From assembly GCF_000787775.1 (NCBI RefSeq), contig NZ_BBPM01000049.1, forward strand, positions 1 to 41,649: DNA of 41,649 nt, written 5' to 3'. The number at the start of each line of letters is the position of its first letter. Position 1 is the first letter of the stretch. This document shows, piece after piece, positions 1 through 41,649 of this stretch. Under the pieces are notes generated by a model. The model was not told the DNA's origin. It was given only the letters and a program-made list of their open reading frames with translations, and searched no databases. The DNA comes from Streptacidiphilus carbonis (lineage in GTDB: Bacteria > Actinomycetota > Actinomycetes > Streptomycetales > Streptomycetaceae). A program made the position numbers and the translations under genes.

Positions 1-748
1 GGGGAGCGGGCGCCGGCGTCGGCGCCGGAGTCGGCACAGGGGCTGCGGGGAGCGCCGCAGCGGGCGCGGGCGCCGGGGTGGGCTGCCGCCCGGGCGGCAG
101 GGTCGGGGTCGGGGGGACCGGGGCGGGCGTCTCGGCGGCAGGGTGTTCGGACACGCCCCAGGAGACCCAGCGCGGGGCGGCTCCGGTCTCCATCAGCCCC
201 CGCTGCTGTGCCGCGTCGGCGATCCAACGGCTGTCCGACACCTTCTCGGCCTCGGGCACGGCTTGGACCTCGACCTCGACCTCGACTTCGGCGTCGGCGT
301 CGGCGTCGGCCACGGCCTTGACCTCGGCTAGGGGCCCGGCCGCCCGGGGTTCGGGCAGCGTCCCGGTCTCGTCCAGGAAGAACGGCCCGGACTGCTCCAC
401 CGCAGCGCCCAGCCGGGGCAGCGTCCGCTGCGGCACGAACGGTTCGGGTTCGGGCTCGGGTCCGGGTTCGGGTTCGGGCAGCGCCACCTCGGCGTCGTCC
501 GGCGCCTGCCCCGTCTCCGGGCGGCCCGCCCGTACTGGCGGCGGGACAAAGCGCATCGTCGGTCCGCCCGGCCGGGCCGCCGCCCTCGGCGGCGGCAGCA
601 CCTCGCCCGGCCCGGGCGCCGGGCGGCTCGTCCCCGGCAGCCAGCCCAGCCCGTCCCAGTAGCGGACGAACCCGGGGATCGAGGGGTCGGGGTAATAGCC
701 GGCCGAAGGGTCGGTCTCGGGGCCAGCGCTGGGTGGGACAGCCGTCAT
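1..748 (-). CDS. DUF2510-containing protein, probable RDD family membrane protein (N-terminal part)
   Basis: The frame is open from an ATG at 748 to the window edge, so the C-terminus is missing. Residues 18-45 read GYYPDPSIPGFVRYWDGLGW, a typical DUF2510 motif. What follows is a long disordered Pro/Ala/Glu-rich stretch with alternating Asp-Ala and Glu-Val runs encoded by hexamer repeats near 266-310. In streptomycetes this N-terminus normally precedes a C-terminal RDD membrane domain, which would lie outside the window, so the RDD assignment is an inference. The gene is divergent from ssgG. No strong ribosome site is seen close to the ATG; a GGAG lies about 13 bases upstream. The disordered linker is much longer and more repetitive than I would expect. 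Confidence 0.7.
   Translation of the reverse strand, partial: MTAVPPSAGPETDPSAGYYPDPSIPGFVRYWDGLGWLPGTSRPAPGPGEVLPPPRAAARPGGPTMRFVPPPVRAGRPETGQAPDDAEVALPEPEPGPEPEPEPFVPQRTLPRLGAAVEQSGPFFLDETGTLPEPRAAGPLAEVKAVADADADAEVEVEVEVQAVPEAEKVSDSRWIADAAQQRGLMETGAAPRWVSWGVSEHPAAETPAPVPPTPTLPPGRQPTPAPAPAAALPAAPVPTPAPTPAPAP
266..310. repeat. Hexanucleotide microsatellite inside the DUF2510 gene
   Basis: Short tandem hexamers (cgacct, then ggcgtc) follow each other. On the minus strand they encode alternating Ala-Asp and Glu-Val dipeptides in the linker of the DUF2510 protein. This is an in-frame low-complexity expansion. Confidence 0.7.
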
Positions 749-926
749 CGGGAAGGACCTGCTCCGTCTTCGTCCGGGTTGCCGGGCGGCGGCGGTGCAG
801 GCACCAGGCACGCCACGTCGTCGAGCAGTCACAAAGCGTAGTACCACCGCAGGGCCGTAAGGGCGAGATGCCCCACAAACCGCGAAAGAAGCGCACGGAG
901 TGGTGTAAGAGTGCGGCCGCGCACCG

Positions 927-980
927 CTCTTCTCCACTACCGGCGACGGAGCACCGTCGCCGGTCCGGCGGAGAAGAGGA
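927..980 (+). promoter_or_regulatory. Two-part hairpin over the ssgG ribosome binding site
   Basis: An inner stem of 11 perfect pairs (939-949 with 954-964, loop AGCA) is enclosed by an outer stem of 9 perfect pairs (927-935 with 970-978). The right outer arm is GGAGAAGAG, which overlaps the probable ribosome site AGAGGA (975-980) ahead of the ATG at 988. If the RNA folds this way the ribosome site is masked. The rest of the 749-987 gap shows no clear promoter. Confidence 0.65.
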
Positions 981-987
981 ATGAGCC

Positions 988-1518
988 ATGGACAGGGAGA
1001 ACCCGGGAAGCACAGGACCCGCTGGGGACGCCGAGCGGAGCGCGGACACCAGCGCCGACACCAGCGCGGACACCAGCGCCGAGATCGGTGCTGACGTCGG
1101 TGCCGACGTCGGCGAGGTCAGGGAGGAGCTCCGGGTGAACCTGATCCTCTCGCCGGAGCGCAGCGTCCCGGTCCCGGCCCGGTTCTGCTACCTCACCGAC
1201 GACCCCTACGCCGTGCACATCACCTTCCACCTGGGCCAGGACTCCCCGGTGACCTGGGTGTTCGCCCGGGACCTGCTGGTGGAGGGGATGTTCCGGGCCT
1301 GCGGCCACGGTGATGTGCGGATCTGGCCGACCCGGCAGGGCGGCCGCAATGTCATCTGCCTGGCGCTCAGCTCGCCGGCCGGCGACGCGCTGATCGAGGC
1401 CCCGGCCGGGGCGGTGGCCTGTTGGCTGGAGGGCGCGCTGCGGCTGGTGCCGCCGGGCCGTGAGGAGGCCGGTCTGGACATGGACGGTGCCCTGGCCGCG
1501 CTCCTGGCCGGACACTGA
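988..1518 (+). CDS. ssgG: SsgA-like sporulation and septation protein (SsgG-like)
   Basis: The 176-residue protein has the SsgA-family core from about residue 48: LILSPERSVPVPARFCYLTD, then DPYAVHITFHLG and VTWVFARDLLVEG. SsgA-like proteins are actinobacterial and act in placing septa and remodelling the wall during sporulation; SsgG in S. coelicolor is linked to correct septum positioning. I chose ssgG because the downstream gene order resembles the SCO2924 neighbourhood, which is from memory; the family call is firm, the paralogue call is not. The first 45 residues are an extra acidic tail built of ADTS and GADV repeats (12-base tandem units at 1039-1107), absent from usual 130-145-residue members. 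AGAGGA precedes the ATG at good spacing but sits in a hairpin. A terminator follows. Confidence 0.85.
   Translation: MDRENPGSTGPAGDAERSADTSADTSADTSAEIGADVGADVGEVREELRVNLILSPERSVPVPARFCYLTDDPYAVHITFHLGQDSPVTWVFARDLLVEGMFRACGHGDVRIWPTRQGGRNVICLALSSPAGDALIEAPAGAVACWLEGALRLVPPGREEAGLDMDGALAALLAGH
1039..1113 (+). repeat. 12-base tandem repeats in the ssgG N-terminus
   Basis: Three near-identical 12-base units (agcgcSgacacc, 1039-1074) are followed by two 12-base units (RtcggtgcYgac, 1084-1107) and a partial one. They encode ADTS and GADV repeats and so lengthen the protein in frame. Confidence 0.8.
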
Positions 1519-1560
1519 TGCCCGGCCGTGCGCCCCCGCCCCGGGGCACCGCCGCCGCTC

Positions 1561-1582
1561 CGCCCCGCCGAACGGCGGGGCG
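1561..1582. terminator. Bidirectional hairpin terminator between ssgG and the GT87 gene
   Basis: cgccccgccg (1561-1570) and cggcggggcg (1573-1582) are perfect inverted arms. They fold as an 8-pair stem with a four-base loop between two convergent genes ending at 1518 and 1591. Confidence 0.75.
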
Positions 1583-1590
1583 CGGGTGCG

Positions 1591-3000
1591 TCAGCGGGCC
1601 AGCGCGTCCTGCGAGGGGGTCTGCGCCTGCCCCGGCAGCCGGCCGCTGTCCGGGCGCTGTGGGTCGGGCCTCGGCCCCGCCGCCCTCATCCGGTTCCGGT
1701 GCCGGCGCAGCCGCTCCCCCGCCAGGGCCAGGAAGGCCAGGCCGACCAGCGGGTAGAGCGCTGCGAAGGGCTGCAGCAGGTAGGAGATGTGCAGATTGCT
1801 GAGGCCCTTGTGCGGGACCAGCCACATCGCGAAGGAGCAGAACGCCAGCCCGGTCGCGATCAGCGTGCCGCGCCAGACCCTGCGCCGCTTGGGCGTCCCG
1901 GCCCGGGCCCGGGCCCGGGCCCTGGCGCGCTCCTCGGACGCCTCGGCCGCGAGCAGCACCACCATGGGCACGCACCAGATCCAGTGGTGGGTCCAGCTGA
2001 TCGGGGAGACCAGCACCGCCGTGATCGCCACGCACAGCACCGACCAGGCCCGGGCCCGGGGGAAGCCGACGGCGTTGCGGTGGATGCCGACGGCGACGGC
2101 CAGTCCGGCGATCCCGACCACCGCGGTGAGCAGCAGCGCGACGATCCCGCCGTTCTGGGTGTGCAGCGCGCGCTCGACCAGTCCGCGCAGGGACTGGTTG
2201 TCGACGATGTACTCCTTGCCGACCCGGCTGGTGTCGAAGACGTACTTGGTCCAGAACTTCTCGGAGGCGCCCGGCATCAGCGCGAAGCCCAGCAGCATGG
2301 TCGCCAGGCAGGTGAGCCCGGCCGTGACGGCGGCCCTGATCCTGCCGCTGAGCAGCAGGTACACGGCGAAGAACCCGGGGGTGAGCTTGATCGCGGCGCC
2401 GAGGCCGATGGCGACGCCCTTGCTTCGCCTGCCGTCCGGACGGGTGAGGTCGTAGAGCACCAGCACGCCGAGCACCAGGTTGATCTGGCCGTAGCGCAGT
2501 GTGGTGAACACGGGTTCGAGCCACACGCCGAGGCCGACGGCGAGGAACACCAGGGCCGGGCGCATGGCCTTGCGCGGCCAGCCCGCCAGCACGGCGGAGA
2601 GGTAGCCGAACACGCCGAGGACGACCAGGTTGCCCGCGGTTACCAGGACCCGGAGCAGCCCGACCGGCAGCCACGCGGTCGGGGTGAACAGCATCGCGGC
2701 GAACGGCGGGTAAGTGGCCGGGAGCTTCCACTCGCTGACCCGGATGTCGTAGAGGTTGCCGCCGTGCGCGACCGCGGCGCCCTCGGCCCGGTAGACCACC
2801 ATGTCGACCATGCTCACGCCGACCAGGTGACGGACCAGGGCATAGAGGACGAGCGAGCCCAGACCGACCAGGAAAGCGATGCGGGTCTCCCGCCGCGGGG
2901 CCTCCCGCAGCGCGTTCACGACTCCGTCGAAGGCGGCCCTGGGGGCAGAGGCTCTGCCCTTCGCGCGGGCCTTTCCGGCGTCCCAACCGAGACTCGTCAC
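1591..3000 (-). CDS. GT87 family (DUF2029) membrane glycosyltransferase
   Basis: This 469-residue polytopic membrane protein resembles the polyprenol-phosphate-dependent alpha-mannosyltransferases of actinobacteria (GT87/DUF2029). They act on the outer face of the membrane using a lipid-linked sugar. Family-like features are MVVYRAEGAAVAHGGNLYDI near residue 70, TYPPFAAMLFTP soon after, and many hydrophobic helices. The GTG at 3000 is taken as start because AAGGAG lies seven bases upstream; an in-frame ATG at 3099 has no such site. A loop of alternating Arg-Ala (around 1905-1935) comes from a GGGCCC-type repeat. The acceptor is unknown. The gene stands alone, convergent with ssgG, with a perfect palindrome in its upstream region. 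Confidence 0.8.
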   Translation of the reverse strand: MTSLGWDAGKARAKGRASAPRAAFDGVVNALREAPRRETRIAFLVGLGSLVLYALVRHLVGVSMVDMVVYRAEGAAVAHGGNLYDIRVSEWKLPATYPPFAAMLFTPTAWLPVGLLRVLVTAGNLVVLGVFGYLSAVLAGWPRKAMRPALVFLAVGLGVWLEPVFTTLRYGQINLVLGVLVLYDLTRPDGRRSKGVAIGLGAAIKLTPGFFAVYLLLSGRIRAAVTAGLTCLATMLLGFALMPGASEKFWTKYVFDTSRVGKEYIVDNQSLRGLVERALHTQNGGIVALLLTAVVGIAGLAVAVGIHRNAVGFPRARAWSVLCVAITAVLVSPISWTHHWIWCVPMVVLLAAEASEERARARARARAGTPKRRRVWRGTLIATGLAFCSFAMWLVPHKGLSNLHISYLLQPFAALYPLVGLAFLALAGERLRRHRNRMRAAGPRPDPQRPDSGRLPGQAQTPSQDALAR

Positions 3001-3029
3001 GCAATACTCCTTGTCACCAACCCTGCGTG

Positions 3030-3070
3030 ACCCTAGCGGATCGCCGCTCCCGCCCGATGGGGCCATCGGG
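3030..3070 (-). promoter_or_regulatory. Upstream region of the GT87 gene: 18-base palindrome and possible -10
   Basis: CCCGATGG (3053-3060) and CCATCGGG (3063-3070) form a perfect inverted repeat with a two-base centre. TAGGGT reads on the minus strand at 3030-3035 and could be a -10 box. The palindrome would lie in the -35 area, as an operator would; no regulator is known. Confidence 0.4.
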
Positions 3071-3131
3071 TAATCATGCCAGTTTGTAGACGAACCCACC
3101 CGGCCCCGGTGCGACCACCCCCGAAGAGACG

Positions 3132-3168
3132 GACGGGGCCCCCGGGCTGGTTCCCAGGAAGCCCCGTC
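3132..3168 (-). terminator. Probable terminator of the chitinase gene
   Basis: gacggggc (3132-3139) and gccccgtc (3161-3168) are perfect arms with further partial pairing inside, starting 16 bases after the chitinase stop codon. Confidence 0.6.
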
Positions 3169-3183
3169 ACCGCCTACCCGACC

Positions 3184-4737
3184 TCAGCCGGTGTAAGCGC
3201 CGAATGCCTTGGCGAAGGCGTACGTGGACTGGACGATGCTGCTGCAGCTGGCGTCGGCCCAGGCCTGGGCGCCACCGGAGCACTGCTTGTCCCGGGTGGC
3301 GGACCACATGGACAGCCAGGCCAGGTGCTTGCTCGACGCGAAGGCCGCCACCTGCTGGGCGTCGGCGACGGTGAAGACCTCGGTGTTGGTGTCGTTGACG
3401 CCGATCATCGGGGTCACCGCGACGTGCTTCCAGGCGTCCGCGTCGGAGAGCCCGAAGATGCTCTTCACCTGGGCCTGGGTGGCCGTCGCCGCGTCGATCG
3501 CGTAGGTACCCATCCGGCCGCTGGGGCTGGGCGCGGCGCTGTCGCCGTAGTCCATGGCCATGATGTTGACGGCGGACACGGCCACGCCGTTGGTCTTGGC
3601 GTTCTGCAGCAGGTCGGTGCCGGACTGGACCAGGCCGGAGGGCAGCACCGGCAGGGTGAAGGAGACCTCCAGCGTCTTGCCGGCCGCCTTGGCGGTCGCC
3701 TGGAGCTGGGCGATGGCCTGGTCGCGGCGGGTGATCCCGGCGGTGTCGGTGGTCGCCGCGCCCTCGATGTCGAAGTCGACCTTGGTCAGGCCGTAGGCGC
3801 TGATGACCTTCTGGTAGGCCGCCGCCAGCGAGGAGGCCGAGGTGCAGGACTCGGCCAGCTCGGTGCCGTTGGCGCCGCCGAAGGACACCCGGACGTCGCC
3901 GCCGGCCTTGCGCAGCGCGGCTATCTGCCCGGGCACGCCGGTGTTGTCCAGCGCGCCGACCCCGCCCCACTCCGGCGTGCAGCTGCTGCCGGCGGTGATG
4001 AAGGCCAGGTTGTAGTTCTTCGCACCGCCGGCCGCGGAGGCCGCGGCGGTGTCGAAGGCGGGATACAGAGAGGTGTCGACATACGGCGAGAACCCGCTGG
4101 TGGCGGCGGTGCCGCTGCCGGACCCGCTGCCGGCCGTCGCACTGGGGGTGGGCGTGGCCGTCGCGGACCTGGACGCGCCGGCGCCGGCGCTGGCGCTGGG
4201 CTTCGCCGAGGCGGAGGCGCTGGGCTTGGCGGTGGTGGCGCCGGCGCTCGGCGCGGCACTGGCGGTGGTCGGCTGCCCGCTCGGGGTGGGGGCGCTGCCG
4301 GTGGAGCAGTCGGCCCCGTTGATGGTGCAGCCGGTCGGGGCGCCGGAGCCGCTGACGACGAAGCCGACGACCGCGTGCTGCCCGGCGGTGAGGGTGCTGT
4401 CCCAGTTCGCCGGGGTGACCGTGATGTGCTGGCCGCTCGCGGTGAAGGTGGCGTTCCACAGCGAGCTGATCTTCGCTCCGGCCGGCAGGTCGAAGCTCAG
4501 CTTCCAGTCGCTGATGGAGCCGGAACTGCTGTTGCTGACGTCGTACTGACCGCTGTAGCCGTTGCCCCAGTCACTGGTGGTCGAGTACACCGCGCCGACG
4601 GTCGCCGCACTGGCACTGGTCGCGAGGGCGACCACGGTGCCGCCGACGAGGGCCACCGCTGCGGCCGACGCACCGAGGACGGTGCTGCGGCGGGAACGGC
4701 GGCGGCGCGAGCCTGCGGGCCTGGCATGTGACGTCAT
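3184..4737 (-). CDS. Secreted GH18 chitinase with N-terminal CBM2
   Basis: The 517-residue protein should be exported and cut chitin. Residues 1-44 are a signal peptide (Arg-rich n-region, ending SASA/A). Residues 45-145 form a CBM2 with Cys136 and Cys144 near its end, 146-215 a Ser/Thr/Pro/Ala linker, and 216-517 a GH18 barrel. SFGG at 285-288 and VDFDIE at 320-325 match the GH18 strand motifs; Glu325 is the expected acid catalyst, with Asp321 and Asp323 preceding it. The ATG at 4737 was chosen because GGAGG lies ten bases upstream and the signal peptide follows; the open frame extends to 4869. The compact barrel and VDFDIE motif suggest a bacterial ChiC/ChiD-like subgroup. I found no DasR-type site upstream. 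Confidence 0.9.
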   Translation of the reverse strand: MTSHARPAGSRRRRSRRSTVLGASAAAVALVGGTVVALATSASAATVGAVYSTTSDWGNGYSGQYDVSNSSSGSISDWKLSFDLPAGAKISSLWNATFTASGQHITVTPANWDSTLTAGQHAVVGFVVSGSGAPTGCTINGADCSTGSAPTPSGQPTTASAAPSAGATTAKPSASASAKPSASAGAGASRSATATPTPSATAGSGSGSGTAATSGFSPYVDTSLYPAFDTAAASAAGGAKNYNLAFITAGSSCTPEWGGVGALDNTGVPGQIAALRKAGGDVRVSFGGANGTELAESCTSASSLAAAYQKVISAYGLTKVDFDIEGAATTDTAGITRRDQAIAQLQATAKAAGKTLEVSFTLPVLPSGLVQSGTDLLQNAKTNGVAVSAVNIMAMDYGDSAAPSPSGRMGTYAIDAATATQAQVKSIFGLSDADAWKHVAVTPMIGVNDTNTEVFTVADAQQVAAFASSKHLAWLSMWSATRDKQCSGGAQAWADASCSSIVQSTYAFAKAFGAYTG

Positions 4738-5082
4738 ACGGAAACTACCTCCGATGGGTTCCTGGAGGCCGGGCCCCGTGGGGGAAGGCGCCGTGGCATC
4801 GCCTTCCTGACACGGCGTCACCGACGGCCCTCGGACCCGGCCGCAGCCGACGCTATCTGCCGGACCCACCCGCGGAACGGCTGCTCAGACAGGGGTAGAG
4901 GTCCCTTAGGACGCCGTTAAGGAACCCGCGGCTCCGGATGCCGGCCGCGAACCGTGAATGGCTGGGCACGCAGTTCCCCGCGCCCCGACGGGGCTGCAAC
5001 TGAACCGCCGTGGGCTGGTTGCACCAGGGGCGCGGGGAACTGCGCGCCCGGCCAGGCACGCGCCGAAGCCGAAGAACAAGCC
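4738..5082. other. Intergenic region upstream of the chitinase gene
   Basis: This 345-base gap carries the chitinase ribosome site and leader and, at 4969-5044, a long dispersed inverted repeat that probably ends transcription of the sensor kinase gene's neighbourhood. I see no convincing -35/-10 pair and no TGGTC-N2-GACCA operator in it. Confidence 0.6.
4969..5044. repeat. Dispersed GC-rich inverted repeat, family 1 (complete copy)
   Basis: cgcagttccccgcgcccc (4969-4986) and its exact complement (5027-5044) are 18-base perfect arms. Within the 40-base spacer TGCAAC and GTTGCA pair again. The arm ggggcgcggggaactgcg recurs in degenerate form at 7877 and 17477. Such elements are, from memory, common between genes in Streptomyces genomes. 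Confidence 0.8.
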
Positions 5083-6558
5083 CTACCGCACCAGGCGGAC
5101 CCGCGGCGACGGACGACGCCGGCTCCGGCCCCCGGCAGGCCGCCCCGCGTCCACCGCGGTGTGGAGGCGGACCCGGATCTCCGTCCCGCCGAGGATCGCC
5201 GAGCGGCCGACCTCCACCTCGCCCCCGGTCGCCTCGGCGACCCTCCGCACGATGTCCAGGCCCAGCCCGGTGGAGCCGGCCCCGCCGACCCCGTGGCCAC
5301 GGCGCATCGCCGCCGCCGTGTCCTCAATGCCGGGGCCGGCGTCGGAGACCAGGACGATCACCGCGTCGGCGGCCCGGTGCACATCCACGGTGAACGCGGT
5401 GCCCTCCGGCGTGTGCCGGAAGATGTTGCCGAGCAGCGAGTCCAGGGCCGCGCCCAGGTCCGCCGAGGCCACCGGCACCAGGGCCGGCGGCGCCCCGGGG
5501 TCGGCGCCGGACAGTCGCCAGCTCCGGCCCTCGTCCTCGGCCAGGGCCGACCAGAAGTCCACCCGGTCCCGGATCGCCTCGGCGGCGTCGCAGGACAGCG
5601 GCTCAGGGGCGGCGTCCTCGTCGCCCGACCCCGCTCCCTCACCGGGGAGCAGCCCCTGCCCGCGGCTGCGGGCCGTATGGATGATCTGGTCGACCTCGCG
5701 TTCCAACTGGTCGACGGCGTGCCGGGTGTGCTCGGCGGCGTCGCCCTGGCCCAGCGCGGCGGCGTTCAGCCGCAGCACGGTCAGCGGGGTGCGCAGCCGG
5801 TGCGACAGGTCGGCGGCGAGCTCGCGCTCGGCGGCGACGAGCCGCACCACCCGGTCGGCCATGGCGTTGAAGGCGGCGGCCGCGTCCCGCAGCTCCGGCG
5901 GCGAGTCGTCCGCCTGCGGGACCCGTACCGCGAGGTCCCCCGCGCCCAGCGCCCGCGCGGCGCCGGCCAGCCTGCGGGCCGAGCCGACGATCCGGGTGCC
6001 CAGCCGGTCGGCGACCAGCACCGAGATCAGCACCAGCGCCAGCGCCACCCCGGTCAGCACCAGCCAGGCGGTGACCACGCCCTGGCTGAGCGCGGCGTCG
6101 GGGATGAACACCTCGACCACGGCGACCCCGCCGCTGCCTACCGCGACCGGTTCCAGGTAGGCGAAGCCGCCGGGGACCCCGGTGCTGACCGGATGCCCGG
6201 CCGCGATGGCGCCGAGGATCTGGGCCTGAGTGGCGCGCGGCTGCCCGATCGTGGCCAGCCCGGTGGCCGTGCCGCCGGTGCTGCTGCCGCCGGCGGTGCC
6301 GCTGCCGTTCGTCCGGCCGGGGACGTGCACCGCCAGCATCCCGGCCGCGCCGGCCTGGGTGCTGGCCAGGGCCCGGGTGAGCTCGGCGGGGTCGCCGGTG
6401 ATGGCCAGCGCCGGGCCGATGGCTGCCGCCTGCCGCTCCGCACCGCTGAAGGCCCGGTCGCGGGCGGTCTCCCGGACCATCAGGCCGAGCGGCAGCAGAA
6501 AGGCCAGCGCCACCATCGTGGTGACCGCGACGCAGACCTTCACCAGCGCCCACCTCAC
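5083..6558 (-). CDS. Two-component sensor histidine kinase
   Basis: A 491-residue membrane kinase. Helix 1 spans about residues 6-28, an extracytoplasmic sensor region about 29-160, helix 2 about 162-183, then HAMP, a dimerisation domain with the phospho-acceptor His253 in LSHRLRTPL, and an ATPase domain with N box (LGNIFRHT), G1 box (DAGPGIED) and G2 box (STGLGLDIV). The start is the GTG at 6558, which overlaps the response-regulator stop (GTGA), so the two genes are translationally coupled. The sensor region carries a Gly/Ser/Thr-rich insert (residues 82-100). The signal it senses cannot be read from the sequence. Confidence 0.92.
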   Translation of the reverse strand: MRWALVKVCVAVTTMVALAFLLPLGLMVRETARDRAFSGAERQAAAIGPALAITGDPAELTRALASTQAGAAGMLAVHVPGRTNGSGTAGGSSTGGTATGLATIGQPRATQAQILGAIAAGHPVSTGVPGGFAYLEPVAVGSGGVAVVEVFIPDAALSQGVVTAWLVLTGVALALVLISVLVADRLGTRIVGSARRLAGAARALGAGDLAVRVPQADDSPPELRDAAAAFNAMADRVVRLVAAERELAADLSHRLRTPLTVLRLNAAALGQGDAAEHTRHAVDQLEREVDQIIHTARSRGQGLLPGEGAGSGDEDAAPEPLSCDAAEAIRDRVDFWSALAEDEGRSWRLSGADPGAPPALVPVASADLGAALDSLLGNIFRHTPEGTAFTVDVHRAADAVIVLVSDAGPGIEDTAAAMRRGHGVGGAGSTGLGLDIVRRVAEATGGEVEVGRSAILGGTEIRVRLHTAVDAGRPAGGRSRRRPSPRVRLVR

Positions 6559-7268
6559 GGCGTCGGCTCCGGCCCCGCCCCGGAGTCGGCAGCGGGGACG
6601 TCCAGGCGCACGCCCACCCCGCGCACCGTGTGCAGATAGCGGGGCCGCGACGCGGTCTCGCCGAGCTTGCGGCGCAGCCATGACAGGTGCACATCGATGG
6701 TCTGGTCGGTCCCGTACGGCTGCCGCCACACCTCGGCGAGCAGCTCCCGCCGGGAGACCACCACGCCGGGGCGGCCCGCGAGGAAGGCCAGCAGGTCGAA
6801 CTCGCGCCGGGTCAGATCGAGCGCGGCGCCGTCCAGCAGCACCTCGCGCCGCTGCAGGTCGATCCGCAGCCCGCCGACCTGCAGGTGCTGCCCGGATCCC
6901 GGGGCCGTCCCGGAGCGGCGCAGCACGGCGGCCATCCGGGCGCTGAGGTGCTCCCCGGAGAAGGGCTTGACCAGGTAGTCGTCGGCCCCGGCGTTGAGCA
7001 GCCGGACGATCTCGTTCTCGTCGTCGCGCGCGGTGGAGATGATCACCGGGACGTCGGTGAGGCCGCGGATCATCTTCAGCGCCTCGCTGCCGTCCAGGTC
7101 GGGCAGGCCGAGGTCGAGGATCACCACGTCACAGCCGACCTGCGCGACCTCGCGCAGCGCCTCCAAGGCGGTGCCGACGCTGCGCACGGCATGGCCCGCC
7201 CCGGTCAGGTGCCGGATCAGGGCGGAACGCACGAACGGGTCGTCCTCGACCACCAGGACAGTCGCCAT
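6555..7268 (-). CDS. OmpR-family response regulator
   Basis: The 237-residue protein has a receiver domain (residues 1-115) with acidic pocket Glu8-Asp9-Asp10, phospho-acceptor Asp52 (ILDLGLPD), Thr79 and Lys101 (VKPF), followed by a winged-helix DNA-binding domain (about 127-222; LTRREFDLLAFLA, TIDVHLSWLRRKLGE, TVRGVGVRLD). It is the partner of the kinase that starts inside its stop codon. The ATG at 7268 has no ribosome site, so the message may be leaderless. It is divergent from the small secreted protein 57 bases away, which is a plausible target. Confidence 0.93.
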   Translation of the reverse strand: MATVLVVEDDPFVRSALIRHLTGAGHAVRSVGTALEALREVAQVGCDVVILDLGLPDLDGSEALKMIRGLTDVPVIISTARDDENEIVRLLNAGADDYLVKPFSGEHLSARMAAVLRRSGTAPGSGQHLQVGGLRIDLQRREVLLDGAALDLTRREFDLLAFLAGRPGVVVSRRELLAEVWRQPYGTDQTIDVHLSWLRRKLGETASRPRYLHTVRGVGVRLDVPAADSGAGPEPTP

Positions 7269-7325
7269 GAACAGTGAAGGTAGCCCATTCGGGTCAAGCC
7301 GTGCCCGCGCGCCATACTGAGGCCC

Positions 7326-7868
7326 GTGCGCAGAGGACTGGTACGGGCAGCGGCATGGACCGGGGCTACCGCGGCAGCGGTGTCCGTGTCCTGGTTCGGC
7401 GTGCACCGGGTGCTGCGGGACGGCTCCTACGAGCAGCCGAGTGCGCTGGTGGTGGCGGTGGCCACCCCCACCAGCGCGTCGCCCACTCCCCCGCCGCTGC
7501 CGACCTCCATCGGCTCGGCGGTGACCATCCCGTCCCCGAGCCGGTCGCCCACGCCGAGCCGCTCCGGTTCCACGACGCCGTCCCGCAGCCCGTCGGCCCC
7601 CGCGTCCGCGAGCCCCCCGCCGACCGCTTCCGCGACCTCCGGCACCATCCAGACCTTCACCCGCCCCGGCGGCCGCATAGTCGTCGACATGGGCGCCGCC
7701 TCCGCCGGCCTGGTCTCCGTCACCCCGGACCCGGGCTGGTCCTGGCACCAGTGGACCACCAGCACCTGGCTCCGCGTGGACTTCCAACAGGACGGCAGCG
7801 GCACCGACTCGATCTTCTACGTCACCTGGAACGGCCACCCCCCGCTGGTCCAGACCGGCACCGGCTGA
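7326..7868 (+). CDS. Small secreted or membrane-anchored protein, Ser/Pro-rich
   Basis: I do not recognise a family. The 180-residue protein has an N-terminal hydrophobic segment (residues 8-28), a Ser/Pro/Thr-rich stretch (about 47-105) and a C-terminal domain of about 75 residues with several Trp (WSWHQWTTSTWLRVDF) that looks like a small beta-rich extracytoplasmic domain. The GTG start at 7326 lies seven bases after CATACT, so a leaderless message is possible. It shares a short divergent promoter region with the response regulator, which suggests control by that two-component pair. The gene is followed by a hairpin shared with the convergent oxidase gene. Confidence 0.65.
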   Translation: MRRGLVRAAAWTGATAAAVSVSWFGVHRVLRDGSYEQPSALVVAVATPTSASPTPPPLPTSIGSAVTIPSPSRSPTPSRSGSTTPSRSPSAPASASPPPTASATSGTIQTFTRPGGRIVVDMGAASAGLVSVTPDPGWSWHQWTTSTWLRVDFQQDGSGTDSIFYVTWNGHPPLVQTGTG

Positions 7869-7876
7869 GCCCCGCC

Positions 7877-7924
7877 AGGGGCGCGAGGAACAGCGCGACA
7901 GGCCATCAATCATGGTGCGCTGTT
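7877..7924. terminator. Hairpin between convergent genes, overlapping a family 1 repeat copy
   Basis: aggggcgcgaggaacagcgc (7877-7896) is a degenerate family 1 arm. AACAGCGC (7889-7896) pairs perfectly with GCGCTGTT (7917-7924). It lies between stops at 7868 and 7935 and probably terminates both genes. Confidence 0.6.
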
Positions 7925-7934
7925 GCGCACGCAG

Positions 7935-9299
7935 TCAGAAGACCTTCCCCGGGTTCAAGATCCCCAACGGATCGAACGCCGCCTTGATCCGCCGTTGCAG
8001 CTCGACCCCGACCGGCCCGATCTCCCGCGCAAGCCACTCCCGCTTCAGCAGTCCCACCCCGTGCTCCCCGGTGATCGTCCCGCCCAGTTCGAGCCCCAAC
8101 CCCATGATCGCGTCGAACGACTCCCTGGCCCGCGCGGTCTCCTCCGGATCCGCCGCGTCGAACACCACCACCGGATGGGTGTTCCCGTCCCCCGCATGCG
8201 CGACCACACCGATCGTCAGGTCGAAGCGCTCCGCGATCTCGGCGACCCCGTTGATCATCTCGGCCAGCGCCGACCGGGGCACCGCCACATCGTCGACCAT
8301 CGTGGTGCCCAGCGTGTCCATCGCCGTCAGCGACAGCCTCCGCGCCTGGAGCAGCAGCTCCGACTCGGCGCTGTCCGCCGCCGGGACGACCTCCGTGGCG
8401 CCGTTCGCAGAACAGATCTCCCCGGCCGCGGCCAGGTCGGCCACCGGGTCCAGGGTGTCGAAGGCGATCAGCAGCAGCGCCGCCGTGGAGTCCGGCAGGC
8501 CCATCTGCGCCATGGCGTTGACGGCCCGTACCGAGACCGTGTCCATCAGCTCCATCAGCGACGGAGTGAACCCGGCCTCCATCACCGCGCACACCGCCGC
8601 GCACGCGGCGTCGGTGCTGGGGAACTCCGCCGCCAGCGCGAGTTGCGGCGGCGGGCTGGGCCGCAGGGCCAGGGTCGCGCCGACGACCACGCCGAGGCTG
8701 CCCTCGGAGCCGACCAGCAGCCGGGTCAGGTCGTACCCGGCCACCCCCTTGGCCGTGCGGCGCCCGGTCCGCAGCAGCTCGCCGTCGGCCAGCACCACGT
8801 CCAGGCCGAGCACGTACTCGCTGGTGGTGCCGTACTTGACGCAGCACAGGCCGCCCGAGGCGGTGCCGATGTTGCCGCCGATGGTGCAGCTCTCCCAGCT
8901 GGACGGGTCGGGCGGATAGGTCAGCCCGTGCGCCCCCACGGCCTGCGACAGCGCCGCGTTGACGACGCCGGGCTCGACCACGGCGATCCGGTTCACCGGG
9001 TCGATCTCCAGGATCCGGTTCATCCGCACCAGCGACAGCAGGATGCAGCCGTCCACGGCGTTGGCCGCCCCCGAGAGCCCGGTGCGCGCCCCCTGCGGCA
9101 CCACCGGCACCCGCAGCGCCGTGGCGGTCCGCATCACATGCCTGACCTGGTCGACCGTGTCCGGGAACACCAGCACCGCCGGGTTCCCGCTGGCGCAGAA
9201 CCCGGCCATGTCCTGGCGGTAGGAGGCGGTCACCTCGGGGTCGATGACGACCGCGGCCTCCGGCAGGCCCTCCCTGAGCAGGTCGACCAGGTCACTCAT
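7935..9299 (-). CDS. FAD-binding oxidase of the glycolate oxidase GlcD / D-lactate dehydrogenase type
   Basis: The 454-residue protein belongs to the PCMH-type (FAD_binding_4) family with a GlcD-type C-terminal domain. PQGARTGLSGAANA and CTIGGNIGTASGG bind FAD; the C-terminal half carries VAHAGDGNTHP, GGTITGEHGVG and the closing AFDPLGILNPGKVF, all typical of 2-hydroxyacid oxidases that convert glycolate or D-lactate to the 2-oxo acid. No iron-sulfur GlcF partner is adjacent, so it may act alone. The ATG at 9299 is preferred over the GTG at 9314 because GGAG lies eight bases upstream. It starts 23 bases after the peptidase gene and is probably cotranscribed with it. The substrate is not decided by the sequence. 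Confidence 0.88.
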   Translation of the reverse strand: MSDLVDLLREGLPEAAVVIDPEVTASYRQDMAGFCASGNPAVLVFPDTVDQVRHVMRTATALRVPVVPQGARTGLSGAANAVDGCILLSLVRMNRILEIDPVNRIAVVEPGVVNAALSQAVGAHGLTYPPDPSSWESCTIGGNIGTASGGLCCVKYGTTSEYVLGLDVVLADGELLRTGRRTAKGVAGYDLTRLLVGSEGSLGVVVGATLALRPSPPPQLALAAEFPSTDAACAAVCAVMEAGFTPSLMELMDTVSVRAVNAMAQMGLPDSTAALLLIAFDTLDPVADLAAAGEICSANGATEVVPAADSAESELLLQARRLSLTAMDTLGTTMVDDVAVPRSALAEMINGVAEIAERFDLTIGVVAHAGDGNTHPVVVFDAADPEETARARESFDAIMGLGLELGGTITGEHGVGLLKREWLAREIGPVGVELQRRIKAAFDPLGILNPGKVF

Positions 9300-9322
9300 G
9301 GCGTCTTCTCCCACCTGGAGCG

Positions 9323-10711
9323 TTACGGAGTTGCGGGCTTGCCCTGCCCATACAGCCAGGTCGCGAAGAGCGAGTCCAGCCTCTCACCGGAGATCTTCTC
9401 GCTGAGTGCGACGAACTGCGCGCTGTCGCCGTGACCGTAGCGGCGCTCGCCCGCCCAGGTCCGCAGGATCGCGAAGAACGCCTTGTCGCCGACGGTCTCC
9501 CGGAGCTTCTCCAGCACCATGGCGCCGCGCTCGTAGGGCGGGGTGCCGAAGATGTTCGCGGCGCTGCCCGGGTCGCCCGCCGGGAAGGACCACAGGTCGT
9601 TGGTGGCCGGCAGGGCGTAGTCGGCGGCGAGCCGCGCGGCGGTGCCGGGCCCGCCGTGCTGGGCGTCCCAGAGCCATTCGGCGTAGGTCGCGAAACCCTC
9701 GTTCAGCCAGATGTCCTTCCAGCGGTCCAGGCTGACCGAGTCGCCGAACCACTGGTGCGCCGTCTCGTGGACCAGGGTGTCGATGTCCGGCGCGCGGTCG
9801 TAGATCGGCCTGGTCTGGGTCTCCAGGGCGTAGCCGACGCCGTGGGCGTGCTCGACGATGGCGCCGGCCGCGTCGAACGGGTACCGGCCGAAGAGCGTGC
9901 TCTCCCAGGCGACCACCGCCGGGATCTGCGCCAGCACGGGTGCCGCCGCCTTGGCCTCGGCCGGGTCGACCGCGTTGTAGACGGGCAGGCCGGACGCGGT
10001 TCGGTAGCTCTGCACCTGGAACTTCCCGATGCTGGCGGTGGCCAGATAGGCCGCCATCGGGCTGGTCTCGCGCCAGTCGAAGGTGGTCCGGCCGTTGCTG
10101 GCGCACTGGCTTTCGAGGCGGCCGTTGGAGACGGCGCTCCAGCCGTCGGGGACGGTGACCGCGATCTCGTAGGTCGACTTGTCGAGCGGGTGGCTGTTGC
10201 TGGGGAACCAGGTCATCGCGCCCTGCGGCTCACCGGCGACGAACACCGAGCCGTCCTTCTGGGTGATCCAGCCGTCGGCCGAGCCGTCCGGGTCGGTGAC
10301 GTCCTTCGGCACCCCCGCGTAGGTGATCACGGTGCTGAAGCTCCGGCCCCTGGGGAGCGCGTGCGCGGGCGTGACCTTGAGCTTCACGCCGCTGCGGCTG
10401 AACGCCGCCTTCCGGCCGTCGACCGTCACACTGCTGACGGTCAGTCCGGACAGGTCCAGGAAGAAGGAGCTGAGCTTCTGTGTCGCCGTCGAGGTGAGCA
10501 CCGCCGTCGCGTCGAGGCGTCGGGACGCGGGTGCGTAGCCGAGGTCCAGCCGGTAGTGGACGACGTGGTAGCCGCCGTCCCCGGACTGCGGGAAGTACGG
10601 GTCACCGGCGGTGGGCGCGCCGGGCGCGGCGCCGCCCCCCTGGGAGGCACCTGCCAGGAGGGCGGCGAGTACGGGAGTCGCAGCGAGGGCGAGGAGGCGG
10701 CGAGCGATCAT
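9323..10711 (-). CDS. Secreted M1 family zinc metallopeptidase
   Basis: The 462-residue protein starts with a signal peptide (about residues 1-25). The zinc site is HETAH at 315-319 with the third ligand Glu338 in WLNEGFATYAEW, as in aminopeptidase N relatives. The GAMEN substrate motif is replaced by GYALETQT near 293-300, a variant I associate with shorter actinobacterial M1 members, so specificity may differ. It is shorter than classical PepN (about 850 residues) because the C-terminal helical domain is absent. TAGGCT ends seven bases before the ATG, so the message may be leaderless. It lies between hppD and the FAD oxidase on the same strand. Confidence 0.9.
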   Translation of the reverse strand: MIARRLLALAATPVLAALLAGASQGGGAAPGAPTAGDPYFPQSGDGGYHVVHYRLDLGYAPASRRLDATAVLTSTATQKLSSFFLDLSGLTVSSVTVDGRKAAFSRSGVKLKVTPAHALPRGRSFSTVITYAGVPKDVTDPDGSADGWITQKDGSVFVAGEPQGAMTWFPSNSHPLDKSTYEIAVTVPDGWSAVSNGRLESQCASNGRTTFDWRETSPMAAYLATASIGKFQVQSYRTASGLPVYNAVDPAEAKAAAPVLAQIPAVVAWESTLFGRYPFDAAGAIVEHAHGVGYALETQTRPIYDRAPDIDTLVHETAHQWFGDSVSLDRWKDIWLNEGFATYAEWLWDAQHGGPGTAARLAADYALPATNDLWSFPAGDPGSAANIFGTPPYERGAMVLEKLRETVGDKAFFAILRTWAGERRYGHGDSAQFVALSEKISGERLDSLFATWLYGQGKPATP

Positions 10712-10774
10712 CCAGGCAGCCTAGGCCCGCTTAGAACTGATGACCAGTCACCGCCTCCCGGTTCGCCCGACCGG

Positions 10775-12539
<1,765 letters not shown>

Positions 12540-12584
12540 CGGCACGAGCTGACGCCACGACAGAGAGGCTGGAGGAAGAGCCGG

Positions 12585-13232
12585 GTGAACTTCTGGGACT
12601 ACGTCAGCAGCCGCCAGGACCAGCTGGTATCGGACACCTTCCAGCACGCCAGCGCCGTGTTCCAGTGCATGGTCGTCGCCGTCGTCCTCGGGGTCGGCAT
12701 CGGCGCGCTGACCTACCGCAGCGACCGCGCCGGACGGATCGCCACCCTGGCCACCGGCACCGTCCTGACCATCCCCTCCTACGCCCTGCTCGGCCTGCTG
12801 ATCCCGGTCCTGGGCCTGGGCGTGCCGCCGACCGTCACCGCCCTGGTGCTGTACGCGCTGCTGCCGATCGTGCGGAACTCCGTGGTCGGACTGCGCGGGG
12901 TGGACCCGGCACTGGTGGACGCGGCGCGCGGGATCGGGATGACCGGGGCGGCCCGGCTGCTGCGGGTGGAGCTGCCGATCGCCTGGCCCACCATCCTCAC
13001 CGGCATCCGGGTGTCCACCCAGATGAGCATGGGCATCCTCGCCATCGCCGCCTACGCCTCGGGACCGGGGCTGGGCAACGAGATCTTCAGCGGGATCGCC
13101 GGCCTCGGCAGCGCCAACGCGCTCAACGAGGTGGTCGCCGGAACCGTGGGCATCGTCCTGCTCGCATTCGTCTTCGACGCCGCGCTCGTGCTGCTGGGGC
13201 GCCTGACCGTATCGGCGGGTATCCGTGCCTGA
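12585..13232 (+). CDS. Osmoprotectant (betaine/choline/carnitine-type) ABC transporter permease
   Basis: The 215-residue protein has about five or six transmembrane helices and the BPD_transp_1 signature around residues 105-130 (ALVDAARGIGMTGAARLLRVELP), the loop that docks on the ATPase. GGAGGA lies about nine bases before the GTG at 12585. It is the first gene of a four-gene operon for an OpuC/ProU-type importer, with its stop overlapping the ATPase start by eight bases. A second permease is encoded further on, so the channel is probably a heterodimer. Which compatible solute is taken up cannot be read from the sequence. Confidence 0.9.
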   Translation: MNFWDYVSSRQDQLVSDTFQHASAVFQCMVVAVVLGVGIGALTYRSDRAGRIATLATGTVLTIPSYALLGLLIPVLGLGVPPTVTALVLYALLPIVRNSVVGLRGVDPALVDAARGIGMTGAARLLRVELPIAWPTILTGIRVSTQMSMGILAIAAYASGPGLGNEIFSGIAGLGSANALNEVVAGTVGIVLLAFVFDAALVLLGRLTVSAGIRA

Positions 13233-14652
13233 CGCCTCGTCCAGTCCGTCCGCAGTCGGCTCCGCGCCTGCCCCGCTGGTGACCAACACCGCGCCGATCA
13301 CCGGGGCCACCATCGAGCTGGAGAACCTGACCAAGCGCTACCCGGGCAACGCCAACCCCTCGGTGGACTCGGTCAGCATGGAGATCGGCGCCGGCGAGAC
13401 GGTGATCCTGGTCGGCCCGTCCGGCTGCGGCAAGAGCACCACCCTGCGGATGATCAACCGGCTGATCGAGCCCAGCTCCGGCCGGATCCGGATCAACGGC
13501 GAGGACGTCACCGACATCGACCCCGTGAAGCTGCGCCGCCGGATCGGCTACGCCATCCAGTCCTCCGGACTGTTCCCGCACCTCACCGTCGCCGAGAACA
13601 TCGCCCAGGTGCCGAAGATGATCGGCTGGGGCAGGCAGCGGATCAAGGACCGGGTCGAGGAGATGCTGGACCTGGTCGGCCTGGACCCCCGCGAGTTCCA
13701 CGACCGCTACCCGCGCCGGCTCTCCGGCGGCCAGCAGCAGCGGGTCGGCGTGGCCCGGGCGCTGGCCGCCGACCCGCCGGTGCTGCTGATGGACGAGCCC
13801 TTCGGCGCGGTGGACCCGATCACCCGGGACCACCTCCAGGACGAGCTGATCCGGCTCCAGCACGAGCTGCACAAGACCATCGTCTTCGTCACCCACGACT
13901 TCGACGAGGCCATCAAGCTGGGCGACCGCATCGCGGTGCTGCGCGAGCAGTCGCACATCGCCCAGTTCGACACCCCCGAGGCCATCCTCACCAACCCCGC
14001 CGACGACTTCGTCTCCGGATTCGTCGGCGCCGGCGCGGCCCTGAAGCGGCTCAACCTGACCCGGGTCCGCGACGTCGGCGTCGCCGACTTCCCGGCCGTC
14101 GACGTCGACGAACCGCTGCAGAACCTGCTCGACCGGTTCCGCACCGGCGGCGCCAACGAGATCCTGCTGCTGGACCGCCGCTCCCGCCCGTACAAGTGGC
14201 TCCGCCGCGGCGACCTGAGTCGGGCCCGCGGCTCACTGGCCCGGGCCGGAGCGCTGGTCAGCCACACGGTCAGCGTCGACGCCACGCTGCGGGACGCGCT
14301 GGAGGCGGTGCTCACCGACAACGGCGGCCGGGTCGCGGTCACCGGACGGCGCGGCGAGTACGTCGGCGTCGTCGACATGGAGACATTGCTGAACTCGGTG
14401 CACGAGCTGCTGGAGGCGGACCGGCTCACCGCCCTGGAGCACCGCGAGGAACTGGCCGGGATCCAGGAGTCGCAGCAGCACCAGCGGGCCGTGCTGGAGG
14501 GCGACCCGGACGCGACCGGCGGCGGGGCACCGGGAGGCGGAGCATCGGGAGGGGGCGCACCGGTAGGCGGAGCCGGGGGTGAGCGCCCGTACTCCAGTGC
14601 TCCGGGGGGCGACCCCCCGGACCCCCACGGAACCACCGGGTGGCGGCCGTGA
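13225..14652 (+). CDS. Osmoprotectant ABC transporter ATP-binding protein with CBS domains
   Basis: The 475-residue ATPase powers the importer. Walker A is GPSGCGKST (64-72), the Q loop is AIQSSGLFPH, the signature LSGGQQQRVGVARAL, Walker B LLMDEPFGAVD and the switch His is in VTHDFDEA. Residues about 275-395 contain the paired CBS region found in OpuA/ProV proteins, which senses ionic strength or nucleotides. After about residue 415 comes a non-conserved Gly-rich tail (GGGAPGGGASGGGAP) ending in PGGDPPDPHGTTGWRP, which is encoded by a family 2 palindrome. The GTG at 13225 overlaps the upstream stop, and the gene ends in GTGA shared with the next permease. Confidence 0.94.
   Translation: MPDASSSPSAVGSAPAPLVTNTAPITGATIELENLTKRYPGNANPSVDSVSMEIGAGETVILVGPSGCGKSTTLRMINRLIEPSSGRIRINGEDVTDIDPVKLRRRIGYAIQSSGLFPHLTVAENIAQVPKMIGWGRQRIKDRVEEMLDLVGLDPREFHDRYPRRLSGGQQQRVGVARALAADPPVLLMDEPFGAVDPITRDHLQDELIRLQHELHKTIVFVTHDFDEAIKLGDRIAVLREQSHIAQFDTPEAILTNPADDFVSGFVGAGAALKRLNLTRVRDVGVADFPAVDVDEPLQNLLDRFRTGGANEILLLDRRSRPYKWLRRGDLSRARGSLARAGALVSHTVSVDATLRDALEAVLTDNGGRVAVTGRRGEYVGVVDMETLLNSVHELLEADRLTALEHREELAGIQESQQHQRAVLEGDPDATGGGAPGGGASGGGAPVGGAGGERPYSSAPGGDPPDPHGTTGWRP
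14601..14630. repeat. Dispersed palindrome, family 2, copy at the end of the ABC ATPase gene
   Basis: ccgggggg (14602-14609) and ccccccgg (14613-14620) are perfect eight-base arms around cga, followed by acccccacgg. This is the most perfect copy in the window and encodes the last residues of the ATPase. Confidence 0.8.
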
Positions 14653-15470
14653 AGCCCTCGGAATCCGCTCAGCCGACCCGGACCCCGACCCCGACTCCGC
14701 CCCGGACACCGACCCGGACCCGGACCCGGTGGGACCGGATCACCAAGGGCAAACTGCTGGTCACCCCGCTGGTGCTGCTCGCGCTGCTGCTGGCGCTCTA
14801 CCTGTGGATCACCAATGTCCCGCTGGACTCCATCGAGAAGAACTCGCTCAACGGCGGCCAGGTCCGGCTCTACCTGTGGCAGCAGATCGAACTGACCGCG
14901 ATCTCCACCTTCTTCGTCCTGGTCATCGCGCTGCCGCTGGGCATCCTGCTCAGCCGCGGGTTCGCCCGGCCGGCCGCCCCGGTGGCCATCGCCCTGGCCA
15001 ACCTGGGCCAGGCCACCCCCGCCATCGGCCTGCTGGCGCTGCTCACCTTCTGGCTGGGCATCGGCCAGCGCACCGCCCTGATCGGCATGGTCGCCTACGC
15101 GGTGCTGCCGGTGCTCAGCAACACCATGGCCGGGCTGCGGGCGATCGACCCGACCCTGCTGGACGCCGCCCGCGGCATCGGCATGTCCCCGGTCGGCGTG
15201 CTCAGCCGGGTGGAGCTGCCGCTGGCCGTGCCGCTGATCCTGGCCGGGGTCCGCACCGCGCTGATCCTCAACGTCGGCACCGGCACCCTGGCCGCCTTCG
15301 CCGGCGGCGGCGGGCTGGGCAACCTGATCACCGCAGGCATCACCACCCAGCGGACCCGGGTGCTCATCGTGGGCGCGGTGCTGACGGTGTGTCTGGCCCT
15401 GCTGGTGGACTGGCTGGCCTCACTGGCCGAGCTCCGGCTGAGCCCGCGCGGCCTGGAGGTCAGCCGGTGA
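14649..15470 (+). CDS. Osmoprotectant ABC transporter permease (second)
   Basis: The 273-residue protein has a Pro/Thr/Arg-rich cytosolic start (TPTPTPPRTPTRTRTR) and about six transmembrane helices with the permease signature LLDAARGIGMSPVGVLSRVELPL around residues 175-197. It pairs with the permease at 12585 in an OpuC-type importer. The GTG at 14649 overlaps the ATPase stop as GTGA; another GTG at 14640 is possible. Its own stop overlaps the lipoprotein start in the same way, so the operon is translationally coupled. Confidence 0.9.
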   Translation: MKPSESAQPTRTPTPTPPRTPTRTRTRWDRITKGKLLVTPLVLLALLLALYLWITNVPLDSIEKNSLNGGQVRLYLWQQIELTAISTFFVLVIALPLGILLSRGFARPAAPVAIALANLGQATPAIGLLALLTFWLGIGQRTALIGMVAYAVLPVLSNTMAGLRAIDPTLLDAARGIGMSPVGVLSRVELPLAVPLILAGVRTALILNVGTGTLAAFAGGGGLGNLITAGITTQRTRVLIVGAVLTVCLALLVDWLASLAELRLSPRGLEVSR

Positions 15471-16462
15471 GGACCCGCAGCCGCAGCCGGGCCCGGGCGC
15501 TGGCGTTCCCGCTCGCGCTGCTGCTCGCGCTCGCGCTGTCCGGCTGCGGGCTGCACAGCGGCACCGAGATCCCCGAGGACCTGCTCCCCGGCTCGCTGGG
15601 CCAGGGCCGGCCGCTGAAGGGGGTCACCCTCACCATCGCGTCCAAGAACTTCACCGAGAACGTGATCCTCGCCGAGATGATCGGCCTGGTCTGGACGGCC
15701 GCCGGGGCCCATGTCATCGACAAGACCAACATCTCCGGCTCCATCGGCGCCCGGCAGGCCATCGTCTCCGGCACCGCCGACGGCATGTACGAGTACACCG
15801 GCACCGGCTGGATCACCTACCAGGGCAACACCGAGCCGATCACCGACCCGCAGAAGCAGTGGCAGGCGGTGCACGACGCCGACCTGGGGAACGGCGTCAC
15901 CTGGCTGCCGCAGTCCCGGCTCAACGACACCTACGCGCTGGCCGGCAACGCCGCCAACGTCGGCAGGCACCACCTGACGAACCTCTCCGACGTGGCCGCG
16001 CTCTCCCGGTCCGACCCGTCCGCGCTCACCCTGTGCGTCGACAACGAGTTCGCCGTCCGCGACGACGGCCTCAGCGGTATGGAGAAGGCGTACGGGATGC
16101 GCATCCCCAAGTCCAACATCAGGACCATGGACGCCGGCATCGTCTACACGACCCTCGCCGACGGCCACTCCTGCCTGCTGGGCGACGTCTACAGCACCGA
16201 CGGCCGGATCCCGGCCCTGAAGCTCAAGGTCCTCGACGACGACAGGCACTTCTTCCCCAACTACAACGCCGCCCCGGTGCTCCCCACCAGGACGGTGCAG
16301 AAGTACCCGCAGATCCCGGGGCTGCTGAACCCGGTCTCGGCGAAGCTGGACAACACCGTCGCCCAGAGCCTCAACAGCAAGGTGGACGTGGACGGCCAGG
16401 ACCCGCGGGCGGTGGCCCGGCAGTGGCTGATCGACCAGGGCTTCGTGAAGCCGAAGAGCTGA
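15467..16462 (+). CDS. Osmoprotectant ABC transporter substrate-binding lipoprotein
   Basis: The 331-residue protein has an Arg-rich start, a hydrophobic segment and the lipobox LALSGC (Cys near residue 27), so it should be lipid-anchored outside the cell. The body is an OpuAC/QAT-type binding domain with VTLTIASKNFTENVILAEMI, DKTNISGSIGARQAIVSG and YEYTGTGWITY, the last supplying aromatic residues that normally form the box around the quaternary ammonium ligand. GGAGG lies eight bases before the GTG at 15467. It closes the importer operon. Confidence 0.93.
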   Translation: MRTRSRSRARALAFPLALLLALALSGCGLHSGTEIPEDLLPGSLGQGRPLKGVTLTIASKNFTENVILAEMIGLVWTAAGAHVIDKTNISGSIGARQAIVSGTADGMYEYTGTGWITYQGNTEPITDPQKQWQAVHDADLGNGVTWLPQSRLNDTYALAGNAANVGRHHLTNLSDVAALSRSDPSALTLCVDNEFAVRDDGLSGMEKAYGMRIPKSNIRTMDAGIVYTTLADGHSCLLGDVYSTDGRIPALKLKVLDDDRHFFPNYNAAPVLPTRTVQKYPQIPGLLNPVSAKLDNTVAQSLNSKVDVDGQDPRAVARQWLIDQGFVKPKS

Positions 16463-16578
16463 CGGCAGCCGGCTGACACGGAGTCAGTCCAGGTCGGCCA
16501 GTCCAGGTCGGTCGGTCCAGGTCAGTCAGGTCAAGCCGGCCAGGTCAGGTCAGGTCAGGTCAGGTCAGGTCAGGTCAG
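16463..16578. repeat. Pentanucleotide tandem repeat (caggt)n after the importer operon
   Basis: Degenerate gtcca-ggtc motifs from about 16487 lead into a perfect caggt array at 16541-16578, about 7.6 copies. The array runs over the stop codon (16575-16577) of the convergent Lon-like gene. No protein gene lies in 16463-16574. Confidence 0.9.
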
Positions 16579-17396
16579 CAGGAGGGCACCGCGCCGCTGC
16601 CGCTCTGCAGCGCTTTGAGTGCGTTGAGCGCCTGGTCCAGGGTGTCCACCGGGATCAGCCTCAGCCCCGACGGGGTGTCCGCGCGCGCGTCCGAGCACTC
16701 CGAGCTGGGCACCAGGAACACCGTGGCGCCGTCCCGGGCCGCCGCCTTGGTCTTCAGCGCCACCCCGCCGACCTGGGAGACCTTCCCGGCCCCGTCGATC
16801 TCGCCGGTCCCGGCGATGTCCGCGCCGTTGGTGAGGTCACCGGCCGAGCCGGCCTTACCGGTTCCGTTGCCGTCCAGCTGGTCGATGATCCCCAGGGTGA
16901 ACATCAGCCCGGCGCTGGGCCCGCCCACGTCGGCGAGGTTGATGGTGACCTTCACCTTGGCGGCGTCCAGGTGCAGATACCCGAGCGCGGCCGTGGTGGC
17001 GGCCGTCTGCGACTGGGTCATCTCCTGCTGGTTGGTCGCGTTGACCTGCTGCACGTTCTGGCCGGACCCGTACACCGCGTTGTGCGGCACGACCGCCTCG
17101 CGCGGGTTCGGCCAGGCCTTGATCGCGCTCAGCAGACTGACCGAGTCCTGCGGCGCGGTCGCCTCGATCGTGGTCATCCGCAGCGCCCCGCTGGTCTGCC
17201 GGACGGCGGCGCCGGTGATGGTGATCACCTGCTGCGGCTGCTTCCCGTCCACCGCCTTCTCCGGGTAGCTCCCCAGCGTGTTGGCCGTGATCCCGGGATA
17301 CATGATCGTGAACGGCAGCGGCGCGAACACCGCCACCCCGAGCAGCGCCGCGACCAGCACAGCGCACGCCGTCAGGACCACGGTCCGCCGGGACAT
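16575..17396 (-). CDS. Secreted or membrane-anchored Lon-like serine protease (YlbL-type, no PDZ domain)
   Basis: The 273-residue protein has an N-terminal membrane segment (about residues 5-29), a YlbL-like region (PGITANTLGSYP, TTIEATAPQDSVSLLSAIKAW, AVVPHNAVYGSGQ) and a C-terminal Lon S16 domain. The catalytic pair should be Ser161 in GGPSAGLMF and Lys215 in VGGVALKTKAA. YlbL proteins normally have a PDZ domain between these parts; here the sequence passes directly from MTQSQTAATTAALGYL to VTINLADVGGPSAG, so the PDZ domain is absent. The ATG at 17396 was chosen from the signal-anchor; starts at 17432 or between are possible, and none has a clear ribosome site. Its stop lies inside a pentamer repeat. 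Confidence 0.82.
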   Translation of the reverse strand: MSRRTVVLTACAVLVAALLGVAVFAPLPFTIMYPGITANTLGSYPEKAVDGKQPQQVITITGAAVRQTSGALRMTTIEATAPQDSVSLLSAIKAWPNPREAVVPHNAVYGSGQNVQQVNATNQQEMTQSQTAATTAALGYLHLDAAKVKVTINLADVGGPSAGLMFTLGIIDQLDGNGTGKAGSAGDLTNGADIAGTGEIDGAGKVSQVGGVALKTKAAARDGATVFLVPSSECSDARADTPSGLRLIPVDTLDQALNALKALQSGSGAVPSC

Positions 17397-17476
17397 CGAT
17401 GAAGGCAGTGAGAACAACACACCGCGCATCAAAACACACCGCGGGCCTTCGACGCTCCTCAGCCACGCTCCAACCC

Positions 17477-17503
17477 GGGGGCGCGAGGAACTGCGCGACC
17501 AGC
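17477..17503. repeat. Dispersed GC-rich repeat, family 1, third copy
   Basis: gggggcgcgaggaactgcgc and the following gaccagcg match the right arm of the complete copy at 5027-5044, without a matching left arm nearby. It lies between the Lon-like gene and the IclR gene. Confidence 0.65.
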
Positions 17504-17543
17504 GATGCGCCGCCGTGGAGCCCCTCGCGGAGCCGCACCGCGC

Positions 17544-18194
17544 TCAGCGCAGGGCTTCCGCCACGTCGGCCGCCGCCTCCACCACCCGGGGGCCGACCCG
17601 CTCCGGAACCATCCCCCCGAGCATCACCACCCCGACGCACCCCTCGATCCCGCTCAACCCCAGCAGCGCCGCCGCCGCCCCGCACGCCCCGGACCGCTCC
17701 TCCGCCCCGCTCGCGACGAACGGCGGCTCCGGCCTCGCCCCGTACGGCAGCGCCCGCGCGGCGAGGATCGCGCGGCCTGCCGCGTTCTCGTCCAACTGGT
17801 GCCGCAGCCCGGTCCGGTAGGCCACGTGGAAGTCGGTCCAGCTCGGCTCCACCACGGCCACGACCAGCGCGTCGTTCCCGTCCACCAGGGTCAGGTGCGC
17901 GGTCGCCCCAAGGTCCTCGGCCAGGCTCCGCAACGCGGGCAGCGCGGCCTCCCGCAGCAGCGGGTGCACCCGGTGGGCCAGCCGCAGCACCCCCAGGCCG
18001 ACCCGGGCCCGGCCGCCGATGTCCCGGCGGACCAGGCCGTGCTGCTCCAGGGTCGCCAGCAGCCGGTAGACCACGGTGCGGTTGACGCCGAGGCGCCCGG
18101 CGAGCTCGGTGACGGTGAGTCCCCGCTCGGAGTCGGCGAGGAGCTTGAGGACCTGGACGCCCCGGTCCAGGGTCTGCGAAGTCTCGGCGGTCAC
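17544..18194 (-). CDS. IclR family transcriptional regulator
   Basis: The 216-residue protein has an IclR winged helix-turn-helix (about residues 6-66; TLDRGVQVLKLLADSERGLT, GRLGVNRTVVYRLLATLEQHGLV) and a C-terminal effector-binding domain, somewhat shorter than the usual 250-residue form. GGAGGAG lies eight bases before the GTG at 18194. It is divergent from the DUF3152 gene over 284 bases that contain a CTATCG/CGATAG inverted repeat. The effector is unknown. Confidence 0.9.
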   Translation of the reverse strand: MTAETSQTLDRGVQVLKLLADSERGLTVTELAGRLGVNRTVVYRLLATLEQHGLVRRDIGGRARVGLGVLRLAHRVHPLLREAALPALRSLAEDLGATAHLTLVDGNDALVVAVVEPSWTDFHVAYRTGLRHQLDENAAGRAILAARALPYGARPEPPFVASGAEERSGACGAAAALLGLSGIEGCVGVVMLGGMVPERVGPRVVEAAADVAEALR

Positions 18195-18290
18195 GGCCTG
18201 AGCTCCTCCTCCGCCGGGTGTGTGGTGAGGGAGGAGGCTAGTGAGGTGGCACCGCCCAGCGGAAGGGGTTGTCCAGAATTCGGTCGGCTT

Positions 18291-18315
18291 CTATCGCTGA
18301 GCGAGGAACCGATAG
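18291..18315. promoter_or_regulatory. Possible operator between the IclR and DUF3152 genes
   Basis: ctatcg (18291-18296) and cgatag (18310-18315) are inverted arms with a 13-base spacer, about 100 bases upstream of the IclR start in the divergent region 18195-18478. No other clear signal was found there. Confidence 0.3.
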
Positions 18316-18478
18316 GGGCAATACGGGGCAACCGGACATCCCGCCTTACCGGATCGTAACCGAACTCTGCTTCGTGTCAGGTACCTCAGGAATATGTGCA
18401 ACCATCCGCGTGACCCACACGTATCAGGTATCGGGTGGTGCACCTTGGCCCACGTCCCGTACAGAGAGTTACTGGTCC

Positions 18479-19387
18479 ATGTCCCCTAGCTCCCGCCGCA
18501 AGTCGTCCCGCTCCGCCGCTCAGCGCCGGGGCCAAGGACAGGGTCGCCGCAAACCCAAGAAACGGAGCTCGGGCCCGAAGGCCCTGGCCGCCGTGGTGCT
18601 GGTGGCGATCCTCGGGGTCGGCGGCTACCTGCTGAGAGGCACGGGCGGGCCGACGGCCGCCGAAGCCGCCGTGCCGACGCCGTCGAACGCGAACAGCGCC
18701 GCCGGATCCCCCCGTGCCTCGTCCGGCACCCCGCCGAGCGCCTCCCCCTCGCACTCCCCCAGCGCCTCGGCCTCCGCGAGCGGTGTGCTCCCCTCCACCT
18801 ATGTGGAGAAGGGCGCCGGGACCTACACGTTTGCCTCCGGCAGTACCAGGCGCTTCGGGTCCGGCACGCTCAAGCGCTACCGGGTCGCCGTGGAGGACGG
18901 GATCAAGGTCAGTCCGGACCTGTTCGCCTCCGAGGTGGACGCCATCCTGGGCAACACCGAGCAGGGGTGGAGCGCCGGCGGTCTGTGGTCGTTCCAGCGG
19001 GTCTCCTCGGGACCGGTGGCCTTCACCATCTACCTGTCCTCACCCGACACCACCTTCACCCACTGCGCCGAGGTCGGTGTGAACGGGACCGACGAGGTCC
19101 TGCCCGGCGGCGTCAACTGCAGCAACAGCGGCAACACGGTGATCGAGAACCTGGCCCGCTGGATCGACCTGACCCCCGCCTACCAGGGCAGGTCCGACCT
19201 CTACCACGCGCTGGCGATCAACCACGAGGTCGGCCACTCGCTCGGCCACAACCATGTCACCTGCCCGGGCGCAGGACAGCCGGCCCCGGTGATGATGCAG
19301 CAGCTCAAGGGCATGCAGGGCTGCGTCGACAACGGCTGGCCCTACAGCACCTCCGGAAAGTTCCTGACCGGTCCGGCCGAGAGGTGA
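18479..19387 (+). CDS. DUF3152 metzincin-like membrane-anchored protein
   Basis: The 302-residue protein has a basic N-terminus (residues 5-33), one membrane helix (about 35-53), a Ser/Pro/Ala linker (about 65-105) and a C-terminal DUF3152 domain. The domain has HEVGHSLGHNH at 249-259, which fits the metzincin zinc motif HExxHxxGxxH with ligands His249, His253 and His259 and catalytic Glu250; VMM at 271-273 could be the Met-turn. Cys196, Cys214, Cys262 and Cys282 may form disulfides. So a zinc protease outside the membrane is likely, though activity for this family is, to my knowledge, not established. The ATG at 18479 sits just before the basic segment; an upstream in-frame extension to 18269 lacks protein-like character. 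Confidence 0.85.
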   Translation: MSPSSRRKSSRSAAQRRGQGQGRRKPKKRSSGPKALAAVVLVAILGVGGYLLRGTGGPTAAEAAVPTPSNANSAAGSPRASSGTPPSASPSHSPSASASASGVLPSTYVEKGAGTYTFASGSTRRFGSGTLKRYRVAVEDGIKVSPDLFASEVDAILGNTEQGWSAGGLWSFQRVSSGPVAFTIYLSSPDTTFTHCAEVGVNGTDEVLPGGVNCSNSGNTVIENLARWIDLTPAYQGRSDLYHALAINHEVGHSLGHNHVTCPGAGQPAPVMMQQLKGMQGCVDNGWPYSTSGKFLTGPAER

Positions 19388-19424
19388 CCGGACCGGACCT
19401 GACGGACCGGGACGTGACCGGCCG

Positions 19425-21209
19425 TCAGGTGATCTTCGTGGCCCACTCCTGGATCTTCTTGATCCGCGCCTGCAGCTGACCCGCCGTCGCCTGGGCGGTC
19501 AGCGGCCCGCCGCAGACCCGGCGCAGCTCGTTGTGGATGGTGCCGTGCGGCTGGCCGGTGCGGTGGTGCCAGGCGCCCACCAGCCCGTTCAGCTCCTTGC
19601 GGAGCTCCTGCAGCTGCTTGTGGGTGACGATCGGGCGCTTCTCGGCCGGCAGCTCGATCAGGTCGGCCTCCTCGGCCGGCTTGGCCTTGCTGCGCTGGAT
19701 CTGCCGGGTCTGCCGCTTCTGCAGCAGTATCTGCACCTGGTCGGGTTCGAGCAGGCCGGGGATGCCGAGGTACTCCTCTTCCTCCTCCGATCCGGCGTGC
19801 GCCTGCATGCCGAACTCATGGCCGTCGTAGAGCACCCGGTCGAACACGGCGTCGGACTCCAGCGCCTCCCAGGGCAGCTCGTCCATGCCCCCGTCGGCCT
19901 CGTCCTTGGTCTTCTCGGCCTCGGCGAGCAGCGCGTCCTCCTCGTCGAAGAGGCCGTCCTCCTTGCTCTTCTTCCGGTCCAGGACGTGGTCGCGCTGGAG
20001 TTCCATCTCGTTGGCGAAAGTCAGCAGCGTCGGCACCGAGGGCAGGAAGACCGAGGCGGTCTCGCCGCGCTTCCTGGCCCGGACGAAGCGGCCCACCGCC
20101 TGGGCGAAGAACAGCGGGGTGGAGATCGAGGTGGCGTAGACGCCGACCGCCAGCCGGGGCACGTCCACGCCCTCGGACACCATCCGCACCGCGACCATCC
20201 AGCGCTGGTCGCCCTCGGAGAAGTCGGAGATCCGCTGGGAGGCCTCTGCCTCGTCGGACAGCACCAGGGTGACCTTCTCGCCGGTGATCTCCCTGATCAT
20301 CTTGGCGTAGGCCCGGGCCACGTTCTGGTCGGTGGCGATCACCAGCCCGCCGGCGTCCGGAATTCCCTTGCGCACCTCGGTCAGCCGCTTGTCGGCGGCC
20401 CGCAGCACATTGGGCATCCACTCGCCCTGCGGCGCCAGCGCGGTCCGCCAGGCCTGGGCGACGGCGTCCTTGGTCATCGGCTCGCCGAGCCGCGCGGCGA
20501 CCTCGTCGCCGGCCTTGGTGCGCCAGCGCATGTTGCCGCTGTAGGAGAGGAAGATCACCGGACGGACCACATGGTCGGCCAGCGCGTGGCCGTAGCCGTA
20601 GGTGTAGTCGGCGACGCTCTTGCGGACGCCGTCGCTGCCGGCCTCGTAGCCGACGAACGGGATGGGGTTGGTGTCGGAGCGGAACGGCGTCCCGGTCAGC
20701 GCCAGCCGACGGGTCGCCGGTTCGAACGCCTCGGCGCAGGCCTCGCCCCAGGACTTGGAGTCGCCGGCGTGGTGGATCTCGTCCAGGATCACCAGGGTCT
20801 TGCGCTGCTCGACCCGGTTGCGGTGCAGCATGGGGTTGACCCCGACGCCGGCGTAGGTGATCACGATGCCCTGGTAGTCGGGCGAGAGCCGGCCGCTGCT
20901 GTAGGTCGGGTCCAGCCTGATCCCTATCCGCGCCGCGGCCTCGGCCCACTGCTTCTTCAGGTGCTCGGTCGGCGCGACCACGGTGATCTGCTGCACCACG
21001 TGGTTGTGCAGCAGGTACGACGCCAGCGTCAGCGCGAAGGTGGTCTTCCCGGCGCCGGGCGTGGCCACGGCCAGGAAGTCGCGCGGCTGCGCCTCGATGT
21101 AGCGCTCCATGGCGGCCTGCTGCCAGGCACGCAGCTTCCCCGCGGTACCCCAGGGGGCCCGGCCGGGGAAGGCAGGGGACAGATGGTGGGAGGCGGTTGC
21201 AGTACTCAC
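19425..21209 (-). CDS. Superfamily 2 DEAD/DEAH-type helicase
   Basis: The 594-residue protein has both helicase lobes. Motif I is ATPGAGKTT (49-57), motif II DEIHH (143-147), motif III LTGTPFRSD, and the second lobe shows VRMVSEGVDVPRL and the motif VI sequence QAVGRFVRARKRGE. It resembles the nucleic-acid translocases of the RecG/UvsW/type III restriction Res-like class common in actinobacteria. An acidic region (EEDALLAEAEKTKDEADGG) and a C-terminal extension with a Lys/Arg-rich turn follow the second lobe. The start is a GTG at 21209 with GGAG only three bases ahead, so the exact start is uncertain. No methylase or nuclease lies beside it, so I do not call a defence role. Confidence 0.88.
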   Translation of the reverse strand: MSTATASHHLSPAFPGRAPWGTAGKLRAWQQAAMERYIEAQPRDFLAVATPGAGKTTFALTLASYLLHNHVVQQITVVAPTEHLKKQWAEAAARIGIRLDPTYSSGRLSPDYQGIVITYAGVGVNPMLHRNRVEQRKTLVILDEIHHAGDSKSWGEACAEAFEPATRRLALTGTPFRSDTNPIPFVGYEAGSDGVRKSVADYTYGYGHALADHVVRPVIFLSYSGNMRWRTKAGDEVAARLGEPMTKDAVAQAWRTALAPQGEWMPNVLRAADKRLTEVRKGIPDAGGLVIATDQNVARAYAKMIREITGEKVTLVLSDEAEASQRISDFSEGDQRWMVAVRMVSEGVDVPRLAVGVYATSISTPLFFAQAVGRFVRARKRGETASVFLPSVPTLLTFANEMELQRDHVLDRKKSKEDGLFDEEDALLAEAEKTKDEADGGMDELPWEALESDAVFDRVLYDGHEFGMQAHAGSEEEEEYLGIPGLLEPDQVQILLQKRQTRQIQRSKAKPAEEADLIELPAEKRPIVTHKQLQELRKELNGLVGAWHHRTGQPHGTIHNELRRVCGGPLTAQATAGQLQARIKKIQEWATKIT

Positions 21210-21387
21210 GGTCTCCGGCAGGGTCGGCGGCGGGAAGCGCTTCTGGGGTCTGCTGCTGGGTCAGCCGGCGCTGGGTCGGCTGCTGGTGCGTCAGCGGGGT
21301 CAGCTTCAAGGGTCGTCGGACAACCCGCCTACCCTACCGGGACGACATGTCGTCCCCGCGTCTTCATTCAGCTTCGCCCGGCCGGTT

Positions 21388-22881
21388 TCATCCGGACGAC
21401 GCCGACCGCCGGCGGGGTCCGTGGGGGTCCGGGGGGTCGCTCCCCGGGAAATTGGAGGAGCCGCGCCGTTTCGCCGTCCGCCCGCAGATCGCCGCTCCGA
21501 CCAGGGCGATCGCGGCCATGGTGGCGAAGATCGCAGCGAATCCGCCACGGGTGTCCGTGCCGACGAGTGCGAAGAGCACACCGGCGAAACCGACCAGCAG
21601 GACGTTGCCCAGGGCGTCGCTGACCTGGAGCGAGGCGGAGTTCTCGCCGGTGTCGTCGGCGTCCGACAGCCCCAGCATCAGCACGCCGACGCTGGCGATG
21701 GTGAGCCCCATCCCCATGCCCCCGACGGCCCAGGCGAAGGCGACCGCGTACGCGGGGACGGCCGGGACCAGGGCCAGGCCCGCCCCGGCGATGCCTGCGG
21801 CGCACATCAGGAAGCCGGTGCGGATCAGCAGCCCGCGGTGCCGGTCGGCCCAGGAACGGCCCTGGATCCAGGAGCCCAGCGCCCAGCTCAGCCCGCCGCT
21901 GGTGAGCGAGAGCCCGGCCAGCGTCGGCGACAGCCCGCGCTGGGTGACCATCATCAGCGGGATGAACGACTCAGCGGCGAAGAAGGCCCCGGCGGCGACG
22001 CCGCGCAGCAGGATCACGGTGGGAAGGCCGCGGGCGGCCCGGAAGGTGCCGCGCGGCAGCAGCCGGCGCACGGCGGGGACCAGCAGGCCCAGTCCGGCCG
22101 CGGCCGGGATCAGCGCGTAGAGGTCCAGCAGCTGCCCCGCGTACTGCAGCAGCCCGGCGCCGACGGCCAGCGCCAGCGCGAACAGCAGCCTGCCGCGGTT
22201 CAGCGCCCAACTGCGCTGGGAGCCGTCCTGGGCCTGGAGCCGGCGGAGCTGAGGGAGCATCACCGAGACCGGCAGCACGACCAGCACCGGTATGGACAGG
22301 AACACCCAGCGCCAGCCCAGGTGCTGGGTGACCGTCCCGGAGATCACCGGGCCGACGATCGAGGGCAGCACCCAGGCCGCCGAGAAGGCGGCGAAGACCG
22401 AGGGGCGCAGCCGCTCCGGGTAGGCGCGGCCGACCACCACGTACAGCGCGACGATGACCAGCCCGCCGCCCAGCCCCTGGACCGCCCGGCCCGCGACGAA
22501 GACCCCCATGTCCTGGGCGGTGCCGGCGATCAGCAGTCCGGTCGCGAAGGCGGTGATACCGGCGCTGAGCGGTCCCAGCGGACCGCGCTTGTCGCACCAC
22601 TCCCCGGAGACCACCATCGCCAGCAGGCTGGCGGTGAAGAACCCGGAGAAGGCGAACGCGTACAGGCCGAACCCGTGCAGGGCCCGGGCTGCGACCGGCA
22701 TGGCGGTGTTCACTGCCATGGCCTCGAAGGCGACGAGCAGCACGGTCGACACGATGCCGAGGGTCAGGGCGCGGTAGCGGCCGCTCATGACGGTGTCGCT
22801 GCCGTTGTCCTGGCCGAGCTCGCCGTCGGTCGCTGCGGGGTGGGTGGTCTGGGTGGTCACTGAAGCGAGTGTAAGGGTCAT
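21388..22881 (-). CDS. MFS transporter (drug-exporter-like)
   Basis: The 497-residue protein has 12 to 14 predicted helices and MFS features: VAFEAMAVNTAMPVAARAL in helix 1, a CDKRGPLG loop resembling motif A, and a motif C-like PSIVGPVISGTVTQHLGWRWVF, which suggests an antiporter-type exporter. The N-terminal 33 residues are cytosolic. The C-terminus ends in SNFPGSDPPDPHGPRRRSASSG, part of which is encoded by a family 2 palindrome, as in the ABC ATPase. The ATG at 22881 has no clear ribosome site; a GTG at 22860 is an alternative. The substrate is unknown. Confidence 0.88.
   Translation of the reverse strand: MTLTLASVTTQTTHPAATDGELGQDNGSDTVMSGRYRALTLGIVSTVLLVAFEAMAVNTAMPVAARALHGFGLYAFAFSGFFTASLLAMVVSGEWCDKRGPLGPLSAGITAFATGLLIAGTAQDMGVFVAGRAVQGLGGGLVIVALYVVVGRAYPERLRPSVFAAFSAAWVLPSIVGPVISGTVTQHLGWRWVFLSIPVLVVLPVSVMLPQLRRLQAQDGSQRSWALNRGRLLFALALAVGAGLLQYAGQLLDLYALIPAAAGLGLLVPAVRRLLPRGTFRAARGLPTVILLRGVAAGAFFAAESFIPLMMVTQRGLSPTLAGLSLTSGGLSWALGSWIQGRSWADRHRGLLIRTGFLMCAAGIAGAGLALVPAVPAYAVAFAWAVGGMGMGLTIASVGVLMLGLSDADDTGENSASLQVSDALGNVLLVGFAGVLFALVGTDTRGGFAAIFATMAAIALVGAAICGRTAKRRGSSNFPGSDPPDPHGPRRRSASSG
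21418..21450. repeat. Dispersed palindrome, family 2, copy at the end of the MFS gene
   Basis: Read on the minus strand the segment is gcgaccccccgg followed by acccccacgga, identical to the right half of the copy at 14601-14630; the left arm is slightly degenerate. It encodes GSDPPDPHG. Confidence 0.75.
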
Positions 22882-22960
22882 CTGCGGCCTTGACCCCTGT
22901 CGTGCGACCGAGGGCCGCTCATCCTTCCGCCCTAGGACCCATTGAATTCCCCGGAAGGTG

Positions 22961-22991
22961 TTGACGAATACGGGGGTGAATACCGTAGAGT
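22961..22991 (+). promoter_or_regulatory. Promoter for the Cys-rich leader and tRNA-Cys
   Basis: TTGACG (22961-22966) and TAGAGT (22986-22991) are 19 bases apart, a good match to a housekeeping promoter apart from the slightly long spacer. Transcription would start about 22998, 39 bases before the leader ATG. Confidence 0.6.
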
Positions 22992-23036
22992 CGAATGCAT
23001 CGAGCGGTACGGGAATGGCGACCTGAGGGAGGACCG

Positions 23037-23120
23037 ATGAACACCAGCAGCCTGGTTCACATCGCCGCCCGTCGCACCCGGTTCCGCTGTACGGCGTGTT
23101 GTTGTCCCGCCATCAGCTGA
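23037..23120 (+). CDS. Cys-rich leader peptide upstream of tRNA-Cys
   Basis: This 27-codon frame begins with ATG five bases after GGGAGGA and ends in TGA. The peptide is basic in the middle (ARRTRFRC) and ends CTACCCPAIS. All four Cys codons are TGT, the minor choice at this GC content, and three are consecutive. A five-pair hairpin (23119-23123 with 23131-23135) overlaps the stop. Fifty bases later tRNA-Cys begins on the same strand, and the promoter upstream would serve both. Actinobacteria use Cys-containing leader peptides ahead of sulfur genes for cysteine-responsive attenuation; here the peptide precedes the tRNA itself. That it is translated is an inference from its ribosome site and codon pattern. 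Confidence 0.6.
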   Translation: MNTSSLVHIAARRTRFRCTACCCPAIS

Positions 23121-23170
23121 AGCATCCTCGGCTTCGCCCTCGCACCACCCTGCAGCACCACCCCAGTCAC

Positions 23171-23242
23171 GGCCGTGTGCCCGAGTGGTTCAGGGGACCG
23201 CCTGCAAAGCGGTTTACACCGGTTCGAATCCGGTCATGGCCT
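23171..23242 (+). tRNA. tRNA-Cys (GCA)
   Basis: The 72-base gene folds fully: acceptor GGCCGTG (23171-23177) with CATGGCC (23235-23241), anticodon stem ACCGC/GCGGT around loop CTGCAAA with anticodon GCA, and T arm ACCGG-TTCGAAT-CCGGT. The discriminator base is T (U73), the identity base for cysteine. CCA is not encoded. A strong hairpin follows at 23264. Confidence 0.97.
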
Positions 23243-23263
23243 CCCATGGTTTGTCGCAGAAAC

Positions 23264-23302
23264 AATTTCCGGACGGTCGGGGAATTCGACCGCCCGGAAA
23301 TT
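23264..23302. terminator. Terminator hairpin after tRNA-Cys
   Basis: aatttccgg-a-cggtcg (23264-23279) pairs with cgaccg-c-ccggaaatt (23287-23302): 15 pairs with one A/C mismatch and a seven-base loop. It lies between tRNA-Cys and the convergent WYL regulator gene and may serve both. Confidence 0.8.
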
Positions 23303-23331
23303 CCCATGCAATTTTCCCGCGGTAATTCCGG

Positions 23332-24309
23332 TCATCTTGGCCCGTCCTCGCCCGCGGCGGCGGTGAGTTGTGCGGCGAGTGAGCGGACGAGCCCGCGCAG
23401 GGCGTCCGGGCGCTCGATGACGAAGGGCAGGCCCAGGGCGGCCAGGACGCCCGGCACCCAGTGCAGTTCCTCGGCCCGCAGCCGCACCCGGACCCAGCCG
23501 TCGTCGTCCGGGGCGTCCTGGACGGTGGCGATCCCGGCCGGGAAGCGGGCGGCGACCTGGTCGGCCGTGCCCTGGACCCGGAGCGAGACCTCGTGGCGGC
23601 GCGGGGCCCCGGCGATGCCGGACAGGACCCTGGCAGCGGGGTCGAAGTCGTCCGGGACGTCGAAGACACCCTCCAGCAGTCGCGCGTCGGCCACCCGGTC
23701 GAGGCGGAAGTTGCGGATCCCGCCGCTGGCCGAGTCGGCTCCGGTGACGTACCAGCGTCCGGAGTGGGCGACGATCCCGTACGGGTGGACGGTGCGCTCG
23801 GTGCGTCGGCCGTCCGCGGCGGTGTAGTCGAGGGCGACCGGGCGGCGGTCCCGCGCCGCCTCGGCGAGGAGCAGGAGCACCCCTGTCTCCGGGGTGGTCG
23901 CGGGCCGGGGCGGGAGGGTGAAGGCGGTGGTCTGCAGCAGCGCGGCGAGTCGGCGTCCGAGCGCCTGCGGCAGTACCCGCTGCAGCTTGGCGGCGGCGCT
24001 CTCGGCCGCGGCGGCGGACGCCGTCGCCAGTCCGGCCCGGCGCGCCGCGGTCAGACCCAGCAGCACCGCCAGCGCCTCCTCGTCGGTGAGCATCAGCGGC
24101 GGCATGCGGTACCCGGGCGCCAGCCGGTACCCGCCGTAGCGGCCGCGCACCGAACGGACCGGGATGTCGAGGTCGGCCAGGTGGGCGGCGTAGCGGCGGA
24201 CGGTGCGCTCGTCGACGCCGAGCCGGTCCGCCAGCTCGCCGACGGTACGCGTGCCGCCGGTCTGCAGGATCTCCAGGAGGGCGAGCACTCGCACGGTCGG
24301 TCGGGTCAT
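23332..24309 (-). CDS. WYL-domain transcriptional regulator (YafY-type)
   Basis: The 325-residue protein has an N-terminal winged helix (residues 4-58; GELADRLGVDERTVRRYAAHL), then a WYL domain around 138-210 (HPYGIVAHSGRWYVTGADS, NFRLDRV) and a C-terminal WCX extension. Proteins of this kind bind nucleotides or small ligands through the WYL fold. The ATG at 24309 is divergent from a VOC-family gene 62 bases away, with a perfect ATACCGG inverted repeat between them, so it probably controls that gene and itself. Confidence 0.92.
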   Translation of the reverse strand: MTRPTVRVLALLEILQTGGTRTVGELADRLGVDERTVRRYAAHLADLDIPVRSVRGRYGGYRLAPGYRMPPLMLTDEEALAVLLGLTAARRAGLATASAAAAESAAAKLQRVLPQALGRRLAALLQTTAFTLPPRPATTPETGVLLLLAEAARDRRPVALDYTAADGRRTERTVHPYGIVAHSGRWYVTGADSASGGIRNFRLDRVADARLLEGVFDVPDDFDPAARVLSGIAGAPRRHEVSLRVQGTADQVAARFPAGIATVQDAPDDDGWVRVRLRAEELHWVPGVLAALGLPFVIERPDALRGLVRSLAAQLTAAAGEDGPR

Positions 24310-24327
24310 GGATCGATTGTCCCGCCG

Positions 24328-24352
24328 ATACCGGGCGGATACTGTCCGGTAT
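24328..24352. promoter_or_regulatory. Probable operator of the WYL regulator
   Basis: ATACCGG (24328-24334) and CCGGTAT (24346-24352) are perfect inverted arms with an 11-base spacer, so the half-sites are about two helical turns apart centre to centre (18 bases). It fills most of the 62-base divergent region. Confidence 0.6.
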
Positions 24353-24371
24353 TCGTCCTAACGTGCAGGAC

Positions 24372-24794
24372 ATGACGACTCACACCCACACAGCCAGCCT
24401 CGTGTCCCTCCGCCTCATCACCGACGACGTCGCCCGCCTCGCCGGGTTCTACGAGCAGGTCACCGGCCTGCCCGTGCACTGGTCCACGCCCGACTTCGCC
24501 GAGCTGGAGACCCCGGCGGGCACCCTGGCGCTCGGCAGCACCCGAACCGTGGCGCTCTTCGCGCCCGGCTCGGCCCACCCGGCCGACAACCGCTCGGCGA
24601 TCATCGAGTTCCTCGTCGACGACGTCGACGCCGAGTACGACAGGATCAAGCAGTTCACCGACGACTTCGTCAACGAGCCGACGACCATGCCGTGGGGCAA
24701 CCGCTCCCTGCTCCTCCGCGACCCGGACGGCAACCTCGTCAACCTCTTCACTCCGGTGACCCCGGCGGCCGTCGCCAAGTCCGCCCGGCGCTGA
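24372..24794 (+). CDS. VOC family protein (glyoxalase/bleomycin-resistance-like)
   Basis: The 140-residue protein has a single VOC module: SLRLITDDVARLAGFYEQVTGLPV at the start, VEFLVDDVDAEYDRI-like centre, and LLRDPDGNLVNLF near the end. Such proteins bind a metal or sequester small molecules; the exact reaction is not readable. The ATG at 24372 is seven bases after TAACGT, which suggests a leaderless message; a GTG at 24363 is possible. It is divergent from the WYL regulator, a common pairing in which the regulator represses the VOC gene. Confidence 0.85.
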   Translation: MTTHTHTASLVSLRLITDDVARLAGFYEQVTGLPVHWSTPDFAELETPAGTLALGSTRTVALFAPGSAHPADNRSAIIEFLVDDVDAEYDRIKQFTDDFVNEPTTMPWGNRSLLLRDPDGNLVNLFTPVTPAAVAKSARR

Positions 24795-24797
24795 CGC

Positions 24798-25256
24798 TCA
24801 GGCCCGAGGGTGATGTGCGAGCTTCCCGAAGGGCCAGTCGGTGGACAGCCAGGTGATCACGGCCTCGTGCAGCGGGGCGTCCAGCTCGGCCCGGTCGGCC
24901 CGGACCCAGGAGCGCACGTCGGCGTCGTGGCCTTCGCTGCGGGAGGGGTAGATGTAGACACATCCGATCACCTCACCGCCGACGGCCTCGATGACGGTGT
25001 ACGTGAAGCCGACCCGCCGGGCGAAGTCGTCCGCATGCCGCTGCAGGTCGACGAGGTTCGCCTGCGGCGTCATCCCGGCCGCCGGTGGCCATCCCCGGCC
25101 ACCGAAGCCCGGTGTCGCCCGAATGTGCTCAATGCTGCCGCTCCAGGCGGCGTGGTCGTCGACGTTGTGCTGGGGCCCCAACGGCTCCAGCCGGAACTGC
25201 CGCGTCGTCAACTCCAGCGGAACCACGAAGCCGTCGGGCACAAAAGCAGGTGTCAT
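24798..25256 (-). CDS. GNAT-like N-acetyltransferase
   Basis: The 152-residue protein has a GNAT-like core: FTYTVIEAVGGEVIGCVYIYPS for strands 3 and 4, then a helix and ADRAELDAPLHEAVITWLSTDWPF. The canonical Q/RxxGxG/A CoA loop is not evident; ADRAELD stands at that place, so CoA use is uncertain. The ATG at 25256 gives the best protein-like start, though no ribosome site is visible and the frame extends to 25319. It ends four bases from the convergent VOC gene. The substrate is unknown. Confidence 0.7.
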   Translation of the reverse strand: MTPAFVPDGFVVPLELTTRQFRLEPLGPQHNVDDHAAWSGSIEHIRATPGFGGRGWPPAAGMTPQANLVDLQRHADDFARRVGFTYTVIEAVGGEVIGCVYIYPSRSEGHDADVRSWVRADRAELDAPLHEAVITWLSTDWPFGKLAHHPRA

Positions 25257-25322
25257 GCCGCCGAGGCTACGAGCGGATCCCAGCTCTCGCACCCGAACGC
25301 CGATCCCCGGCACTGACAACCG

Positions 25323-25538
25323 TCAGCGCCCGGCGTTCCGGCGGAGCTTCAGGGCGAGGACCGGGCAGTCGGCGGCGGCTCGGCCGGCGCGGCGGACGGC
25401 TTCGCGCGGGAGCGGGGTGTCGTCCAGCAGGGGGTAGCCCCATTCGTCCAGGGTGACCCGCTCCGGGAGGAGTTCGGCGCAGAGGCCGTGGGCGGTGCAG
25501 GCGGTCCAGTCGACGGCGAGGTGCAGGTCGGGGGTCAT
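25323..25538 (-). CDS. Small ferredoxin ([3Fe-4S] or [4Fe-4S] type)
   Basis: This 71-residue protein carries Cys14-x2-His17-x2-Cys20 and Cys58-Pro, the cluster pattern of the small actinobacterial ferredoxins that often serve P450s. His or its neighbour replaces the fourth cysteine, so a [3Fe-4S] cluster is likely. The ATG at 25538 overlaps the stop of the NuoF-like gene (ATGA), so the two are coupled and it probably exchanges electrons with that flavoprotein. It is the last gene of the five-gene redox operon. Confidence 0.9.
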   Translation of the reverse strand: MTPDLHLAVDWTACTAHGLCAELLPERVTLDEWGYPLLDDTPLPREAVRRAGRAAADCPVLALKLRRNAGR

Positions 25539-26800
25539 CTCAGGGCCTCCGGGGCGGTTTCGGACGGGACCGGGAGTACGGCGGTGGGGTTGCCGGCGGT
25601 GCAGTGGCCGGACTGGTGGGCGTAGGCCTCGGCGGCGAAGACGGTGAGGGCACTGCGCACCAGCCGGACCGTGCCGTCGGGGTGGTGGCAGACGCCGCGC
25701 CCCTCGACCAGGCCGGACCAGCGGGCCAGGTCGTCCAGGAGCCCGGGCGCCCAGGCCGCGCGGGACGGGTCGGCCAGGTCGGCGAAGGCGGCGGCGATCC
25801 GGGGCAGGCCGTTGAGGCAGGGGCCGCACTGCCCGGCCGACTCCAGCGCCAGGTAGCGCAGCACCCGCGCCGTCTCGACCAGCCCGCAGCGGTCGGCGGG
25901 CAGCGCCGCCAGCACGCCCGCCCCCAGCGGGACGCCGAGGTCGGCCGCGGCGAGGCGGCGTTCCAGCGCGGCGGCCGGGAGCCAGCTGCCGTGGTAGCCG
26001 CCGACCAGCACCGCCTGGACCGGGTACGGGAGCGGACCGAACAGGCGGCGCAGCGGCGTCCCGGCCGAGGCCTCGAACACCCGGGGGGCGGTGCCGGCCG
26101 TGTGGACGGTGCACAGCATCGAGCCCGGCTCCGCCGAGGTGCCGGCGGTGCGGAACCAGCCGGGGCCGTAGCGGGCGATCAGGGCGAGTTGGGCGAGCGT
26201 CTCCACGTTCTGCACCAGGGTGGGCGCCCCGCCGACGCCGCGTTCGCGGGTCGGCGGTTGCGGGAAGCGGGGCAGGCCGTTGCCGCCGGACAGGTAGCCG
26301 GTGAGCGCGGAGGACTCCCCGGAGATGAAGCGGCGCGGCACCTCGGCCAGCGAGACCCGGTCGCCGGGGCGCTCGGACAGCGCCGCGCGCAGGCCCGGCA
26401 GCAGGCCGCTGCCCCGCTCCACGGCCAGGTGCGCGGTCCGCGCGCCGATCGCGTCGGCGGCGGTGAGCAGCCCGTCCAGGACCAGGTGCGGGGCGAGCCG
26501 CAGCAGGGTCGCGTCCTTGTGGCTGGCCGGTTCGCCCTCGCAGCCGTTGGCGACGACGACGGGGGCCCTGCCGCTGCGGCGGGCGGCCGCGGCGACGGAG
26601 TCGATCTTGCGGTGCACCGGGAAGGCGGCTCCGCCGCGCCCGGTCAGCCCGGCCTCGGCGAGCACCGCGGACAGTGCACCGGTGCCGGCACGGGGGCCGT
26701 ACCGGGCGGTGTGGGCGGCCAGGTCGAGCGGGGTACGCGGCAGCAGGCGGGGCAGTACCTCGTGCGGGACGGCCGCTGCGGGCCGGGGAATTGTCGTCAT
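25535..26800 (-). CDS. NuoF-like NADH/FMN-binding flavoprotein
   Basis: The 421-residue protein resembles the 51 kDa subunit of complex I. GRGGAAFP (54-61) and NGCEGEPASHKD (86-97) are the FMN and NADH binding motifs, followed by a SLBB-like segment and the C-terminal iron-sulfur region with Cys325 and Cys328 (GQCGPC) and Cys371. The first cysteine of the usual SCGxCxxC motif is Ala322, leaving three cysteines, so the cluster may be altered or absent; I think related stand-alone actinobacterial proteins share this. No NuoE or NuoG lies nearby. It probably passes electrons between NAD(P)H and the ferredoxin encoded next. Confidence 0.85.
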   Translation of the reverse strand: MTTIPRPAAAVPHEVLPRLLPRTPLDLAAHTARYGPRAGTGALSAVLAEAGLTGRGGAAFPVHRKIDSVAAAARRSGRAPVVVANGCEGEPASHKDATLLRLAPHLVLDGLLTAADAIGARTAHLAVERGSGLLPGLRAALSERPGDRVSLAEVPRRFISGESSALTGYLSGGNGLPRFPQPPTRERGVGGAPTLVQNVETLAQLALIARYGPGWFRTAGTSAEPGSMLCTVHTAGTAPRVFEASAGTPLRRLFGPLPYPVQAVLVGGYHGSWLPAAALERRLAAADLGVPLGAGVLAALPADRCGLVETARVLRYLALESAGQCGPCLNGLPRIAAAFADLADPSRAAWAPGLLDDLARWSGLVEGRGVCHHPDGTVRLVRSALTVFAAEAYAHQSGHCTAGNPTAVLPVPSETAPEALR

Positions 26801-26801
26801 G

Positions 26802-27479
26802 TCAGGCTCCCTTCCGGTGGGCGCCGGCGCCGGTTCCGACGCCCGTGGCGGCGTACTCGCGGTGCCGGGGCGACGGCGGCCGGGCGCCGACCGTGGTCGA
26901 ACGGGCCAGCAGCTCGGCCGGGGTCCTCGGCGCGGCGGGCCGCAGCGCGGCCGTGATCCGTACGGCGACGGCGGCCGGCACGGCGACGACGCAGGCCGCG
27001 GTCAGCCACAGCGCCACGCCCGAGGCCATGCCACCGGTGCCGGAGCCCAGGGTGAGCCCGTGCACCACCGCGACCGGCCAGGACGCGTAGGCCAGCCAGT
27101 GCACGGCACGCCAGACCCGGTGGCCGGTCCTGGCCCGCAGCATGCTGGTGACGATCACGGCGAGCAGCAGGTCGAAGCCGACCGTGCCCAGGCCCAGCCA
27201 CAGCGGCTGGAAGTCGCCGACGAACGGGACGACGCTGTCGACCAGGCTGATGTCGACATAGGAGTCGGCGACGGCGGTCACGATGTGGATCGCCAGGAAC
27301 ACCATCGCCAGCATCGACAGGGTGCGGTGCAGGGTGACCGTGCCGAACCGGGGCAGCCCCGGCACCGTGGTTCTGACCTGCACCATCACGCCCAGCACGG
27401 TGACCGCGGAGAACAGCGCCAGCGACACCATGCCGGTGGCCTGGCCCGCGTACCAGAGCACGGGTGAGGAGGAGCTCAT
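26802..27479 (-). CDS. Ferric-reductase-like transmembrane di-heme protein
   Basis: The 225-residue protein has five or six membrane helices. His51 and His65 lie on one helix (LHRTLSMLAMVFLAIH) and His127 and His140 on another (VHWLAYASWPVAVVH), the spacing expected for two stacked hemes b in ferric-reductase-like (YedZ/FRD) domains. The ATG at 27479 overlaps the apbE stop. The C-terminal 45 residues are hydrophilic and unstructured. In the operon it could move electrons across the membrane between the NuoF-like protein inside and a flavin-carrying partner outside. Confidence 0.85.
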   Translation of the reverse strand: MSSSSPVLWYAGQATGMVSLALFSAVTVLGVMVQVRTTVPGLPRFGTVTLHRTLSMLAMVFLAIHIVTAVADSYVDISLVDSVVPFVGDFQPLWLGLGTVGFDLLLAVIVTSMLRARTGHRVWRAVHWLAYASWPVAVVHGLTLGSGTGGMASGVALWLTAACVVAVPAAVAVRITAALRPAAPRTPAELLARSTTVGARPPSPRHREYAATGVGTGAGAHRKGA

Positions 27480-28480
27480 GCCGCCACCCCCTGCGGCACC
27501 TCGGCGTCGGCGGGCCAGTCGGCCACGGTGGTGACGCTGCCGTCGGCGGCGACCAGCCGGGCCGGCAGGCTGAGCTCCGTCAGCCACTCGGGGGCCGTCG
27601 CGCCGCGCACCATCGCGGCGGTGCTGGCGGTGTTGGCGTCCAGGCAGCTGCCGGCCGCGACGCTGACGGTGCGCCAGGGCGTCTCGGCGGGGAGTCCGGT
27701 GCGCGGGTCGACCAGGTGGTGGATCGGGCGACCTCCGCGGTGCCAGCGCCGGGCGCTCACGCCCGAGCTGGCCAGGCCGCCGTCACGGATGGTGACCAGT
27801 GCGTGGGGGCCCTCGACGGCGGCCTCGACCGGGCCGGTCGCGTCCTGGACGCGTATGCGCCAACCGTCCTCCGGGGGCTCCCCCGCCACGGCGGTGTCGC
27901 CGCCCAGGCTGACCAGGACACCGCAGCCGGCGTCGGCGGCGAGCCGGGCGGCGGCCCGGTCCGCGGCCCAGGCCTTGGCGGTGGCGCCGAGGTCGAGCCG
28001 CACACCCCGCGGCATGGCGACGGTGCCGGCCGCCGGGTCCAGCACGACCTTGCGCCAGCCCGGCACCGGCCGCACCAGCAGCCGGACCGGGCGGCCCTCG
28101 CGCTCGACCAGCTGGAAGTCGCGGTCGTAGCCGATGGCCGCCATCGCCGAGCCGACGGTGGGGTCGACGTCGCCGTCGCTGAGCTCGGCCGCCCGCAGGG
28201 CGGCGGCCAGGGCCTCGGAGAGCAGCGGGACCACCGGTACGGGGTGCCCGTCGGCGTAGGCCGCCGCGGTGTTCAGGCCGACCAGGTGCGAGTCGTCACG
28301 GAAGCGGCTGCAGGCGGCGTCGACCTCGGCGAGCCACCGCTCCAGCGTGTGGCGGCAGTGGTCCAGCCGGCGCGGGTCGGTGACCACCAGGCGCACGGCG
28401 CACCCGAGCGCGCGCCAGTCGGCGGAGGCCGACGCGGACGCAGCGGCGGGAGCGGCTGGAGCGGCGGTGGCGGCGCTCAT
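27476..28480 (-). CDS. apbE: FAD:protein FMN transferase
   Basis: The 334-residue ApbE-family protein attaches FMN covalently to Thr or Ser in target proteins. Family motifs are GVRLDLGATAKAWAADRAA, VSLGGDTAV, LASSGVSARRW, HHLVDPRTG and CLDANTASTAAMV. The N-terminal Ala/Ser-rich stretch is not a clear signal peptide or lipobox, so the cellular side is uncertain. The ATG at 28480 shares one base with the stop of the Ser/Thr-rich gene (TGATG), and its own stop overlaps the membrane protein start. A target with a conventional FMN-binding domain is not encoded in this operon. Confidence 0.9.
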   Translation of the reverse strand: MSAATAAPAAPAAASASASADWRALGCAVRLVVTDPRRLDHCRHTLERWLAEVDAACSRFRDDSHLVGLNTAAAYADGHPVPVVPLLSEALAAALRAAELSDGDVDPTVGSAMAAIGYDRDFQLVEREGRPVRLLVRPVPGWRKVVLDPAAGTVAMPRGVRLDLGATAKAWAADRAAARLAADAGCGVLVSLGGDTAVAGEPPEDGWRIRVQDATGPVEAAVEGPHALVTIRDGGLASSGVSARRWHRGGRPIHHLVDPRTGLPAETPWRTVSVAAGSCLDANTASTAAMVRGATAPEWLTELSLPARLVAADGSVTTVADWPADAEVPQGVAA

Positions 28481-28884
28481 CAGGAACCCCCGGAGGTGGT
28501 GTCGGAGGTACTGCCGGAACCGCTGTTGTTGTTGCTGCTGTTGCTGGAGCCCGTGGAGCTGGACGCGCTGCTGCTGCTCGCCTTCGGGGTGGAGCTGGGC
28601 GTTGCCAGCCCGCTCGTGCTGGACGAGGTCGAGCTCGACGAGGAGTCGGAGCTCGACGCCGAGGAGGACGGCGGCGTCGAGGAGGACGCGCTCGGTGAGC
28701 TCGTCGCCGTGGTCGCGCTGCTCTTCGCGGTGGTCGAGCTCGCTGTGGTCGAGCTCGCCGGCATGGACGCCATCAGCGCCAGGGTCCCGGCCACGCTCAC
28801 CACGGCGACGCCCGCGCTCACCGCCGAGGTGCGGTTCGCCCCCTTACGAGCGCTCTCAGGGGTACGCCCTGCTTTCCGTGCCAT
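28480..28884 (-). CDS. Ser/Thr-rich membrane-anchored low-complexity protein
   Basis: The 134-residue protein starts with a basic stretch and a membrane helix (about residues 18-40), and the remaining 90 residues are almost all Ser, Thr, Ala, Pro, Asn and Gly. In comparable actinobacterial operons, as I recall them, this position is taken by a protein with the same kind of linker followed by an FMN-binding domain flavinylated by ApbE. Here the chain ends SDTTSGGS immediately at the apbE start, so that domain is missing; the last residues loosely resemble a D..SGAT flavinylation motif but without Ala-Thr. Start is ATG 28884 or GTG 28887, after AAGGGA. Confidence 0.7.
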   Translation of the reverse strand: MARKAGRTPESARKGANRTSAVSAGVAVVSVAGTLALMASMPASSTTASSTTAKSSATTATSSPSASSSTPPSSSASSSDSSSSSTSSSTSGLATPSSTPKASSSSASSSTGSSNSSNNNSGSGSTSDTTSGGS

Positions 28885-28911
28885 CACGCGATCCCTTCGC
28901 TTCGGATGGTG

Positions 28912-28925
28912 CGGACCTTGGTCCG
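28912..28925. promoter_or_regulatory. Palindrome upstream of the redox operon
   Basis: CGGACC (28912-28917) and GGTCCG (28920-28925) form a perfect inverted repeat around TT, about 25 bases upstream of the Ser/Thr-rich gene. It is a possible operator of the five-gene operon. Confidence 0.4.
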
Positions 28926-29010
28926 TCGAGCACCACCCTGCGGGGGCTTTGTGAGAGGGCTATGAGCTGCACCTGAGCGTTCCGCCGTGATCGGCCCGTT
29001 ATCCGCGCCG

Positions 29011-29060
29011 CACCGGACCGCCGCACCGGACCGCCGCACCGGACCGCCGGGACGGCGGCC
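29011..29060. repeat. 13-base tandem repeat and hairpin after the molybdopterin-subunit operon
   Basis: caccggaccgccg occurs three times in perfect tandem (29011-29049). Its last unit pairs with the following cggcgg to make a short hairpin (about 29044-29058), likely ending the upstream operon. Confidence 0.75.
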
Positions 29061-29068
29061 CGCGCCGG

Positions 29069-31549
29069 CTACCCGGCGACGTCCTCGGCCGGTATCGGCA
29101 GCCGGTTGATCTGCCGCCCGGTGGCCGCCCGGACCGCCGCCGCGACCGCTGCCGGGGCGACCGTCGCGGGGGCCGCGCCGACGGCCTTGGCGCCGAAGGG
29201 GGCGACCACGTCGCGCTCCTCCAGCAGCGCGACCACCCGGATCGAGGGCGCGTCCAGCGAGGTGGGCAGCCGGTAGCGGGTGAAGGAGGCGTTGGAGATC
29301 CGGCCGCCCTCGCTGACCAGGTCCTCCATCAGCGCCAGGCCCAGGCCCTGGGTGGCCCCGGCCTCGATCCTGGCCTCGATCTGCTCGGGGTTGAGGGCCC
29401 GGCCGACGTCCTGGGCCACCGCCAGCTCGACCGCCCGCACCGTGCCCAGCTCCACGTCCACGTCCACGACCGCGCGCATCGCGCAGAAGGCCAGTCCGAC
29501 GAAGGCGTCGCCCTGCCCGGTCTCCGCGTCCAGCGGCTCGGTGGGGTGCGGGCGGCACTGCGCCGTCGCCCACAGGTCCTTGCCCTCCAGCGCCTGGAGC
29601 ACTGGCATGCCCAGCACCCCGTCGTAGGAGGTGATCTTGCCGTCGCTGATGGTCAGCAGCTCCGGGGACATCCCGAACTGCATGGCCAGCGGCTGCAGCA
29701 ACTGGTGCCGCACCATCAGCGCGGCCCGCTCGACCGCGCCGCCGGAGACCCAGGTCTGCCGTCCGCGCGCGGAGGGTCCGGCCGGGGGCTGGTCGGTGTC
29801 GACCGGGGCGATGTAGACGTCGGTGATGCCGAGCACGTCCTGGACGATCTGCCGGGCCAGGGTGGAGAACCCGGTGCCGGTGTCCACGGCCGTGCACATC
29901 ACCGAGGCCTGCGAGCCGCTGACCCGGACCGAGGCGGTGGAGACCTCGTCCGTGCCCTCGGCGCCCAGGATGTGCACCATGCCGACGGCGTAGCCGATGC
30001 CGCGCCGCACGGCGGCCGGGTCGCCCGCGCCGCCGGGGCCGCCGGGCAGCAGCCACTCGTCGTCGGGCTGGTCCACCGGCAGCGGCGGCAGCGGTTCGGC
30101 GGCCAGGGCGTCCAGCAGTTCGGCCACCGGGGCCGGGCAGGTGACGGCCTGGCCGGTCGGCAGCTGGTCGCCGGTCGACATGGCGTTGCGCCGACGGATC
30201 TCCAAGGGGTCCAGGTCCAGCGCCGCCGCCAGCCGGTCCAGCTGGGACTCGTAGGCGAAGCAGGTCTGCAGCGCGCCCTCGCCGCGCATCCGGCCGGCCG
30301 GCGGGTTGTTGGTGCGCACCGCCCAGGCGTCCACGAAGACGTGCGGGACCACATACGGTCCGGCCGCCATCGCGGCGGCCGCCGCCAGCGCCTCGCTGGA
30401 CACCTCGGCATAGGCGCCGCCGTCCAGCAGCAGCTGGGCCTCGACCTTGACCAGCCGGCCCTCGGCGTCGGCGTGGTGCCGGTAGCGGAGCAGCGCGGGG
30501 TGCCGGTGAGGGTGCGTCAGGAAGGACTCCTCCCTGGTCAGCGCCATCTTCACCGGGTGCCCGGTACGGATCGCGAGCAGCCCGAGGGCGACCTGGAAGC
30601 CGACGTCCTCACGGTCCGCGGTGGCGCCGGGGACGCCGCTGACGACCAGTCGGACCCGGTCCGGGTCCAGTCCCAGGCAGTGCGCGGCCCGGTCCCGGTC
30701 CCCGTGCGGGTCAGTGCTGGCGACGTGCAGCTCCACGCCGCCGTCCGGGCGCGGCACGGCCAGGCCGGCCTCGGCGCCGATCGGAGCGGGATCCTGGCGG
30801 CCGACCTTGTAGAGGCCCTCGACCACCACGTCGCCGGTCGCCTCCGGGTCGCCGAAGCGCACCGGCTGGTGCCGGAAGAGGTTGCCGTCGGGGTGGATCG
30901 GCGGGGCGGTGAACGCCGCCTCCGGGTCGGTCAGCGGCTCCATCGGCTCGTAGGCGACGGTGATCGCGGCGGCGGCGAGCCGGGCGGTGTCCGGGTGGTC
31001 GGCGGCGACGGCGGCCACCGGCTCGCCGAAGTGCCGCACCACGTCGGCGGCGAAGACCGGGCGGTCCTGGACGATCGGCCCGCTGGGCGCGCCGTCCGCC
31101 AGCCCGGTCGGGCCCAGCCGCAGGTCCGCGGCGGTGACCACGGCGTAGACGCCGGGGATGGCCAGGGCCGGGCCGTAGTCGATGGAGAGGATCCGGGCGT
31201 GGGCGTACGGGGAGCGGGCGACCGCGCCCCAGAGCAGGCCCTCGGCCCAGAGGTCGGCGGCGTAGGGGAAGGTGCCCATGGCCTTGGCCAGCGCGTCGGC
31301 GCGGACCGGCGAGGTGCCGAGGCCGATCGGCTCGGCGGTGTCGGTCCCGTCGGCGCGCTCGCCGTGCTCGGCGGCCTGCGCGGGGATCCGCGGCTGGGTG
31401 AGCGTGCCGCCGCCCACCGTGGTGGCGGTCCCGGCCCCGGCCGGGCCCCCGCCCAGCGCGGCGCCGGTGGCGCTGCCGGGGTCGCCCTGCCGGACACCGG
31501 GGCCCGGCGCGACCAGGTTGTCGTCGCCGGAGCTGGAGGGGGTGGTCAT
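29069..31549 (-). CDS. Xanthine dehydrogenase family large (molybdopterin-type) subunit, divergent
   Basis: The 826-residue protein matches the CoxL/XdhA fold from about residue 78 (VRADALAKAMGTFPYAADL). Residues 1-75 are an extra Gly/Ala-rich tail. Several cofactor and active-site motifs are changed: the usual GGxFGGK is PGATADRED (308-315), the usual GQG is DTGTGFSTLARQ, and the catalytic Glu of VGExP is Ala792 (KAVGAAP). The conserved DGGAY and RMRGEG segments remain. By family knowledge loss of the Glu should abolish classical hydroxylation, so the reaction is open. ATG 31549 overlaps the stop of the [2Fe-2S] gene. Molybdenum cofactor insertion genes are not in the window. Confidence 0.85.
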   Translation of the reverse strand: MTTPSSSGDDNLVAPGPGVRQGDPGSATGAALGGGPAGAGTATTVGGGTLTQPRIPAQAAEHGERADGTDTAEPIGLGTSPVRADALAKAMGTFPYAADLWAEGLLWGAVARSPYAHARILSIDYGPALAIPGVYAVVTAADLRLGPTGLADGAPSGPIVQDRPVFAADVVRHFGEPVAAVAADHPDTARLAAAAITVAYEPMEPLTDPEAAFTAPPIHPDGNLFRHQPVRFGDPEATGDVVVEGLYKVGRQDPAPIGAEAGLAVPRPDGGVELHVASTDPHGDRDRAAHCLGLDPDRVRLVVSGVPGATADREDVGFQVALGLLAIRTGHPVKMALTREESFLTHPHRHPALLRYRHHADAEGRLVKVEAQLLLDGGAYAEVSSEALAAAAAMAAGPYVVPHVFVDAWAVRTNNPPAGRMRGEGALQTCFAYESQLDRLAAALDLDPLEIRRRNAMSTGDQLPTGQAVTCPAPVAELLDALAAEPLPPLPVDQPDDEWLLPGGPGGAGDPAAVRRGIGYAVGMVHILGAEGTDEVSTASVRVSGSQASVMCTAVDTGTGFSTLARQIVQDVLGITDVYIAPVDTDQPPAGPSARGRQTWVSGGAVERAALMVRHQLLQPLAMQFGMSPELLTISDGKITSYDGVLGMPVLQALEGKDLWATAQCRPHPTEPLDAETGQGDAFVGLAFCAMRAVVDVDVELGTVRAVELAVAQDVGRALNPEQIEARIEAGATQGLGLALMEDLVSEGGRISNASFTRYRLPTSLDAPSIRVVALLEERDVVAPFGAKAVGAAPATVAPAAVAAAVRAATGRQINRLPIPAEDVAG

Positions 31550-32670
31550 GCTCCGGCCTCCGGGGCGTGGGTGTTCTGGTGCATGCCCTGCGGCGTGCCC
31601 TGGTGCGGCAGGACGTAGACGCCGGGCTCGGCCCCCTCGGGCGGCGTGCCGGGACCGGGGTACTCCGGCTGCGGGTGGCCCGGCTGCGGGTAGCCGGCCT
31701 GGTACGGCTCGGGCTGCGGCGCCTGGGCGTAGCCCGGGTACGCGTACTGCGGCTGGGCCTGCGGCTGGGTGAACTGCTGCTCGGCGCCCAGTCCGTCCAT
31801 GGGGCCGAACAGCGGGTCGTAGTTCTCCGGCTCGCCCTGCTGCTGCCCGGGGATCTCCACATCGGCGTAGACCGGGTACTCGTCCTGGACCGCCTGCCCG
31901 ACCGGCTCCGCGACGGGAGCCTCAGCCGCCTGGGCCGCCTCAGCCGCAACGACCGCGCCGGCGGCCTGTTCCGCGCCCCCGGTTCCGTCGTCGGGGTCAT
32001 CGGCGGCGTCGGCTGCGTCCTCCGCGGCCTCGGCCGCCTCCGCCCGCGACCTGGCCACCGCCTCGACCGCGGCCAGCGCGCCCTGGTACCCGGTGCAGCG
32101 GCACAGGTTGCCGCACAGCGCCTCGCGCGCCTGCAGCTCGGTCGGCTGGTGGTTGCGCTCCAGCAGGTCGTGGACGGCCATCGCCATCCCGGGGACGCAG
32201 TAGCCGCACTGCACCGCACCGCTCCCGGCCAGCGCCCGCTGCACGTCGGAGGCGGTGCCGTCGGCGGCCAGCCCCTCGACGGTACGGATCTCGCTGTCGG
32301 CCGCCAGCGCCGCCGGCACCAGGCAGGCCGCCGTCAGCTGGCCGTCCAGTTGCACCGAGCAGGCACCGCACTCGCCCTGGTCGCAGCCGCCCTTGGCGCC
32401 GGCCAGGCCGAGCCGCTCGCGGAGCACATAGAGCAGGCTCTCGCCGATCCAGGCACCGTTCACCGGGCGTTCGACACCGTTGACCCGGAGCAGGTAGGAG
32501 ACCCGGGGCGAACCGTCAGCGCCGCCGAAGCCGGACAGCCCGGAGGCCGGATCCAGCGGATCCGTGCCGTAGCCGGTCGTCGCCGCGTCGGCCGTCGCCG
32601 CGTGGGTCCTCGCGGTGTTGGTCGTTGCAGCATTGGTCGTTGCAGCGTTGGTGGTTCCAGCGTCCGTCAC
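31546..32670 (-). CDS. [2Fe-2S] subunit of a xanthine dehydrogenase family enzyme, with long C-terminal extension
   Basis: Residues 56-205 form the usual CoxS-type protein with two clusters: Cys96, Cys101, Cys104 and Cys116 for the plant-ferredoxin-type site and Cys155, Cys158, Cys190 and Cys192 for the second. It relays electrons between the large and FAD subunits. Both ends are unusual. Residues 1-35 are TTNAA-like repeats, and residues 206-374 are a low-complexity tail, first Ala/Glu-rich, then Pro/Gln/Tyr/Gly-rich. Normal members have about 160 residues. The GTG at 32670 overlaps the FAD-subunit stop, and the stop overlaps the large-subunit ATG. Confidence 0.92.
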   Translation of the reverse strand: MTDAGTTNAATTNAATTNTARTHAATADAATTGYGTDPLDPASGLSGFGGADGSPRVSYLLRVNGVERPVNGAWIGESLLYVLRERLGLAGAKGGCDQGECGACSVQLDGQLTAACLVPAALAADSEIRTVEGLAADGTASDVQRALAGSGAVQCGYCVPGMAMAVHDLLERNHQPTELQAREALCGNLCRCTGYQGALAAVEAVARSRAEAAEAAEDAADAADDPDDGTGGAEQAAGAVVAAEAAQAAEAPVAEPVGQAVQDEYPVYADVEIPGQQQGEPENYDPLFGPMDGLGAEQQFTQPQAQPQYAYPGYAQAPQPEPYQAGYPQPGHPQPEYPGPGTPPEGAEPGVYVLPHQGTPQGMHQNTHAPEAGA

Positions 32671-33539
32671 TTCAACGCCCTCCCGAGTGCGCGGCGGGCC
32701 AGTACGGACACGGTACGACGCAGTCGCACCGCGGCCGCAGCCGGGCCCCCTTCCAGGCCCTCCGGGTCGGCCTGCGGCGGTTCGGGCACGCAGGCCGCGG
32801 CCACGTACTCGCCGAAGGCCGCCGCGGCGGCGGGGTCTATGGCCCGGTCACCGTCCCAGTCGATGCAGCCGGACACCCACTGCTCGGCCTCCAGCGGCCG
32901 CAGCGGCACCGGCGCGACCGCGCCGACCGCGCAGCGCACCGCGCGCCGGGCCGGGTCGAGCACCAGTGCGACGGAGGCGGCGGCCCGGGAGGGGCCGGTG
33001 CGTCCGGTGGCCTTCAGGAACACCTGCGGTGCGTGCAGCAGCGGCACCCTGACGTAGCCGAGGAGTTCGCCGCCGCGCATCGGGTCCAGCCCGGTGAGCA
33101 GGTGGCTGACCGGCACCTCGCGGCCGCCCTCCGGGCCGACCAGGGTGACCGTGGCCTCCAGCGCGGCCAGCACCGGGAGGGTGTCCCCGGCCGGGTCGGC
33201 GGTCACGATGTTGCCTCCGAGCGTGCCGGCGTTGCGCACCTGCGGCGGTCCGGCGCTGCGGGCGGCCTCCGCCAGCGCGGGCATCAGCGCGGCGAAGTCG
33301 GGACGGCCCATCCGGGCGTGGGTCAGTCCGGCGCCCAACTGCGCCGTGCCGTCCTGGTACTGCCAACCGCGCAGTTCGTTGATGCGGCCCAGGCCGATCA
33401 GCGCCATCGGGCGCAGCAGACCGGCGTTGACCGCCCCCATGAGGTCGGTGCCGCCGGCCACCGGAACAGCGGCCGGGGAGGCCGCCAGCGCCGTGACAGC
33501 CTCGTCCAGCGAGGCCGGGAGCATGATCGTTTGGTTCAC
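32667..33539 (-). CDS. FAD-binding subunit of a xanthine dehydrogenase family enzyme
   Basis: The 290-residue CoxM-type protein has the FAD motifs VPVAGGTDLMGAVNAG (about residues 25-40) and NAGTLGGNIVTADPAGDTLP (about 105-125), followed by the CO dehydrogenase flavoprotein C-terminal domain. It is the first gene of the three-gene operon. The start taken is GTG 33539 with GGGA upstream; ATG 33524 is possible. The missing C-terminal detail cannot tell the electron acceptor. The upstream 234 bases (33540-33773) are less GC-rich than the rest but I see no firm promoter there. Confidence 0.9.
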   Translation of the reverse strand: MNQTIMLPASLDEAVTALAASPAAVPVAGGTDLMGAVNAGLLRPMALIGLGRINELRGWQYQDGTAQLGAGLTHARMGRPDFAALMPALAEAARSAGPPQVRNAGTLGGNIVTADPAGDTLPVLAALEATVTLVGPEGGREVPVSHLLTGLDPMRGGELLGYVRVPLLHAPQVFLKATGRTGPSRAAASVALVLDPARRAVRCAVGAVAPVPLRPLEAEQWVSGCIDWDGDRAIDPAAAAAFGEYVAAACVPEPPQADPEGLEGGPAAAAVRLRRTVSVLARRALGRALK

Positions 33540-33773
33540 CTGTGTCCCACCGTGCTCGGGTTCCGCACACCGCCGCTGCGTTTTCGGCCGCCGACCTTTT
33601 TCAAGCCCGCGCCCGTACGGTACGTGCAAACGGGTGGCCTGCGCACCCTCCCGCTCCCCCGACTGCGTGGTGACAGCCGAAGGAGGCCACCAGTCGCCCT
33701 TATTGCCCGAATTGATGCTTTTTATGGAACCCTTGGACCACTGACGGCAACTCCCGCAACGGCCGAACCGCGC

Positions 33774-35429
33774 TCACACCTCCGGCGGAGCGCCCTCGAT
33801 GGGACGGCCCTGCACCCCGGGCCGCCGCTGCCACGGCCGCGGGCCGGACTCCGGGCGGTACTCCACACCGAGCGCGTCCAGCCGGGCCCGGTGCACGGCC
33901 ATCCGGGCCGCGAACCCGGCCCAGTCCCGCTCCGCCGGCTCCTGCGGCAGCCGCGACCAGGCGACCTCGGCGAACGCCGCCAGCCTGGGGAAGGCGTGGT
34001 AGTCCACCTCGCGGACGTCGTCCATGAACTCGGTCCACAGGTTCGCCTGAGTCCCGATCACATGCGCGGCCGCCGCCGGGTCCTGACGCAGTACCGGGGG
34101 CACCGGCTCGAACCGGTACACGTCCTCCAGGGTCCGCACCCAGCCCACCGGGACGGGCTCGTCGTCGCCCGGCGCCTGCCGGTGGTCCAGGTAGACCTGC
34201 TGCTCCGGGCACATCACCACGTCGTGGCCGGCCTGGGCCGCGGCCACCCCGCCGGCGTAGCCGCGCCAGGACGACACGGCGGCCCCCGGCGCCAGTCCGC
34301 CCTCCCGTCGCCCACCACCGCCCTTGTCCGAATGCTCTTCGAGCATGCCCCCCTCGAGAATCTCGTCCCACCCGATCAGCCGGCGCCCGCGCGCCGCCAG
34401 CCAGCTGTCGAAGTGCCGCAGGAACCAGCTCTGCAGCTCGTCCTCGTCGGAGAGGCCCTGCTCCTTGATCCGGGCCTGGGCGGAGGGGCTGGCCCTCCAC
34501 TGCTCCTTGGGGCACTCGTCGCCGCCCAGGTGGACGAAGGTCGACGGGAAGACCTCCAGCACCTCGTCCAGCACGTTCTCGTAGAAGCGCAGCGTGCCGT
34601 CGTCGACGTTCAGCACATTGGGGTTGACGCCCCAGTCGGTCCAGGTGGCCAGGGCCGCGGTGTCGACGACGTCGTGGTTGCCCAGCTCGGGGTAGGCGGC
34701 GATGGCGGCCTGGGCGTGGCCGGGGATGTCGATCTCGGGGACCACGGTGATCCGCCGCTCGGCGGCGTAGGCGACGATCTCGCGCAGGTCGTCCTGGGTG
34801 TAGAAGCCGCCGTGCGGCCGGTTGTCCCGGTTGCCCCCGGAGCGGTAGCCGACCATGGAGCGCTCCCGCGCGGCGCCGACGTCGGTCAGCCGCGGGTAGC
34901 GCTTGATCTCGACGCGCCAGCCCTGGTCGTCGGTGAGGTGCAGATGCAGCACGTTGAGCTTGTGCGCCGCCAGCAGGTCCAGGTAGCGCAGCACGTCCGC
35001 CTTGGGCAGGAAGTGCCGGGAGACGTCCAGCAGCACCCCGCGCCAGCCGAAGCGGGGCGCGTCCTCGACGGTCAGCCAGGGCAGCCGCCAGCCCTCGCGC
35101 TTCAGCGGGGCGCGCCGGAACGCCTCCGGGCCGAGCAGCTGGCGCAGCGTCTGCGCCCCCCAGAACAGCCCGGCCGGGCCGCCGACCAGTTCCACGCCCT
35201 CGGCGCCGACCGTGAGCCGGTACTCCTCGTCCGCCAGCTCGGGCGCCACCCGCAGCACGATGCCCGCGCCGGGCGGCAGCGGCAGCCCGGTCGCCGCCCC
35301 GACGGTGTCGCGCAACCACCTCTGCACGCCCTCGGTGCCCGGACCGCCGTCCAGCCCCGTCCCGGCGTCGAGCAGGAAGTGCTGGTCAGCGTCGGCGCGC
35401 AGGCCGAGCGGGGCAGGTATGAGGTCCAT
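33774..35429 (-). CDS. GH20 beta-N-acetylhexosaminidase
   Basis: The 551-residue enzyme should release GlcNAc from chitin or wall fragments. After an N-terminal GH20b domain the barrel begins near residue 125 (FGWRGVLLDVSRHF). HLGGDECPKEQW carries the catalytic pair Asp304-Glu305. No signal peptide is seen, so it probably works in the cytosol on imported chitobiose or N-acetylglucosamine oligomers. Residues 361-378 (MLEEHSDKGGGGRREGG) look like an insertion that repeats the preceding EGG and lies in the loop before LAPGA, where relatives, as I recall, have EGGLAPGA. A DasR-type operator 31 bases upstream indicates GlcNAc-responsive repression. Confidence 0.93.
   Translation of the reverse strand: MDLIPAPLGLRADADQHFLLDAGTGLDGGPGTEGVQRWLRDTVGAATGLPLPPGAGIVLRVAPELADEEYRLTVGAEGVELVGGPAGLFWGAQTLRQLLGPEAFRRAPLKREGWRLPWLTVEDAPRFGWRGVLLDVSRHFLPKADVLRYLDLLAAHKLNVLHLHLTDDQGWRVEIKRYPRLTDVGAARERSMVGYRSGGNRDNRPHGGFYTQDDLREIVAYAAERRITVVPEIDIPGHAQAAIAAYPELGNHDVVDTAALATWTDWGVNPNVLNVDDGTLRFYENVLDEVLEVFPSTFVHLGGDECPKEQWRASPSAQARIKEQGLSDEDELQSWFLRHFDSWLAARGRRLIGWDEILEGGMLEEHSDKGGGGRREGGLAPGAAVSSWRGYAGGVAAAQAGHDVVMCPEQQVYLDHRQAPGDDEPVPVGWVRTLEDVYRFEPVPPVLRQDPAAAAHVIGTQANLWTEFMDDVREVDYHAFPRLAAFAEVAWSRLPQEPAERDWAGFAARMAVHRARLDALGVEYRPESGPRPWQRRPGVQGRPIEGAPPEV
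34332..34346. repeat. Short perfect inverted repeat within the GH20 insertion
   Basis: atgctc (34332-34337) and gagcat (34341-34346) are perfect arms around ttc, inside the segment 34296-34349 that encodes the extra residues of the hexosaminidase. Confidence 0.6.
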
Positions 35430-35458
35430 GAGGACTCATCCTGCCCCGCCGAACCGCA

Positions 35459-35472
35459 TTGGTCCAGACCAA
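35459..35472. promoter_or_regulatory. DasR-type operator (dre) upstream of the hexosaminidase gene
   Basis: TTGGTCCAGACCAA fits the dre core TGGTC-N2-GACCA (35460-35471), with CA for the usual TA at the centre. DasR is the GntR repressor of chitin and GlcNAc genes in streptomycetes and leaves DNA when it binds GlcN-6-phosphate. The site is 30 bases upstream of the GH20 start. Confidence 0.85.
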
Positions 35473-35489
35473 GCCGGCGAGCGGCGCTG

Positions 35490-35771
35490 CTACTTCTTGC
35501 CCTTGTCGTCCCCGCCGCCGTCGAGCCCCTCGAAGATCTCCTTGCACATGGGGCAGACGGGGTACTTCTTCGGATCGCGCCCGGGTACCCAGACCTTGCC
35601 GCAGAGCGCGACGACCGGCGACCCGGACAGCGCGCTGTCCATGATCTTGTCGCGCTTCACATAGTGCGCGAAGCGCTCGTGGTCGCCGTCCCCGTGGGAC
35701 GTCTGCGGTACCGGCTCGACGAGGGTGCCAAGGCCGCCTACACGCTCGGGTTCAGGTTCAAGGGTGCTCAT
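35490..35771 (-). CDS. DUF3039 family protein
   Basis: This 93-residue protein matches the conserved actinobacterial DUF3039 family along its length: TLVEPVPQTSHGDGDHERFA, KIMDSALSGSPVVALCGKVW and PGRDPKKYPVCPMCKEIFE. Cys57 and the CPMC pair (Cys72, Cys75) with nearby His residues could hold a zinc. The function is not known to me. It lies 43 bases downstream of yqgE on the same strand and is probably cotranscribed with it. Confidence 0.9.
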   Translation of the reverse strand: MSTLEPEPERVGGLGTLVEPVPQTSHGDGDHERFAHYVKRDKIMDSALSGSPVVALCGKVWVPGRDPKKYPVCPMCKEIFEGLDGGGDDKGKK

Positions 35772-35814
35772 AGCACTCCAGTCTAGAACCGCGCACCCCA
35801 GGACATGCAGGGGT

Positions 35815-36393
35815 CTAGTTCATCGAAGGGTCGTCGGGGTAGGTCGCCACCATGGCCAGCTCCCCGCGCTGCCGCCGCAGCACCGACCGCCACAGCCGGG
35901 CCGGGTCGGGGACGGAGACGTCCCCCGGTTCGGACTCGACCACGTACCAGGCGCCCTCCAGCAGCTCGTCCTCCAGCTGCCCCGGGCCCCAGCCCGCGTA
36001 CCCGGCGAAGACCCGCAGCGAGCCCAGCTCCGAGGCCAGCAGCTCCGGCGGGGCCTCCAGGTCGACCAGGCCGATCGCGCCGTGCACCCGGCGCCAGCCG
36101 AGCATCTCCTCGATCGGCTGGTCCCCCGGGACCACCGCGAGGGCCAGCGCCGAGTCCAGCGCGACCGGGCCGCCCTGGAAGACCACGGCGGGGACGCCCG
36201 CCAGCTCCGCCCAGGGCTCCAGCACCGCTTCCACGTCGACCGGCGTCGGCCGGTTCAGCACCACCCCGAGGGTCCCCTCCTCGTCGTGGTCCAGCAGCAG
36301 CACGACCGCGCGGTCGAAGTTGGGGTCGGTGAGCGCGGGCGTCGCCACGAGCAGCCTGCCCGCGAGTGAGACGGCCTCGGTCATGGTCGACAT
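35815..36393 (-). CDS. yqgE: YqgE/AlgH family protein (DUF179)
   Basis: The 192-residue protein has the family pattern GRLLVATPALTDPNFDRAVV near the start, GTLGVVLNRPT, VFQGGPVALDSAL and GYAGWGPGQLEDEL. The molecular role of YqgE/AlgH proteins is unresolved. The start at ATG 36393 has GAGG eleven bases upstream; ATG 36384 gives the start most like relatives. It is divergent from murA. Confidence 0.93.
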   Translation of the reverse strand: MSTMTEAVSLAGRLLVATPALTDPNFDRAVVLLLDHDEEGTLGVVLNRPTPVDVEAVLEPWAELAGVPAVVFQGGPVALDSALALAVVPGDQPIEEMLGWRRVHGAIGLVDLEAPPELLASELGSLRVFAGYAGWGPGQLEDELLEGAWYVVESEPGDVSVPDPARLWRSVLRRQRGELAMVATYPDDPSMN

Positions 36394-36470
36394 GATCCCG
36401 CAGTCCTCGCGGGCGGGCAACGAATTCACCGTCGCGGACCGGGTGCGGGCGGCACAGCCGTCCCCCGTAC

Positions 36471-36488
36471 GTGTGTTGTTCGACACAC
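36471..36488. promoter_or_regulatory. Inverted repeat between yqgE and murA
   Basis: GTGTGT (36471-36476) and ACACAC (36483-36488) are perfect arms around TGTTCG in the 272-base divergent region 36394-36665. TATACC at about 36519 is a possible murA -10 without a good -35. Function unknown. Confidence 0.35.
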
Positions 36489-36665
36489 TGCCCTTCGCCG
36501 ACCTGCGGTTTATGTCCCCCTATACCAAGGTCCTGGGCCGGTGGGGAACCGAGGCCAACCCGATTACCATCTCCTGAGGTGACGGACCGGCATCAACTCA
36601 CAGGCCCGCACGGGCAGACGACTGCCCACCCAAGCTCTTCTCCCTCTCCCCTGGATCGCGAGAAC

Positions 36666-37997
36666 ATGACCGACGATGTCCTGCTTGTCCACGGCGGCAA
36701 CCCGCTCGAGGGCGAGATCCGTGTCCGCGGCGCGAAGAACCTCGTGCCCAAGGCCATGGTGGCCGCGCTGCTCGGACACGAACCCAGTCGGCTCCGCAAC
36801 GTCCCCGACATCCGCGACGTCAAGGTCGTCCGGGGACTGCTGCAGCTGCACGGCGTCCTGGTCCACGAGGGCGACGAGCCGGGCGAGTTGATCCTGGATC
36901 CGTCGCACGTCGAGAGCGCCAACGTCGCCGACATCGACGCGCACGCGGGCAGTTCGCGGATCCCGATCCTGTTCTGCGGCCCGCTGCTGCACCGCCTCGG
37001 CCACGCCTTCATCCCCGGCCTCGGCGGCTGCGACATCGGCGGCCGCCCGGTCGACTTCCACTTCGACGTGCTGCGGCAGTTCGGCGCGGTCATCGAGAAG
37101 CACCCGCAGGGCACCGTGCTCACCGCCCCGCAGCGGCTGCGCGGCACCAAGATCGAGCTGCCCTACCCCTCGGTCGGCGCGACCGAGCAGGTGCTGCTCA
37201 CGGCTGTGCTCGCGGAGGGCGTCACCGAGCTGCGCAACGCGGCGATCGAGCCGGAGATCGTCGACCTCATCTGCGTGCTGCAGAAGATGGGCGCGATCAT
37301 CTCGATGGGCACCGACCGCACCATCCTGGTCACCGGCGTCGACCGGCTCACCGGCTACAACCACCGCGCCCTGCCGGACCGGCTGGAGTCCGCCTCCTGG
37401 GCCTGCGCGGCGCTCGCCACCGGCGGCAACATCTATGTGCACGGCGCGCGCCAGCTGGAGATGATGACCTTCCTCAACACCTTCAGGAAGGTCGGCGGCG
37501 CCTTCGAGGTGGACGACGAGGGCATCCGCTTCTGGCACCCGGGCGGGGAGCTCAACGCCATCGCCCTGGAGACCGACGTCCACCCCGGCTTCCAGACCGA
37601 CTGGCAGCAGCCCCTGGTCGTGGCGCTCACCCAGGCCGACGGCCTGTCCATCGTCCACGAGACGGTGTACGAGTCCCGGCTGGGCTTCACCTCGGCGCTG
37701 AACCAGATGGGCGCCCACATCCAGCTCTACCGCGAGTGCCTGGGCAGCACGCCCTGCCGCTTCGGCCAGCGCAACTTCCTGCACTCCGCGGTCGTCTCCG
37801 GCCCCTCCAAGCTCCAGGGCGGCGAGCTGGTCATCCCCGACCTCCGCGGCGGCTTCTCCTACCTGATCGCGGCCCTGGCCGCACAGGGGACCTCGAAGGT
37901 GCACGGCATCGACCTGATCAACCGCGGCTACGAGAACTTCATGGAGAAGCTGCGGGCGCTGGGCGCGCACGTGGAACTCCCGGGCGAAGCGGAGTAG
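36666..37997 (+). CDS. murA: UDP-N-acetylglucosamine 1-carboxyvinyltransferase
   Basis: The 443-residue enzyme joins phosphoenolpyruvate to UDP-GlcNAc, the first committed step of peptidoglycan synthesis. Lys24 in RGAKN and the active-site Cys122 in GGCDIGGRPVD are present, so it should be sensitive to fosfomycin, unlike mycobacterial Asp variants. Two EPT domains form the usual inside-out barrel. The ATG at 36666 gives the family length; no strong ribosome site is visible (GCGAGAAC). It is divergent from yqgE and precedes a GNAT-like gene. Confidence 0.96.
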   Translation: MTDDVLLVHGGNPLEGEIRVRGAKNLVPKAMVAALLGHEPSRLRNVPDIRDVKVVRGLLQLHGVLVHEGDEPGELILDPSHVESANVADIDAHAGSSRIPILFCGPLLHRLGHAFIPGLGGCDIGGRPVDFHFDVLRQFGAVIEKHPQGTVLTAPQRLRGTKIELPYPSVGATEQVLLTAVLAEGVTELRNAAIEPEIVDLICVLQKMGAIISMGTDRTILVTGVDRLTGYNHRALPDRLESASWACAALATGGNIYVHGARQLEMMTFLNTFRKVGGAFEVDDEGIRFWHPGGELNAIALETDVHPGFQTDWQQPLVVALTQADGLSIVHETVYESRLGFTSALNQMGAHIQLYRECLGSTPCRFGQRNFLHSAVVSGPSKLQGGELVIPDLRGGFSYLIAALAAQGTSKVHGIDLINRGYENFMEKLRALGAHVELPGEAE

Positions 37998-38088
37998 TAC
38001 CCGGCAGCGGGGGGCAGCAGCGGGGTCGGCGCCGACGGTATTGGTTAATCCTTTGCCATCGGGCGTCCCCGCTGGTTGACTCCAACGA

Positions 38089-38844
38089 GTGATCAGGACA
38101 GCTACCGACCGCCGTACCTGGATACGGGCAGCGGCCTGGAACAACGCGGAATGGTGCGCCGCCGTCTGCCGGACGCACCGTCGGAGCACCGGCCCGGCCG
38201 CCGGGGGCGGGACCTTCGCCGACGGCCTCTGGAGCAGCGACTGCACCCCGCCCCCGCTCCACCCCGACGTGGTGACGCTGGACCACGCGGCCACCGGGGC
38301 GCAGGCGGTGGGGCGGATCGAGCTCACCCCGGCCACCGCGTCGGTGAAGGACTCCTTCGACTGCCTGGACCTGACCGGTGCCGGGTTCTCACCGCTGTTC
38401 GAGGCCCAGTGGATCATCCGCGCCCCGGACCAGCGGCCACAGGCCGCCCCGGGCTGGTCGGTCGTCCGCGACACCGCCGGGCTCGCCGCCTGGGCGGCGG
38501 CCTGGGACGGAGGGCAGGGGTACGGGGAGATCTTCCGGGACGGGCTGCTGGTCGAGCCGGACGTGGCCCTGCTGCAGGCGCGCGACCTCGACGGACAGCT
38601 GATCGCCGGCGCCGTGGCCAACCGCAGCGCCGTCGTCGCCGGCGTGGTCGGCCTCACCAATGTCTTCGCCACCGACGCCGCCACCGGCGGCCTCGCCGAG
38701 GCCTGGGCCGGAGCACCCGCCGCCGCCGCACACCACTGGCCGGGACTCCCCGTGGTCGGCTACGAACACGGCGAGGACCTCACCGCCGCCCTCGCCCAGG
38801 GCTTCGACCCGCTGGGCCCGCTCAGCGTCTGGATCCGCTGGTAA
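38089..38844 (+). CDS. Hypothetical protein with GNAT-like C-terminal part
   Basis: I do not recognise a named family. The 251-residue protein shows in its second half VALLQARDLDGQLIAGAVAN, VVGLTNVFA and a closing AAALAQGFDPLGPLSVWIRW, which resembles the end of degenerate GNAT folds in actinobacterial proteins. No canonical CoA loop is seen. The N-terminal third has three Cys (CAAVCR, SSDC) and a Trp-rich start. The start is a GTG at 38089 without a visible ribosome site. It lies between murA and the shared terminator with hup. Confidence 0.7.
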   Translation: MIRTATDRRTWIRAAAWNNAEWCAAVCRTHRRSTGPAAGGGTFADGLWSSDCTPPPLHPDVVTLDHAATGAQAVGRIELTPATASVKDSFDCLDLTGAGFSPLFEAQWIIRAPDQRPQAAPGWSVVRDTAGLAAWAAAWDGGQGYGEIFRDGLLVEPDVALLQARDLDGQLIAGAVANRSAVVAGVVGLTNVFATDAATGGLAEAWAGAPAAAAHHWPGLPVVGYEHGEDLTAALAQGFDPLGPLSVWIRW

Positions 38845-38897
38845 CCCCCGTCCGCCCCACCGCGGGCCGCAGGGCCGGGCCGCAGGGCGTCGAAACG

Positions 38898-38952
38898 CAC
38901 AGCGCCGGGTTCCCCGGCCCCTGTGAGGGGGACCGCGGGACCCGGCGCTGTG
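38898..38952. terminator. Bidirectional terminator between the GNAT-like gene and hup
   Basis: cacagcgccgggt (38898-38910) and acccggcgctgtg (38940-38952) are 13-base perfect arms. The 29-base centre folds further (ccccggccc with ggggg). It is followed by ccttgctt in the plus direction and lies between convergent stops at 38844 and 38994. Confidence 0.85.
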
Positions 38953-38993
38953 CCTTGCTTCCTGTTGCCGTACTGCGTGCGGCTGCCAGGGGC

Positions 38994-39275
38994 TTACTTG
39001 CCCTTGGCGGCTTCCTTGAGCTTGGAGCCCGCGGAGACCTTGACGCTGTAGCCGGCGGCGATCTGGATCGGGTCGCCGGTCTGCGGGTTGCGCGCGGTGC
39101 GAGCGGCACGGTGGGTGCGCTCGAAGGTCAGGAAGCCGGGGATGGTGACCTTCTCGTCACCCTTGGCGACGACGTCGCCGACGACCTCGGCGAGCGCGGC
39201 CAGGACGGCGTCGGCGTCCTTGCGGGTCACCTCGGCGCGCTCGGAGAGGGCGGCCACCAGCTCACTGCGGTTCAT
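38994..39275 (-). CDS. hup: HU family DNA-binding protein
   Basis: The 93-residue nucleoid protein fits HU: MNRSELVAALSERAEVTRKD at the start, FGTF-like PGFLTFERTHRAARTARNPQTG with the DNA-binding arm, and KVSAGSKLKEAAKGK at the end. It lacks the long Lys/Ala-rich tail of the second streptomycete HU (HupS type), so it is the ordinary vegetative form. GGAG lies five bases before the ATG at 39275. It follows the malic enzyme gene on the same strand after a 375-base gap and ends at a strong hairpin. Confidence 0.96.
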   Translation of the reverse strand: MNRSELVAALSERAEVTRKDADAVLAALAEVVGDVVAKGDEKVTIPGFLTFERTHRAARTARNPQTGDPIQIAAGYSVKVSAGSKLKEAAKGK

Positions 39276-39650
39276 GTGTACTCCATTGTGGTCTGTCGCG
39301 TTGCGATCCTCGGCTGCCCCGGAGGACCGCCGCCTCGACTGCCGTACCGACAGGCGATGGGGGTTCCGCTGGACGCCCCAGGCTGCGCAAATCTCTTGCC
39401 TTGGGACGAATCCTGCCCCCACCACCGCCGGGAAAGCGAATCCGGCTTCAGCGGGCGTCACACGAACAGCGCCACGCTGTACGCGCAGTGACGGTTCGTT
39501 GACTCCCGCGGCACACTCTAGGGCGGCGTGCCACGTCAGGACGGCGCGCCACGCCGGTGCAGGGCCTACCGTACGCCCTGGGGCCAGATGGCCCCAAATG
39601 GCCCCCAAACGGCACTCGGCGACCCGTGCGGGTCAGAGCTGGACGGCGGG
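39276..39650. other. Intergenic region between malic enzyme and hup
   Basis: This 375-base region should hold the hup promoter. I see no -35/-10 pair I would defend. It contains short direct repeats (ggccccaaatggcccccaaa near 39590) and the first half of an 18-base tandem duplication at its malic-enzyme end. Confidence 0.6.
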
Positions 39651-39665
39651 TCAGAGCTGGACGGC
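39630..39665. repeat. 18-base tandem duplication spanning the malic enzyme stop
   Basis: gggtcagagctggacggc occurs twice in perfect tandem (39630-39647 and 39648-39665). On the minus strand it duplicates the last codons and the TGA, so a second in-frame TGA lies 18 bases after the first. Confidence 0.9.
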
Positions 39666-41102
39666 GGGGAAGGTCCCGGTGTCCGCGACCGGGTTGGTCG
39701 GCGCCTGCGCCGTGCCGGCCGCGTGCGCGGCGTCGCGGACGGCGGCCGCGACGGTCTTGGCGACGTCCGGGTGGAACACGCTGGGGACGATGTAGTTGGC
39801 GTTGCGCTCGTCCGCGCTGACGGTGGCTGCCAGGGCGCGGGCCGCGGCGATCATCATCTCGCTGTTGACGGTGCGGCTCTGGGCGTCCAGCAGGCCGCGG
39901 AAGACGCCCGGGAAGACCAGCACGTTGTTGATCTGGTTGGGGAAGTCGCTGCGGCCGGTGGCGACCACGGCGGCGGTCTGCCGGGCCACCGCCGGGTCGA
40001 CCTCGGGGTCCGGGTTGGCGAGCGCGAAGACGATGGCGTTGTCGGCCATGGCCGCGATGTCGTCGCCGTCCAGTACGTTGGGCGCGGAGACGCCGATGAA
40101 GACGTCGGCGCCGCGGACGGCGTCCTTCAGGCTGCCGGTGCGCCCGCTGCGGTTGGTGTTGTCGGCGATCCAGCGCAGCGAGTCGTTGAGGTCCTCGCGG
40201 CCGTTGTGGACCACGCCGTGCACATCGGCGACGGTGGCGTGCCGCACACCGGCGTCCAGCAGCAGCTTGAGAATGGCCGTACCGGCCGCGCCCGCACCGG
40301 ACATGACGACCCGTACGTCGCCCATCTCCTTGCCGACCACCTGCAGCGCGTTGGTGAGCGCGGCGAGCACCACGATGGCGGTGCCGTGCTGGTCGTCGTG
40401 GAAGACCGGGATGTCCAGCGCCTCGCGCAGCCGGGCCTCGATCTCGAAGCAGCGCGGCGCCGAGATGTCCTCCAGGTTGATGCCGGCGAAGCCGGGCGCG
40501 ATGGCCTTGACGATGGCGACGATCTCGTCGGTGTCCTGGGTGTCCAGGCAGAGCGGCCAGGCGTCGATGCCGGCGAAGCGCTTGAACAGGGCCGCCTTGC
40601 CCTCCATCACCGGCAGCGCGGCCTTGGGGCCGATGTTGCCGAGGCCGAGCACGGCGGAGCCGTCGGTGACCACGGCGACGCTGTTGCGCTTGATGGTGAG
40701 CCGGCGGGCGTCGTCGGGGTTCTCCGCGATGGCCATGCAGACCCGTGCCACGCCCGGCGTGTAGATCATGCTCAGGTCGTCGCGGTTGCGGATCGGCAGC
40801 TTGGAGGACATCTCGATCTTGCCGCCGAGGTGCATCAGGAAGGTGCGGTCGGAGACCTTGCCGATGCTCACGCCCTCGATGGTGCGGAGCTTGTCGACGA
40901 TCTCCTCCGCGTGCGCGACCGAGGCCGCGGCGATGGTGACGTCGATGCGCAGGGCCTCCAGCCCTGACGCGGTCACGTCGAGGCCGGTCACGGTCCCGCC
41001 ACAGGACTCCACGATGGTGGTGACCTGGCTCACAGCGTTGCCGCGGGCCGGGACCTCCATCCGCACCGTGATCGAGTTCGACACACTGGGCACCGTCGCC
41101 AT
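39651..41102 (-). CDS. NAD-dependent malic enzyme with N-terminal ACT domain
   Basis: The 483-residue enzyme converts malate to pyruvate and CO2. Residues 8-80 form an ACT-like regulatory domain (SITVRMEVPARGNAVSQVTT). The catalytic part includes IYTPGVARVC, KRNSVAVVTDGSAVLGLGNIGP, LEDISAPRCFEIE, FHDDQHGTAIV (metal-binding Asp residues) and the nucleotide-binding SGAGAAGTA. By length and layout it fits the NAD-type streptomycete enzyme. AAGGA lies six bases before the ATG at 41102. The gene is divergent from the candidate RNA at 41262 and ends in a tandem duplication. Confidence 0.94.
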   Translation of the reverse strand: MATVPSVSNSITVRMEVPARGNAVSQVTTIVESCGGTVTGLDVTASGLEALRIDVTIAAASVAHAEEIVDKLRTIEGVSIGKVSDRTFLMHLGGKIEMSSKLPIRNRDDLSMIYTPGVARVCMAIAENPDDARRLTIKRNSVAVVTDGSAVLGLGNIGPKAALPVMEGKAALFKRFAGIDAWPLCLDTQDTDEIVAIVKAIAPGFAGINLEDISAPRCFEIEARLREALDIPVFHDDQHGTAIVVLAALTNALQVVGKEMGDVRVVMSGAGAAGTAILKLLLDAGVRHATVADVHGVVHNGREDLNDSLRWIADNTNRSGRTGSLKDAVRGADVFIGVSAPNVLDGDDIAAMADNAIVFALANPDPEVDPAVARQTAAVVATGRSDFPNQINNVLVFPGVFRGLLDAQSRTVNSEMMIAAARALAATVSADERNANYIVPSVFHPDVAKTVAAAVRDAAHAAGTAQAPTNPVADTGTFPAVQL

Positions 41103-41264
41103 CGACGTTCCTTCTCTCGTACGCGCGCTCATTCAGACTTCTGACTTGGTGGTCTGATCGTCGCACCTACTACCGCGTAACTGGAAATGTTGTTCCACAC
41201 AGCGGAGCCGAAGAGAGTTTGTTGCGGGAAGGGAATGCGTTCCCGGGAGGCTTTGTTAGTCTGG
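41103..41264. promoter_or_regulatory. Divergent region between malic enzyme and the candidate RNA
   Basis: It holds the malic enzyme leader with TCAGA-ct-TCTGA (41133-41144), a gggaa-tgcg-ttccc inverted repeat (41231-41244), and TAGTCT (41257-41262), a possible -10 for the RNA. No good -35 was found for either direction. Confidence 0.35.
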
Positions 41265-41410
41265 GTGTACGGCACCGGCTCGATCCAAGCCCCCGGGCCC
41301 AACCTTAGTCGCTTCGAGCGACCACTTGCCGCGAGGCGAGCATGGCGGGTCGGTGCCGTACATACGTCAGAAAGGGCCTCCCAACGGTGAGTTGGGGGGC
41401 CCTTTCGCGG
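41265..41410 (+). ncRNA. Candidate structured small RNA with its own terminator
   Basis: A long helix pairs 41265-41282 with 41346-41363 (18 pairs, four G-U, 12 of them in an unbroken Watson-Crick run). Inside are a six-pair hairpin (41308-41313 with 41317-41322) and a six-pair hairpin CTTGCC/GGCGAG (41325-41330 with 41335-41340) capped by GCGA, a GNRA tetraloop only in the plus sense. A C-rich stretch (41290-41304) stays single. The terminator at 41370-41406 follows at once. No protein frame explains the region. I recall a small RNA named scr2952 from S. coelicolor at this locus, which needs checking. Confidence 0.65.
41370..41406. terminator. Strong terminator between the candidate RNA and the helicase gene
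   Basis: gaaagggcctcccaac (41370-41385) pairs with gttggggggccctttc (41391-41406), nearly perfect, with loop ggtga. It can serve the RNA on the plus strand and the helicase gene (stop at 41438) on the minus strand. Confidence 0.88.
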
Positions 41411-41437
41411 AGTTGGGAGTCCCTTTCGCGTTCCTGA

Positions 41438-41649
41438 CTACTCGTGCAGCAGCGCCGGGACGCCCCCGGCGTCCGGCAGGTCCAGCGGTCCGGAGAGCAC
41501 CGTGAGCCGCTGGGTGGCCCGGGTCAGCGCCACGTAGAGGACCCGCAGCCCGGCCTCGGACTCGCCGGCGATGCCGGACGGATCGGCGACCACGGTCGCG
41601 TCGTACTCCAGTCCCTTGGCCTCCAGGCTGCCCAGCGCGACCGCCCGCC
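41438..41649 (-). CDS. UvrD/HelD-like superfamily 1 helicase (C-terminal fragment)
   Basis: The last 70 codons lie in the window. They read SLEAKGLEYDATVV (motif V region) and LYVALTRATQRLTVL (motif VI), the C-terminal hallmarks of UvrD/Rep/HelD helicases, and end LPALLHE-like at a TAG (41438-41440). The motor domain is beyond the edge. HelD-type proteins either unwind DNA or remove stalled RNA polymerase; the fragment cannot tell which. Its 3' end meets the candidate RNA terminator. Confidence 0.88.
   Translation of the reverse strand, partial: RAVALGSLEAKGLEYDATVVADPSGIAGESEAGLRVLYVALTRATQRLTVLSGPLDLPDAGGVPALLHE

Follow-up and report, generated by a model that had tools for sequence, protein, structure and literature searches.

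A widespread structured non-coding RNA with SigR/SigH-type promoter boxes in Actinomycetes, described from a locus of Streptacidiphilus carbonis

The window analysed here, a 41,649-nucleotide stretch of contig NZ_BBPM01000049.1 of Streptacidiphilus carbonis, carries a malic enzyme gene and a UvrD-like helicase gene, both on the minus strand. Between them lies an element (41257-41410, plus strand) that an earlier note, made from the letters alone, had described as a multi-branched structured RNA facing a convergent gene. Both points hold. The plus strand of 41257-41410 folds at -90.9 kcal/mol (z = -7.2), with none of 200 dinucleotide shuffles as stable, and the helicase does run towards it. The RNA body without its terminator (41265-41364) gives -55.7 and z = -5.6; the minus strand of the element also folds (z -4.9), although more weakly than the plus strand. 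A covariance-model match covers 41266-41368 (74.6 bits). The features of the locus are:

39651-41132, minus: malic enzyme gene (Pfam malic and Malic_M), divergent from the RNA
41231-41236, plus: GGGAAT, candidate -35 box of an ECF promoter of the SigR/SigH type (sequence; published consensus; enriched at homologous positions)
41255-41257, plus: GTT, candidate -10 box, spaced 18 nt from GGGAAT (sequence; enrichment)
41265-41364, plus: predicted body of the structured RNA (type I), terminator excluded (fold; covariance-model match)
41265-41282, plus: 5' strand of P1 (fold; covariation)
41290-41301, plus: near-invariant strand CCCCSGGNYYCA, in the window CCCCCGGGCCCA (column counts; invariant columns)
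41308-41322, plus: P2 hairpin GYCGCUNCGAGCGRC, the module swapped in type II (fold; covariation; type II comparison)
41325-41340, plus: P3 hairpin CUUGCC-GCGA-GGCGAG with a GNGA tetraloop (GCGA, a GNRA loop in the plus sense) (fold; covariation)
41346-41363, plus: 3' strand of P1 (fold; covariation)
41370-41406, plus: terminator-like hairpin (fold; stems also at Streptomycetaceae loci)
From 41438, minus: C-terminus of a UvrD-like helicase (Pfam), convergent and downstream of the RNA

We take SCO2951 of S. coelicolor to be the malic enzyme. Since SCO2952 of that species is described as a class II HelD (PMC8655204), the helicase of the window is presumably HelD as well. Beside the malic enzyme gene, a frame at 38994-39608 (minus) has an end that, by eye, resembles the nucleoid protein HU.

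P1 comprises 18 pairs (41265-41282 with 41346-41363), the number that had been proposed for the closing helix, together with an inner CCA/UGG step, and it encloses the two inner hairpins, P2 and P3, the latter with the expected GNRA loop. In the window's own predicted ensemble P3 prevails, with a probability of 0.73. The C-rich strand that the earlier note had called free is present but only partly free, since folding predicts one more hairpin (GCC/GGC), a weak one, within it. The terminator that was said to follow immediately is likewise accepted in part: a 16-bp hairpin (41370-41406, plus) does stand 3' of the RNA body, but its T-run is short, and a consensus scanner applied to 41150-41460 called neither a terminator nor a sigma-70 promoter. 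As the note had stated, no protein frame explains the element. A small protein of 67 amino acids (41187-41390, plus) was considered and rejected, because it has no Pfam match and 2-base indels among relatives break the frame.

Compensatory changes among the homologues support one fold beyond both shuffled and slid controls. In an alignment that was not fitted to the covariance model (A1, 74 rows), the pairing fraction is 93.4% of cells, against 28-47% for slid structures, and 163 changes affect both sides of a pair. A larger alignment (A2, 101 rows) was fitted to the model and is thereby biased towards it, but the unfitted A1 agrees with it. In A2 the paired cells make up 94.3%, while sliding the structure lowers this to 31-43%, and 299 cells are changed on both sides against 90.7 when shuffled. 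The covariation check that the earlier note had proposed was thus passed strongly, all 12 modelled P1 pairs changing on both sides in A2. One P2 pair is CG in 55 rows and UA in 46, and the closing pair of P3 is CG in 74, UA in 10, UG in 8 and something else in 9 (A2, 101 rows for each). The strand CCCC-S-GG-N-YY-C-A and the loops, unlike P1, hardly vary. Because G-U pairs outnumber A-C pairs (GU+UG 109 vs AC+CA 19 in A1), the RNA is assigned to the plus strand.

The core of the fold is ambiguous in predicted ensembles, the probability of P3 being above 0.5 in 58 and below 0.3 in 34 of the 101 sequences. A pairing of CCCC with GGCG competes with it: in the ensembles the expected number of its pairs comes to three in 16 of the 101, that of P3 to at least two in 56, and neither level is attained in 29. 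The alternative pairing shows no covariation of its own. The step directly flanking CCCC and GGCG does covary in type I, with 160 of 223 sequences paired at its first position against 37% expected (GC 87, AU 51 and CG 18; 52 are an unpaired CA) and 165 of 223 at its second against 60% expected; the third position has no excess. The window has the five-C form and belongs to the 52 with CA, the flanking step being unpaired in the window itself.

By BLAST with the 154-base query, the element is present in all 14 genomes of the genus and in 296 of 297 Streptomycetaceae genomes, the sole exception being a 5.2-Mb genome that is 93% complete; in a number of genomes from other genera, query bases 17-99 are identical. 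At class level, BLAST gave 161 matches at E<=0.1, many of them short chance matches, and found relatives in other families; 54 loci were examined and one (L135) was not a homologue. A sample of named genomes was obtained as matches to a degenerate DNA pattern (at least 120 stretches). Cellulomonas, Brevibacterium, Arthrobacter, Nocardia, Mycolicibacterium, Gordonia, Microbacterium, Nocardioides, Kribbella, Geodermatophilus and Jiangella are among the genera of the matches listed. A covariance model (R1) built from 74 sequences, with matches counted at E<=0.001, recognises 190 of 296 class genomes, 172 of the 267 of good quality, and 68 of 115 genera; under these strict filters, the other 106 class genomes have no match. 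In a draw from the phylum, 21 of 246 genomes matched R1, 18 of them in the class; the remaining three, weak matches of 24-29 bits with broken or missing pairs, were taken as chance. The RNA family is therefore widespread in the class Actinomycetes, and we regard it as practically certain that it is a conserved non-coding RNA family.

Some genomes give several model matches. Three model matches each were found in G371 (L348-L350), G364 and G539, and G490 has two type I copies in tandem, ~180 nt apart (L117 1502-1551 and 1684-1733); a single model match comes from the genome to which the window belongs. Copies also occur on three plasmid records, all from Rhodococcus (63.8, 57.6 and 35.2 bits). 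On pRZP2 of Rhodococcus sp. ZPP the copy (L354 3987-4093) is flanked by mihF and a gene of the Lsr2 family, and the others are on pRHL3 of R. jostii (L353) and pRB98 of R. oxybenzonivorans (L355, the weaker at 35.2 bits); the PLSDB gene tables, which are incomplete, list no gene beneath the plasmid copies. A phage RNA was considered and rejected, as a phage collection gave zero matches at E<=1e-5.

Upstream of the RNA body, GGGAAT (41231-41236) is followed after 18 nucleotides by GTT (41255-41257), all on the plus strand, which is the pattern of a SigR/SigH thiol-stress promoter. The SigR consensus is given as GGAAT-N18-19-GTT (PMC9205884), with a SigR/SigH-type form GGAAT-N18-GTT (PMC2375139) and a similar one in PMC3489674. 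Homologous loci were counted with GGAA[T/C]-N16-20-GTT ending at the expected place, which is looser than GGAAT-N18-19-GTT; control windows were drawn from the same loci, and this count left 73 of 343 loci unplaced. The pattern occurs at 48 of 57 distinct Streptomycetaceae loci (3/1653 control windows, 0.2%), at 33 of 50 class-sample loci (2/1461) and at 38 of the 120 named-genome matches listed (4/3247); it occurs in 0.2-0.6% of shuffles. Judged from their letters, SigR/SigH-type promoter boxes are thus shown in several lineages, and control by SigR/SigH in Streptomycetaceae seems to us probable. The start of an ECF promoter is expected 7-9 nt after GTT. For the window, this would place it at 41264-41266, inside the interval of 41262-41269 that the earlier note had named.

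The box is missing at 82 of the 120 named-genome matches listed. SigR is present in nearly all genomes of the class sample, yet 17 of its 50 loci lack the box. Among the names listed, the loci without it are largely from Micrococcales and Nocardioidaceae and show, by eye, a TANNNT-like -10. Boxes of the GGAAC type may be read by other ECF factors. Of 54 genomes checked, 51 have a hit above cut-off for the SigR-type sigma factor (TIGR02947, SigR/SigH), and for that reason its presence is uninformative about the type of promoter. By ChIP-seq in S. coelicolor, 75 of 105 known sRNAs are assigned to HrdB in PMC6344877, the text at hand making no mention of scr2952. Terminator-like stems follow the RNA at 29 of 56 Streptomycetaceae loci (35/1082 control windows), at 19 of 50 class-sample loci (54/979) and, among the matches listed, at 12 of 118 named-genome loci (114/2176, 5.2%).

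Low-score matches of the model led to the discovery of a second form, type II, which has the same P1 arrangement with CCCCGGGCCUCA and CGCCGAGAGGCG, and a longer P2 with a conserved tip of its own. Its pattern was found at 26 places in 24 of 296 class genomes, and it is absent from the window's own genome; a reversed control pattern was found zero times in the genomes listed. GGAA[T/C]-N16-20-GTT stands at the expected place in 21 of 25 distinct type II copies, against 2 of 749 controls, and a looser promoter pattern in 24 of the 25. The type II loci (L318-L343), of which L325 (G043:C1:927021-927093) is an example, combine the long P2 hairpin with ECF-like promoter boxes, and G112 has two type II copies 3.5 kb apart. 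In four genomes (G312, G446 and G494 of f17 and G386 of f37), model matches have the type II length and fall on type II places, so the 190 genomes matched by R1 include some with type II only.

The genes around the RNA differ between lineages. Ten chosen neighbour proteins were searched for within 1500 nt of the 120 named-genome matches listed, at E<=1e-6. The commonest was a ~200-aa protein, which among these 120 lies upstream and codirectional at 68, downstream and convergent at 13, and upstream and divergent at 3. This actinobacterial protein was the upstream neighbour at L157, and its relatives occur, on either side, at 83 further named loci among the matches listed. It has no Pfam match and only NCBIfam matches far under their cut-offs, and a search of the window's own genome (made with no positive control) gave no match; as a partner gene it was rejected, its recurrence being taken as synteny of some orders. 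A DUF47-like protein is downstream and codirectional at 26 of the 120 matches listed and a Pit-like one at 24, a PstB-like protein is convergent at 11, and WhiB is upstream at 6 (WhiB is over its Pfam cut-off and DUF47 under its own; Pit and PstB were named by eye). In other lineages, where gene calls are crude, inspection by eye suggests kgd, thiL and unrelated genes as neighbours. A cis-riboswitch would keep a constant position upstream of the genes of one pathway; here the neighbours vary by lineage, and the gene downstream in the window is convergent. Because the surroundings change in this way, a riboswitch acting as a cis element is contradicted, and the RNA gene stands alone. The earlier note had likewise seen an RNA gene unattached to a protein gene, and the promoter boxes and terminator-like hairpin of its own agree with that. 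What the locus encodes is a ~100-nt structured plus-strand non-coding RNA (plus terminator), as a stand-alone gene with no fixed neighbour.

None of the families in Rfam 15 scores above threshold on this RNA or on the relatives scanned. In the window only a tRNA (23171-23242) reaches the gathering cut-off, and 41150-41500 gave, at E<=10, four sub-threshold matches, the best being RefA9 (35 of 49 bits), which lies at 41331-41403, mostly on the terminator. At eight homologous loci the only matches were a tRNA located elsewhere and, opposite that tRNA, one below threshold; seven type II or weak loci gave one sub-threshold match elsewhere. The earlier note had mentioned a streptomycete small RNA from this locus, and scr2952 fits that description. 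According to PMC8388888, Vockenhuber et al. (2011) confirmed eleven sRNAs in S. coelicolor, scr2952 being one; the eleven are in Rfam, and five of them including scr2952 are conserved in more than half of the tested Streptomyces. By its name scr2952 should adjoin SCO2952, the same kind of place as that of the RNA here, and to judge by the name it may lie exactly at this locus. Although it is said to have an Rfam entry, our RNA is matched by no family of Rfam 15, and so scr2952 is either absent from the Rfam copy used or located elsewhere. The description of scr2952 in the portions of text available to us mentions no class-wide spread, fold, promoter or type II, and '2952' is absent from the main texts of PMC3765725, PMC11678152, PMC11077062, PMC2422843, PMC9205884 and PMC2375139. 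More generally, a search of open-licence papers, supplements excluded, returned no account of a function or of a class-wide RNA family in the texts as retrieved.

Several known RNAs invite comparison. 6S RNA has the shape of a long hairpin with a large central bubble, and 6C RNA is an actinobacterial RNA with C-rich conserved hairpin loops. Like 6S and Ms1 (scr3559), the RNA described here is stand-alone and structured and has a probable link to growth or stress, and Ms1 too is wide in actinobacteria (PMC9130861); it differs in being a branched junction with no Rfam match to a 6S-type model. RIP-seq of the RNA polymerase and HrdB of S. coelicolor, from exponential and stationary cells that were not diamide-treated, names scr3559 and scr0792, and the RNA here is not named among the polymerase-bound RNAs in the text of PMC11077062 at hand. 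6C RNA, an Rfam family (PMC4046766), shares an actinobacterial host range and C-rich conserved parts with it, but there is no 6C match to our RNA. The tmRNA gene ssrA is named among SigR targets (PMC4921905) and is also placed under HrdB (PMC6344877); tmRNA is a structured RNA with a SigR link, but it is another, known molecule, and no tmRNA match was found here.

In the explanation that we favour, SigR would transcribe the RNA under thiol-oxidative or antibiotic stress, the freely covarying P1 would clamp the junction, and there the near-invariant CCCCSGGNYYCA, together with P3 and its GNGA cap, would form the site at which a protein or a small ligand binds. P2 would be an exchangeable module, short in type I and long in type II, and the RNA would act in trans, not through antisense pairing but as a regulator of the ribonucleoprotein (RNP) or decoy type. 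A free closing helix together with near-invariant loop and strand letters is the pattern of protein- or ligand-binding RNAs (RNPs, aptamers), while mRNA-pairing sRNAs seldom keep their letters across so wide a range. We suggest a binding site because the freely covarying P1 contrasts with a junction and loops conserved by letter. For the explanation as a whole, in which SigR drives an RNA that acts in trans and has a junction bound by a protein or ligand, we judge the chances to be even; that the junction acts by such binding in trans we would put just short of that.

The earlier note had suggested an antisense regulator whose C-rich loop pairs with G-rich ribosome sites. A base-pairing sRNA of this kind would anneal its C-rich strand to G-rich mRNA sites and use the helices as a stabilising scaffold. 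The strand is indeed C-rich and partly unpaired, and the gene is stand-alone with stress-type promoter boxes and, at many loci, a terminator-like hairpin. Against this, the letters of the strand are near-invariant across the class, inspection finds no CCUCC in CCCCSGGNYYCA, and in type II P2 is altered although the strand is retained. We consider a base-pairing sRNA unlikely, and, arguing from the strand letters, pairing with ribosome sites is unsupported; the interpretation offered in the earlier note is, overall, partly supported. A ligand-sensing RNA, its core toggling between P3 and the CCCC-GGCG pairing, might act in trans, or in cis in those lineages where a codirectional DUF47-like or Pit-like gene follows. 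The near-invariant junction, the competing pairings in predicted ensembles and the 26 DUF47-like genes downstream (of the 120 named-genome matches listed) are in keeping with it. However, neighbours at the remaining loci are convergent, unrelated or unnamed, P1 closes the fold and no expression platform is obvious, and the alternative pairing lacks covariation of its own, its expected pairs amounting to three in only 16 of 101 sequences, against 56 with at least two P3 pairs and 29 with neither; this too strikes us as rather improbable. An RNA made under stress to sequester RNA polymerase, as 6S or Ms1, would share the long closing helix, the stand-alone gene, the stress-type promoter and, with Ms1, the wide actinobacterial distribution. 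The branched junction in place of a long hairpin with a central bubble, the lack of an Rfam match here and in eight relatives, and the RNAs named in the RIP-seq study of cells without diamide (PMC11077062) make it very unlikely. Finally, a minus-strand 5' leader of the malic enzyme gene, which starts at 41132 with the element upstream of it and whose strand can also fold, is rejected as next to impossible in view of the excess of GU over AC pairs, the weaker minus-strand fold, the plus direction of the promoter boxes and the other genes that adjoin the element in the lineages examined outside the family.

Returning to a SigR-driven RNA with a binding junction, we would tentatively, and with more doubt than confidence, go one step further. 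It may be a class-wide RNP or aptamer RNA of the thiol-oxidative response, in which P1, the junction and P3 are the scaffold for one conserved partner and P2 is an exchangeable head, its standing being like that of 6S, Ms1 and tmRNA and its core possibly toggling between P3 and the CCCC-GGCG pairing.

The letters of the core persist from Streptomyces to Mycolicibacterium, Nocardia, Microbacterium and Nocardioides in an RNA that is absent from Rfam 15; being kept so widely, they indicate that the RNA must do something that hardly tolerates change. The promoter boxes would tie it to the SigR/SigH response in Streptomycetaceae and several other lineages, a response that in Streptomyces is linked to thiol reduction, tmRNA and antibiotic resistance (PMC4921905). 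This link makes a direct test feasible in Streptomyces, and the pair of types I and II provides a built-in comparison of scaffold and head.
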